In this document: positions 1-64,000 of the stretch, piece after piece | Layout of the letters: every line of letters starts with the position of its first letter | How positions within the stretch are numbered: position 1 is the first letter of the stretch | Source of the DNA: Rhizophlyctis rosea | Lineage: Eukaryota > Chytridiomycota > Chytridiomycetes > Rhizophlyctidales > Rhizophlyctidaceae | Direction: 5' to 3' | DNA: 64,000 bases | NCBI GenBank assembly: GCA_027596075.1 | Contig: JADGJC010000022.1 | Span: forward strand, 1 to 64,000 | The notes under the pieces: generated by a model | The model's database searches: none | The model's input: the letters and a program-made list of their open reading frames with translations, nothing else | Told to the model about the DNA's origin: nothing | Made by a program: the position numbers and the translations under genes

Positions 1-1016
1 TGGAGGGTGCCAACTGAGGCTGCAAGCGACAGTTGGTGATGATGGCTGAACAAGGAGTGGGCGGGAAAGTGCAGTTGGCGACGGTGTAAAAGACGGAACA
101 CAAAATACAACCTGAGGGCAGCCTGCTGTGACTTTGGTAGAGGATGTGTCCAAGATGTATCGAAGAAGCAGTGGTGATGTTATTCACCACCCAAATAATG
201 CTAGCAGCTATCAATGTCAGAATATGATTGCAAGCTGCGAGCGTAACCAGCAATGGTTGATCCTTTTCTTAGCGCATGATGATGGGTGGTGGATCAATTG
301 CCTCTTTGCCCTCCTGCAGCCTCCCCCTTTCCCTCAGCCACATGTGGGGGCGTATGTATTCGCGATTTGCGTGACTATGCATTGCTGACTATTATTGGAT
401 CAGCCAATCATTGAGAGTCCCGTGCCACTGCTACGCCACATCACAGGCCTCGACCATCACACGATGGTGGAAGTCTGCCTGCAGGCAAGGACAGGGGTAC
501 GAAGACATAACTAACGCCGTTTATTCCTACAATATCTGCATACCCGCAACATCACATTCCCATCGGCATACTCAAAGTCCGTGACATCAAACCTTAGGGA
601 GATTAACACATTCCGGATCCGGAAGGTGCTATTGCCACCTAAACTAAGCCACCACTCTATGGCTCACTCGAGTGATTTCCGGTCAGGATTCCAAGCCGGC
701 AAGGTTGGCTGTCAGCAAGATTTGATGTCACGGACTTTCACCAGCCTCCTCATCCATGCTGCAAAAGATTGGTAAGTTCTCTATTCCATCACCAATGACG
801 CGAATGCAAAACTCAAAGCGCGTCTTTCAAGCCACCACCACCCTCGCTTACATGTTACACAAATGGTCCACAGTCGGAAGGTGCCCTCTCTTGAGTCTTG
901 ACGAGAATTTTTGGAACATGCCACGCAAGCCTGTGCCACAACAAAGCAACTGTGCCTCGGGCGGTGCCACTGATGCAAGTGCATCCCAACCAGCCCTCAA
1001 CGCAGTTCAACAACAC
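1..1016. other. gene-free stretch
   Basis: I see no gene here. Short open frames exist on both strands but none has a recognisable domain, a plausible splice continuation or the codon pattern of the confirmed genes. Confidence 0.5.
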
Positions 1017-1110
1017 GGCCTGATAGTACACTTGGTAACTACCACTTCAAACTACACTGTTCATGTAACGGAGTTGTTGAATCGCCCCGGTTCGAATCCG
1101 GGTCAGGCCA
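1017..1110 (+). tRNA. tRNA-like sequence, isotype unassigned
   Basis: A perfect 7-bp acceptor stem (GGCCTGA at 1017-1023 with TCAGGCC near 1103-1109), a 5-bp T stem around a TTCGAAT loop (perfect B box) and a near-consensus A box (TAGTACACTTGG) are visible. The distance between the D arm and T arm is about 20 nt too long for an intron-less class I tRNA. A stem ACTTC/GGAGT would leave a 14-nt intron, but the loop then lacks the invariant U33. It may be an intron-containing tRNA, a degenerate tRNA or the head of a tRNA-derived repeat. Confidence 0.35.
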
Positions 1111-2424
1111 CTGACATGTTGATCAGATCATTGGTTTTTCTGTCTCGGAAATCATCAATCAGATTGACTGGACTTTGAAACCTTTTGTTGGACGCGTCAG
1201 ATCCATCAGGCGTCTTGAACATAGCACTCTCTAAGAGCCGAGCTCGGCAAAACTCAGGAAGGGGATGGAAACGATTGTTGGAAGGTAATACCGTGAGTTA
1301 CATTGGTTGCCGTTGATGACTTGATTAGTTTCAATTGAATCTATGCACGTCGCTTTTATTCGGCAATGCACATTCGCTTTCATGAGGTCCAATAATGCCA
1401 GCAAACAGTCACAGCTGTAAGGGCGTTCAAGTCTCTACTCCGTATCATTGCGACAACATCCACCTATGGTAATGAACCGTCATTACAAGGGTAAGGCAAA
1501 TAGTGATAGTCTCAGCAATTATGAGAAACCCAAAGATTTACAACACTGAATCCGCGAATGAGCAAAATGATGAAAAAGTCAGAATATGGGGTAAGCTAGT
1601 GAATAACCCTTCCACCCTTCCCCACCACAAATGACGCGTTCGCGATGGAATCCCTGATATATGAACCGGGACCACAAATTGCCCGAGCAATCAAGCCTCA
1701 AATGGCGGCATTGCACCAAACACGTGACATTTCCTCCCGGATATTGCAGCCAATCGTGACGCGTCGAGCTAATTTTTGGTTCACGCAAGGCGGACACCGG
1801 AATGCTATGTCGTACAATGTGGTCCAACACGGGTCTCGCTCTCCGCGAGTTTCCTCTCTGTCTCTCAACTTTCCCATCAACCCCACTCTCACTCTCCTAC
1901 GCTTTTGTAGAAACATCGGAACCGGCTTGACGCTAACCACAAAAAAAAACCGGGCACCGTTCCATAATCTCCTATCCCGTATTGTCTTCCATTCATCTTC
2001 GTGGGCTGGGTTTCATTACCGTTGACTCGGGGCACCTGTAAGTATCGACAGTGGAGCCTCGCCATTTCGTTCGGACAACGGGGAAATATCGAAGGTTTTT
2101 GGGTTCGATCAATCTCGGGAGAAGAAATTGGTCGTCCCTATCAAGGAGCAGCTCTGAAACCCCACCCACGCCTGGGTGGAGCACACCGGGAGCTGAGCAA
2201 AACGAGGGGGTTCAAACCAGAAATTCCTGCCAGTGGTCCATCGAACCCGAGATATAGGAAACATCAAAAGCCTACCACCACAGAAAATCTGTCATCTCTT
2301 CGTTCTTCATAAAAAGGAGCCCCATCCTCCGAACCCTTCTTGTCTGGCTGATTGCTCTTCTCAATCCCTCTCTGAACCTCTTCATTTCCTTTTGTTTACA
2401 AAGGATAGTCTAATAGAATAAGTG
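1111..2424. other. gene-free stretch and ferroxidase 5' region
   Basis: No gene is supported. A TATA-like CATAAAAAGG at about 2309-2318 lies roughly 110 bp before the ferroxidase ATG and could be its core promoter. I did not find a clear iron-responsive GATA site. Confidence 0.4.
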
Positions 2425-4517
2425 ATGCTCGCATCGGCCATAACATCTATTCTCGCCCTCGCCATCGCGGTGAAGGGCGCGGTGCGCACATATGATTTTG
2501 AGATTGGATACGTCCAGAATGTGACGGCGGATGACCAACAGGCGAGGAGGGTTATTGGTGTTAATGGGAAATGGCCGTAAGTTGGTGAATTGATGGCACG
2601 GTTTGGCTGGATTGTATATTCATGATTGTTTGGGTGTCTGTAGTCCACCGCCTATCGAAGCATGGGTTAACGATACTGTTGTTATCAATGTGGTATGTTA
2701 ACTGTGTCTTGTCCTTTCCGTCCCATGTATGCGGGGGGTGATAGAAATCATTGTTGACGTTGTCCTGTTTAGAAAAACTCTCTAGATGTTCAAACCGGGC
2801 TTCACTCTCATGGTATTTTCCAAAACGGAACGAACTGGATGGACGGGGCGGTGGGCGTTACGCAATGGTTGGTTATTCTTGTCGCCTTGTATTGTCTTGA
2901 TTACATGGTATTCTGACTAGGTGAAACTCTTCAGTGGTATCCCGCCAGGCCAATCATATACCTATAAATATAATATCACCCAGCACGGAACATACTGGTA
3001 CCACTCCCACTTCATGGGCCAATACGTCGACGGTCTACGAGCTCCCTTGATTCTCCACCCTGCACAAGAGGCCTACCAATACGATGGAGACTACACCATC
3101 GTCGTTTCCGGTACGTCTCTTCACAGGAGGACGCATACTCTCATTGCATCCGAAGAATCTCATCACATCCCCCAAATCCCACACCAGACTGGTATTTCCA
3201 AGAATACCAAGAAATCATGAAATGGTTCTTCGACCTCTACAACCCCACCGGGATCGAACCCTCCCCAGACTCCGGCACTCTCCACGTCCTCAACAACGGC
3301 ACATACGTCGACTCCAAAACCCTCACCTTCACCCCCGGCAAAACCTACCGCATCCGATTCATCAACACCTCTGCGTTCGCCATGTTCCACGTCGGCATCT
3401 CCGGCCACGACATGGAGATCATTGAAGTGGATGGTGTGGATGTTAACCGGACGAGCAGTAAAGGGTTTGATATGACGATTGCGCAGCGGTATTCGGTGTT
3501 GGTGAAGGCTAGGAATGATACGACGATGAATTTCAATGTTCATGCTGATATGGATACGAGTGTTTTTTCGCCTTTGATGGAGACTTTGAAGTTTAGTGAG
3601 TGTTTCAAGGTGTCACACAGTTACAAAAGTAAACCGAACCATCAACTTACACAATCTACCCCCCAGACATGACCATCCCCATCGTCTACAACACCTCCGC
3701 CCCCACAACCACCGAAGTCCCCACATGGGACACAACAGACGACCTCACCCTTCAACCCCTCCTAATCGAAGCCTCCGCCGAACCCGACGTATCCCACGAC
3801 ATCGTCGCCAGCATGGCCGTAATGACCGACGGCCTCCCCCGCGCCCAATTCAACGACATCTCCTACGTCATGCCCCCCGTCCCCTCCGTCCTCTCAGCCC
3901 TCACAACCGGCGCCGACGCCAACAACAGCGCTATCTACGGCCGCCAAACGAACGCCGTCGTACTCCCGCATAACGCTATGATCCAACTTGTTGTGAACAA
4001 TAATGATGGTGGACCCCATCCGTTCCATTTACATGGACATGTGTTCCAGATTATGAATCGGTCGGAATCGTTTTATGATCCTAATGTACCGCTACCACCA
4101 AACCCTAACCCCGTCCGCCGCGACACGGTCTTCATCCCTCCGTTCGGCTCCGTCGTCCTCCGTTACCGCGCCGACAACCCCGGCGTATGGCTCTTCCACT
4201 GCCACATCCAATGGCACATGGATCAGGGTCTCGTCATGGTCATGGTCGAGGCACCCGACGTCTTCCAACAACGATCCAGTAACAACGTTCCCTCCTATCT
4301 GACGGATCAGTGCAAGGCTTTGGGGAAACCTGTCAGTGGGAATGCGGCGGGGAAACAGGGGTTGGATTTGAGCGGGGCGCCGGAGGGTCCGTATATGTTG
4401 CCGGATGGTTTTGTGACGACGAAGGCGAAGGTTGGGTTGGCGTTTACGATTTTGAGTGCGGTGATGGGGTTGGGGGTTGTTTGGTGGTTTGGGCAGACTA
4501 ATTTGAAGCAGGATTAG
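2425..4517 (+). CDS. FET3: Fet3-type multicopper ferroxidase
   Basis: The predicted product oxidises Fe(II) at the cell surface for high-affinity uptake. Exons by frame: 2425-2576, 2644-2692, 2773-2867, 2935-3110, 3188-3595 and 3667-4517. A signal peptide begins MLASAITSILALAIAV. The N-terminal copper motifs are LHSHG and WYHSH; the C-terminal ones are HPFHLHGH and HCHIQWHMDQGL. A C-terminal membrane segment (VGLAFTILSAVMGLGVVWWF) is followed by a very short tail, the Fet3 arrangement rather than that of a secreted laccase. NPTGIEP matches the place where Fet3 carries an iron-site glutamate, which is family knowledge. The first T2/T3 motif is HSHG where Fet3 has HFHG. Intron 3 (2868-2934) starts with an unusual GTTGGT donor. 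No Ftr1 iron permease lies nearby, although many fungi pair the two genes. A membrane-anchored laccase is the alternative. Confidence 0.9.
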
Positions 4518-5433
4518 ATCTAGACGATGGATGTCTTGTATTAATTATGTGGGTTGGATTGGGCTTATTATTTAGTGTTTTATATTGTATGATGTTGTTT
4601 CTACTTGTTTTTTATAATAGTCGGATTGGGTTTTTGCCATACGAGGGCGTTTCGATGGTGTTGAATATGGTCTGACGCGTAGTATTTTGTGTGTACAATC
4701 AGCATGCCACTTGTGATATGCATCGGTATGTCTTGGCAGGAGTTGAACCTGCGCTACCGTAAATGGTTGCCTGCAAAGCAGAGACCAAAAAAGAAAGAGA
4801 AGTGACGTCTCGGAACCAGAGACGGGGGACCACCGCGTGAACAACGGCCAAACTTGTATCCCCAAAAAGATGCTCTCCCGGAAACGAAGAGAGACTTGAG
4901 TAGTTAACCCAAAACTGACAGCCTCATAGCAACCCAAAGCGACAAAACGTGCAGTTATCTCCCATTGGTGAGTTTCCCAGGAACCTTCGGCTGGCGCATA
5001 CGCTCAACCCACCCTTCGGTATGTGGCGACATGTGGAGCTTTGTGGCGTTTCGGTGACGCAGACGCAATTGGATTGCCGCCCCGGTTACTTGCCGTGTTC
5101 GGCGAAGTCCGCCAACCAAGACTCCTTAAGGCTCGGGTTAGCCTTTGGGGCAATATGCAGCGCGCAACCGCGAGGCTCGGACTAGCCAAGTTGAAACGTG
5201 ATGCGGGAGGATGGAGGACTAAGCAATCTAGAATGGGAAGAATTTATACTTGTGCAGGCACTCCACTGTGAAGCCCCCAAGTTTGCTGAGCTTGCAGTTT
5301 GTCGGATACCATCACCGACCGGAACCGTCCTAAATCGGCTCGGGCTAGCCTATGAGTAAGAGCCTTCAGCGAGGAGAGACCCTCGCAATCGGCCATTGCA
5401 GCTCCTCTTGAAAATAACAGATTTGCCCAATAG
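4518..5433. other. intergenic stretch with a thrice-repeated 14-bp motif
   Basis: No gene is supported. A near-palindromic motif of the form GGCTCGGNNTAGCC occurs at 5130-5143, 5174-5187 and 5337-5350. A perfect 6-bp hairpin (CGTCTC/GAGACG) lies near 4806-4824. The role of either is unknown. Confidence 0.4.
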
Positions 5434-5872
5434 TTCCGCGATAAGATTGTGCACGTCGCTTACAGTGAAGCATCCACACCAGCATCAACACTTCTCGCCA
5501 ATTACCAAGCTGGTCTTATCCAGTCAATGTCGGATGACAAGCTGGCTGACGCATTGTTTGACAGCCTAGAGTCTGCCCTACCATACATTACCGAACTCGA
5601 CGAAAACTGGGCGGAACGCTGTCGAAACAGAGCTCAAGGAAAGTCTCCCGGCATATTGAAGTCCAAACCCAAACGAAGCCTTTCCGGCGTGTTGGGGTAG
5701 GTACATTCCCTGGTATAAATAGCAGGTGCTCAACATGTCCACTAACAAGCCATCCATCTCCTCCAGCACACTTAGTGACACTTTACTTTGCGAAGGGAAC
5801 CCAAAGTTCAAGAGTTCGGTAGCGGGAATGAGCAAACTCTTGATGACGGCGTATCATGGAAAGGAAAGGTGA
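5434..5872 (+). CDS. possible small gene, 3' part, unknown product
   Basis: Two frames join cleanly across a plausible intron (5697-5766, GTAGGT...CCAG). The joined reading runs from FRDKIVHVAYSEASTP through SVAGMSKLLMTAYHGKE to a TGA at 5870-5872. The upstream side opens directly after CAATAG, which could be a splice acceptor, but I could not find a convincing first exon with an ATG. The segment LANYQAGLIQSMSDDKLADA looks helical and acidic; no family was recognised. It could be a real short gene or a chance pair of open frames. Confidence 0.3.
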
Positions 5873-6549
5873 CCCCAACGACGGCGATCACAGAGTTTTA
5901 TGCTGGGATTTGGCGCTTAAGATCACCAAACGGGATTGGGCTGAGAGAGGGTTGGATTTTGATGAGTAGAAACAATACCTGGACTTGGGGGAGAACGTTT
6001 GATGGAGCTGTGTTTCGTGGATGTAAATTTGTGCTGTATTAGGTAGACTCTGGTATATTATCTCTGAAGTTCGAGAGAGATCAACTTGGGAGCATTCCCT
6101 GGACGAGCTGTATGTACAGAACTGGCTCTAACGATTCCGCCAAGTCTAACAATTTTAGTGCGACAACAAGCGCAATATGGTTTCAAGCTTTCTCTGGCTC
6201 TGTTTCGCGCTTGCGGTTTATATTCATGATGTAGGCATTAAGTGCATTCGAAATGTAAACCGGCATGCCCTATAAATCAACTTCAGTCGGCTCTCAAAAG
6301 GATGGGAACCCATAAGTTCATTAAACCAAATGCGGTCAAATGAGGGCGTGCCCAGGCTCGCCTTCCTTGGCAAACCCGTTCAATCAAGGCTTATTATTAC
6401 CTCTTCCACAATTTCAAGTTCCTCATCCTACACAAGAAAGAAACGCAGGGACAAAGGCCCAGAGTCGGTCAGCAACCGTGACGACAAGCAGGCTCCGGCA
6501 GCTACCTCGCTCCCTCGCAAGAAGCTAGTAACAATACAACGCCGCAATT
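5873..6549. other. intergenic, nothing recognised
   Basis: No gene, RNA or repeat was recognised. The right end is the 5' flank of the F-box gene at 6550. Confidence 0.4.
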
Positions 6550-8151
6550 ATGTCACCCGTCACAAACCCAAAAGTCATTCACCTCCTTCCGCAAGAAATT
6601 CTCGACCCCATCTTCCTCTCCCTCTGCCCTCCCACACTTTTCAAGTGTGAGGCTGTCTGCAAAAGTTGGAACCAATACCTCCGTCACACCATTTACAGAC
6701 AGCTCTTGTTAAGTCGCTTCCATTCAGGGTGTCTGCCCAAACTTTTGCCACACGAGACATGGAAGGACGTTTTAGCCATATGGTGGTCGTGGGAAAGGGA
6801 GCCGTTCAAGCTGATACCGGATGGACAGACTCAATGGGGCCGGAAGTGGAGTGGGACCGTTGTGGATGGGGTGGAGTTTGGGACAGAGGAAGATTTCCAA
6901 AAACTCATTAGCGCCGATGTTGGTCAAAAGCTCGTCCTCACGGGTGCATTTGATGGAAATCGTGAAAACAGGCTTTTCCATGGGGAGTGGTGTTGGGATA
7001 ATGGGGATTCATATCACCGTAAGTGAAACAAGAAGAGATAGCGGAAGATAGCACCATGGGCATCCCCAATAAACAAACATGCTTGTGCAGACTCGGACTT
7101 GACTCACATCATCACCCCCACCACTCCCAAACTGGGTCCCGGTCCATCCCCAAACCAAAAAGTCTTTTACCCTCCTTCAGACTCCACCCGCTCCGACTTT
7201 CTCATCCAAGCTGAGTACGACGAATCCCACTTCTCCCACTCCTACCGCCTCATCTCCATCACCAACCCCCTTACCAACATTCTCATCCCCCGACTTTGCA
7301 ATTCCCCTCTTGCAATCCATATTGTCGGATCCATCTGTGCCATCAATCCCGCATGGAGGGAAAACTATGGAACAGCAATATACGATATCCTCCATAATGA
7401 TAGCGAAGATCTGAAGAGATTCACGCCGCTCAAAATACAGTCGAAACCACGAGAAGTGCCCCACATAATCCCTGGAACAACCCACACCCTTGTCTTGCGG
7501 CTGTTCCTGCCTGCAGTAATGCTGACGCACAACGAGACCATGGTAGTATACGAAGCACAGCAAGATAGCAACGAGTACAAACCACGCACCACGACCCTCC
7601 TTCGCATCCAAGACAACAAAATCCTTGCAACGTGTCCCGCATTATGGGACGGTATCGTCGGACACGGATGTTCACTCTTCTACCACGAATTCGCACTGTC
7701 GCGCACACACCTTATCGTCACTTCCCATTCCCGCGGCGCTGTCTACGACCTCCTGACGTTCAGGCAAGTTTGTGCATTCCCGACAATGGTGAATGAGTCG
7801 CCGTCAGAGTTTGCTATTACGCGGCCGATGGTGACGGAAGATGGGGGGTTGCTGTATGTTGCGGAGGATTGGCAGGATGTTGTGGATAGGGAGGATGGGG
7901 ATGAGGAGCCGGTGAATTGGTGTTGGGTTCATGATCCTAGGTTGAGGAGGAGGGTTAGGATTGATTTGCCGAAGGTTGGGCGGTATATGATGGTTGTTGG
8001 GAAGGTGTTGAAGCGGGGACAAAGTGGGATGGAGGGAGTGGGTGGTGAGGAGAAGTGGTTCTTGAAGGAGATTGAGGTAGGAGGGGATGGGGTGAGGAGG
8101 ATTGGGGTGTGTGTTGTGGGAGAATATGAAAAACAGCCGGCGGACATCTGA
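6550..8151 (+). CDS. F-box protein with unknown C-terminal domain
   Basis: This is a probable substrate adaptor of an SCF ubiquitin ligase. Exons are 6550-7018 and 7091-8151, with a clean GTAAGT...GCAG intron splitting a His codon. The protein is about 509 aa. Residues 8-50 form an F-box: LLPQEILDPIFLSLCPPTLF followed by VCKSWNQYLR. The rest, about 450 residues, has no motif I recognise. It contains blocks of the type SGTVVDGVEFGTEEDFQKLI and LIVTSHSRGAVYDLLTF that resemble beta-propeller F-box proteins, but clear repeats were not seen. The ATG at 6550 is the first in frame and lies just before the F-box. Neighbours give no functional clue. The F-box is certain; the target is unknown. Confidence 0.8.
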
Positions 8152-9599
8152 AGGGGGTTAGACCTGAGTGACCTGCACTGATGTGCTTCACGGCCATCAT
8201 AAACTAGTGATGTACGCAAACATATAATCCGAAGTATATGGCACAAGAGGCGAATTTGATTGCGATATCGGGTGCCGTGCCGTCACTGTCACGCTGGGGG
8301 TTAAAACCTCCTGACGTTCCAATTCTCTCAAGAGGAGATATCTGCAGTGGCCGAAGGCTCTAACGACCATAATTTGCTGGACATGCAGCAAATTCAATGA
8401 CATTGAAATGAATACAATGCAATTCGGCGATAGCCCCTACTCTGCTTTTCAAAGTGCAGACAGGTATAGATTCTTTCTGCGTCGGACTGGTAGTTATAAT
8501 ATCATTTCACAAAGACGTGCATTACGTGAGGATGATGATTGACGGAAAATGACGAGGATCCTAAGTATTGATCTTGATCAAGAAGGTAAGCTTGTCCCCT
8601 AGGTCTTGAGGTGAAAGGTCCACCCCCCTAGTTCTTGCAAGTAGGAGCAATCGGCAACCCACCGATCCTCACGGCTCTTGCGTGTAACAACACCACAAGG
8701 GAATCGGCGAGGTTGGCGGCTACAAGCAAAAAGCTTGCGCACGCTATGCAGTCGGACCTAGTCTTCAGGAAGGAAGTAAAGGAACCAAGGAAATGACACC
8801 ACATCCGTAGAGTCAAATTTGTGTGTAGGTGGGACGAAGGTGCAGTAACAAGACTGGTGATAGGCATCATTAGAGCTCGACAGTCGCGGGTAGTATCGTT
8901 GGCGGCTATGCTGTATCCCACTGACGGCAGGCTGCCAATATTTATTCTAACGAAAGAAACGAAGTGAACCTCACTTTCGTGGGATGCATAATGCAACATG
9001 AATATAATGCAAGGCATACAATGAGAGGGAAAGAGGGTGAGGATGGGAGAGAAAGAGAGAGAGACATGATTAGGCTACAGGATTGGAGACTTTTGAGACT
9101 GCACTCCAACAGACGCTGGAGGGCCAAACAAGGCCGACCTACGCTAGAGGTTTTAACCCCTTGAAACACCCAACTCGAGCCGGATTGTAGCGGACGGCCG
9201 ATCCGTGCAGCAATCCAGACAAACTTTCACCCAAGACAACCAGCTACAAGAAACCTGAACATACTCGTGGAGGCTAAAAGGCTAACGTGTGTCAGAGGTT
9301 ATGCCCCGCAACACTCAAAAGAAGAGACAAAAGCTTCAGCAGAAGTCAAAGACAGCATGACGAGGACGAGCTCCTTTCGTTCCGACAGAGTGCGGAGAAG
9401 CCTTTACTAAACGCGACACACTTGCCCATGACCTTCTTTCGCCAAAGTACTAACAGCACGGGTCAACCGTTCCCCGCAAGGAAAGGTGTGAGCTGTTTTC
9501 CACCCACACAAGATCAACAAACTCAGATGGCCATTGGTACACTTGCAAAACTGTTCCGAACAATTGGCCAGCTACCCACACCCAGCTTGAAATGATCAA
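8152..9599. other. gene-free stretch
   Basis: No supported gene. Open frames on the minus strand near 8628-9017 and 8942-9169 lack domains and splice partners. The sequence looks like ordinary intergenic DNA leading into the repeats from 9600. Confidence 0.4.
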
Positions 9600-9600
9600 A

Positions 9601-9845
9601 GCACGTCAGGTGCTCCGAAAAAGGCAGCAACCATCAGACTCTTGGGAGAGGGCTGTGAACCGTCACCCTTCCCCGGCACCATGATAGAATAAGTATCCCA
9701 CTCAACCCTTCGAGCTCAAACCGGAACACCGTCGGCACCACTCTCCTTTCATTTGCGTGTCATCCCCAGAGGTTGCCATCTCCGACTCACCACCCGTTGT
9801 AGCAAGAAGAACCTTAACGAACACACTAGCTACGCAAGTCGACTA
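9601..9845 (+). repeat. diverged dispersed repeat, copy A
   Basis: Starts with CACGTCAGGTGCTCCGAAAA and shares ordered blocks with 11327-11545: GAGAGGGCTGTGA/GAAGAGGGCTGTGA, TCACCCTTCC, CCACTCTCCTTT/CTACTCTCCTTT, TTGCGTG and AAGACAC/GAACAC. The two copies are the same orientation and clearly diverged. No coding capacity is evident, so the class of element is unknown. Confidence 0.6.
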
Positions 9846-10696
9846 AACATTTTGTATTCTTGACGGCCTCTGAAGGTGGGCCTCAGTCTTGATGGCCTCA
9901 TTGAACGCCGGAGGAGACAACCTGCCAAAGCAACGCAGAATCAGTCCTTGGCAAGAAATTGGGCGGCCAAGTCAGGAAGAACCGCTAGGATGACACATCA
10001 TGCGCTCCAAAAAGGTAGCTAACCACGTTGTTTCGGGCAAATACTCATCCATTATTATCCTTCATCCTCTTTCCACCCTATTTCTCCCTCCTCCGTCGTC
10101 CTTCGTCCTCCTCCTCCTTCTTCCACCACGTGTTTACAGGTTGGCGCGCCTCACCAGCCTCCACACCTCCCACCACCGGCCATCGCATGCGGCTTTGCCT
10201 GTTAACTGAATCGGTTGAGTAGCCTGTTCTCCTTTCTTTGGGCGGACAAGACAGGAAGGTACACTCGGATGATACACAAATGAAAGGGGAGCGGTGGCTT
10301 AGCCGGTGCCCAGGATCCGGACGGGGTGAGGTGGATAAAAAGGTACAGGGCCAGGGCCAGGACCCTTTCGAAAAACAGTCACACACAATTCTCATCTGTG
10401 GTGGAGGCCAGTATTCAGTTGGAGTTAAAACATTTGCGCTTTGGCACCCATGAGGCAGACTGTTATGTGCCTTCGCTAGCCAAGAACGATGAAGAGGTAT
10501 TACCAATTAACGCTCACGGACGTATTTGGAATGTATTTTGTTTCAAAGAATTACCGTCTCCCACTTGTCGAAGTGAACAACCAGCACCCTCATACACGAC
10601 CCAGACACACAACACACAACCAGTTTTTGATGGTCCATGGTGGGAGTCGAACCCACTAAAGCAACACCCCTCACCGCCAGTCAGTTCCATCTGATA

Positions 10697-10794
10697 CCCT
10701 TTCGGGCTTTGAACCCGTACTATGCCATGGGCCAACCTGACTGAGCTTGGCATATACCCTGAGTTGCTCAGCCAGGACCAGACTTCCGTAACAG
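10697..10794. repeat. 92-98 bp direct duplication, copy 1, tRNA-like
   Basis: Near-identical to 10849-10940: both contain CCCGTACTATGCCATGGGCC, then GAGCTTGGCATATACCCT and GTTGCTCAGCCAGGACCAGA. On the minus strand it reads as a T-arm-like hairpin (CGGG TTCAAAG CCCG) next to an A-box-like TGGCATAGTACGG, suggesting a tRNA-derived origin. Confidence 0.65.
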
Positions 10795-10848
10795 TGTAGC
10801 GGGAAGAAAACCAAAGGGTTTCCTCACTGCCCTTCACTTGCATCTAGT

Positions 10849-10940
10849 GCCCTTGCGGACTTTGACCCCGTACTATGCCATGGGCCAACCTGGAAGAGCT
10901 TGGCATATACCCTTAGTTGCTCAGCCAGGACCAGAATTCG
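10849..10940. repeat. 92-98 bp direct duplication, copy 2, tRNA-like
   Basis: Second copy of the segment at 10697-10794, about 150 bp downstream and in the same orientation, with scattered substitutions (for example ACTGAGCTT against GAAGAGCTT). Confidence 0.65.
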
Positions 10941-11326
10941 GATCGGGACATAGAGGGGAGCGCTCTATCCGTGACATGGACTTGTTTGTCGGTTGGAGCG
11001 TGTTGCTTGGGGTGAGCTTGGTTACGGTGAGGGTGGGAGTTGGAGGGTTATGTTGTCTTGGCTACAGTGTGGTGGTGCCGGAACTTGATGCTTGCTGGAC
11101 GGCGGGAAAATGACGGACGGAGGTTGGGCAAGGGAGGAGGTGGTGAAGGAAGGACGAAGGTGGTTGGGAGGAAAGGACCAAAAACGGGACTCGAGCGTGA
11201 GAGAAGGAAGGACCGAGCGTGAGAAATTGGACGGCCCATTAGGGCCCGGAAACCTGCTGGAGCCAAGTAAAATTAGTCCTCGAAGAGAAATACCGGATGA
11301 CGAGTAAGAGAGAAACACCAAGATGC

Positions 11327-11545
11327 CACGTCAGGTGCTCCGAAAAAGGCAGCGACCATATTTTGCGAAGAGGGCTGTGACTCCTCACCCTTCCAAGGGG
11401 GGCCTCATGGGTATCCGCTTTTTAGTTACCTCATCCCCCCCATCGAGATCATGGAAGACGCCTTGGCCACTACTCTCCTTTTTGTTTGCGTGACACCCCA
11501 GTAGAACCGTCTCTCACTCGTCACCCGAGAAGGAAACAGCAAGAC
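11327..11545 (+). repeat. diverged dispersed repeat, copy B
   Basis: Second copy of the element at 9601-9845. It begins with the same CACGTCAGGTGCTCCGAAAA and keeps the same order of short conserved blocks through CGTCACCCGAGAAGGAAACA. Confidence 0.6.
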
Positions 11546-12050
11546 ACTTAGCTGATATGGTATGGTCTTGAGTTCCACAGCCCTCGTTGGAGAGCTCGAG
11601 TTATCTGCCTGCAAGCGATTGGCAGAAATGAGAAAGGGGGTTGGTTGGAAAGGTGAGAGGGATGGAAAAGAGTTGAAAGCGAAGTCAAAGTGAAGGCAGA
11701 AAGCGAGGTCAAAGCGAAGTCGACAGGTCGACTACATGCAATGACGTGTCATGAGTAACCAGCTGATTGTCCATTGATTGATCTGAAACTTGATGGCTGT
11801 CACACAAACTCACCGTGTCACCCATCTCATCGGGACATGTGGCGTGGCTCAAGACATTGCAGTCTGTTGGTGGTGCTCCTTCCCTCACCCAGCTTCCCTC
11901 TCTCAAATTGTTGTTAACAATATCTGTATATCTCTTGCTTCTAAGCTGCCGGCAGGCTGACTGATCCCTACTCCCAGGGCTGGACCCGATACCATACTCA
12001 CATACACCGTGCTCAACTGCGCCAAACCTCTTCCTCACAACTCTCTCAAA

Positions 12051-13412
12051 ATGGTCTCAACATCTCCAACAACAAAACAACCCTTCTCCGTCCTCCTCAA
12101 AGCCCTCATCCACGAACCAACCCTCTTCACACCCGCTCTAGCACAAGAAGCCGCAACCCAAATCATGGCCGGAGACGCAACAGACGCCCAAGTCGCTGCA
12201 TTCCTCCTCTCCCTGAAGTTCCAAGGAAAGGAAAACGACCCGGCTATTATCGCAGCAGTCGCTTCCGCTATGCGGGACGCGGCGCTGCAGGTCGAGTTCC
12301 CTGCTGATCGTGTGTTGGCCGAGTCGTTGGTGGATATTGTGGGGACGGGAGGGGATGGACATAATACTTTTAATGTGTCGACGGCGGCGGGGATTGTGGC
12401 TGCTGGGGCGGGGTGTAAGGTTGCGAAGGTGTGTGTTGATGGAAGGCGTTTAGGTGTTCTGTTGCTTGAGCAAGGGCTCTGATATGAACTTTTCAATGAC
12501 CTCGTTTGCCTTACATTGGTACAATCAAACTCATTCCACCTCTCCCCTCAGCACGGCAACCGCGCTTCTTCATCCGCATGCGGCTCCGCAGACGTCCTCG
12601 AAGCCCTCGACTGCCACCTCACCAGCGTCACCCCCGAATCCGTACCCGAAATCCTTCACCACGGCAACTTCTGCTTCCTCTTCTCCCAACGCTTCCACCC
12701 TGCAATGAAAAACGTTGCTGGTCCCCGCAAAGAGATCGGTGTTCGTACTATCTTCAATCTGTAAGTACTATCATAGTCTGGGCCGTCTATTGTGCTACAG
12801 TCCATGCTGACAGTAATGGAAACAGCCTTGGCCCTCTGAGCAACCCAACCCTTCCCCGACGACTAGTAGTCGGCGTCCACTCCAAAGCTATTGGAAAGCT
12901 CGTAGCGGAAGCCTTGCATCTGGGCGGCGTTCAAAAGGCCTGGGTCGTAAACGGTGAAGCCGGTTTGGACGAGGTAAACACCCAGAAAACACTCATCACC
13001 CCTATCACCGAAATTGATCCAACCAACAAAACGCTCCCACACTTAGATCTCCCCAATAGGCCAAACCCACGTCTGGGAAATCAACGAATCCGGCACAATA
13101 ACCGACAAAATTGTCACGCCCGCCGACTTCGGTTTGACGCCTTACCCGCTTGCCGACGTCGTAGGCGGGGACGCCCAACACAATGCCGCTATCATGCGAA
13201 AACTGCTCGACAACGCCCTGGAGGAGGATAGTCCGATTTTGAACTTCGTGTTGTTGAATGCGGCGGCACTACTTTTTGTTGCGGGCAAGGCGGAGACGTA
13301 TGAGGGTGCGGTTGCGGTTGCGAGGGAGAGTATCAGGAGTGGGAATGCGAAGAGGTCTTTGGAGTATTTTGCGAGGGAGACGCAGGAGTTGACGAAGGGG
13401 AAGGCTAATTAG
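12051..13412 (+). CDS. TRP4: anthranilate phosphoribosyltransferase
   Basis: Trp4 transfers phosphoribose from PRPP to anthranilate, the second step of tryptophan synthesis, in the cyt osol. Exons: 12051-12428, 12552-12760, 12826-12973 and 13047-13412, summing to 1101 nt (366 aa), the normal family length. Visible motifs are the helical N-terminal domain, the PRPP-binding DIVGTGGDG with NVSTAAG near residues 96-110, [20 protein letters not shown] across the first junction, and LGPLSNP for anthranilate binding. The stop is a TAG after [11 protein letters not shown]. All three introns are GT-AG and all exon phases agree. The codon preference for C-ending codons matches neighbouring genes. It stands alone, as is usual in fungi. 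Assignment is secure. Confidence 0.96.
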
Positions 13413-13958
13413 GTAGGGGTCATGCCGGTTTTTTATTTGCCATAGTTTATGGTAGTTTATGTAGATATTTTCGATACCGGTTAGGTTTCATCACTTTTTT
13501 GTTGATGTCGAGTTAGATTCGACGGGTTTCAATAGAGTATGGTTGAGTTTTCTTGAGACATGTGAGCCTCCGATCTGTTCTGCTGAACCGTTTCCAAGCC
13601 ACACCACACCTCCATCCTCAAAGTAAACAAATAAACAAAATGGCACCAAAACGGCAAGTCGAAACAGCTTTCCTCCCACACTTCCATTCCGACCTTGCAA
13701 TGTTCAGCAGCAAGACCTTTGACAGTCACAGGAACCTCAAACATTATCAATTTGAACTAATGTACAACACATACTACCCGCCACCATCCCTCAATTTTGT
13801 ACAAACAAGCACTAGCTAACAGGGACGTACTCCCACCCCGACGCGGAAAGAGCAGGAAAATTAAGTAAAAAAGGTGCATGAGGCATCATATCTCTTCCTA
13901 CGGGTAAAAGCGGTAAAAGCACACTACTACTGAACTACGAGCAATAGGCGGCCCAATC
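13413..13958. other. convergent intergenic stretch
   Basis: This is the shared 3' region of TRP4 and the RING gene. Short open frames on both strands look incidental. Confidence 0.4.
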
Positions 13959-15803
13959 TCATGCAATCATAGGCGGCATAATAGCCGCACTGACACCCCC
14001 ACGTCCCAAATTCCGCCATCGGTCCTCTCCACCAGCTGCAGTGGCCCCGGTACTCTGCCTAACAGGCATCGACACCGCACCCGGCGGCGTCGCGTCGATT
14101 TTGCAGAGTGGGCATTCGGAGGATTGTTTTGTTAGCCATTGGTCTGTGAAGGAATGGGACGAGGTGAATTGTTAGATTTTGAGTGANNNNNNNNNNCCCC
14201 CCCCCCCCCAAAAAAAAAAAAAAAAAAAACCCCCCCCCCCCCCCCCCCCCCTCGCGCCGCCCAAACCCCGAAAAACACACACTCCCACACCCCGCGGACG
14301 GAAAAAAAAACAATTCCTACTCACCAATACATTCACAATGAAACGCATGCCCACACCCCAACTCCCTCAACATCTCCCCATCCTCGTATTCACAAAGACA
14401 CACCGCACACGTCTCACTGCTAACCCCGCTCCCCTCAACAGTCCTCACACTCGCCACAGAACATATACTAACATTCGCCGACCCTTCCTTCACTTCCTCC
14501 GGCAAACGGGGGAACTGTACCGACCGTCGCGAGGTGGTGGAGATGATGGAGACGTTTGCGGAACCTTCTTTTACTTCTTCGGGGAGACGGGGGTATTGGA
14601 TGGAGCGGGTGGAGATGACGGAGACGTTTGCGGAGCCTTCTTTTACTTCGTCGGGGAGGCGGGGGAAGGTTGCGACGAGGCGGGGGGAGATGGGTGTTGG
14701 GGGGTCGGGGTCCGCGACGGATGTGGAGGTGGGGATGCGGGGTAGTGGTGGGCGGGGGGAGGCGGGGGAATCGGCTGATGGTGCGATGTCGGTGGTGGAT
14801 ATCGGCAAGATTGGTTTCAACTTTTCCGGTTTCTTAAACCTGAATCTACTCCCCCTTTTCGATTTTGCCTTCTTCGCGGCTGCTGCGGCCGCTTTGCTGT
14901 ACTTCCTCGTGGGGAGCATGTTCAAATACTGCGGATCAATAACCTTCTTCTGTTCCGCTTCTGTTGTTGCTCCTTCGTGGGGTGTCAGGTACATGACGTC
15001 CACGTTATCAGTGCCGTACCGTTCTCGGAGCATAGACATGTGGAAGTGCATTCCCACGCTTGCTATACATGATATGACGAGGAGGGCGACGACAAGGATA
15101 AGGATGTTGCGCCAGAAAGGCGACGGGCCGTTGTCTGGCACGGGTTGGATTTGGACCGTGACAGAGTCGCCGGATTGGAGGGAGGTGGTGAGGGATTGTC
15201 CAATGTCGTTGGGGAGGTTGACGATGGTGTAGGTGGAGTTGATGGATTGGGGGAAAGAGTTGCTGGAGTCATAGTAGAAGAGGGCGGAAGGTTGTGGATC
15301 TAGCGTTTGGATATTTGAGAGTTGAGTGGGAATGTTGCAAGCGGATGGTTTTAGGAGTAGGAAGGCGACGTAGGAGAGGGGTCTGGAGGAGGGAATTGAG
15401 ACGGATTTGACAGCTGATGGATCGCATCCGGTGTCATAGTATAATATCGGACCCTAATGGCCTTCGCGTCAAGTTTCTGTTATGTTCAATGATACCCCGT
15501 CCAGCGTTTCCCGTACGTACCGTAAAACCATCGCCAATGTCTCGTGACCCATCAACGGTCTGCAGCGGTTGGTTCGATGATACTCCTTTCCCCGGGAAAG
15601 TCAGCTGCACAGATGTAGATGCTGCCACATAGCTACTAGCGCTGAGTACTAATGCCGCTGTTGCCAATACATTGGACAGTCTGAGCCGACTTGCTCGCCT
15701 CCGTGAACAACTTTGTCTGCGACAGGACAGGGAGGATATGGGTGTCAGTTGGAGTGACCGTGTGAACAAAAGTGCACAAGTGATCACGCCCATACCTTGT
15801 CAT
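13959..15803 (-). CDS. PA-TM-RING ubiquitin ligase (RNF13/GRAIL type)
   Basis: A membrane E3 ligase of the endosome/secretory system by family. Exons on the minus strand: 15803-15796 (8 nt), 15716-15521, 15453-14325 and 14143-13959, totalling 1518 nt (505 aa). Order: signal-anchor region (SNVLATAALVLSASS), a lumenal PA-like domain (VQLTFPGKGVS ... FFYYDSSN-like block), a membrane segment (NILILVVALLVISCIASVGM), a basic Lys/Ala stretch, three copies of a FPRLPEEVKEGSANVS-type repeat, then a C-terminal RING-H2: CAVCLCEYEDGE, GCGHAFHCECI, DQWLTKQSSECPLC. The RING is completed only by splicing across the intron that holds the assembly gap, so the gap probably does not remove coding sequence. The tiny first exon is inferred from frame and signal-peptide logic. 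RING and membrane segment are certain; the PA label rests on architecture. Confidence 0.85.
14187..14251. other. assembly gap flanked by homopolymer runs
   Basis: Ten N bases are followed by a run of C, a run of A and another run of C. It lies inside the last intron of the RING gene. The homopolymers look like low-quality sequence at a contig end. Confidence 0.8.
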
Positions 15804-16912
15804 CGTCTCCGAACAGTGAATACGATACGTCGGTATCAATATGAGTCTCACAACTATCTTTTTTTCTTAATTCGAGGGAGGTTTGGAGGTTGATGAGATG
15901 CGACACACACTTGTTAGTGTGAGGCGATGGGCGGTAATGGGTGAAACTTGTATTTAGCGGAGAGAAGAACCAGGTTGAGAAAAAGGGAAGCAGTTGGTTG
16001 CCTTCAATGAGAAGCTCTCACCGACGCTTGGAGGGTCATATCAGTCACCCGAGCCTGATGGTGCGTGGAGGGAGAAATCTGCCCTTACCCCACAGCTCAT
16101 TTTCCTGATTCCTGCTCAATCACTGGTCAATGCATTGCAGAGCCGCAGATGCGGATAGCGGGAATCTCACTTGCTCCGATCTCCGTCTGACTGACAAGTG
16201 TCCACGGTCGGTTCGATTGGTCGGCCGCGCGAAAATGGGCCCAGGCAATCAACCTCGACTGGCCTGAGTGGAAGACGGTTGTGGGCGGAAGAATCTGTGA
16301 CCAACTGGAAAGGTTGGGTCCCTTCCCAATGATTGACATACAAAGTCAAATCAGTGCGGCACCGTCCACTACCGCATGAAGTCATGAATAATCCGCTGTT
16401 TGATTGGATAAATGGTCAACAGTCAAATCAACTTGATGTCATTGACAAGTGCTAGACCAGTGGGAAAAGTGAGACAGTCAAAAGGGACCATGTTGAGCCT
16501 CCGGTCCATTTCGGACCCATTTCTCGGAGGGATGTCCCATGACCTCCTTTGCTTGTTCGGCTCTTTGGTATGACTGTAAATCCTGTATCCAAGAACCGAA
16601 GATGGATTTTTGAAAAGCCGAAAACCGCGCCCATCACGTGTCAGTGTGTGACATCTCCCCCATTTCAAAAGGGTTTCATTACAATGTGGCCAATGGCTTG
16701 TGGAAATCCAAGCCACCACAACACACAACGTCACTCATCCACTGGCTCATCCACAATTTCCAGATTCCCCAAAAATATAATAAATAACCCTTCCCGTTCC
16801 CACCCATCGTCCGAACACATCGTATGGAAAAACAAAGCTGTAGACTTTTCATATTCGAGGTGTAACATTCTTGTCTTAGAAGCGGCAAGCGAGGCACTTG
16901 TCCCGGTGTAAA
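15804..16912. other. divergent intergenic stretch
   Basis: This is the 5' flank of both the RING gene (minus) and the F-box/WD40 gene (plus). A TATA-like AAAAATATAATAAATAA near 16772-16788 lies about 130 bp before the plus-strand ATG. No other feature was recognised. Confidence 0.4.
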
Positions 16913-18367
16913 ATGTCAAAAACAAAGCCCTTCTCTTTCAACCCAAACGCAACCGCGTTCTTCCCCAGCGAAGCTCTCATCCGTCCACCCACAAAAGCCT
17001 CCACACCATCCCTCCTAACTTTACCAACAGAACTACACATCCACCTCTTCTCCTTCCTAGACCTCCTCTCCCTCTGCCGTCTTCGCGCAACATCCCGTGC
17101 AGCCAACTATATCGCTTCCTACATCGGTTTCAAGGTCCACTATGACTTCACCTCACCCGACATTCGCCAGTGGCCCCTTTCCAGCGGGACGTGGTCTTGG
17201 TTTGATAGGACGCGCTATACCTACGATGTAGAAATGTCATGGAACGATCGGAGTGATTGTGCTTTGTGGAAGCAGAGTGTTGGGGTTGGAGAGCGGTGGG
17301 AAGGGCGTGGTATTGCGCCGGTTGTGAAGCTTTCGCAGGATGGGAAGCAGTTGGTATGGGCTTGTGGGTCGCAGGTAGTTCTTGGTCAGTATGGTGATAA
17401 GGGGTGGAGTTCGTTTGATAGACGGGGAAATGCTGAGAATAGGGCTGTGGATGTTCATGACATTGCTTTTCGGAATGGCGGAAATAATGGAAGATCTGTG
17501 GGTGTGTTTACTGCCGGTCATGATGGAATTGTAAGAGAATGGGATATAGGACTGGTAAACTCTCATGAGTTTCATTCTCCCGTCAGTATATCAGGCAAAA
17601 GGCCTTGGAGACGATCAAATCACCCCCCAAATCCTTCTCCACCTACCACAACCTCACCCTCAACCCCAACGCACACATACATCGGCCACACCGCCCCAGT
17701 CAAAGCCCTCTTCCACATCTCCCCCTCCCTCCTCGTCACAACCAGCTATGACCGCACAATACGTCTCTATTCCACCGACTCATCAACATCGTCCCACACC
17801 CCTATAACCCCAACAGTCACATACTCCCTCCCAGACCTCGCCCACGAACGCCCCTACTCCCTCTCCCACCTCCCCCACCACTCCCTCCTAGCCCTCTCAA
17901 ACACACAAACCCGCGACCACCCCACACACTCAACACCCCCACTCCGCCTCCTAAACATAACACCCTCCACCATAACCCACAACACCTTTCTCGGCGGCCA
18001 CACATCCTCAATCTACAGCACAACACTCACAACACCCCACACCCTAACCTCAATCTCCTACGGCGGCCACATCCTCCTGCACGACGTCCGTACACCTTCC
18101 CACCCAGTGTTGAAATTCCACGATAGGGATGATTACGCACTTTACAGCGTCGCGAGTGATGCAGGCGGGTGGAGAATTGTAGTGGGTACGGCGTGGCATG
18201 CTACCGGGCGGGTGTATGATTTGAGGTATGGGAAGGGGGAGTTGGGGACGGTGTTTTTTAAGGAACGGTGTAGGAGTCCGGTGTATGGGGTTGCGATGGA
18301 TGGGGTTAGGGTTTTTGCAGCTGTGGAGGGAGAGATGAGGATGGTTTGTGCTGGGTGGGGTGGGTGA
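16913..18367 (+). CDS. F-box/WD40 protein
   Basis: Probable SCF substrate receptor. A single exon encodes 484 aa. An F-box spans about residues 32-70 (LLTLPTELHIHLFSFLDLLS then CRLRATSRAANYIASYIG). WD40-type blades follow: VFTAGHDGIVREWDIG, YIGHTAPVKALFHISPSLLV with SYDRTIRLYST, FLGGHTSSIYSTTLTTPHTL with ILLHDVRTP, and VYDLRYGKGELGTV. The blades are irregular and separated by Ser/Thr/Pro-rich inserts, so the propeller could be degenerate. The ATG at 16913 is preferred over a TTG five codons upstream. It is not a close match to Cdc4 or Grr1 that I can see. The F-box and a propeller are well supported; the target is unknown. Confidence 0.83.
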   Translation: MSKTKPFSFNPNATAFFPSEALIRPPTKASTPSLLTLPTELHIHLFSFLDLLSLCRLRATSRAANYIASYIGFKVHYDFTSPDIRQWPLSSGTWSWFDRTRYTYDVEMSWNDRSDCALWKQSVGVGERWEGRGIAPVVKLSQDGKQLVWACGSQVVLGQYGDKGWSSFDRRGNAENRAVDVHDIAFRNGGNNGRSVGVFTAGHDGIVREWDIGLVNSHEFHSPVSISGKRPWRRSNHPPNPSPPTTTSPSTPTHTYIGHTAPVKALFHISPSLLVTTSYDRTIRLYSTDSSTSSHTPITPTVTYSLPDLAHERPYSLSHLPHHSLLALSNTQTRDHPTHSTPPLRLLNITPSTITHNTFLGGHTSSIYSTTLTTPHTLTSISYGGHILLHDVRTPSHPVLKFHDRDDYALYSVASDAGGWRIVVGTAWHATGRVYDLRYGKGELGTVFFKERCRSPVYGVAMDGVRVFAAVEGEMRMVCAGWGG

Positions 18368-18977
18368 TTGAATTCATGAGATGTACCCGGTATTTGAAAT
18401 TTTTTTTGGATGAAGAATACAAAGGGAGAAAGATTAAGTGATACGGATGTTTGTTCTTACCCATGGGCTGTGCCCTTTGGAAATCTCTGCGAGTATTGAG
18501 TAGTAGTGTTCACTGATGTGATGTGAGGTTGGACGAAATGCAGCGCCTCGGGCTGACTGTTGGAGTATGGCAATGCAAGCAATCTTTGGTGTGGCGCTGG
18601 AGGAAGGTGAAAACTCAGTTCAAAAAATCTGATGGTACACCATACTTCACACGTTGTTTGAGTGCGTTTTATGTTGTGTAGCCGGTAACAACGGATGACG
18701 TGCCATAGTGTTGAGCAGGACATGGGAGAACAGCTCTTGCACCTTACCCTGAGCATCTTGCCATTCCATTCAACCGTCTTTTCTCGTCGCTTTCAACGTG
18801 GGTTTCCTCTTCTCGACACCAAACCGATCAGCATCAAGGCAGGCACCAAATTTGCTCACTGCAGCATCTCAACCAGCCCAAGATCCAATTAGGAAAGTGG
18901 AGCAATGAATTGCGATATACCACGCACAATAAGATCAAGACTGTACGGTCGAGCCCCCCAAATCAATACGCATCTTC
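18368..18977. other. convergent intergenic stretch
   Basis: This is the 3' flank of two converging F-box genes. Nothing else was recognised. Confidence 0.4.
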
Positions 18978-20428
18978 CTACACCGTTCTTCGTACCCTCC
19001 TTCCCCGCAACGTACATATTTTCCTTTCTTCCTCGTTCTGCCAAACCTTCACATGCACCGTAGGAATCTGCAGTTCTTCACTCAATTCCACCGCATCCTT
19101 CTGAATAACAGCAAGCGGCCCCCTCCTCACGTTGATGCAAACTTCCTTCAAAGCAGGACACCCGACCAGATTTGCCCGCATCGTGGAATACTTCCAGAAT
19201 AGGACCGTCGCGTGCAACGTCTGCACTTTGCCTGGGATATGGGAGAGGGTATAACCGACGTCATCGCTTGGATGGGAGATGATCTCGTCGCCCAGTTGTA
19301 AGGTGCGGAGATTATGTAGCTGGGATAGGAACGGCTGTGCTAGGTCCGCAATCTGGTTTTCGTTCGAATCGTCTAAGGAAATGATGGTCACGGAAGTGAG
19401 CTGTCGGCAGATGGTTGGTGAGAGTGCCAGTTGGCGAAGCGGGCCCGGCGTCTGTCCTTTCCACCCGAAATGACGGAGGGTGGGTTGCGTCAGAGTTTTC
19501 AGTTGCGGCATTGGCGAGAACGGGTGTTCGACCTTGATTTCGAGAGATTCCAAATTGGGCAAGGAGACGGCCCAATCGTCGAAGAGGATGTATGGAGTCG
19601 TTGTCAAAGTCTGTAGTGACTTGAACAAGATATTGGCAGGAATGGAAAAACGAATTGGATCACGCTCATGGGTTGATGGAAACTCGAGAATCAACTCGCG
19701 TAGCGGGGCGTTCTGTAGGTGACAGAGGAATTTCCAGAGGATGCAAGCCTCGTCGAGATTGTAGGCAGGAGGTTGCTGGAATTTGAGCGTTCGCATCTGC
19801 AAAGGACGCTTGCATGCCGCTTTGACAAACTCTCTTGACACCGCAGCAGTGATCCCACTGTCGACTACCGTCCCTTGTTTGTCGTCAATTTGGAAATGGT
19901 GGAGTTGACTCAGATCAACTGCTAGCAACGTTTTATATACCGAGAACGCATTGAAGAGCTGATTTTTGGTTTTGTCGGAGGAGAGGAAGCTGAGTGTTCG
20001 CACCCATTTGACGCGACAGGGGTCATCAAAGAAGACGTCGTAAGCAAAGCCGTCTGCCCCGCCAGGACAGCTTGGGCAAGGCGGCTTGCAAAGGGAGCGC
20101 GGAACGTAGCTGCTGACATCGAGGCAGTTACCCTGTCGTAGCTCAAGGGCGGTGGCACGGAACGTTTTGCACACTAATGAGCCATTAGCACGAGGGAGAA
20201 ATTTGGCAGAGTTCTTTCTGCTCATCTCATACCTTGCGCCAAAAGCACCTCATAAGGCAACCCGTCATCTTCCTTCCTGTGAACCGGCGAAGCTTCAAGT
20301 GGGACTTTCATCACAGGACCCGCAAGCGGTTGGATGTACTCGAAGATGTCGAAGAGAACGTGTTCGGGTATGGCGGTGATGTAGCAAAAAGGAGCGGTGC
20401 CACTGTGGTCTGGGCTGGTGTTTTGCAT
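18978..20428 (-). CDS. F-box protein with leucine-rich C-terminal region
   Basis: Probable SCF adaptor of the F-box/LRR kind. Minus-strand exons 20428-20233 and 20173-18978 join to 463 aa; the intron is GTATGA...ATTAG. The F-box is split by the intron: TAIPEHVLFDIFEYIQPLAG in exon 1, then VCKTFRATALELRQ in exon 2. Irregular leucine-rich segments follow: APLRELILEFPS, LPNLESLEIKV, LKTLTQPTLRHFGWKG, LHNLRTLQLGDEI and CPALKEVCINVRRG, a pattern common in fungal F-box/LRR-like proteins. The start MQNTSPDH is the ATG nearest the F-box; an in-frame ATG farther upstream would add a basic extension. Long open frames on the opposite strand here are shadows. Confidence 0.82.
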
Positions 20429-22274
20429 TGTGCGTCGTCGAGGTGTGGGAAAGGAGGTGTTGGATGGCTTTCGGGATGTAAAGGTGGGAAAAGCTGGAAT
20501 ACTTATCAAGCGAAGAGATTTTGACGCGCTAGTTTGGTTGGGATGGTGGTGGAGATGTGTGGGAAAGAAAGAGAAGACCAGCGCAGGACGCCGACCCATC
20601 CAGTGGCATCCACAGGTCTGACCTCATAGATGACTCATCATCCGTCACTGATTGACCAGGTCACGAGGACCTTGTGACGGATGTCCGCGACTGGTCGGCG
20701 ACGTCCATTCGGTGATCTTTGTTTTCCCCATATCAACAGAAAAAGGACGCAGCCCTGACTCCTCTTCCTTCCCCGTTAATATTCCTCCACCACCAACACC
20801 AACATATTTCGAGGAGCTCTACGGTGTGTGTAGTGTGCATCTGGAAGGATGCCGGTCGGTCCCGCACCGAACACGTTCCCTTTGGTGAACGTGCGTTTTT
20901 CGTGACCATGACTTCTTAAAGGCGGGGTGTGGCTCGTCATGACTTGTTCGATCCGGTGTGGCAAAATCGTATCGGGTTCTGAAGGTTGCACAAGCATACA
21001 CCGTATCCTCCAGTCTCTTTCTGCTTTCTTTCTTACGGTCTGCGTTAAGTGGTCCACCATACACTACCTGGAGCTAGCGGAGTTTCAGCTATTGACGCTC
21101 TTTTATCTGTAAGTTCCCCCCGTCTACTCTCTCCTGCGCAATCTTCTCCCTCTCTCAGAATGGTCAAAATGAAACATCTGATACTTTCGTCATGCATCCA
21201 CAGCGGAAATCGTCCTGGGCATGATGTGGAACGTAAAAGGCCTTGGAAGGGTGGAAATCCCAAGCAGAGCGACCGTAAACTCGGTGGCCACTGGCAACAG
21301 TGGACAAAAGGCCTATCCAAGTATCAATCGCGATGCTCTTGCCAAGCTTCGCAATTTCAGCAGCCAGTGGTGTCGTCCACCACTCGTTTCTTCCAAGACC
21401 TTGCCGCACAAGAGGCGAGTTCCGGCAAGACCTTGCCACTCAAGAGGCAACGAAACCGTTTTCGCAGCTCACCACTTCCCTCCCTCGATCGATCCACCCA
21501 ACTTCACGGTCCAACGGACTTTGCTCCTTCTAACACAATCAAGGTGGGTAACCATTCAGCTACACAGCTCTCCTCTTCTGGCCAAGTGAGGGCTGGTGCC
21601 AGAACCGTTTCCGCATGTTGGACAACAAAGCTGACCCCACCCTTAGTTTTCTTACAATATTAGGTGACGTTCAAGAACGAAGCATCAAGACACGGGGTAA
21701 TTCGGCGATCAAGGGTTTGCGCAATAGCAGGAGAGTTGAACTACTCGCTTTCACTTCTTAGAATGAGTATTCACTTGCATTCTTCATCAGTAATGGAACG
21801 GATGAAAGAGCACGCCAACAACAACAAAACATGGGGACAAGGGTCGCCTGCCTCCCTCGCCTCCACAGCAACCACGCGCGAAGGAGCAAGGATGGGATAG
21901 TACGTGCCCACCGAATGGCTTTTTGCCGTTGCGTGTTCCAACTCTTATCACTCGGGTAGTTTAGTGGTCGTGCATGTGTAGATTAGATTCGTATGTATAT
22001 AATAAGTGAGGTTTGGTGGGCTTCCCTCACTATAATAAATCCCGCACAGACTTATGGTTGGTGCATCCACAGTCTTGTGACAGTTTTCTGCGTTCCCATT
22101 TCATAATGGTGATGGGTCATGGTTAAATCAAAGTAGTCGCTGAAAGAAACATAGATGGTATTCAAGAATCTTCATTACCTACTTCCGCCGATTCGGAACT
22201 ACAGGCAGTATACCCTTCTCAGTCTGTCCAAACGACGTTGTATGAATATTGGGAAACAAATTCAAATAAAACCG
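20429..22274. other. gene-poor stretch
   Basis: No gene was recognised. At 21393-21465 a short imperfect tandem repeat of CAAGACCTTGCC...CAAGAGGC is visible. An inverted repeat at 20639-20683 is listed separately. Confidence 0.4.
20639..20683. repeat. nested inverted repeat (hairpin)
   Basis: Outer arms CATCCGTCAC (20639-20648) and GTGACGGATG (20674-20683) are exact reverse complements. An inner AGGTC/GACCT pair lies between them. It could be a protein-binding palindrome or a small hairpin; the function is unknown. Confidence 0.55.
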
Positions 22275-22463
22275 ACATCTCATTGAAATCTGCAGCTAGT
22301 ACACAAAAACCACAAAAACTACATGGCTAAGAAGACTACAGATGGCTAATTACACATATCATATGACATATAAACAAATCCCTCTATGTACCGAGGAAGA
22401 ACAAAGATGCTTTCCCCCAAGAAATACTGCTCTACCAAAGTGCGGGGCAAGACTCCCGATCCC
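22274..22463 (-). repeat. dispersed repeat R, copy 1 (M13 gene 3' end plus flank)
   Basis: About 190 bp nearly identical to 35413-35601 in the same orientation. Shared blocks include CAGCTAGTACACAAAAA, ATTACACATATCATATGACA, AACAAAGATGCTTTCCCCCA and CTCTACCAAAGTGCGGGGCA. On the minus strand its right end reads DRESCPALW-stop, matching DRDSCPALW-stop of the M13-like gene. No other M13 coding sequence is seen upstream of it, so this is either a stray copy of that gene's 3' end or an element that also landed in that gene. Confidence 0.8.
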
Positions 22464-22713
22464 CCTTTCCTTATTTATTCGCACGGTACTGTTCTCCGCC
22501 GAGGAACTTCAAGGGTTGGAAAAGAAAGACCCAAATAGAAAGGTCGTATGACGGGCACATCTGCATTCATTATCATGATAGCTAATGCACACGATGACGA
22601 TGGCAATAGGTCCGAGCTTTGGTTAACCCAACTTGGAATTGAGACTACCAATCACTTGACGACGGAGAACACTTACAACAGCGGCACCAGCCTAGTATCA
22701 GCGTGGAGTTAGG

Positions 22714-22839
22714 TACCGTAAAGTACTAAATAGCACGAACTCCGAAAATGGCATAATTGCGTTTGAGTAACGAAGTTGCGGTACAAAGTTAAGCTACCCA
22801 TAGGAACCTGTCGTTCGTGCTATATAGTAATTTACGGTA
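22714..22839. mobile_element. MITE-like element with TA target duplication
   Basis: Terminal inverted repeats of about 25 bp: left arm CCGTAAAGTACTAAATAGCA then CGAAC (22716-22740), right arm GTTCG then TGCTATATAGTAATTTACGG (22813-22837). They match at all but two positions. Each end is bounded by TA, the target duplication of the Tc1/mariner group. The roughly 72-bp interior has no open frame, so it would be non-autonomous and mobilised in trans. Confidence 0.65.
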
Positions 22840-23035
22840 ATGCGCAGTTCCGCACCACTACGCCTCCTGTTCTGCTTCAGCAGCTTCAGCCCCCTTTTCG
22901 TCCATTGACGGTCACGCATGAAGATGAGTGAGATTGGGGAACTATAAGATGGTGCCTCTTCGTAAATGGGGTTACAGGGTATAAATATGCTCGAAATACA
23001 CGACAGCCATGACCGGTACTAAATTAAGCTCCATA

Positions 23036-26000
23036 TTATGCTTTCACTACATTTTTCTCTTGATCGGAGGAGACGTTGCGGAGCTTTTCGTGGGAAGACA
23101 GTGAAGACACTGGAGGTGGTTTGTTGAATCCAGAAGTTGCGGGAGCGCTTTCGCGACTTATTGTGGTGGTGGTTGATCCCCGTCTTTTGAGGGCAGAGAT
23201 GTTGATCAATTTGAAGCTGATGAGGAGGGTCACGGTTGCGACTGCTGGGAGGATGTTTGCGGCATGCCGGATGGCGAAGGATGCGGTGGGGTCCGGAATG
23301 GCGAATTGGGCGATCAGGCTGAGGCCGGCACCAAAAATGATCCTTTTGAAAAAACAAAAATATCACTAACATGTTCAACCGAAATAGGTGCGCTGCGAAA
23401 GACCAACCAGTTGTACATTGACAAACCAATGAACTTGCTTTCATTGTACGTGGAAGCGACATCGCGAATCTGGAACGCCAGGGAGGTGACATATATCACC
23501 GCGATGACGCGCCCCATGACCGCCACAATGTCGAAAGGAGAAGTAGAGCATAGTCCTACGCTAATGTAGGAATCCAACGTAATGCGATCCTCCTCATTAG
23601 GCCTACACACGACCGTCCACACAATCAGAAACACAAGGACCGGGACTAATCCCGCCGCCATCCTCAGCCCCAACACCTTATCCGTAATAGCCCGAACCTG
23701 CGCCGACTTCGTGGACTCCAAGAAAATGTTTTTGATCCTACTAGTCTTCACTAAAAGCGCCAGCACGATGAGGAAGAACCCAACGTTGACGAGCCAAACC
23801 TCCATTGTGCACATCTCACCGCGTTTCGACAACATCAATGCCGACCCTAAAACCGCTATGATAGCCCCGATATTGATAATCGTCAAAAACACAAATGAGT
23901 TTCCCTTGACGATTTGATGGCGACGACACTGTACCAGTCCTGCTAAAGATATACCGAGATATGCCAAAGCCACCACCGCTATGATTCCGATCACGGTTTG
24001 GACAGAGTCGTCCACGGGCACCTCTTCCAAGCAGGCTCCCCGATTTTGCACAAGCGTAAACTTGTGACCTTCGGGGCAGTCGGCGATAGTCAGTGCGAAG
24101 GACGGGTATGGGTATGCGCTGTCTTGGTTGATGGCTGTTGCGACCAAGGGAGTGATGGAGACAGTATAGGTACCGGGCATTTTTGCGTTATCCGCTAGAG
24201 CTCGGAAACTCGCAACGCCATCGGTTGTCACAACGGCCTGCACTTCCTGTATAGAGGTACCAGTTGGATCGGTGAGGTTTAGCATCAGTATCAAGATGTT
24301 CTCGGGGTCGACGTAGCTGGATCGGTTGTACTGATCAGATGCGACGCTGGTGATGATTGGGGCAACCTCTCCTACGGCCATGATTGACGGTATGGTTGCA
24401 TTCATCAGCACTTTCGTGTAGGGAGAGATTGGAGGCTCGGAGGTCAAGTTGGTGAAGCTCTCGGACAATTTACTAGCAATGTTAAGCGATGTCACGAACG
24501 TGGTCCCCTCGATGAGCGGGTTGATCAGCATGTTGACTTTGACTTTGTAAGAGTCGAAGCAAATCGACCCCTTGGGTCCGATATTGTTGATGATTTGGAC
24601 GTTATTCCCAACAAAATTCAAGGTGCAGTTTGTGCAGGAGGAATCGAAGTACCTGATTGTATGTTGCAGACATGATTAGCGGGACAAATATAGAGTCAGA
24701 GGTTCTGTCCAGCATGCTCTCTTTCACTTACACGGCGCTACCACAACCGGTTGCAGAGCTACCTTGAGCATATACATTGTCTCCCAAGGTTAGAGTCGCA
24801 GCATTGTCAAGGCTAAATGCTCCACCCATCCCACTCTGACAATTCGTGAAAGTGGACCCACTGATTGTCATGAGAGTACTACCCAATACTTTAATGCATC
24901 CTCCGTTTGTAAGTGTGCTGCCAGAGTCGAAAACTGAGTTGGTGATGACTGCTGAAGTGGTGTCCTGCAATTTCAGAATCCCGCCCTCTCCTATGCTAAG
25001 TATGGACTGCGCGAGCGTAAAATTGGAATTCTTGATTGTGATAGTGGAAGTAGTGCCGCCGAAGATTACTCCACCGTCATTGATTGCACTCGAGTTGTAA
25101 ACGGTGCAATTGACAATCGAAACTGTGTTGCTGCCTCGCACGCCTGTTGGGAAATAAAAACTTGGTCAACCGATTCCATGCTGGATTTTCCCTTTCAATG
25201 CATTTAACTCACGCATGAATCCGCCGTTCGTTCCAGCCATTGAATCCGAACTGAAGCAATTCTCAATCGTTAAAATACCACTAGTGTCGAGGTAAATTGC
25301 GCCAGAATCCCGATATGCTATTGAATCTTGAGCTATCCAGTTGCGGAAAGTGGAGCTTCCCTTGAAATAACCAACGCCTCCGGAACTCGATGTTGTAGAA
25401 CGGATTGTTTGAAGCCCGTCTTTTATGAGAAGGCATAAGGGATGTGGTAAAAAGGGAAAAAAAGATACCTGGCCACCTGCTCACCTGCATAGAGTATACC
25501 GCCCGATAACTGGCAGAATGCCCCACCGATTTCTCCAAAAGAATCTGAGCATCGTAAGATTCGAACGCGAATTGAGCTTGACGCATGCTCCACAACCGGA
25601 TTCTCCATCGTCCGACTTCGCAACATTGTTGAAGCAACCACCGCCATTCCACGTAACTTTGTTGTAATTCGTTTTGGCCGAGCTGATTCCTAGTCCGCAT
25701 CCTCCAGCAAAGGTATTGCCTCGAGGGCTGTAGCACGTGCTGTTCGAAATGGTAACGTTGATCAGGGTTGCCGTCAAATTGCCCACGAGACCGCCGAGTG
25801 CGATTGGTCCAGAATAGCCGCCCACGTAGCCATCAAAGGAGACGTTCATCATTGTGACGGACGAATCGTTCGCCATGAACACGCCGTAGATATCATTTCC
25901 TGCCGAAAACCACATGTCATGTTTGGTCAAACATCGGGAAGACGAGGCTGCATTTATTGGTGATAATTACCGGGTTGTGGTGACAGAAAGGCGACGTTAT

Positions 26001-26241
26001 TCAGAATTGCCGTGGTGCGATTAAAGTACACCCACGGGCATCCCACGAACGCGCAGTTGTTGATGGTGACGGCAGGTGCCAAGTTGTAAATAAGCGGAGT
26101 GTGAGTCAAGTCGCAATAGAAGATCTCATTGGGAGGACATCCCGCGAACCAGTCGCTGGCCGCTCCGACAATACTAATGGTCGATGAGAAGGCAAACACG
26201 AATGAGCAAAGCACAACCCGCAGATCCCGGCTTAATTTCAT
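23036..26241 (-). CDS. beta-helix ectodomain/class C GPCR-like receptor, copy 1
   Basis: Predicted cell-surface receptor. Minus-strand exons: 26241-25971, 25899-25597, 25544-25485, 25419-25213, 25143-24732, 24652-23408 and 23342-23036, totalling 2805 nt (934 aa). A signal peptide (VVLCSFVFAFSSTISIVGAA) precedes about 400 residues of right-handed beta-helix repeats resembling chlamydial Pmp repeats (NGGGCFNN, GGAFCQLSGG, NGGCIKVLGSTLMTISGSTF, GMGGAFSLDNAATLTLGDNV). An all-beta linker and a short Cys motif (CPEGHKF...GACLE) follow. Seven helices begin near residue 637 (VIGIIAVVALAYLGISLAGL); helix 5 contains KFIGLSMYNW, typical of class C receptors. A Ser/Thr-rich tail ends it. The 52-nt intron 25545-25596 (GTTGTG donor) restores frame; without it there is a one-base shift. 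The last intron uses a GTTGGT donor. The ligand and G-protein coupling are unknown. Confidence 0.85.
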
Positions 26242-26782
26242 CGTTGCTGGAGGTTGTTTCGTTGAATCTTTGATAGAAGAAGTCTGAGCTCGCGATAGGT
26301 GCATGTAATATACACATGCTTACTTTAAATGATGTTGAACTTTCTGGATTGCACTGGTCAGTGATCTCATCACAGATAGAAGGACCAGTAACGCAGTGAT
26401 GCAAACAATAAACATTGCGGCTGGTACAACTGTTTTGTTTGGTGCTGGGCATTTGCCGGGTGTTGTGATTGGGATACCCTGGGATTTGCGTTGCCATTGT
26501 GGCGAGGATACTCATGAATGATTCGGTTCAAAAACATCCTCCCTCCACACAGTCATTAAGGTTGACTCGCATTGTTCAACTTTCCACCTGAAATTCACCC
26601 AAACATCCGGAATCACGAGGGTTCTGGGGGATGCGACGCAAGGTTTTCTTTATGTAGTCAATACAGCGCGACTCTGATGAAGCCATGACCCTAGTTGACC
26701 TCTACTTGCAGAAACGATCGTACATTTCATTTAAACCTCACCGCACTCCACATCTGGTTTTTCTCCTCGGAAGTTGAACAAA
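26242..26782. promoter_or_regulatory. shared divergent promoter of the receptor pair
   Basis: 541 bp separate the start codons of two head-to-head paralogous receptor genes, so both promoters must lie here or overlap. No specific operator was recognised. Shared regulation is an inference from orientation. Confidence 0.5.
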
Positions 26783-29700
26783 ATGAAACGGGTCATTTTC
26801 AGGACACTTGGGAGGCTTCTCGCCCTATGTGCGCTTCTTAGCGTAGTCTCTGCAGCCCCTGCACCCCCTACCTGGTTCACAAGCTGCGTAGCGAACACCA
26901 CATACACCTGTGTCAGTGCTGACACGGATCTCACCTTTACGACCGACGTAATCGTTCAAGGTTGTACATTTGTAAATTGCCCCTCCGTAACCTTCAATGG
27001 AGGGAACGTCGTTTTGCAAGATGTGGCATATTTGTACCCAATCCTGTCAGCAGCGAAAACTGTCAGCATTTCAACTACGCCGGGAACTGTCGTCAATTGG
27101 CAAAACGTAACCTTTGGCCACGTCAGCTATGCGAGCGCAAAGCGGCTTCTCGATATAGCCGGGACGACTGGCACCTTCAATGGCATCAACATATACAACA
27201 TTACGGTTGATCCCAAATCGGTTTTGGGCATCGCATACATTATCTCATCCAACATTACTTGTATCAACTGCAACGTGAACAACACAACGTCCACAACATT
27301 CTTACTCAACGGCGCATCCTTCCAGTGGCTTGGGGGAAGCTGCTCTAACAGCCAAAGTACACTGGCCGGTGTCTGTACCAACGCTGTCACTAGTAATTTG
27401 ACCCTCCAAGATATTGTAGCGTACGGGTTGCTTGCCAGCAATACCAATGGTGGGGGGTTGACTTATGCATTGCGTTCGGCCGTCATTGGGCAAAACCTCA
27501 CCATAACCCAATCAACTGGTACCAACCTGATCGCATTCCTCTCCACCTCCTCGTTGTCACTCAACAATGTGCTCGTTGATACCATTTCCCCAATCGGTTC
27601 GAGCTGCGCTATCAGAAGCGACTTTGGTTGCCCAGTCACGATTAACAATGCGGTTGTACGCAACTGCAAAGGTGGCGCCCCTTTCGTTGCTTCGCCCCGC
27701 TCCTTCTGGGATGTATCAAACACCCTTGTTGAGTATTGTGGCGGTGGATTTGCTGTTACTTCCACGGCACCGGTAAGGATAAAGATACCACAAGTGAAAT
27801 ATCTATTTGCCAGACTGATTTGATCGTATCACAGCAAGAACGTGTCGGGACTATCTATCTCAGAAATGGCGTCGTTGTTCGATCGAACACGGCCCTGCAA
27901 GGGATATTGTCTACTGATTATGGTTCCAAAATGATCATAGAAGGTAACTGATCTAAATTCTCCCAAGGTTCTATGCACCGAAGATCTTGCTAACGCTGCT
28001 CCTGACAATTTTTTTGTAACAGACGTTTTGGTTTACAACAATTCTGTCACGAGACAGGGCGTCATTTGGAATTATGCGGGGAGGATGTTGATACAAGGCC
28101 AAACAATCATAGCCAGCAACAGTGCACGCAACTATGGCGGCGCACTGGCGTCGAATGGCAAAGGGGCTGTCAATGTTATATCAGGCTCGGTTAGAATTGT
28201 GAACAACACCGCTGGCGTCGGTAAGCAATGACCTTTTGAAAACTGGTGCCATCCGATCCACTGAATTGTACATGCAGCCGGTGGTGCTTTGCACATGCAA
28301 TCGAACAGCAGGCTCACGCTGGTAGGGGATTCAGTTGAACTTTCGAATAATAGTGCACCAATGGGAGGTGGGATATACATGATGGCGGACGCCGCCAACT
28401 TCAGTGTGCAACCAGTTGTATCCGGGCCAATCGTCAACGACAACGTATGGATCGATTCGACTATCTTGTTCAAACAGGTCCAGCCGGCATTGCGATCGTT
28501 GCAGGGCGCGCCGCCGGTGAGATCAAGGGCGACACATCTGGAATGGAGCAACAAACCCGCCGCTCTCAACCAGAACTTCCCTCCTGGTGCTGCTCTTCCC
28601 GCCTTCTCAGTGGTAGCCCTCGACGCCGTGAACAATCCAGCATATCTAGACCTTCAACGCCCTGTCATCCTCAGCCTGTCCATGCCCACCGCCACCTTGA
28701 TGGGTGCAACCCAAAAGGCGATCCTAAATACTACGTCCCACGTCACTTTCGACAACTTGATTTTGAACGCCCCCATCGGTGAGCACCAACTCACCATAGC
28801 AGCGGTTTATGAAAGTATGGATGTAGATCAGGCTATCGTCTGGCCCAATGTCACCATCACCGTCGAAGCATGCCCGTACGGAACACGATTCAACAATGCC
28901 ACATCGACCTGCGCCAAAGTTTACAAAGTCACTGACACCTCGCGTATCGCCTTTGCGACAGCGAGCGCCATCGGCATTGCCATCGCCATTACCTGCGCGG
29001 CTACCCTCTACCTATACCAGAGCGCGGCCATCATCGCGAAAAACCAGCCACGCTTTCAATACATGATCGCTGCCGGTTCCGTAATCAGTCTCGCTTCCAT
29101 CATCAGCAGTGCGACTCCACACCGCTTTTCCTGCAAGCTTCCCCGCTGGCTTCACACCTTTGGAGTATTTGCTAGCGCCCTGGCACTCATTTACAAAATC
29201 ACCGCCCTCGGTACGGCCTCACTTGAAGCCGAGGTGGCCGATGAACAGATGCTGGTGCGTGAAACATCAAAAAAGAACAGAAAAGAAAAGGCGGAAAAGT
29301 ACAGATCCGTCCGAGAAAACGCAACGTTCAAAAACGCAACCGTCAATATACCCATCATCTTGACCGCCCATCGTCGTCGGGCTAGTCGCCTCCAGTATCG
29401 CCGAACCGTCCTTTACCATTGACCTCGTTCAAATCAAAAACTACTTTGTCATCAACCACTGCCCCACCACACGCTCCCAAACCGCCTTCACTATCCTAAG
29501 AGCCATCATAATAGCCGTGGCTTCTTACCTTGTTTTCGCTGGCCGGAAGCGACCTAGCCCCTTTGCTGAAGCCTCCTTCAATCTGTTTTCTGCCTACAAC
29601 ATGCTCGTCTTCGAGGTCGTGTTGTACATCATCGCCGACTTTGCCATAGCCGACGTGAGCATCTCCTTCATCCTGACCCAGCTGTCCGTCTTGATCTCAA

Positions 29701-29891
29701 ATGTAGTGTTAGTGTTGTTGTTGCCGGGGTGGAAGGTTGCCAGCGTGGCAAGCGGGAAGGGCTTAGTGGGCACGGGATCGAAGAGTGATCCCGAGAGCGC
29801 TTCTTTCTCAAACCCTCGCAAAGGTTCCTCTGGCACTATAGGAGGTGGTTCCGCGACCGGGACGAGACGCGGATCGGATCCGAAACTTTAA
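26783..29891 (+). CDS. beta-helix ectodomain/class C GPCR-like receptor, copy 2, with frameshift
   Basis: Paralogue of the minus-strand gene. Exons: 26783-27772, 27835-27943, 28023-28220 and 28278-29891. Signal peptide LLALCALLSVVSAAPAP, then a beta-helix beginning TWFTSCVANTTYTC and TFVNCPSVTFNGGNVVLQDV, which aligns with DWFAGC and AFVGCPWVYFNRTTAILNNV of the other copy. Pmp-like turns include NYGGALASNGKGAVNV and MGGGIYMMADA. The Cys motif CPYGTRFNNATSTCAK precedes helix 1 (FATASAIGIAIAITCAATLY). The long basic loop KKNRKEKAEKY leads to helix 4, where the frame breaks: at CCC 29367-29369 one C too many separates NIPIILTA from IVVGLVASSIAEPSF. Helices 5-7 then read well (FAEASFNLFSAYNMLVFEVV). 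Either the assembly has an error or this copy is a young pseudogene. If intact it would be 969 aa. Confidence 0.8.
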
Positions 29892-31367
29892 GTGTGCATA
29901 TTTTTTGTATGTTTCCAGAAGGGGGTGAGGATAGGCTGATGGGGACGGGAGGCTGGCGGGGAGAGGGACGGAGGAGAAATACGAGGCGGGCGAGGGAAGG
30001 GTGATTGTGATTAAGAGAGGAGAGGGTGGGGGGAGGGGTGGCATGTTGGGGCGCGCCGGGATTCAGAGGGTGGGGAGTGGGGGTGGGAGAGGAGGCGTGG
30101 TGGCGAGTGGGAGTGCGAGTGGGCTTTCACGTGCGCAAATGGCTGCCGCAAAGTCTACCAGCGTTGCTGAGCTCACGGCAACTCATTCGAGGTTTGTAAG
30201 ATAATGTAACAAGTGTTTTCATCACATACTCAGTGATTTGGTACACACAATAGTCCGCCAGTCTGCATAGAATAGTCTCTAAGTCGCACAAAAAGCCATG
30301 CACCAACTCCGTTTTATGTTTGAGGTTATTTTATTTGATGGGAGTGAATGTACCAGGCGCCTTGGCGCTTGCTTTGCGGTATGTGGCGACTATATTGGCA
30401 GTGTATACTTCAGCCGGATCGACCAGACGTCGGTTCGTTGGGCGGATCGGATTTCGAGGGAGCTGGTTGGTTCTGTTGCTTGCTCGTCAGTCTGTAGAAC
30501 CTGTAAGTCGCTTAGCACTGGGTACCAAGTGTGCCAGACGTCCCAACGACAATTGGAATCAGCAAACAATTGTCAGACATACACTAGATTGTACATGGTC
30601 CGAAAATGGTGTGTCGGGGAAATGATTGGCATTCTGGAAGGTACTTATGGTAAACGTCATCAGAAAACGCCACATGGTACTTGGAAACTGCCTACCTCAC
30701 TACTCGAGGATGCTCTAAACATGAGCATTCTCTGGGAACATGTTGATTATAGCTGTAAACATTTGGCGAGTTACGTCGTGGCCTCTGCTATCGTTCTCCG
30801 GAAGCCTGCCGTTGCCATTTCCTATGCGTTTGGCGGGATAGTACGTCACGGCTCACAACTTAAACATTGACGCTTGGGAACTTCTGCCCCCCACCTCACT
30901 CCCGCAGGGGGGTCAGTTCCTTCATCACAATGTTCATGACCCGCCCAAATGTGAAGTAACATCGATCAACGTCCGATAGATGATCATCTCCCAATCCATA
31001 CCCCCATGCTAATCTGTCGGATTAACATGCACAGAACCTTCCTGACAACAAACCCAAAGTTTGGTAAACAATGCAAATGATTTTCCTGAAAACAAAACCC
31101 GGATTTGGAAACTGCATAACATTTGTCTGATCAAAGTGATCAACAGACCCGTCGTCTGACCCGCCGTCCCGACCCGTCCAGACATTTTGAAAGTGGACTG
31201 TCCACACGATGCAAAAACATACGCTGGACCACCATCCGTAGGTTAGTGCAATGGGGAGTGTCGGGACGGCCACAAACCATGGATTCAGACGCTAAAAGGC
31301 GTATAAGAAACCCGTTCTACCTTCCCATTCCTGCAACGTAAAATACGCTTCACAATTGGTCGCCAAT
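29892..31367. other. gene-free stretch
   Basis: No gene was recognised. A 190-codon open frame at 30298-30870 has no domain and unusual Cys/Trp content, so I do not call it. G-rich sequence at 29925-30120 is low complexity. Confidence 0.4.
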
Positions 31368-33745
31368 ATGAAGATCTTTTCACTCTTGAGTTTGTTTGTA
31401 GTGTTGGGCTTCAGTAACCCAGCACTCGCCGCATGGGGCCTACTTGACGATGGTGTGAACGATTTTTTCGTCGACACGGGCTCTCTCTTCTTACTTTCAA
31501 CGTCTCGAGGTGCAACTTGCCGTCTAGTCCCTTTTCAAAAAAAGGATCGTATCTCTAACCGCTACATACACACAGGTCAAACGGCAACATCACCTCAGTC
31601 ATCTACAACGGCATCGAAATTCAAACTCCAGACATGTCAAAACCCAGCGCCATCAATTCCGGCTTTGGCTCATCCCAAGTCACAGCCGAAACGATCGGCA
31701 CGGACTATATCAAACTCACTGTCCAAAACTCTACATCCGCGCCGAACCTGATTCATTACTATGTGGCAAAGAAAGGGGACAATATGATCTACATGGCAAC
31801 ATATGTTACTGCTGCATACGTTGAATTGCGGATGCTCATGAGGCTTGCAACTCCTGTTGTGCCAACGGGCCCCCTGTGGGACGAGCAATCGCCCATGCTG
31901 ACAAAGATCCCGAGCGGGAGTGGATACCTTGAACCGGTATCGGATGTAAGAAATGGTACCGTGGTCGAAGGTCAGGATGTTTTCCTTGTCGGCAACGAGA
32001 CGAGGTCCAAATTTTATTCATCCGAACGTTTCATTGATGATCTGGTGAGTGGTGTGAGCGGGTACACCATTTTTCTTCCATCTTCTTATGCGGAAGATCT
32101 CTAAGTGCATGGAGTCACAGGTGCCGGCATTGGTGCATGGTATGTGAAGCCTGGCACTGCGTACGAAACGGCCTCGGGAGGACCTTTCATGCGCGATATC
32201 AACGACCAGGTGACAGCCAACCAGCATGCACAACATCAATTCGAAAGCAATCATTGTGTCAGCTTTGACATGACTTCTGGCTGAATTTCCCAAAGGTACA
32301 TGTTTTCAGGTCACTTACCGACGGAACCCGCCCGGCTGGGATTGAATGGGCCCATTGCGTTTGTCGTTACGAACGGCAGTGTGCCATCCGCGCAACTGGA
32401 CACAAGTTTTTTCGAGAATCTCAATATTACTGGCTATGTTCGGACATCCGACATCCGGTCGTGGCTACGTTCAGGGCACGACGGCAGGAGTTCAATGCGT
32501 AGGTATTGGAGCTTAAACCCTAAGTGATCCGGTTGTTGAAATGTGCCGAATACCTTACCACAGAATTGCGAAACGGTGCTGCACTGGTACAATCCAAGTG
32601 CTCAATATTGGACCAAAGGCACCAACGAAATATATACATCTCCCGCTATGAAACCTGGTCAGTAGGCGATTGACACCTGAGAATGACTTTCTTTCAGGAT
32701 GTCCAACAACTCATTGATTTCTGTAGGCACATACACAGTCAAAATGTATCGGAACGAGTTTCCAGTCTATACTGGAAGTGTTGCTATCACAGCAGGGCAA
32801 ACAATCGCTCAGAACATCACTTCGTCGGAGGCGAATCGCACAAATCTGTTCCAAATCGGTATGACACAAATTTCATATCTTGTAGCGTATTGAGTACTAG
32901 ACATTTGATCGTTATGAAAACCCGTTTCAGGCAACATTGACGGTCAACCCTTCGAGCTCAAAAATGGGAATAAATTCCTCCGTATGCACCCATCCGACGC
33001 TCGCATGGGCAATTTCACCGCCAATTACGTTGTGGGAGCAAACAACGCTACCGACTTCCCCATGGCACTTTTCAAATACATCACGCCCCCAACCATCAGT
33101 TTCGACCTCGCCGCCATTCCACCTAATGCCACTCTATACATTTCTACGACCGCTGCGTTTCAAGGGGGCAGGCCACTAGTCAAGATCAATACCAATACAT
33201 TTACTGCACCCCCCGCGCCAACAAATCTCAACTCGAGGTCCGTCACGCGTGGAGCGTATAGAGGGTTAGGCGAGCAGTATAATTGGAACCTTCAACCTTA
33301 TCTGATCGCCGGGACCAATGTGTTGACTATTGACGTAGCGAGTGGGAGCAGCGGCTCGGGCTTCCTCGCGCCCAATTACATTATCGATGCCATTTAGGTC
33401 GAGGCGCCTACGGGGACGCTGGTGTCGCCCCCTCCAGCTGGTGCATGCAAGCTCTATCAACCTCCTGCCACTACAACTCCGACCGTCACGTCTACAACCA
33501 CTTCTGGAGGCAGCGGCCCAATGTCGACAGTCGGTTCAACATCCGTTGCCGCAACTACTTCCATCACCACAACCAATGCTCCGACATCGACAGTTTCCAC
33601 CACATCCGTGAGCGACCAAACTTCAAGTTCTCCGACCCCCACTACATCTGCCACCCCTACCAGTACTGGCAGCGGCGGAAGCAGAATACGCTCGTCATGG
33701 CTCCTGTGGCTACTTGTCGTCATCGTGCCCATTCTTCTCCTGTAA
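31368..33745 (+). pseudogene. rhamnogalacturonan lyase (PL4), apparently inactivated
   Basis: The ancestral product was a secreted enzyme cleaving the rhamnogalacturonan backbone of pectin. It starts with a signal peptide (FSLLSLFVVLGFSNPALAAW). PL4 landmarks in order: SNGNITSVIYNGIEIQTP, FYSSERFIDD, GAGIGAWYVKPGTAYETASG, YMFSGHLPTEPARLGLNGPI, VLHWYNPSAQYWTK, YTSPAMKPGTYTVKMYRNE and FLRMHPSDARMGNF. Lesions: the 7-mer GACATCC is duplicated in tandem at 32443-32456, shifting the frame inside GYVRTSGRGYVQGTTAGVQC; the junctions near 32044/32105 and 32209/32297 do not join in frame with GT-AG sites; and an in-frame TAG at 33395-33397 separates the lyase from a Ser/Thr-rich stalk and hydrophobic tail (SSWLLWLLVVIVPILLL), which look like a GPI or membrane anchor. 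Each alone could be an assembly error or special splicing; together they indicate decay. Confidence 0.8.
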
Positions 33746-34453
33746 GGCGGAGAAGTAAGTTTTAGTGATAATGTTGGTCGTCCTCTGGCAGGACACAACG
33801 TTTAGCGATATCCAAGCCTTGTGTACGTTTTAGTGCAGCCCACCATTTTTGGCGCTATCGAAGGTGCCGTTGTGATATTGAAATAAATACTAAGTAGGAT
33901 AATGTGTTCGCTGTTTATTTCACCGGTCGCCCGTCAGGTGATGGATGGGTCCCTTCAATAAGCCATCGGGGCACTGTGAAGTATATAAATATCTGAGAGT
34001 GCTTTTCTCAGATGTATTCTGTGGGCAGCGGCGGAGCCCGAAAGGTAATGCAATCCATCGATGCATGTATTACTACATATGGGTTACATGCTGCGCGTTG
34101 CTCAGATTGCGCCATCATCAAGTACCCTACGATTAATCTAGTTGATTCTCAAGTGCATCGCTGCATGGGGCCTGCAAGATAGAATATGCTCCACGGAGAG
34201 TGAGTCTGGATAGCTTTGCGCGTCAATAGCAACGACCACCGGAACTGAATTATCACGCCCCACATTATATACCGGTTCAAAGACTTGTTCTGTAAGCATT
34301 TGGTGGTTTTCTCGCAGCCAGCGCACCGCATCGTATGTGTTTCCGTTGGATCTGTGATCCGTATAGTTTGGTCTCATTTGCATCTTCGAGTTTTTGCATT
34401 CTAGCAATCTCTATTTTAGGTTTTAGTACAATCATCACTTATTTGCCCATCGA
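33746..34453. other. gene-free stretch
   Basis: Nothing recognised between the two pseudogenes. Confidence 0.4.
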
Positions 34454-34875
34454 TTATGATGCCCATGGTGGTTCCGCCGCTGGCTGCAGAGGTGCACTGG
34501 TCTTGGTCGGCGGCGGCGGAGGAGGCATAAAAGGTGGTGGAAACGGAGGCATGCCATTAGGAGCACCGTTTGGAAATGGAGGTGGCGGTGTTTGTGGAGC
34601 TTTGTGGACCTCCCATCATGAAACCAAGCATAGAAGCTCCGGGCTGAATCAAGCGCAACACATACCTTGGGCACGAACGCTACCAAAACGTGCAATCGTT
34701 GACAATCTGTGCTGCGACTTCAGGCGGTAAGGGTGTAAATGTTGAATATACACGGGCATAACGCTGGCAACCACTTACAGGCATCTTCCCCTTGTTGTGT
34801 GACTGGCGTGCTGGGAAAGAATCATGAGTCAAAGTAGTCAAGTCCTTGTCGCGATAATCGCGTACTGGTCCTAAA
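34454..34875 (-). pseudogene. U1 snRNP protein C-like relic
   Basis: On the minus strand LTHDSFPARQSHNKGKM matches the zinc finger of U1-C, the splicing factor that stabilises U1 snRNP on 5' splice sites. A candidate second block (VAAQIVNDCT) and a Pro/Gly/Met-rich tail (GASMLGFMMGGPQ, then FPNGAPNGMPPFPPPFMPPP to a TAA at 34454) follow, as in U1-C. Of the four zinc ligands, both Cys (expected YCDYC) are gone, the first His remains and the second appears to be Pro. The tail changes frame at a 10-bp imperfect tandem duplication (TTTGTGGAGC/TTTGTGGACC, 34591-34610). No intact start was found. A functional U1-C is presumably elsewhere in the genome. Confidence 0.6.
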
Positions 34876-35412
34876 GGATTTATCGGTAGTCACTGGAAGT
34901 TTCTTGAATCGGGTTCGGGCATATTTGGGAAAGAAAACGAAACCTTGGAGACGGATGTGTGACCAGAACCAGGGTTACCATCGGAGAAAGATTGGGTGGC
35001 TCCATATGAGTCTTCGGCAGGGGATTACGAAGCTGACAAGGAAGAATTCCTAACGGAAGTAGATGATCAAGAAGTTCAAGAGCCAAGCGACGAGGAACCA
35101 GGAGAGGATAGAGTCTGAAAGTCCCTCGGTTCCAAACCAGGATTCACCAATACCCCATTCAATCGCGTTGGTCCAAGGTTCGGTACAATCTTGGACATGG
35201 AGAAGGGCGAGTGCAGTTTTCGGGATTCGGAAGGGAAGAGGTTGATAATCCCTATGCAGACTCGGATGACACAAAGCACGCTACCGGTCAATGGAAGATA
35301 CGAGAAGCAGGAGAAGGAAGTTCCACCTGCAGAAGCAGTCCCATTGAGGTTGGCAGAAAGGAGAATTACAGTGGAACCATTCTCGGTGAAGCACGTCATA
35401 GTTCGACCAGAC
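34876..35412. other. gene-free stretch
   Basis: No feature recognised between the U1-C relic and repeat R. Confidence 0.4.
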
Positions 35413-35601
35413 AACGTCTCATTGAATCTACAGCTAGTACACAAAAAAACACAAAAAGTACATGGCTAAGACTACAGATGCTAATTACACATATCATATG
35501 ACATATCAACAAATCGTTCTATATGTACCGAAAAAGAACAAAGATGCTTTCCCCCAAGAAATACTGCTCTACCAAAGTGCGGGGCAAGAATCCCGATCCC
35601 A
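35413..35601 (-). repeat. dispersed repeat R, copy 2
   Basis: Second copy of the 190-bp repeat at 22274-22463. Its right end overlaps the last codons and stop of the M13-like gene (stop at 35569-35571); the rest is that gene's 3' flank. Confidence 0.8.
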
Positions 35602-38600
35602 ACCTTCACGCGTTGCCCACAACCCATCCGTCGCAACATTACAGCCAAACGCGCCAGCAAAGCGCGAAGACAAGGATGCCACGCGGTTAACGTGGTCTGC
35701 TATGACGTGCTGTTCGATGGAAGGATGTTTGATGTTCAGTGACCGAAACAGCAAGGATAAAGCAGAATTCAACCTTACCTTCCCACGCTTCGTCCTCCAT
35801 TTCGCACACATGGACGTACCATACCTGCACGAGGCGTTGGCATGAGATACCCCATCACGCAACATGCTAAATCAAAATCCAAACTCACCCCAAATAAACC
35901 CCACTCTCCTCCGTCACCCCAACATCCGGCACACCGTACAACTTCCCATTCCTCTTCCCGCCCCCCTCCGCCTCCCTATCCCACTGCCACGCCTCCAACG
36001 CAGCATCAAGCCCACCAACATCCAAAAGCACCCTCATCACCGCTTCTTCAGTCGCATTGAACTTGTTCACGTAACATTGTGTGATGTTTTGATGAGCCGC
36101 TAACGTCTCGGGAGTGTACCACTGGTGTAGAAGGCCTTTGCCGTCGAAAAATCGACTGGTGTTGGATTGGTGAGTATAACGGTACTTTGTGGGTGATAAA
36201 GGATAGCAATTGCTTCACACTCACCCCTCTCCGTCGAACGCTCGCAACATTTCGGAGCCGAGCCTTGATCCGAGAGCTCCAAAGGATAGATACGCCGGTG
36301 CATGAACGTCGAAAATCGGCGATCGTAAGATGCCGGAGGAGACGGACACGCTGTTGGTTAGCAGTTCCTATTGGGATGTCTTAGCTTCAATCAAACCTCC
36401 CCTTTCCGGCACGAGAACGCGGACTTACGGTTTTCTGCGAGAAATGGAGCGTGTCAGTCAAATTGAAGGCGTAAGTTAGATTTGACGCAAATTTACATAC
36501 CACTTTGATTTCACCGGAATCCCCAATCCACCTGCCCCTCGACAAAACATTGCCCAACGTCTTCAAATTAACCTGCACCCGCCATGCGCGAGCTCCGACG
36601 ATGGTATCAAAGTAGCTCTTTTCGCCAGAAGTTAGGATTGTTGAAGATGAGAGATCGGTCGTGGAATAGGGTGGCGGCAAGCCCACGTGGAAAGACATCG
36701 TCCAGAGCTTGAAAAACCATTGTTCAACATCTTGCTGAACACACATCGCAAACTGAATCGAGCATACCTTATCCGCAGCAGCTGACGCCGTATCAAAATC
36801 CATCCAGTCATTGTGCCATATCTGGTTGCGGAACGCGTCTTTGAAGTAGAACTCCATCCGCTCCAGGTATTGCTTTTTGTCCTCTGCTGAAATGTAAGGA
36901 ATCCCAATCTCTACAGCAGTCTGCAGAAAGGCAATTACCTGTCAATGTCGCGTTCACAAACCATTTTCCAACGGTGGTACCAAAGTTCTTCTGAACGGAT
37001 TCGGCGCATATCTTCCATGTGGGCTTCGTTGCAGGTAGGCGTACGCCAGCTATGACCGCGCGCAGTCTCTCCAGTGGTATCTTCACATCGTCGCCAGCAT
37101 ATTCGGCGTAGGACTTGATGACTTGCCTATGGGTTCGAGAAAAATTAATAAGAATGTCGACGTTTGGCATTACATGCATGAGAGCTGCCCACCAAAGAAG
37201 GAAGTCTTCAAGAACCAACGGATCTGTTCGCTCAAATATGGAGGATAGAGCAGTGTAATATTTGACGCCGGCGACGTTGACTACCGTGGAATGTGTGACG
37301 GTGACATTGATATGTTTCAAGCGCTGCTCCAGGTATGACCTCCATGGTACAGCGGGTGCGACGTCTTCCAGCTTTTTCAGCGGCACTCGGAAGTACGGCG
37401 TAGAGTTTGACGTCGACCTGAGGTGAAGCGATGCAATTAGTGGCAATATCTTCTTTCACCTCCTCTTGAGAAGTACCTACCCAGTACTCATAGCCCAGGC
37501 AAGTGCTCTCTCAACAGCCACAATCTCCTTCGCAATCTTCTTCCAGCTCCGTCCAAACCCCGGCTGGCGGAAATAGTCAACAGCAGATCGCATTACAGAT
37601 GCGATGGTGTCCTCATAGTGTTCCACAATGCCGTTGCGCTGAAGGAGCTTATACGGTAACAATCCCCGACCATGCCCGATGAAGACTTCATTCTTATCGT
37701 CTTCATAGGGACTGCTATCAATATGCACGTGGAAGATGGCAGGGACATCCAATTCGTGTAATGCGCTGAGAGCAGTCGCCACGCTCTTCTTGAGGGTGAC
37801 GCGCTTTCCATCAGGGAAGGTCGACCTGTACAAAGGGAAGGCCGGTTGGATGACGTTCTTCCGCAATGTGTGTACTAATGCGTGCGTCAGATGTGAGGAC
37901 GTATGGTCGTTTTTCAAGCAATTTGCGTGAAACTGCCGGACACCACGTAACGCCTCTAGGTCATTTTCAGAGGCCACTTCCAGCTTCGCTTTGCCAGAGA
38001 GAATGCTCTCGATTGTTTGCTGCAAACTGTGATGAGAAAGGTGTGCTGGAACGTCCCTTAGATTTGACCATACCAAATTCAACTCTTTTAGTTCCTGCTT
38101 GATCGATTGACTCAAGGCGTACTCAGGTATCCGGTTCGCCTTCTCCCAGCCTCCACACACAAAGTGATAAAAGTCCTGTGATTCCGTTTTAACTGCAAGG
38201 TGACACATACAAGCAAGACAAAAAGGACGCCTACATTGCAAGGGTTGACAGATGCGTCAATTGATTTTATAAGCCGACTAGCGGCAATGATACATGCTGA
38301 AGTGGTGCAAGGAGTATTTGGCTCTGGAGGTGGATTGGGCACCGGCTGGCGCAGCGCAATGTTAGTAAACAAATCGGAGTTTGATGGCTTCCGAAACTTA
38401 CCACTGGTGGTAGATCGGTCGGGACGGGAACAGGCGGCAATGAGGGTTCTGGATTTGGCGATGTAGATGGTGGTGGATGTGGATCAGAAGTCGGGTTCGG
38501 GGATGGGCTAGGAATGATAGGTCCGGGTTCTGTTGCGGGCGGTGACACGGCCACTTTGATAGCTCCAGCAAAGAAGATCATAAAGATGATCATGCCCAAT

Positions 38601-38986
38601 GCAAGCGCTATCCGAAGAGCCCTTCCTGAGTGACTTTGATTCTCGGGTGTGTCTGGAAAGAGGGTCTCAAGTTGCGCGGTCCATCCTTGGTATGCAGCTG
38701 TTACGCTGGACGACACGCGTCCGAAATAATCTCGGGCTTGCGTGGCCGCAGAGCTGACGTGAGTTGAAGTGGCCGCATAAGCAGACGAAGCACGTTCGCC
38801 AGCGGCGGTAGCAAAAGTGGAAGAGTGTCCGCGGATAGCTGCAGACGCTACAGAGGCGTGTTCGCGGAGCGTTTCAGAAAGAGCAGAAAGTCGTTCCGCC
38901 ACCGTGGGTTGAGGGGAAGCGTTTGACAGCAGGGGCTCAGTCTCTCTAGCCCCAGCCTCTGTTGCCTGTTCTTCTGGGTCATCCAT
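35569..38986 (-). CDS. M13 (neprilysin-like) membrane protein lacking zinc ligands
   Basis: Eleven minus-strand exons join in frame: 38986-38402, 38345-38235, 38175-37481, 37417-36939, 36886-36768, 36707-36501, 36434-36429 (6 nt), 36367-36225, 36155-35889, 35824-35779 and 35709-35569, giving 932 aa. It is a type II membrane protein: an Ala/Ser-rich cytosolic part, one membrane helix (IALALGMIIFMIFFAGAIKV), a Pro-rich stalk, then an M13 domain (SACIIAASRLIKSIDASVNP, DFYHFVCGGWEKANRIPEY, YFKDAFRNQIWHNDWMDFDT, GLLHQWYTPETLAAHQNITQ, RFAGAFGCNVATDG, SCPALW end). The HExxH zinc motif is replaced by GSEMLRAFD and the ENIADxGG motif by RVLLDVGGL, so all three zinc ligands are lost while the coding frame stays open. 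It should be catalytically dead, perhaps a binding or receptor protein. Confidence 0.85.
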
Positions 38987-39303
38987 TGCGACTCACGTCT
39001 TCGGCCCAGTTATATTATGGGATAAGGGATGGGACTGCAATTACCCAGTTGCAATTCTTAATGGCATGGGAAAGAGTCTGGAGGAAGCGCGGCAGCTTGT
39101 GTGGGAACTGGAGCAGCCGCCCAAGGAACACGTTGTTGCCTGTGCCACCATCTTGTGGCTGGCGCCACCCATGCCACCAGCCTTTGTGACGCTTGGACAA
39201 GCACGCGACCATTCCGCAGTCCCTTCGTCAGCCCAAACTTTCCCACCACATCCGGACAGACATCTGATCGGCGGCAAGTGCCAGATACACGAACCTGAAT
39301 ACC
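38987..39303. promoter_or_regulatory. divergent promoter region, M13-like/PEX3
   Basis: 317 bp between the start codons of two divergent genes. The sequence ttatattatgg near 39009 is TATA-like. No specific site was identified. Confidence 0.4.
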
Positions 39304-40885
39304 ATGAGCTGGCTGTTTTCCTCCATAGGAGACAGAGTGCGAAGGAATAGGAACAGGCTCTTGTGGTTGGGAGGCACCATATCGGGCGGCTGCGCGTTGT
39401 TCAAGTTTGCAGAATGGAAGTGGACTGAGTTCCAACAGAAGCGGGAGCTTGAGCAAGGGGCGAAAGCAAAGTAGGGACTTGTTCCTTCTGGCAATTCATT
39501 GTGTGCTGCGCTGACTTCGACAATTGTAGTGTCAAGCGTCGCTTCGAACAAAACCTGAACGACTGCGCGTTTGCCGTCGGCTCACTCCTACCAACCCTTG
39601 GCGAAAATCTTTTTGCGCACTTGGACGTTGAACGCGTAACAGCCAAACTCAAAGAAACTAAAACGGCCAAAACCTCCGATGGAGGAGCGCCTCTTGACGA
39701 ACAACAGCGCATGGAACAAAAGCTGGCATTATGGGAGGAAGTGAAAGTATTGGGTACAGCTTGTTTAGATTTACATCATCTGGAACCGAAATCTCATCAT
39801 TATATTCAGGCTTCACACGGACAATCGCAGCCGTTTATCTCGTGACACTCCTGATCATTTTCACACACTTGCAACTCAATCTTCTGGGACGATTCTTCTA
39901 TCTTGACAGCGTATCCACATTTGCGCAACAATCCGATTTTGGAAACGGAGAGCTCTATGACCCGCCAGCAGATCAAGATCGGCCGCCTCAAGGCGTGTCT
40001 GATGAAACAGAAAGGAGATACCTGACGTTCAGTTGGTATGTCTTGAACGTCGGTTGGACGCGGTGCGTCGAGCGCGTCCGGCGTGTCGTGGAGGAGGTTA
40101 TGGGCAGGTAAGCTCGCGCAGCGTTCAGCCTACGTCGTACCCAGATTGACAGGATTTGTTCAGTGTCGGATTGAAAGAACCAATAGGTTCTGAAAGACTT
40201 GCCAAACTTGTGAACGAAGTCAGGAAATGTGTGGAGTTTGAGGATGTGGGAGAAATCAAAGCACCCTTTCCGTTCGTGGAATGCCTGTTGCCGCCGGAAG
40301 GACAAGAGGCAGAAGTCATCCGGGAAGGTGGTGCTGCACCTGGGGACGACGCACAGCTCGACGCGGATTTCACTGTTGATCCTGAACTGAGAGTACTTTT
40401 GAATGAGACCCGCGACTTTCTGGAAAGGTAGGAGTCCTACGAAATTGTTGCAGGTAGATGGACCCCGTCGAGACTGAACTCCGCATCCAGTCCGGATTTC
40501 CAAAAAGTTCTGCACAAATGCCTGGACACGTCTTTCGACCTGTTGATGAAGCATACGCAACCTGCGTTTGAAGTCAACTCGTCGGTTGTCAAGTCCACAA
40601 GGATAGGCACAGAGGATATGGAGGCATCGCAAGAGAACATTGCACCACCTAGCGAGAAAGAATTACCTCTGGCGGGGGTAATTCCGGTCATCAGTCGATT
40701 GGCACATCAAATCCTTAATGGAATGCCGAATGCCTATGTGGAGGTAAGCGATGTGTGCAAAGAGGTGGTATCGTGGGATTATTTAATCATCACATACACC
40801 GTAGGCCGTATCGAAGCAGCCCGACCTGAAAGCATTTGCTGTTGTGGTCTACACCGGTTGGGAGAGTGGGGCTTCCGGATATTGA
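39304..40885 (+). CDS. PEX3: peroxin-3, peroxisomal membrane biogenesis factor
   Basis: Pex3 anchors Pex19 at the ER/peroxisome membrane and is needed to insert peroxisomal membrane proteins. Exons 39304-39470, 39530-39753, 39810-40107, 40164-40427, 40491-40743 and 40805-40885 total 1287 nt (428 aa), the usual length. The N-terminus has a basic stretch (DRVRRNRNRLL) then a membrane segment (WLGGTISGGCALFKFAEWKW) and the family block TEFQQKRELEQGAK. Further matches: VKRRFEQNLNDCAF with SLLPTLGENLF, the second hydrophobic segment AVYLVTLLIIFTHLQLNLLG followed by RFFYLDS, FLESPDFQKVLHKCLDTSFD, and the C-terminal KQPDLKAFAVVVYT. All five introns are GT-AG with consistent phase. Identification rests on several independent blocks and is secure. 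Confidence 0.93.
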
Positions 40886-41143
40886 CGGTTGCGAATGAGG
40901 AGTTTGCGTCACACCATGTAGAACAAGGTAAATCTCCAATCACTAGGTATCCGGACCATACTTGAGACTGACTTTGTTGAATACTTTTAGACAACCACAC
41001 CCCCCTTTGTACATAAAATGTATCATACAGCGGACTGCCGCACACGAAAGATTCTCATTTTCCTCCCCTTTCTCAAATGCTAGAGATCTGTACATATAAA
41101 ATTCCCCCGTCGTCCTCACATGTTTGTTGCAGCCCCAACGGTG

Positions 41144-42871
41144 TCAGATTATGTTATCCGGGACGTCATCAAACAATTTGTTGTAGCAACCCGACTTCTT
41201 CTTCGAAAAGTGCTTGTAAGGGTTCCGCTTCTTGATGGCCACGCCGCATACATAACAGAAGGTCGTGGAACAGATTTTGCAGATCATTTTGTTGCAGCCG
41301 TCGATCTGTGTCTTTGTTTATGAGTCGGCATATTTTGGCGTGTCCAAGGTGTCAGATGCAGAAAGTGTTGAAAAACAACATACCTTTTCGCACACGGCGG
41401 AACAAGAAGGACATTTCTTCCACTTGTTTTGGCGGACGGTGGTTTCGAATTCTAGGTCTGCGGCGGAGTGGTCTTGGATGTATTTTTGGTAGTCGGTGCA
41501 GGTGAAGTTTGGGTGGGTGTCGGGGGCGTCGCAGGCGAGGCACCATTCGTGGGAGCAGTAGGGGCATGTAACGGGGGGTGTTTGGGGAGTGTCAGTGGCT
41601 GGTGGGAGAGGATCATTTGTGTCGTCGTTGTTGGTGGGGATGTCGGTGAAGAGGACTGCGGAGCAGGTTGAGGATGGGCAGCGGACAAAGGTTGTAGAGG
41701 GTGTCTCCACTTTTAGGAGGCTGAGACGGGAGAGTGCCAACTGAGATTGGGAGATGAGCCGTGATGCCATGCCCTAAGGAGAGAGCCAACCGCATACGAG
41801 GGACTTGCCTGCTCTTCCGGCAAAAGTACTGTCAAGGCTTCATCAAGGGATATGAAGGAGGTGGATCCAACCTCCTCCTGAACGACCGGAGGAGCTTCCT
41901 CAATCACCCCAACCCGAACCTCTTCCCTCACCCCTTTCCGAAACAGCTTCCTCTTAAAACTCTTCAACGACCGCACAATCCTCCGTTTAACTCCCTGCCT
42001 TCTCCTCCCTCCATCNNNNNNNNNNCCACCCCGCCCCCACCCTCCCCATCCCTCTTCTCCCCCCTTCCAAGCGTCAAAGCCCCCTCCGCTAAACAAATCG
42101 GACACGCCAGCGGCCATTTCCCATTCTTCACGTCCTGCGTGATGACATCCTTCGCGCAGTCGCGGCAGAGTCTGTGCGAGCATGTGTCGATGTGGAAGAC
42201 GTTGCCGATTGGGGTGGTGTCGTTTAGGCAGATGGGGCAGTGGAAGGTTGAGGGGATTTGGGGGTCTGGGGTGGGAAGAGGTGTGGAGGGGCGGGGTTCT
42301 GGGTTTTGAGGCGGGGATGAGGATGATGGGGCGGTGTCGAGGTTTAGGAGGGCGTGGACGTAGGTTTTGGAGAGGGGCGAGCTGGAGGATGAAGCGGATG
42401 GGTGGAAGAGCACTTCGTAGCTGCTTCGTGCGTTTGTGTTGCTGTGTGTTTCTGTGTATGATGGAGGGTTCTCGGCTGTGCAATGTGTGATGGGTGAACA
42501 ACTTCATTGGCGATGTCGTGTACATAACTCCAAGTACCTTCACCCTCGGTCTCCACATTCTCTTTGCCCTTCGTCTGAACCGGAGAAAGCGTTTCCCACG
42601 CGTCATGCTCATTACCAACAGCGGCAAACGGCATGACTTCATCAAACCAATCCACAGATTGCGTCTCGTTCACATCTTCCTCAAAAGGCACCGCAACCAG
42701 TACCGTGCCTTCCTTCCTCTCAATAATCTCATCCCTGCTCGTCAGCATCATTGGCAGTTGCGGAATCGGATTATGGAAATACGGATGGCATGGATTGTGC
42801 TTGCCCGGTTGGATATGGTATATGTCCTGATGTTGAGGCGCGCGACGGAGAAAAGAGACTTCGGCACCCAT
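41144..42871 (-). CDS. RBR-type E3 ubiquitin ligase (contains assembly gap)
   Basis: RING-between-RING ligases form a thioester with ubiquitin before transfer. Minus strand, start ATG at 42871-42869, stop at 41144. RING1 is complete: CPICLNDTTPIG, DTCSHRLCRDCAKDVI, then LACPICLAEGALTL. The IBR reads RCPSSTCSAVLF ... CPYCSHEWCLACDAPDTHPN with FTC. RING2 reads WKKCPSCSAVCEK, intron, IDGCNKMICKICSTTFCYVC; the Cys of GCNKM is the expected catalytic residue by family. The C-terminus is basic (KRNPYKHFSKKKSGCYNKLF) and the N-terminal 150 residues are unrecognised. Several introns are needed; the junction in 42330-42500 is uncertain. The 10-N gap at 42016-42025 sits between RING1 and IBR, so some linker may be missing. 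No ARIH, Parkin or other subfamily domain was seen. Confidence 0.85.
42016..42025. other. assembly gap
   Basis: Ten N bases inside the RBR ligase gene; the true size of the gap is unknown. Confidence 0.9.
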
Positions 42872-44266
42872 GATGGAGACGGTGTTCGACGAAACAAAAG
42901 TGTTTTACACTCCTATCTGTGTATCAGACACCGCTATAATCAAGAACACTTGAACACGCTCTTGAGAATACGGCCTTGAAACCGTCTGAGAAACCACCGG
43001 CAAGAAGTTTCACACCCAAAATGCGAAAAACGCGAGAGAAAGGAACGGGCCGTCTTGATTATCAAAGACGAGTTGTGGTCGTGAGTGTTCATCTTTATGC
43101 ATTCGTTGTTTGGGAATGAACGAAGAGAGGAAGGGATTTGCATATAGGATGCCAAAAAAGGGTCCCATCACTTAGGTCGTGGGTCTCAGGAAATGAAATG
43201 ATTCTCGGGTGGTCCGGGGAGGGGGGAACATTCCCAAGCCACGTCAGATTACGCCAGGGTCCTTCACGGAACTCTCACAGGGTCCACTTGAGTCTTCAGT
43301 TTAAAGAGTTTTGCCACTTCTTTGACCCATTCCCAACATTTACCTAACCCAAAACTCGGCTCTGCACACATAAGAACGTCTTCTGAGGAACCAACTTATC
43401 ACGCGACGTGCATAACTGGTGCTCCGCGAGTGTCTCGCCAATCCGCCAGCAATCACCACTTGTTCTCATTTCGATGAGCGCTTTAACCGTCTTTTCCAGG
43501 CAGACTTTCAAAACACGGATTTTCCATCCAAGTTCGCCTCTTTATTGGATAGATCACCACGATATGCCTGCCGGAGATGACAGTCCACGGTGTCACCAAA
43601 AATTTCACTAAAATGGCAACTATGATATATATCTTTGAGTTGTGTGCTTTGCATCATCAGCGGGAATGTTATTATTGCTGATTCGAGAGCATGCAGCGTT
43701 GCTGTAATAGAATAGAGTTCCAAGCTGGTTTCCACCCGCGTTGAACCAGGACTTCGTGTATTGACGTTGACAGGCCCAGCCCTCTCTGGAGAGGCTGGTG
43801 GTGTGGGTGACGGTGGGCCTACTACAAGGACCCACGTGTTGCATGGAGGCTATCCCACAGGATAGGAGTAAAGAACAACATGAACTCAAACAAAACTGTT
43901 CTCGCAAATGCCTGGCGCTGCGCAGTCTTCGAGCGCTGCAATCCGCTTTCAATCATAGAAAGAGGGTCAAATCACATGCGCAGAATTCGGAAGGCTTGGT
44001 AACGCTGTTCACCCCATCATTAGCTTTGTCCGAACGGAGAGAGGCCCGATTGGCGTCATTCCACAATGATTCATCATCCCTCATCATCAAACAAGTTCCC
44101 CACATGCCCGACCTTGGACTCACGAGATTTGCTTGCTTTCTCCATCATGTCAAAATCTAGTGCTCTACGTACTTCAACTCTCCCCACTTTGACATTGGAC
44201 GTTACATAAACTCAGGCTTGTATATACTCCTTTGCACATTAATTAGATATTGCGAAGAACTCATCC
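42872..44266. other. divergent intergenic stretch
   Basis: 5' flanks of the RBR gene and the gene at 44267. No further gene or repeat was recognised; an open frame at 43798-44160 has no support. Confidence 0.4.
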
Positions 44267-45205
44267 ATGGCGATGTCTTCTGGTGCTCGACATACCACTC
44301 GTCCGCCACCTCCTTTACCTTCCCGACCAGCAACCGGACGCAGCAGGAAGCATGGGGCGGGGAAGGAGGCTGCGGGTGGTGTTGGTAGTGGGGAAGGAGT
44401 GGGGAAGGGGCTATGTAATGATGCACATTGGTAAGGAAATTAACACTCAAAATCTCCATCGGCTTCCACCGGTCAACGAGCAAAAAAGTTGTGAAACATT
44501 CAGTAACGTTTGTGATCGAATTCGGACAGGGTAGATCGCATTGCGAAAGAACTCAAGGGACAGCGACAGTGGAGTCATAAATGGGGGGTGTTGAATGATC
44601 CTAAGCTGTATGTTGGGGAGAAGGGACCTGATGTATGGCCTGCACGAGAGTCGGTACGTACCACAACGCACAAGACTGGAATTCCGCAGAATGCCCATCT
44701 ACTATCTTTTTCACACTCACAATCTTCAACGCCCATCGCGTACCACCAGCCATCAAAATGGGGCACCTTCAGCGTCATCAATCCCCCATCCTCCCGCAAA
44801 ATAAACTCCACCTCCACCACCCCACCTACCCCACCACCCTCCTACACCCCCCCAACCTACAAAATAACCGGCGACAGATCCCACTACCTAAACCACCCAT
44901 CACTAAACCGTCCCTGTCCACACCATCCAATCACCCCACAATCAACAATACCAAAACAATACCGTGCCTCCCTACCCATCGGTCCGTCCCCACTCTACAC
45001 ATCTCACCGCCTAATGAAAGAACGCGTGCCCCCCGACCCGCAGGACGTGTACGCGTACCCGCCAACAACGAATATGGAGGTTGGGTGGTGTTGGGGGACG
45101 GGGGAGGGTGGCGGGAGGAAGAGGACATTGGAGGTTTATGGGAGTACGAGTGCGAATTATGCGAAGTTGGCGTGGGAGGGGATTAGGAGGCAGGGTGGGT
45201 TTTGA
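44267..45205 (+). CDS. conserved-looking protein, possible axonemal (FAM183/CFAP144-like)
   Basis: Three exons (44267-44430, 44530-44653, 44750-45205) join in frame to 247 aa. The N-terminal 50 residues are disordered (Pro/Arg/Gly-rich). A middle block reads NDAHWVDRIAKELKGQRQW then SHKWGVLNDPKLYVGEKGPD. The C-terminal part has PQDVYAYPPTTNMEVGWCWG and ends AKLAWEGIRRQGGF. The pairing of a W..RI.KEL..Q block with a terminal T..MEVGW block reminds me of small microtubule inner proteins such as FAM183/CFAP144, and the wider neighbourhood has cilium genes. That match is weak and from memory of the family pattern only. The gene model itself is better supported than the function. Confidence 0.5.
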
Positions 45206-45798
45206 AGTTTTGTTAGGGGGACAGGTTTAGTGTGGGGGATGGGATGTTTGGCTTGATGTGCGTTCAGTCGTTGTGAATAAAATTTTTCTATATCGGGTGA
45301 TGTGTGGAATATTGAATGAAAAGGGTTGCCAGGAACACGAACGCAGCAATAGCAGTCCACCCAATCATAATCAACGAGCACAAATGTTGATGATTTTACT
45401 TTGCACTTGTTAAAAGAAGAAAAAATATATAAAAAACGGCGAAATCTTATACATAAGAACAAATCGTTCTTTACTCTTTTCTGCTACGACTAGACTATCC
45501 AAATCAGGACACACACACGCGGGACAAAGTCCGCCGCCTCCCACACTTTGCTAATACAAGGGCCTTGGGTCCAGTGAGCCGAGGGATGTGAGAAGGTCGT
45601 GTGGAACCGTGAACTGACGTCGATGCCTTGAGACAGATTAGGACCAGCGTGGGTATTTGCAATTCGTTTGTATTGGGGAAGAATAACTGTACAGCTGGAG
45701 GAATGATGAAGCCTTAGTACTTCGCTAGTTCCCCGGTGCATCCCAAATGTACACCCACCTTTGACAATACTATGCAAAAGGACACTCGGACTTCCACA
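45206..45798. other. convergent intergenic stretch
   Basis: No feature recognised; 3' flanks of the two adjoining genes. An A-rich patch at 45413-45437 could hold a poly(A) signal. Confidence 0.4.
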
Positions 45799-46350
45799 TC
45801 AAGCCATCGCAAAACCGCCGACAGCCACAGCAACGACCATCATGACGCCCACGGATGCCTTGACGAGCATCCCGTCCGTACCGCTCGATTGGGCGTTGGT
45901 GAGGCCGGTAGTGGTGGCCTTGGGGAGAGCAGAGACGCTGGTGCTGGGGAGCACAACAGGAGCGCCGGTCGGGACGGGACCGATGACGGCAGGCGAGGCA
46001 GGGGTGATGAGAGGAGGGGTCGACGCGGTGGCCATGGGCATACCAGCATTCATGCTGCTGCTTCCGCTGCTGCCCGTAGGGAAGATGTCCGACGCGTTCG
46101 CGGAGGAACCGGGACCACCAATGTCAGGGGTTTGCGAAGCCCCTGGAGCTGCGGAGGAGCCGCTGCCGGCTGTTGGGGAGGAAGCCTCGGTTGTAGAGGT
46201 GGTGGAGGTTGGGGTTTCGCTGGGTGCTCCGCCGGCCACGGTAGAGGCTTGCGGGAAGGCGACGGCGAAAGTGGGGCCGTTTTGGAAGGGTGCTGGGATG
46301 ATGAGGAAGAGGAGGGCGAAGAGGAAGAAGGTGTAGTGCCGGACAGACAT
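45799..46350 (-). CDS. small Ser/Thr/Ala-rich GPI-anchored cell-surface protein
   Basis: Single-exon 183-aa protein. An N-terminal signal peptide (YTFFLFALLFLIIPAPF) is followed by a low-complexity Ser/Thr/Pro/Gly/Ala body and a C-terminal hydrophobic stretch (LVKASVGVMMVVAVAVGGFA) preceded by small residues (SSGTDG), which is the layout of a GPI-anchor signal. No catalytic domain is present. It is probably a glycosylated wall or plasma-membrane mannoprotein-like molecule. The ATG at 46350 is chosen because it begins the signal peptide; an upstream in-frame ATG would bury it behind 43 residues. The opposite strand also has a long open frame because the composition is biased, but it lacks any such signals. 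Confidence 0.7.
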   Translation of the reverse strand: MSVRHYTFFLFALLFLIIPAPFQNGPTFAVAFPQASTVAGGAPSETPTSTTSTTEASSPTAGSGSSAAPGASQTPDIGGPGSSANASDIFPTGSSGSSSMNAGMPMATASTPPLITPASPAVIGPVPTGAPVVLPSTSVSALPKATTTGLTNAQSSGTDGMLVKASVGVMMVVAVAVGGFAMA

Positions 46351-47339
46351 TGTTGGGTGGTTTTGTTTCGTGAGCGGGTGTTGTTGTGCGGAAGGTTTTG
46401 TTGGTTGATATGAAAAATATGGGTGCTGATCAAAGCGGGGAATATGCAGTCTGTAGATGATAGAAAAAGACGACAACATTGGAAGGGTGCTGGACCCCTT
46501 TTATACACATTGGGAACATTCGTTGATTCTGCGTGGACATCCACGACATGCATGATGGAGAGGTATTGCGACATTGCACAGTTGGGCGCAGTGATGGGGA
46601 GCGCTTCGAAGTGGGGTCTAACCTCCTCAGACATCGGAGGTCCCGCACAAATAGGCGCACTTGATAACCATTTATTAGTGCACATACGACTCGCATCATT
46701 GGGCTGCGATGCACGAGGGGTGTTCAGCATATGCATTTTTCATCTACAAATTGCCACCGCCACTGACAGGCTTTGCACCCTCCGATCGGAACAAGCGCTG
46801 GTTCTATACTGGAAGGCCAGGCACCGTGCCTCCATTACGCAAAGTCGTGACTCATATGGGACCGTTTATGCAGTGAGCTGCCCCTCCTTCGCCAAGAAAT
46901 ACAAATGATACGCGCCAAACCCATCATCGACTGTGCACAAAACTCATATGAGTGGGAGACAGAGTGCTATTGTGAGCTGTGTCACTATGAAGGAGGAGGA
47001 TGGCAGAAAACGCGTAAATGGGGCTGCAGCATATTGAATTCATTTGCTGAGAGCTGGGAGGTTATTTTTGGTTACCCCCCAATGGAAGATGACGTGGTGG
47101 TGGTGGCGTGATTGGCGGACTGATAAATTGGATGCTTTGATGGGGTTAAGCCAACTTAGTTACACAAGTTGGTGTGGCTTGTTGCTGACTCAACTTTTTG
47201 GATGGGAACTTCACCCTCAACTTTCACCTTCTTCTCAACTTCTCACTTGCATTCTACTTCGTCCCAACTTGGACTTATTAAGCACATTGTCGCCGCACAC
47301 ACCTGGTCATTCAAGCGGCCGAAGCTACTCTTGGAGCAA
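46351..47339. other. divergent intergenic stretch
   Basis: 5' flanks of the wall-protein gene and TRM2. No RNA or repeat recognised. Confidence 0.4.
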
Positions 47340-49238
47340 ATGGCTGCCAACCTGTCTAGGTCCTTGCAGCCGTTACGGGCTGTCCTTGCACCAGCAGCTC
47401 GAAGTCTAAGTCGAATCGAGATCAGGTTAATAGCCTGCTATCTTACAACACCGAAGCGCTCCATAGCAACAGCATCACAGTCGACAGATTTTGAAGTCGA
47501 AGACCAAGACAACGACGAAAACTCTCCGTTGCGCTCCCAACCAACCGGTTTCGACAAACCTCGAAGAGCAAAACGCGGGAAACATACCACCCCCTTCGAC
47601 GACATTCTACCACCTGACCTCCACCTCCTCCTGCGCTCACATACTCAGAACCCCATACCATACCTGGATGCTCCGCACACCCACTCCCCATATGAATACC
47701 ACGAGGAAGCCGTGGTTAGGATTCTAGCCGTCAGTCCTAGCATGCACGGCGTGGGGTTTGGGAAGGACAACTGGCTGGTCGCTGCTCCAAACGTGCTAGA
47801 AGGGGAGTTGGTGCGGGTCAAGATATATAGGGATGTTGCGGGATGGTCGATGGGAGAGGTTTTGGAGATACTGGAAAGACATCCGGAGCGGGTGGAAGCA
47901 AAATGTCCATATTTCTCAAAGTGCGCGGGGTGCGGGTACCAGCACTTAAGTTACGAGGAGCAGCTACGGAGAAAGCGGCGCACTGTGGAGAAGGTTTTGG
48001 TTGAGAATGCGGGCACGCTGGGATTGACGGTGGAGAAAGCTTCGATGGTGAACGAATACCCCTCAGTACCAATGGTTACCCCTGTAGTCCCTTCCCCAAT
48101 GCAGTACGGCTATCGGACAAAGCTCACGCCACATTATTCCATACGGAAACAGGGCGAAGTTTTGGAGACCATTGGGTATAACGAGCGCGGGCGTGCACAA
48201 GCTTTAGTGGATGTTGAGCGCTGTGCGGTCGGTACTGATGCAGTAAATGCTGCGTACGCGTCGGCTCGACAACGGCTGTTAGGGAGTCAGGCACGGAAGA
48301 GAATCGAGTTGGGAGCTACGCTTTTGTTCCGAAACACATTACACCCTCCTTTAGGTCTGCACGCGAGGGAATTTCGGGAAAGTAGAAATGACGAAGACGG
48401 AACACCTCAACCCTGGCCTCCGCACGGATGGACACAGTCCGCAACTACTACTGGCAAGGAATTGGTGGTGGATGTCGTCAACGGGTTCATGTTCCGCTAC
48501 CCGTCCCACACCTTCTGGCAAACCAATTCCTCCATCCTTCCCGCATTCACCTCGTACATTCGATCCCAGCTGCGAGAACATCAGGTCAGCAAACTCAATC
48601 CGGCCCTGCCTCCCATCAAATACTTGATCGATGCCTATTGCGGTGCGGGTTTATTTGCCATTACGTGTTCGCCGGTCTTTGAGCGGGTGGTCGGGGTGGA
48701 AGTTGGGGAGGCTTCTATTGCATGGGCTGAACGTAACGCGAAGGATAATGGGTTGGAAGACAAAGTTAAATTCATCAAAGGGGATGTTCAGGATATTTTC
48801 GGGAGGTTGGATGGGGTGCCAGCAGATGAGAGTGCGGTGATCATTGATCCGCCGGCGAAGGGGTGTGGGAAGGATTTCATGCAGCAGCTGTTGGGATTGG
48901 GGCCTAGGGTTATTGTTTATGTTAGTTGTAATATCAAGAGTCAGGTTGAGGATTTGCGGACGTTGGTGGAGGAGGCGGAGATGGGGTTGCTGTCGGCGCC
49001 GCCGAGTAAGGCTCCTGTTAGTCAGTGGGACGCGATGAGGCAGGAAAGGGAGCTGGGGACGAAGACTTTGATGTTGGGAGGGAAGATTGTTCAGGTTGGG
49101 GGGGATGGGTCGTATGAGGTGTTGGAGAGAAGGCCTGTCAAGGGCTACCGGATAGTCGCTATCCAACCATTCGATATGTTCCCGCAGACGGTTCAACTCG
49201 AAACGGTGATTACCTTGGTGCGGGAAGATGCCTTGTAA
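47340..49238 (+). CDS. TRM2: tRNA (uracil-5-)-methyltransferase
   Basis: Makes m5U54 in the T loop of tRNA using S-adenosylmethionine. Single exon, 632 aa, close to yeast Trm2. The N-terminus (SRSLQPLRAVLAPAARSLSR) is basic and Ser/Ala-rich, which suggests a mitochondrial targeting sequence; an in-frame ATG at 47202 would give a longer form. A TRAM-like block (ILAVSPSMHGVGFGKDNWLV) is followed by a four-Cys cluster CPYFSKCAGCGYQHLSYEEQ of the kind that binds Fe-S in RumA relatives. The methyltransferase fold shows YLIDAYCGAGLFAI (SAM motif I), AVIIDPPAKGCGKDF and VIVYVSCN, in which the Cys is the catalytic nucleophile by family. The C-terminus PFDMFPQTVQLETVITL is typical. Identification is secure. 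Confidence 0.94.
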   Translation: MAANLSRSLQPLRAVLAPAARSLSRIEIRLIACYLTTPKRSIATASQSTDFEVEDQDNDENSPLRSQPTGFDKPRRAKRGKHTTPFDDILPPDLHLLLRSHTQNPIPYLDAPHTHSPYEYHEEAVVRILAVSPSMHGVGFGKDNWLVAAPNVLEGELVRVKIYRDVAGWSMGEVLEILERHPERVEAKCPYFSKCAGCGYQHLSYEEQLRRKRRTVEKVLVENAGTLGLTVEKASMVNEYPSVPMVTPVVPSPMQYGYRTKLTPHYSIRKQGEVLETIGYNERGRAQALVDVERCAVGTDAVNAAYASARQRLLGSQARKRIELGATLLFRNTLHPPLGLHAREFRESRNDEDGTPQPWPPHGWTQSATTTGKELVVDVVNGFMFRYPSHTFWQTNSSILPAFTSYIRSQLREHQVSKLNPALPPIKYLIDAYCGAGLFAITCSPVFERVVGVEVGEASIAWAERNAKDNGLEDKVKFIKGDVQDIFGRLDGVPADESAVIIDPPAKGCGKDFMQQLLGLGPRVIVYVSCNIKSQVEDLRTLVEEAEMGLLSAPPSKAPVSQWDAMRQERELGTKTLMLGGKIVQVGGDGSYEVLERRPVKGYRIVAIQPFDMFPQTVQLETVITLVREDAL

Positions 49239-49456
49239 AATAGCAATTAGCGTAGATCGTATGTAGTACTGTTCCACTTCCACAGTTGGCGATGTACATA
49301 GTCTCTCTGTCTGTAGTCTCTTTGTATATAGTTCATGTAACCATGTACAATTCCCCATTAACATATGTAACTTATCAGGCATTACGCCCTGCCTTTTCAA
49401 CCCTCCTGATATCCCACACATCTGCTTTTTCGTATTGCGATGTACATGGGCCACAA

Positions 49457-49983
49457 CTACTTCGAAATCTTCGGCCCATTTTTCAAAAGGAATGTTGCAA
49501 GATACTCGCAGGGGTTGGGTGGTCTGGCGATGAAGTTTAGTTTGATTTTCAGGGGGATTCCATCCCTGCACTGCTCATTACCTTTCCTTCGTCAATGCAC
49601 GTAGACCCTCAATCAGAACTGGCACAACGGTTTGGTCCAAGTATGCGCGAGTTGGCAGGGCTTGTAGATGCTCTCGGTCTATGTTCAGGACATTGTTTCT
49701 TTGGGCGTTTAGAATATCCTGGAGGTGATTGGCGTGAAGTGGTGTTACAACATCGCAGTATGCCATTGAAAATGACTAGGCTTAACCAACCTCGAGTTCT
49801 TTCGTTAGACCGAACGGTTCATGTAGACTTTTCAGGTTGGATGCGTCTGGATTGGCTTCTACGCCTGTGGGCTGTAATTGTGGAGGCGATTGAGGTTTAG
49901 GTTGTTCTGGGATGAGGAGTGAATCGTTTAGTGGGTGGTGCACGGACGTTAGTATTGCATGTGGCCAGGGTACCTGATAGCAT
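49457..49983 (-). CDS. DPY30: DPY30/Sdc1 homologue
   Basis: DPY30 is a small dimer that binds Ash2 in the COMPASS/MLL H3K4 methyltransferase complex; DPY30-domain proteins also occur in flagellar radial spokes. Four minus-strand exons, 49983-49974 (10 nt), 49906-49791, 49718-49582 and 49523-49457, give 109 aa. The DPY30 motif is complete across the last junction: [20 protein letters not shown] then [20 protein letters not shown]. The N-terminal half is Pro/Gln-rich. The second intron (49719-49790) begins GTTGGT. The 10-nt first coding exon (MLSE by splicing) is inferred and could be replaced by another start. It is divergent from the Tubby gene. Nuclear or axonemal use cannot be separated by sequence. 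Confidence 0.88.
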
Positions 49984-50321
49984 GACGCTCGTTTGAATCC
50001 TTTCACTCAAGGTCGGTTCCTTATTCGAACTCGGAATGGACAAAGTTTCGCTCCTTCAACCAAGTTGCGGTAGGGAGTTGTGAGCAAGAAGAACCCGCGC
50101 GTTTTGGGTGGCGTTGATTTGACTTTCTGTGGCGTTGGCTGGCTGCGGGGGTTGCGTCAGCTCCTGGATCTCGGATGCAAGGTGCTCCCCTTCTTCCTCT
50201 CAGCTTCCCTTCCTGCTTGTTCCCAACAATAAGAATAGGCAGTTCCTTACACAACTCAACTCCAGTGCTTCAGCTGCTCCAATTTCTGAAATACTGGATT
50301 CATATCTTGTCAACAATACCA
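49984..50321. promoter_or_regulatory. divergent promoter region, DPY30/Tubby
   Basis: 338 bp between start codons of two divergent genes. I could not identify an RFX-type X-box with confidence. Shared control is an inference from the spacing. Confidence 0.4.
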
Positions 50322-52188
50322 ATGACGCGGAGTAGACTGGAACAGTTGCGGCCATCGGCTCTAACACGCGCCGACAGTGAGGCAAATCTCCCTTATGCCG
50401 CCATCGGCGCAGCAGAAATAGTAGGCGGCCGGAATGAAGGTGTGAACAAGGTTTTCAAACTTCTCAGTACCCTCTGCTAGCATGCACAAGAGCTAATATC
50501 AGTCGCTTTGGTGGTCGCAGGTTCTTCATCGTCAACTGCCCCGCGAGAGCCCCTCCCAACTGTTGATGACGCCGGCCCAGCATACCCAGCACGACCTCCA
50601 CACGCGCGTTCCTCCAGCTTCCGCCAGCTCGCGTCTCTGTCTGGAATAGAGGCGTCAGACTCGGAAGACGAAGGGGAGACAGATGAGTCGGACGAAACAA
50701 GTCTCTCAGACCAACCGTCTACCGCCGAGCAGGGTGGTTCGACTGTCCGAGTAGTCCACGTAAATAGAGATACTGCCTCCACATCATCCCGTGGACCCGT
50801 CCCACACCTCAGAGGTTCAACCGTAGCAGGTTCATCAATAGCCGAAGTGGAGAAATGGGCAATAAAGTAAGCCATTTGATGTATACCAAAAACCCACACT
50901 TACATCAACACGCTTACGAACGAACCACACAGCCCTGCACCACAAGGCCAAAAAATCCAATGCAAAATCATCCGACGAAAAGACCGCATCGACAAACTCA
51001 ATCCCCGATACGAACTGTATATATCCGATCGTCTCGAAGAACCCGACAACACGAAGGAGTTTGTACTGTCTGCTAAGAAGGCGAAACAGGGGCAGGCGTC
51101 GCAATATAGCATTTCGACGGTGCGCGACTTTTCGGTCAAGGATGATGAGGGGGTGATTGGGAGAGTAAGGTACTGCGGATGAACATTCGTCAAGTTGATG
51201 ACGGCTGAACGTCTTACAACAACGACTTTCAAGGGGTAACTTCTTGGGGACGGCGTTCGTCGTATACGACACAGGCACCAGTCCATTAAAAAACCGAAAA
51301 AAGGAGCCTAAACACGTCAGGAAGGAGTATGCTGGTGTCATTTACGTAGGTTTGAATTGCTTCATTGCTATTCGTATGTTTTGCTCCCGGGACTGATTCG
51401 TTTGTGGTTCAACCTTTCACATCATCAAACAGGAACCAAACATCATGGGATTCAAAGGGCCGCGTAAGATGACCATTCTGCTGCCAGGGATGACCCGTGA
51501 AGGCACACGGACGGAAGTGGAGCCAATGGACGTATGTACAGGACGCTTATAGGGCATCGTTTTGAAACATGGCATAAACACTTCATTCCTATGAAATCAC
51601 AGCAAAAAGATACATTGCTTGAGCGGTATAGAAGTCGTAATGATCGAGAGATTTTGACGCTTTACAATAAGGCGCCGCAGTGGAACGAGGGTACGGTCGA
51701 GAGTGTTACAAGTTCCACTATTCTGCGCTCTGTATCTCATCGGGGCTTTTACAAACAGAGACGGCATCATTTGTGTTGAACTTCAACGGAAGGGTCACTC
51801 TGGCGTCCGTGAAGAACTTCCAGATCGTGCATGATAATGACCGTGAGTTGATTGTCTCTTGGGGGGAGGTAGATTGTTTTGCACGAATCACATTGCTGAC
51901 GATCGCTCGACGTACAGTGGATTACATCATATTGCAGTTTGGAAGAGGTATGTAAAGAACTCGTGAGGGCCGGACTTGGGATAATATGATCATAATATGG
52001 AATGCCGCTTTTAGTCAGTGAGGATACATTTACAATTGACTTTTCGTATCCTATGTCGCCATTGCAAGCGTTTGGGATTGCTCTCACGAGGTATGGATGT
52101 CTTGATGACCCCTGTTTCTCCTTTTTGCTCCATCGCCGACCGTTTTATTCACACCCACAGCTTTGATGCGAAGTTGGCTTGCGAATGA
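50322..52188 (+). CDS. Tubby family protein
   Basis: Tubby/TULP proteins bind phosphoinositides and carry membrane proteins into cilia. The N-terminal 180 residues are disordered and acidic ([20 protein letters not shown]). The C-terminal Tubby domain is assembled from about eight exons: [97 protein letters not shown] with [15 protein letters not shown], and the C-terminus [20 protein letters not shown] to [13 protein letters not shown], the family's hallmark ending. The phosphoinositide site lies in the NFLG and PRKM region by family knowledge. Introns are short and GT-AG. Tubby domains are absent from most non-flagellated fungi, which supports a zoosporic host. Identification is very secure; exon ends are approximate. 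Confidence 0.93.
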
Positions 52189-52484
52189 AGGAATGCGAGG
52201 TGGCAGTCGGACGTTGTGAGTTATGGACCCCTTTGTTTAAATTGTTTTTTGTTTGAGGTCAGAGGAGGAGATTTTTGCAAGTTTTTTCCCATGTACATTT
52301 GTAATTAGGATCTATCTGGTGCCACTTTCTTTATGTTTTGGTGGGTCGCGGTTGGGCGAGATGGCAAAAGCAATGGCGTGGTGGACGAAGCCTTTTGCTC
52401 AAAACGTGGATTTTGAGTTTGATTCAAATCATTGCCCGAGTTAATCCTCGCTTTCATACAGGTTCCGCCACAGGTCTCCATATT

Positions 52485-55090
52485 CTAATCATCCAACTCA
52501 AAAATCAAATGATTTGACAGCTTCACTATGGGTTTGGGTTTCTCCTCTGATGTAAAAGTCTCCTCTTTCTCGCCTGGCCCTTTCGCGCTTTTCCGCTCCT
52601 CTGGGGCGCGTGCTACTGAAACTTCATCAACATCATCGGCCGTCACCGCCCTTGAAGCAGATTTGATTGTCGTTGTTGGCTCTTCCGACCGGGTGCCCTT
52701 CTCTTTCTGCATTTTATAAGCTTCAGCAACCCCACGCTCACCACCAAGGCAGTCCTCAGTTTTTTCCGCTTCTTTTGCATGCACTTCCACTACACCATCG
52801 TCGCGCTGACGATAGGAGAATGAGGTATTTTTGTCCATTCCTGCAGGTAAACCCTGTGTGGCATGATCGTTAGATGTCTGTTTTGACCCGAAATGTTTCT
52901 CACAGCAGTCCACACGCCCTTACCCATCCCTGCCTATCCACTTCCTCTGCCTCCATATCCATCCCTCCTTGCATATCGAGATCCCTATCCACAACATTCC
53001 CGCTTTGCCCCTGCACCATTCCAATCTTCTTCCAAATAGCGGGTGTGCGCTTTTGCAGTAATAGGACAAGGTTTTCGGGCGAAATGACTACTGTACATCG
53101 ATTGGAATCAATGGGTGTCTCTGTTTCCAAATGCAGTTTCCACTGTTTTCCATGGGCGTCCTGAAATTGTAAAGTGACCTGCGCAAAGAGAACATGTTAG
53201 CAAGTGAGCTTGCCTATTGTAACCTTTTGACCATATGAGTGTGACAAACAACTAACCAAATTTCCCTCGAACGAAGTCTGCATGGCATCCACTTTGACAG
53301 AAGGAACCGACACAATAATGGTTGCTGTCTCGAGATTTTGCCTCATAGTGAACGGCGCTTCATGGGTTTCTGCTGGTTCAAGTTCCAATTGGACTGCTGC
53401 CGTTGTTTCAGATGGAACCTCATTTGTGTCGTCAGCAACAATTTGCTGAGTATCTGAACTGCTGCTGATTTGTGGGCTTTTCACAGCAGCTTCAATATTT
53501 GGCTCCTCGTGCGCTAGTGACTCTCCCTCCTGATCTGACTCTACTACTGAATCAGGCTTGGTACTTGGTGGTTTTTCGTAAGGATTTTCAGGTGTTTCGA
53601 GTGGAACGTCGGGAGTTTCCTATGACGCAGTCAGCATTGATGTTTTCTCCAAAGGGGTATCATTCACTCTGCAGCCAGTTTACCATTACAACAGGCGCCG
53701 CTGGAACGACCGGTAATGTCACGGCCAGCGTCTGTTTCGTTTTGTCGAATTTGGCGGTTCCTTTCTCATGCAGCACAGGGAATGGTAGGGGTAGGTGCAG
53801 CTTGTATTTGCCAGGAACATGCAAATCAAGTGTCTTGTCGCCGGTATCCAGAGTGACAGATGCTGCCGATGACTGGATACGAGCTTAATATGTGAGAGAA
53901 TCAGGGTTGATGTATGGTCAATCTTACCACCCCTGGAAGCTCAATCTTGACCACAACCGCGTCTGGTCGAGCTCCTGATTGGTGATTCCGCTCATTCGTG
54001 TATTTCTGGTAATCATTATTGACGCCTCGATGGATGATGGTGAAGCGTGGAGTTGTCTCCACTGGCTTTGCTGCTTGTTGCGTGGTATCTGCGGGCGAGT
54101 TGGATATCTCCTGTATCAGGGGCGCCTTTGATGGTTGAGCTTTGGGCAGAAGCTCCGCAGCTGGTTCCTCCTTTTGCGACTGTCTTTCCCGAAGTCGCTC
54201 CAAAAACTCCACGCTGGTCTCCTCTGATCTTGTTGGTTTGTTTTGATCACTCTGCGCAGCTCGAATCACCGTCTGTCCTATCGCGCCTTTGCTCTTCATT
54301 TTGGGTATTTTGAACTCTGTAGTGTATGACAATCAGAAATTGTTGGCTTGACGACAATCTTTGCTCGGAACGCACTTTTATCAACCTGAATCTTGAACTG
54401 CTTATCTATGCCTTCCAATGCAGTTGAGATCAGCATATTCCGGAATCCTACACTATCCGCCGCTCTCTTTAGGGTATCAGGGTGAAAAACGCAGTCGTAC
54501 ACGGAGCATTTGTTGTTGGCTGCAAGAGAACTGGATATTGAACACATCGTGCCTGAATATCAATCACTCTTAAGATGACAACTGACCATGATCAACATCT
54601 TCCCTCTTAGGATTCAGGCTATACGGTATTGACCAATTTTGCCCCTTCGTTGTTGTACCACTGAGTGTTGCTGTTTTGATTTCTGGGGACGAGCATATGT
54701 TGATGAAAACCTTTTCCATCGTTCGCCCCACTTGGGTGGACGTTTTCACAACAAAGCCAGGTTCTGGATTCACGAAACGGACGTTATATCCCCGCTCTGC
54801 TTCCAGTTGAGCGAGTTCTGCTTCATACAGCTGTGTTTAGGTTTTAGCAGTTCGCTTTTGAGAGTGGTTGTGACCTGGCGCGGTGAATGTACCTTTCGAT
54901 TTTCTGGATCGGAAATTTCCTTCATATAATCAAAGAAAAGCTCTTTGAACTTTTCGTCTTTCATGGATTCTTCTATGCGGCGGATTTCCTATGTTCGGAA
55001 AACGATTAGAGAGTCGAACAGCGGGGAAACAACAATCGGCAGATCACTTACATCGGGAGTGGGCTTGAAGCCCTCAGAAGAGGCCATCAT
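52485..55090 (-). CDS. DNAAF2: Kintoun/DNAAF2-type dynein arm assembly factor (PIH1 family)
   Basis: Works with Hsp90/R2TP in the cytoplasm to preassemble axonemal dynein arms. Minus-strand start MMASSEGFKPTPD at 55090, end at 52485, about ten exons. An N-terminal helical block (DEKFKELFFDYMKEISDPEN) leads to the PIH1 domain: NPEPGFVVKTSTQVGRTMEK, VFINICSSPEIKTATL, GQNWSIPYSLNPKREDVDH and KCSVYDCVFHPDTLKRA with GIDKQFKIQVDKS. A Gln/Ser-rich linker precedes a CS/PIH1C domain: RFTIIHRGVNNDYQKYTNER, DAVVVKIELPGV, TLDLHVPGKYKLHLPLPFPV and GTAKFDKTKQTLAVTLPVVP. The C-terminal third is acidic and disordered and ends with GMDKNTSFSYRQRDDG and a KLSNHLIFELDD tail. The long C-terminal extension favours Kintoun over PIH1D1/2. 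It implies a motile cilium. Confidence 0.87.
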
Positions 55091-55469
55091 GGTTGACAAG
55101 TTGTACTATTGGTTTATAGTGAGAACAAAACAGTGGTGCGGCCGTGGGAAAGAATACGAGCAGCAAAGATGTAAACCAGGAAAGAATTGAGCGTCAGAAA
55201 GCAGAACTGGAGCGCGAAGAGGTCAACCAAAGCGCAGCCGCCTTATGTCAGCAGGTGAGTTGAGCCGACTCCACTTCGGGTCGATTCTTGACTCCAGTTA
55301 GTAAACAAACACTTGCGCGGCGCCACACTGCTTTCGCGTCTTCGAGTTTGTTCTCCCATCAAAGGAAATGACCTCATGCCTCCCCAAACATTCCCAACAA
55401 ATTTCACTTATAATTTCTGATAGGCGTAGTAGCATTTTGCAATAGCATTAACAGTCACCAGCCCTCACC
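55091..55469. promoter_or_regulatory. divergent promoter region, Kintoun/unknown protein
   Basis: 379 bp separate the two start codons. No operator was identified. Confidence 0.35.
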
Positions 55470-56081
55470 ATGCAAATAGAACTTTCAGAACCCTTCACCC
55501 ACCTATCCATCCCTCGCCGTCAACGCTCCTACAGCGTAGACTCCACCACCTCCTCCGACTCCCCAACCAGCCCCGTCCACCCACATGCAGACCCCTGGCA
55601 CTTCACACCTCCCTCTCTCCCCTCCAACCTCCAAACCGCAGACCTATACTCCCCAAACTACAACCTCGACGACCTAGTAAACGACCTCATAGCACCCATA
55701 ACCTCCCCAGAAGACGAAGAAAAAGTCCCCTTACTTCGCATAGACTCCACGCCTTTCCCCTTCCCCTCTTCACGCTCTCACCGTCCCCACCCAACAGAAT
55801 TCCTCCCCTCCCCATCATCATCACCACAATTCACAACACCCTCCCTCCTCGCCGCAGAACGAGAAATGACATCACATTTCCCATTGATGGTAGACTCACT
55901 CTCCTCGTACCCGCTCTCCGCCGCGTTTGCGGCTTGTTTTGAGGAGCGGCTATCACGATTGCAAGAGCAGTGCTATGATTGCAATGGGTTGCCTCGATGG
56001 GATTCAGGAATGGTAGACGAGGTTATAGCTCTGGAATGGGCGGTAGAAAAGTTGAAAGGCGTTGTCCCAATAGGGAGGTAA
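55470..56081 (+). CDS. hypothetical Ser/Pro-rich protein, 203 aa
   Basis: Single open frame with strong C-ending codon preference like the confirmed genes, an ATG context CACCATGC and no competing splice signals. The N-terminal 140 residues are Ser/Pro/Thr-rich and probably disordered (VDSTTSSDSPTSPVHPHADP). The C-terminal 60 residues look folded and helical: LSAAFAACFEERLSRLQEQC then YDCNGLPRWDSGMVDEVIAL and EWAVEKLKGVV. No family was recognised. It is divergent from the Kintoun gene, which is weak circumstantial evidence for co-expression. The RRQRSYSVDS motif near residue 20 resembles a basophilic kinase or 14-3-3 site. Confidence 0.6.
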   Translation: MQIELSEPFTHLSIPRRQRSYSVDSTTSSDSPTSPVHPHADPWHFTPPSLPSNLQTADLYSPNYNLDDLVNDLIAPITSPEDEEKVPLLRIDSTPFPFPSSRSHRPHPTEFLPSPSSSPQFTTPSLLAAEREMTSHFPLMVDSLSSYPLSAAFAACFEERLSRLQEQCYDCNGLPRWDSGMVDEVIALEWAVEKLKGVVPIGR

Positions 56082-56453
56082 TGTAGTTCTGCATATAGTT
56101 TTGCATGTAGTTTGTAGGTTTTTTGGTAGCGCCTATCATGTAGCCTTTGATCGTTATGCATGTTTACCAACAGCGGCTCTAATCAGTTTAAGCTGACCCA
56201 CAATGACATTGGGTGCTTTCCTTAAGGAGAATCATCCATCTCATGTGTTTGAAAGCAGTAAACAATGTTACCCAGCGTCCTATGTGTGCGACGTGGGCCA
56301 GTTCTTCAAATGATAAAGAACGATACAAGGGATCGTTCAGATGACAAAAACTATACTAGGAAATATTTACAACTCTGAAAAAACTGTTGAATCAATTGCC
56401 AACACCCAACTTGCTAAAAATAAGAACCAGCGAGCCGGTACTGGGATGCACAC
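56082..56453. other. convergent intergenic stretch
   Basis: 3' flanks of the unknown protein and the zinc-finger gene; nothing else recognised. Confidence 0.4.
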
Positions 56454-58106
56454 TCATGCCTGCACCGAGACATCCCCAGCCGTTCGCCCAGCCTCTGCGG
56501 CAGCAGCCACTCCAACCCCTTTCCCATTCACTTCATCAACCCTATCAAACTCCTCCGCCTCATCGATGCTCATCTCCTCCCCAACGTCCGGCAAGCTAAC
56601 CGCCATGCTCGGTCTCCGATCCCGTCCACCCCGCCCACCACCACTTCCCAAACTCTGACTCAACCCACTCCCAATGGGACTCCCCGGCGTCCCATCCCAT
56701 CCTCCGTTCCCAAAGCCCACAAGAATGCTCGCAGCCTCAAGCAACTGAACCTGCTGGTGCTTACTCAAACTGAACTTTGCCGCCTCCTTCCAGTGCTCCG
56801 TATGCTCCCATCGGTGTTTGCTCAAGCAATTAGGATGCTTGTAAATCTTGCCGCACGTCTCGCACTGGTACGTCTTGCCTCCGCCCGGAGTTGAGACGTC
56901 CAGCGAGCCCAACGAAGGCGGAGACTGTGAGTGCGGGAAGGATGCGCGTAGTGGGCCAGAGCGGCTCCGGCGACGAGAGCCCGAGATGGCGATGGGAGAG
57001 GAAACGGTGGAAGGGCGGCGAGAACTGACGGGTGTGGAGTTGCTGTGTGGGATGGGGACCGGAGGCGCGGGTGTGGGTGTGACGAGACTTGCTCGACGGT
57101 GAATGAGAGGATTTGATGTAGAGGGAGATCCAGGGAGCATTGTTGGGTGCGTTGGTAAGGACTGTGCCACCGATATAACGGGCGGCGCAACGTACATCGG
57201 TTGGGACGATGTTTGAGCAAAGAAGCCGTCTTGCTTCGCGGATGCGGAGGATGGAGTCAATTCAACGGGAGTGATTGGCGAAACTGGCTTTTGCACATCC
57301 TTGCGCTTCCTCTCTTCAAAATCAGAGTCGTCATTCTTTCCGTCACCACCGTCGGATGAGCTCCTGTCCATGTCAGGCGCACCAGGAGCCATAGGATAGA
57401 ACCCTTCTGTCTTGACTTGTGGTTGATCATAAGAACGCGACGGCCCGTTCAAGCTAAGGGACCCAATTGAAGGCAAGGTTTGACTGTGATTTGGAGGTGG
57501 GGTGGGAGGAGGTGAGGCAAACGAATGCTGCCCTGCCAATGCAGCAGCCAATGGCGGAAGAACCTGCTCAACAAAAAACATTAGATGACCAGATATAAAA
57601 GCGAGAGCACTTGCATTTTACACTTACTTGGCCGCCTTGTGGCGAATTCTGAAAAATTTGACTCATGGAAGGCAATGGTCCATGTTGCGCCGGTGACATA
57701 TGTGCCGCCTGCACACCAAATGGAGCTGCCATCGCATAAGGTGGAGGTACTGACGAAACGACAACGGGCTGAGGAGCCAGCGTTTTTGACGGATCGTACA
57801 TGGCGTGAGGATATGCCATCTGGAATAAGAAGATTGTAAGCGATGTGGCGTCCAAAAAGCATATGGTAAACGCCATGATGCTACCTGAGGGCCAACCGGA
57901 TATCCTTGATGAATCACACCTACGTAACCTCTAGGAAGTTGTGTTTGAATGTAATAGGCAGCTTGATCGTCCATCCCATGAGGACCATGAGGATGTTGAT
58001 GGGAAGGTTGACTGTGCGGATGCGGGTCCATTTTGAATTGAAGATGATTTTGAGAAGGCGACGAGCCTGCGGTGGGATATGTCCAGTTTGGATAAGTGGA
58101 CATCAT
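56454..58106 (-). CDS. single C2H2 zinc-finger protein, likely transcription factor
   Basis: Minus strand, start MMSTYPNWTYP at 58106, stop at 56454, three main exons (58106 to about 57885, about 57820 to 57628, and about 57567 to 56454). The N-terminal half is Gln/His/Pro-rich and disordered (MDPHPHSQPSHQHPHGPHG). One C2H2 finger is visible: YQCETCGKIYKHPNCLSKHR followed by WEHTEHW. Immediately after comes FSLSKHQQVQLLEAASILVG, a helix adjoining the finger. I recall the pairing of KHRWEHT with SKHQQVQLLEAA from fungal zinc-finger proteins of unknown role. A Ser/Arg-rich basic patch (RRPSTVSSPIAISGSRRRSR) could be a nuclear signal. The C-terminus is Gly-rich then acidic. DNA binding by a lone finger usually needs such flanking basic regions. 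Target genes are unknown. Confidence 0.82.
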
Positions 58107-59922
58107 GAAATGAACAAATGGGTTGAAGTCCGGATTATGATGCTTTTATGGTCCGATATAGGAAGGGGAAGATGTAGAATTGCCAGTTCAGGTTTCTATC
58201 GCCTAAATGACATCGAAGAAAAGGAGAAACAATGTGAGCGAGGTACGATGAAGGGAATCCGTTGCGTCCATAGTGTCCCAAAAAAAATCAAATGATTGTA
58301 CGGCTGCCCCTTGGTCTCCCAGAACGACGGAAGGAGCAAAAAAAATGGATGCTCCGAGCGGGTCGCATGCATTCACACGTGTGAGGCCCTCGAACGGGGA
58401 AACAGCTAATCACGCCATCGCTCATGAATGATCGATCGCAGCTGAATGCCCAACACTCGCTCACGCCCACTCATGATCAAAGGCGAATGAGCTTTCGGAT
58501 CCCCCGTAAATCCCGAATCCGCCATTGGTACCCTTTGGTGTCTGGACACGCCGGTGATTCGTAAGGGTTCATGTTTGATTATTTACCTTATCTATGCGGA
58601 TTAGGTTAACGATCAGGGTTATGGGATCGTCTCAGAGGGAGGTTATGTCGATCTGAACTTGAGACCAAAAATGACTCAGTACAAATCCTACGGATTGCAC
58701 CTGGACTTCGCTTTTCAGCAGGCCTCTTCCAGCATTCGACACCACCCATATAATACACGCCATCACCGGCAAACGGCTCCCATCAACTTCACTAACTACC
58801 TTTGACTTTCAAGCTGCAACAAGTAGAGGTACCAACCTGCAAGGCTTTCTCACCAATATATTTTGACTATCTGAGCGGATAGTTGAGGGACGGGAGTGGC
58901 TCCGTTCACACGAACTGTTATTGCTTTTCCTCGAGCTTGCGATGTAGGCAAGGGAGTGACGGATGCTTGAAACAAGTGGGCAATATGAGTAAGGTGCGGG
59001 CCGAGTTTATCCCTATGACCATTGGCAGGGGTGCATACCAGTTGCCGAGATAGAGATAGCAACGTGTCGCCGATGTCTACTGCGACAGATGACCTTTCGT
59101 CGAGAGGAAAGTCTTGGGAAAAAAGAATGATAGCTAGCAAAATAAGTGAGAAGGTTTCCTGCCAATCCGCTCAGATGACGCTCGGAGTCCTGAACATTTT
59201 CATTATTGAGGCACATGCACAAGCGCGTTGTGGACTTTGTGTGTGCGAGATCACCCGGCAATTCGGTATCATAAGGAAATCCCATCATCGACAATTGAGT
59301 GAGTCGGGTGAAGTGTGTGTGACGTTTGTGTAACCTACACTTTTTTCCTGTGTATTTCTTGCCACGGCTGAGCTGACAAGTTGGAGGGCCGGAATCGGAA
59401 CCCATCTCGTCATAGACGCAGGGGGACATTTCATAATGGAATTGTGGCGCTCATCGCAGCCAAGCCATCGCAGAAGATTGCGTAAGCCATGTCAGGGTCC
59501 TTATGAACCTTGCCTTTATAATGAACAACGGGGCAATACCAATGCTGGAACCGTGATGCGCGCAATACGCACCAAGCGGTCAATTCCTATTGAAGGGGCA
59601 TGTTCCACATGCTGTCTCTCAGAGACATTCATAGCATGGGAGGAAGCTTTCAACATCAGGTAATGCATCCATCACGTGTCCAAGGTGGTTGTGGTTGCCT
59701 CTTATGGACAACGGCGTCAGACGGAGGGAGCCTCGTTTGTCCATTGACGGAGTGCATGCAGCTTGTACAAGCCATAATGTTAGGACGCTTTGGGCGTCTC
59801 CTGCATCCATTGCTAATTTCAATTTTATCATTCTGTACTTATACAACATATCTTTTATCTACAGATCTTAGGTACAATTTATACCGGGATTGGCTGCAGC
59901 GTACTTTTACCTGCTGCGAACT
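58107..59922. other. gene-free stretch upstream of the zinc-finger gene
   Basis: No gene is firmly supported. A minus-strand frame at 58850-59140 (with a hydrophobic start LAIILFSQDFPLDE) might be an exon of a small secreted protein, but the only upstream ATG in frame is followed by a stop and no intron rescues it. The 5' flank of the zinc-finger gene is at the left end. Confidence 0.35.
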
Positions 59923-62900
59923 TTAGTCCGCATGAAGTCGTTCCTGTAAATCTACGAGTACTTCTGGGCCCGACACTTGATTACCGCCCAATGCCAGCAC
60001 TCGTTTGCCATCACTCGGCGCCCACATACGCGCTCGACAACGGAAAGGAACGAAAAGGAGTGGTCTTCCAATGTCGCCATCTTTTCCCAGCGAATACACC
60101 CAACCACTCCTAAGCAATATCGCTCTCCGTTCCTCCCCAAAGTCAACATTCCACTCATGGGTATCTATGGACCGTAACTGTTCACCGGATTCCACATTCC
60201 AAAAGTGAATTGTACCATCGGCATTGGCGGACACAATGCTCCCGTCATGTGGATCAGCCACAACCCCACGGACAGACCCGCCACTCGCCTCTATCTTGCG
60301 AACCTCTTCGCCGCTCTCAAAATCCCAAATGCGGATCGTTCCATCCTCACTGCATGATGTTATTGACTTCAAGTTGCCGTTATCATCCATGAGCGGCGCA
60401 ATCCCACGAACCGCTCCCTCGTGCCCTTCGAACTTCCTCAGAAAACTCAGAGTCTTTAGGTTTAACAGGTGGATGTCGCCGGGTCCGATACCAATCAAAG
60501 CTAATGAGCCGGGGGCGGTGGCAATCGATGTGACAGCAAACTTGAAACTTTCCAAGACAGTCACTAATGTCCCATCTGTCTTCCAAATTCGAACCTCCCC
60601 GGTATGGTCGCCGGACAGAATTTGATGCTCATCATGTGCCACGACAAGTACTAGGATTCGTCCCGAATGACCGTCAAGTGCCAATCGTTCCGACCAATCC
60701 CCTGTGTTCCAAAGGCGAACTTTCCCATCATGACCCCCCGTCACGATCCCTAATCCATTCGGAAGAAACGCAGCAGCACGAGCGGCACCGTCATGCGCAG
60801 TTAAAGTTGCTTTCGGCGGGACATCCCCCTTGTCCGCCTCCCAAACTCGTACCGTACCGTCGTGCCCCGCCGACAGGATGAGCTTCCCATCTGCAGATAT
60901 TGCGGTTGACCCCACACGTCCAGTATGTGCCGCTAAGCTCGCAATCTCCGCCCCAGTGATAGCATTCCAAACCCGAACGACGCCATCATCTCCAGAAGAA
61001 ACCAGGCGGGTTCCGGCTTTCGACATGCATACCGTCCATACTCTCCCAGCCTGGGCTGATGCATATGCAGTGGAGGTCAATTCCTTTACATAAGGATTCC
61101 ACATTCGGACGTCTCCCAAATCCCCAGATGATAAAACCCGACTACCATCCGACGAGATGTCGATTGAAATTACGTAGCCACCGTGTCCCGTCAATGAAAC
61201 AGTCTCCGTGCCCTCATGCGCATGCCAAACTTTCACAACCCCGTCCTCCCCACTAGACACCAGCCGTCGCCCATTGCTTGAAATGGCCAACATCCAGACC
61301 GCACCCCGATGCCCTCTCATCTCCCGTGCACACGTGCCCTTCCCTAAGTCCCATAATCGGATAACGCCGTCGTTGCCGGCAGAGGCGATCCAACTGCTGT
61401 CGGGGCTGCAGGCTACAGACCATGCATAACCATGCAGGGAGTTAATGCTTTGGTGTAGCTTGTGTTTGACGGCATCCCAAACTTGGATCATGCCGTCCTT
61501 GCCGGCCGAGAAGATCAATTTGCTGTCTGCGGATATGACCAGCTTGCGGAGGGGTCCGGTATGGGATGGGAGGGACTTGATAAGTTTGCCGTCCGTGGAG
61601 TTGAACAGTCGAATCCATCCGCCCTCATCACCTATGTAAGAATAGATTATTAATATTGCTATGTGAGAATCTACGAATGCAATTTGATCGAGCGCTTACC
61701 GGAAACAATAAGTGACAAATCTTGGCTTGCCGCAACACTCAAAACCCTGCCCTCATGCCCACCACCACTCCACAACTCCTTGCCCGATTCAATATCCCAC
61801 ACTTTCACCAACCCATCGTCCCCACCGCTCACAACCCGTGCCCCATCCGGCACCCATGCAACACACCCAACCGGTCCAGTATGCCCATCCAACCACAATT
61901 GAACTTCCCCCGAGTCCGCATTCCACAGACGAACCGTCCCATCATCCCCTGCTGTAACCACCATTGTCTCGTCCGGTGACAGCGCAACTCCCCAGACAGC
62001 TCCAGCATGTCCTTCAAATGTTGTGGTGCACGGACCCCACGCATCAGGACCTTTTAACACCCGTGGAGCCCCGAGAGCATCATTGGAATCATGGTATGCA
62101 CGGTATAAAGCAGAAGTCCGCGGGCAGAACGGAAGAGCAGAGTGATACACGTGAAGCGGAGCGCCACCATGGGACGATAAAGCCGGGTAAAAGTCTCGAA
62201 GGAGGCGTTCGCAGTCATGTGCCAGATCACGGATGGCGTCGTAGGGCGTGTGCGTAACTGGAGGGATGTATGGCAACGAAGGTGATTGTGGAAGTGAGGT
62301 TTTCAAGGAGAGAGTCTTTAGGGGGTTCCACTTCGGACGCACACTTCGTTTCCACCATGGCTGTTTTCTTCCGTTTGTTACTACTGGAGTTGGCTGTTGT
62401 ACTGGTGTGGGATCGGGCGGAGCCGTCAATCGTTTCATTTCATCGCACCATTGTTGGAGTTGACGAGTTGCGTGCATTGCTTCGGCGGTATCTCCGATTG
62501 CACTCATTACTTCGACCCAGTTTAGGAGTTTCTCAGTGGTGATCTGATGTACTCGGTCACACACGTCCTCCTGATTTTCCAATTGCGATTCTTTCATTCC
62601 ATCGATGGAGGATGTAAGATGGGATATGAAGAATCTACAAGCGTAGACAATAGATGGCGGGAGACGCTTGATTACGGGCGTTCGATCGTCAGGTAGGAGG
62701 GTATCAACGTCCAGGTTGCAGATGTTATACCGCAAAGAGGAGGACATTATGTCCAAGCATCGGATCGCAAGAGTTCGGTTGACGCTCCGTGGGCAGACTT
62801 GGTGGAGTGGCTCTGTGCAACGCTCTGGATCGGTCAAGAAGTCTACAACGGATTTGTGTATCACTTGAACTTTGCCGTCGATGGTTTCTGTTTCGGGAGA

Positions 62901-64000
62901 AGACCATAAGTCCATGCCCAAAACTGAAAGTGTCCATCATTCATTCTTACCAAGAAGAGATTTCAACCTCAACAACTGCCTACTAACAGTATCAATCCCC
63001 AATCCCAACAACTCCGCCAACCCCTCCTTACTCAACGAGTCCTTCGCGACAGCAATCGTACTCAAAACATCCTTCAAATATCGTCGACTCTCTTCCCCAA
63101 CGCCGTCAAACGCGTTCTTTAAAGCTCGTTCATAAAGCACGTCCATTTTGTGCTCATCCAAAACTATTCGTTCGCTTTCCAGAGCGTCCAGCAAACTTAG
63201 AGGAGTCTCGGATGTTTCCAATTGCTCTTTCACTAGCCGGAGCCAGAGGAAGAGCCCGTTTGATTTGTTGACGAGGCGTTGTGAGAGGGTGGGGATGTCG
63301 AGGGGTATTTCGAGGCGGTTGGAGACTTTTTCGAGACAGGATGTGGCGTAGATGGCAAGGTCCTTAAAGATCATACGTCATTTTAGAACGATGGGAACAC
63401 AATCATTGATGTGTTGTCTTACTTGCTGGTTTGTCGTACTGGATAGCTCAATCTGTTTGATTCGCGCGAATGGTTGCAGTGCGTCCTGTTGAGGTGTGTA
63501 AGTATTTTATTCTACGGAAACATGCGCGGTGGACGATTTACCTTGATATCACCTTCAGGACGAGACGTCACCATCACTTTCACAAACCTCGGCAATGCCG
63601 ACACTTCATTTTCGATCACGCCAAGTAAGTCTTTCCGCGTCTGTGAAGTGGGCTCGCCGCATTCGTCCAACGCATCCAACAACAGTACCACCGTGGGAGT
63701 ATCTTCATCGAGGGCTTCCAACGGCTTCGCAATCAACTCGTCAAAACGGATCATTGGTGCCATGTCAACCACACCGGGATCAGACCGGAGCACATCCAGT
63801 AGTTGCTCCTGAATGCCCGGGTGCCAGCGAGAAAGGTGGTATGCGATGGTGTTGATCAGGTTTCCAGCATCATTTCGGTCCGAGTGGTCGTGTTTGCAGA
63901 AAAACTGAGGGGTGGTCCTTATTGGTGGGATTGTACCAATGCGGCGTCTTGGCATGTGTGGTACGTACCCAACCACCCAAAACACCGCTCCGCTTCAGCT
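59923..64000 (-). CDS. NACHT-WD40 (NLR-like STAND) protein, 5' end outside window
   Basis: Fungal STAND proteins act as regulated NTPase switches, some in non-self recognition and programmed cell death. Minus strand; the N-terminal effector domain and P-loop lie beyond 64000. Visible part: NACHT after the P-loop (FFCKHDHSDRNDAGNLINTI, Walker B VVLLLDALDECG, sensor VKVMVTSRPEGDI), a winged-helix region (DVLSTIAVAKDSLSKEGLAE then LLGLGIDTVSRQLLRLKSLL) and the helix block VIHKSVVDFLTDPERC. A helical linker leads to about 14-15 WD40 blades (VRLWNADSG, VKVWDIESG, IQVWDAVKH, IRLWDLGKG, VRMWNPYV, VRVWNAITG, VRVWEADKG, VRLWNTGD, IRIWDFESG, IHFWNVESG). Introns lie near 61633-61698, 62920-62945, 63365-63420 and 63486-63540. 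The blades are diverse, unlike the near-identical repeats of fast-evolving HET proteins. It ends at 59923 with ERLHAD. Confidence 0.88.

Follow-up and report, generated by a model that had tools for sequence, protein, structure and literature searches.

The 64,000-nucleotide stretch of Rhizophlyctis rosea DNA analysed here (the window), from a chytrid of the order Rhizophlyctidales, carries a real pair of class C receptor genes, A and B, whose ectodomains are predicted to be beta-helices, with gene B possibly broken. The two genes lie head to head, A on the minus and B on the plus strand, with start codons at 26241 (-) and 26783 (+); both genes of the opposite-strand pair described in an earlier note were confirmed, as was the start-to-start spacing of 541 bp (Table 1). 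A pairwise alignment over most of their length (24% identity, E 3e-23) shows the two proteins to be paralogues, collinear between the N-terminus and helix 3.

Gene A (26241 to 23036, -) was modelled with seven exons and six introns (52-79 nt), a model that encodes 934 aa. The linker and seven-helix part of A, used as query, recovered a deposited R. rosea protein of 563 aa, HDV00_004422 (P0001), which is 100% identical in the region searched. Because it equals the last 563 residues of the gene A model, it supports introns 5 and 6 only. The deposited protein has a late start, and the 371 residues that precede it in the model, most of the ectodomain, are absent from it. The exon 2/3 junction (intron 2) has a weak, non-consensus donor, GTTGTG, and this intron was provisionally placed from the reading frame and the continuity of the coils. 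Gene B was modelled with four exons (introns of 41, 79 and 57 nt) that encode 802 residues up to helix 4, the last exon ending at 29365. The frame changes inside helix 4, a break that the earlier note does not mention, reading goes on in another frame to 29891, and a search by eye found no intron accounting for the change. For the signal peptides proposed earlier, a hydrophobic N-terminal segment is present in both A and B, as judged by hydropathy only.

Table 1. Features of the receptor gene pair, in positions of the window
Feature	Position	Strand	Basis
Gene A exon 1: signal-peptide-like segment and ectodomain N-terminal cap	25971..26241	-	Gene model; hydrophobic residues 9-27
Gene A exon 2: ectodomain	25597..25899	-	Gene model; donor of next intron GTTGTG, non-consensus, putative
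Gene A exon 3: ectodomain	25485..25544	-	Gene model
Gene A exon 4 (residues about 212-280): ectodomain, profile-matched coil region begins	25213..25419	-	Profile match A 261-429
Gene A exon 5 (residues about 281-417): beta-helix-like coils	24732..25143	-	Profile match
Gene A exon 6: last coil, all-beta linker, CPEGHKF..C, helices 1-5, start of helix 6	23408..24652	-	7tm_3 E 1.5e-26; structure model
Gene A exon 7: remaining helix 6, helix 7, Ser/Thr-rich tail, stop	23036..23342	-	Junction identical in P0001
Intergenic region between the two start codons, 541 bp	26242..26782	.	Gene models
Gene B exon 1: signal-peptide-like segment and N-terminal ectodomain, 330 residues	26783..27772	+	Gene model; AlphaFold2 pLDDT 44.6
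Gene B exon 2: ectodomain; alternative acceptor 21 nt later	27814..27943	+	Gene model
Gene B exon 3: beta-helix-like coils	28023..28220	+	Profile match B 359-479
Gene B exon 4: last coils, all-beta linker, CPYGTRF..C, helices 1-3, first part of helix 4	28278..29365	+	7tm_3 E 1.5e-8
Gene B continuation in other frame: remaining helix 4, helices 5-7, tail, stop	29367..29891	+	7tm_3 E 1.6e-5, 25.2 bits, below gathering score 33.5

The C-terminal halves had been claimed to be class C seven-helix domains, and a check with the Pfam family 7tm_3 supports this strongly for A and moderately for B. Gene A matched at 94 bits (E 1.5e-26), over the gathering score of 33.5, and gene B matched in two pieces, the first (35 bits) over and the second (25.2 bits) below that score. 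A structure model of P0001, computed from this protein and four other rows (P0003, P0004 and the two B pieces), has the class C seven-helix fold. It also corrects the placement of the motif assigned earlier to the fifth helix, which begins at P0001 residue 453 and thus falls in the sixth helix (451-476 of the model). Column alignment recovered, in both A and B, the cysteine pair of helix 3 and outer loop 2, the helix-3 lysine and the helix-6 glutamate, which we take to be landmark sites of class C. The KTxRI motif of helix 3 is mostly lost in B, and the second inner loop of B is longer by eye. The CPxGxxF...C motif was found in both proteins, as CPEGHKF..C in A and CPYGTRF..C in B. Pfam searches of A and B at E 1 gave no match to the Venus flytrap (ANF_receptor), to the nine-cysteine domain NCD3G, in whose place only CPxG..C is found, to a cleavage (GAIN) domain or to a polysaccharide lyase catalytic family. 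The best sequence matches in the PDB were GPR158/GPR179 and mGlu, which have in common with A and B the class C bundle, the cysteine pair and the helix-3 and helix-6 residues. Their ectodomains differ from those of A and B, being of the Cache-EGF type or ANF with the nine-cysteine domain, as a 2025 survey describes them (PMC12716839).

The state of gene B bears on whether the pair functions as such. That A is the sole working receptor and B a decaying copy is a serious possibility, if not the one we expect: the frame falls out of register within helix 4, KTxRI is largely gone, the 7tm_3 match is much weaker than that of A, and no B protein appeared among the homologue hits, although these searches were shallow and never had the first piece of B as main query. 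Against decay, gene B has no other disruption over about 977 codons, given its three inferred introns, and retains the core landmark residues; its third-position GC is 0.58 and 0.66 in the two pieces, compared with 0.59 in A, and a single assembly indel would account for the frame change. Elsewhere in the window, an open frame at 14176-14742 (+) has XXXX as its first residues and low-complexity sequence next, which probably reflects a gap in the assembly.

The ectodomains of both proteins are predicted to be beta-helices, with better support in A than in B and with less certain N-terminal halves. Three lines of evidence point to this fold, namely the repeat motifs of A, profile matches to relatives, and the alignment of A with B. 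Two repeat motifs, picked after inspection of the A and B sequences, occur in 11 + 11 copies in A, more than in any of 1000 shuffles (maxima 8 and 8), and in 6 + 6 copies in B, not above shuffles (maxima 10 and 8). A profile built from the ectodomains of P0003, P0005 and P0006, one of the three being Pfam-positive, scored 17.1 bits in A, 19.0 in B and 77.1 in P0004, compared with 6.9 for the best of 200 shuffles; the composition correction in the score of A was large (bias 34). These matches cover residues 261-429 of A and 359-479 of B, within the coils, and two flytrap ectodomains were absent among the profile matches listed, down to E about 7.8. When 31 loci were scanned frame by frame with this profile, A alone passed the threshold and B fell short of it. 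In the counted ectodomain parts there are 15 cysteines in A and 12 in B, and 10 and 11 N-glycosylation sequons, respectively.

The Pmp-like right-handed beta-helix described at first stands in part: sequence comparisons speak for it in A and more weakly in B, as do relatives of the same layout, while no Pfam beta-helix or PMP repeat family passed its cut-off in A or B (Chlam_PMP reached E 0.33 in B and was unlisted for A). The A ectodomain likewise matched no beta-helix in a PDB sequence search at E 10. Chlamydia Pmp proteins are bacterial surface proteins. Like other right-handed beta-helix repeat proteins they resemble A and B in GGA.. and NxxF-like repeat motifs, and they differ in having no seven-helix part. 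A single-sequence AlphaFold2 model of B exon 1 had a pLDDT of 44.6, too low for the model to be of use, with a best Foldseek E of 0.55. Polysaccharide lyases were among its first Foldseek hits and were set aside because all hits had E of 0.55 or more. The P0001 model covers only the last coils, at pLDDT of about 43-52.

A contrary reading, in which ectodomain and helices are separate genes joined by a gene-model artefact, could draw on the late start of P0001, which omits most of the ectodomain, and on the one weak putative splice site of A. We judge it extremely improbable, given that a single open frame in A runs from the last coil through the linker and helices 1-5 to the start of helix 6, that B is likewise open from its coils to helix 3, that A and B are collinear, and that a relative, P0006, holds both parts in one frame. 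The separate transcripts named in the earlier note as a ground for rejecting the fusion are thus unlikely.

Homologues were sought in three shallow searches, with only about 8000 candidates scored in each. Two profile searches yielded further class C proteins, 3 in one and 19 in the other; the latter missed P0004 and P0001 although both were in its query. A row with the first piece of B, being misaligned, was excluded from a query alignment. P0006 carries Pfam matches to Beta_helix (1.5e-26), Chlam_PMP (3.7e-14) and 7tm_3 (1.3e-45) in a single frame of 1035 aa. Beta_helix accompanies 7tm_3 just over the cut-off in P0008 and just under it in P0009. PMP repeats lie just over the cut-off in P0004 (21.0 vs 20.6 bits; 7tm_3 1.6e-49) and under it in P0003 (7tm_3 4.4e-46), and P0005 shows only 7tm_3 by Pfam, its beta-helix being assigned by similarity to P0003. 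These six proteins (P0003, P0004, P0005, P0006, P0008 and P0009) thus share with A and B the succession of beta-helix or PMP-like repeats, linker and class C bundle in one protein; they differ from A and B in a linker without detectable profile similarity, the linker alone giving no match to the profile of the relatives. P0003 and P0004 are 25-26% identical to A in the matched part. The identifier of P0004, Nk52_evm54s485, fits an origin in the ichthyosporean Chromosphaera perkinsii, whose gene names have the Nk52 form in a published account (PMC6981761). ANF domains were found in 5 of the 19 matches (P0017-P0021), including a protein of the fungus Mortierella alpina. P0015, a further 7tm_3 protein, comes from a metagenome and bears the name NADH:ubiquinone oxidoreductase subunit 6, probably a mislabel.

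The class C receptors of the R. rosea genome were surveyed in the 44.1 Mb assembly (634 contigs), where at least 65 exon-level 7tm_3 matches were grouped by hand into 46 loci, a large expansion of the class. Of the 44 loci besides A and B, 29 were fetched for ectodomain profiling, and a profile grown from these loci showed one ectodomain family common to 25 of them at E 0.01; the other four (L014, L020, L023 and L030) matched neither this shared ectodomain nor a beta-helix. In L014, helix 1 is preceded by a weak EGF-like match (E 0.013), and the C-terminal tail is long. Among the 15 unfetched loci, 14 have a shared-ectodomain match (E 0.0013 or better) just upstream of the seven-helix part on the same strand, the exception lying on contig C64. 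In total, the shared ectodomain occurs in at least 39 of the 46 loci and the predicted beta-helix type in two, A and B, the remaining five being assigned to neither. By eye the shared ectodomain resembles a bacterial solute-binding protein; we left it unnamed because SBP_bac_8, Pfam (three loci pieces) and the PDB (one piece) gave no match. It also matches contigs C216, C194, C466 and C473, for which no 7tm_3 match was listed and which may hold undetected receptors or soluble relatives. Two class C loci on contig C139 (15395-15934, +, and 19601-19837, -) lie tail to tail within 5 kb and thus form a further paired arrangement.

An exon-wise search at E 0.01 found no ANF_receptor match anywhere in the genome. 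With A, B, P0006, PF13229 and PF02415 as queries, no further beta-helix ectodomain was found at 7tm_3 loci; this absence is weak evidence, since P0006 missed the ectodomains of A and B too, matching A only from the linker on and B not at all. In a tree of the seven-helix domain (22 of 40 rows kept, those with under 60% of the columns dropped), the best topology places the beta-helix receptors on one side with support of 31 (IQ-TREE) and 0.78 (FastTree); a topology that groups A and B with the remaining receptors of Rhizophlyctis was not rejected (AU p 0.31). Given this weak tree support and the alternative tree not rejected, a single ancient origin of the beta-helix receptors is only possible.

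Beyond gene B, a family-4 rhamnogalacturonan lyase gene (rhamnogalacturonan lyase B, PL4) occupies 31571-33394 (+) of the window, with matches to RhgB_N (1.1e-37 and 1.8e-11) and a CBM-like domain (4.9e-27); its first matched exon lies 1.7 kb beyond the gene B stop codon. The genome has four rhamnogalacturonan lyase loci, and two of the four are within 14 kb of a class C locus, a proximity noticed after the fact for which random placement gives a probability near 0.005. On contig C290, a lyase locus and a class C locus (166762-167233 and 180832-181646) are 13.6 kb apart. The lyase gene beside the receptors is circumstantial evidence, and the proximity is a lead only. A far-reaching proposal would make the beta-helix class C receptors an ancient subfamily that predates the split of fungi and animals, disappeared from the animal lineage and senses polymeric ligands on surfaces, with the Rhizophlyctis pair as a two-subunit pectin sensor beside its lyase gene; taken as a whole, we regard it as a long shot.

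We lean, with little more than even confidence, towards a mechanism in which the beta-helix, displayed at the cell surface, would bind an extended ligand and drive a G protein through the class C bundle. The ligand might be a plant cell-wall polysaccharide. The resulting change would reach the seven helices by way of the linker and the short CPxG..C segment; the bundle would in turn switch on a heterotrimeric G protein, and the signal may then guide a zoospore or rhizoid. G-alpha matches over cut-off are present on six contigs, so a signalling partner is available in the genome. As a predicted function of A and B, carbohydrate sensing is plausible.

Two other arrangements were weighed. In bacteria, PMP-like and pectin-lyase-like helices act as adhesins or passenger domains, and here too the beta-helix might be an adhesive tether, the receptors holding the cell to its substrate and signalling contact or pull in the manner of adhesion GPCRs. 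The sequons of both ectodomain parts and the genome without a Venus flytrap match would suit such a role. We nevertheless consider it rather unlikely, as A and B have no GAIN match at E 1 and the bundle of A is of class C, not of the adhesion class. Animal class C receptors are dimers, and the GABA-B receptor is an obligate heterodimer with a non-coupling partner. By analogy, A and B may be co-regulated from the shared 541-bp region and form an obligate heterodimer in which B would be the non-coupling partner. The head-to-head arrangement is consistent with this, as is a B protein that has lost most of KTxRI, has a seemingly longer second inner loop and keeps its core landmarks; the frame change of B argues the other way, and we find the idea improbable.

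Fusions of this type are already known from anaerobic gut fungi. Table 2 of Seppala et al. (2016) gives 107 class C receptors in three such fungi, and around 30% of them are described there as having a pectin-lyase fold and none an ANF domain (PMC5168858). According to the same description, class C helices are combined with a pectin-lyase fold, sometimes with parallel beta-helix repeats, that replaces the Venus flytrap (PMC5168858), a layout also predicted for A and B. The class C helices and the single chain of A agree with this layout, its beta-helix being predicted from sequence alone. The likeness is to the published description, and the two cases differ in lineage, here Rhizophlyctidales, and in proportion, here two of 46 class C loci. 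The fusion, called unusual at the outset, is so against animals but not against fungi, given the share of pectin-lyase folds reported for gut fungi (PMC5168858). Krishnan et al. (2012) reported class C receptors with ectodomains of the PBP clan, 14 in Spizellomyces and 78 in Allomyces (PMC3251606). These too are fungal class C receptors with a swapped ectodomain; unlike in A and B, the ectodomains named in that account are of periplasmic-binding-protein types, with no beta-helix among them (PMC3251606). Surveys of 2025 describe an enrichment of class C in Blastocladiomycota and Chytridiomycota (PMC12842992) and diverse ectodomains in holomycotan receptors (eLife; PMC12716839), the terms beta-helix, PMP and pectin not being found in the main text of the latter. 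As far as searched, within the open-licence literature and supplements aside, the fusion was published for gut fungi in 2016, and its occurrence in Rhizophlyctis and in the ichthyosporean Chromosphaera is new.

These findings indicate that beta-helix class C receptors are not peculiar to rumen fungi: a soil chytrid that lives freely and a unicellular organism related to animals have them as well. With this wider taxonomic range, it becomes possible to test how old the fusion is and what it binds. In a 2021 paper, the class C receptors of a gut fungus are speculated to bind polymers of sugar or to bring about contact with methanogens (PMC8665504), so that the idea of cell-wall sensing has already been raised, as speculation, for the gut-fungal receptors. 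Should a plant polysaccharide prove to be the ligand, these receptors would connect the sensing of cell walls with G proteins in early fungi.
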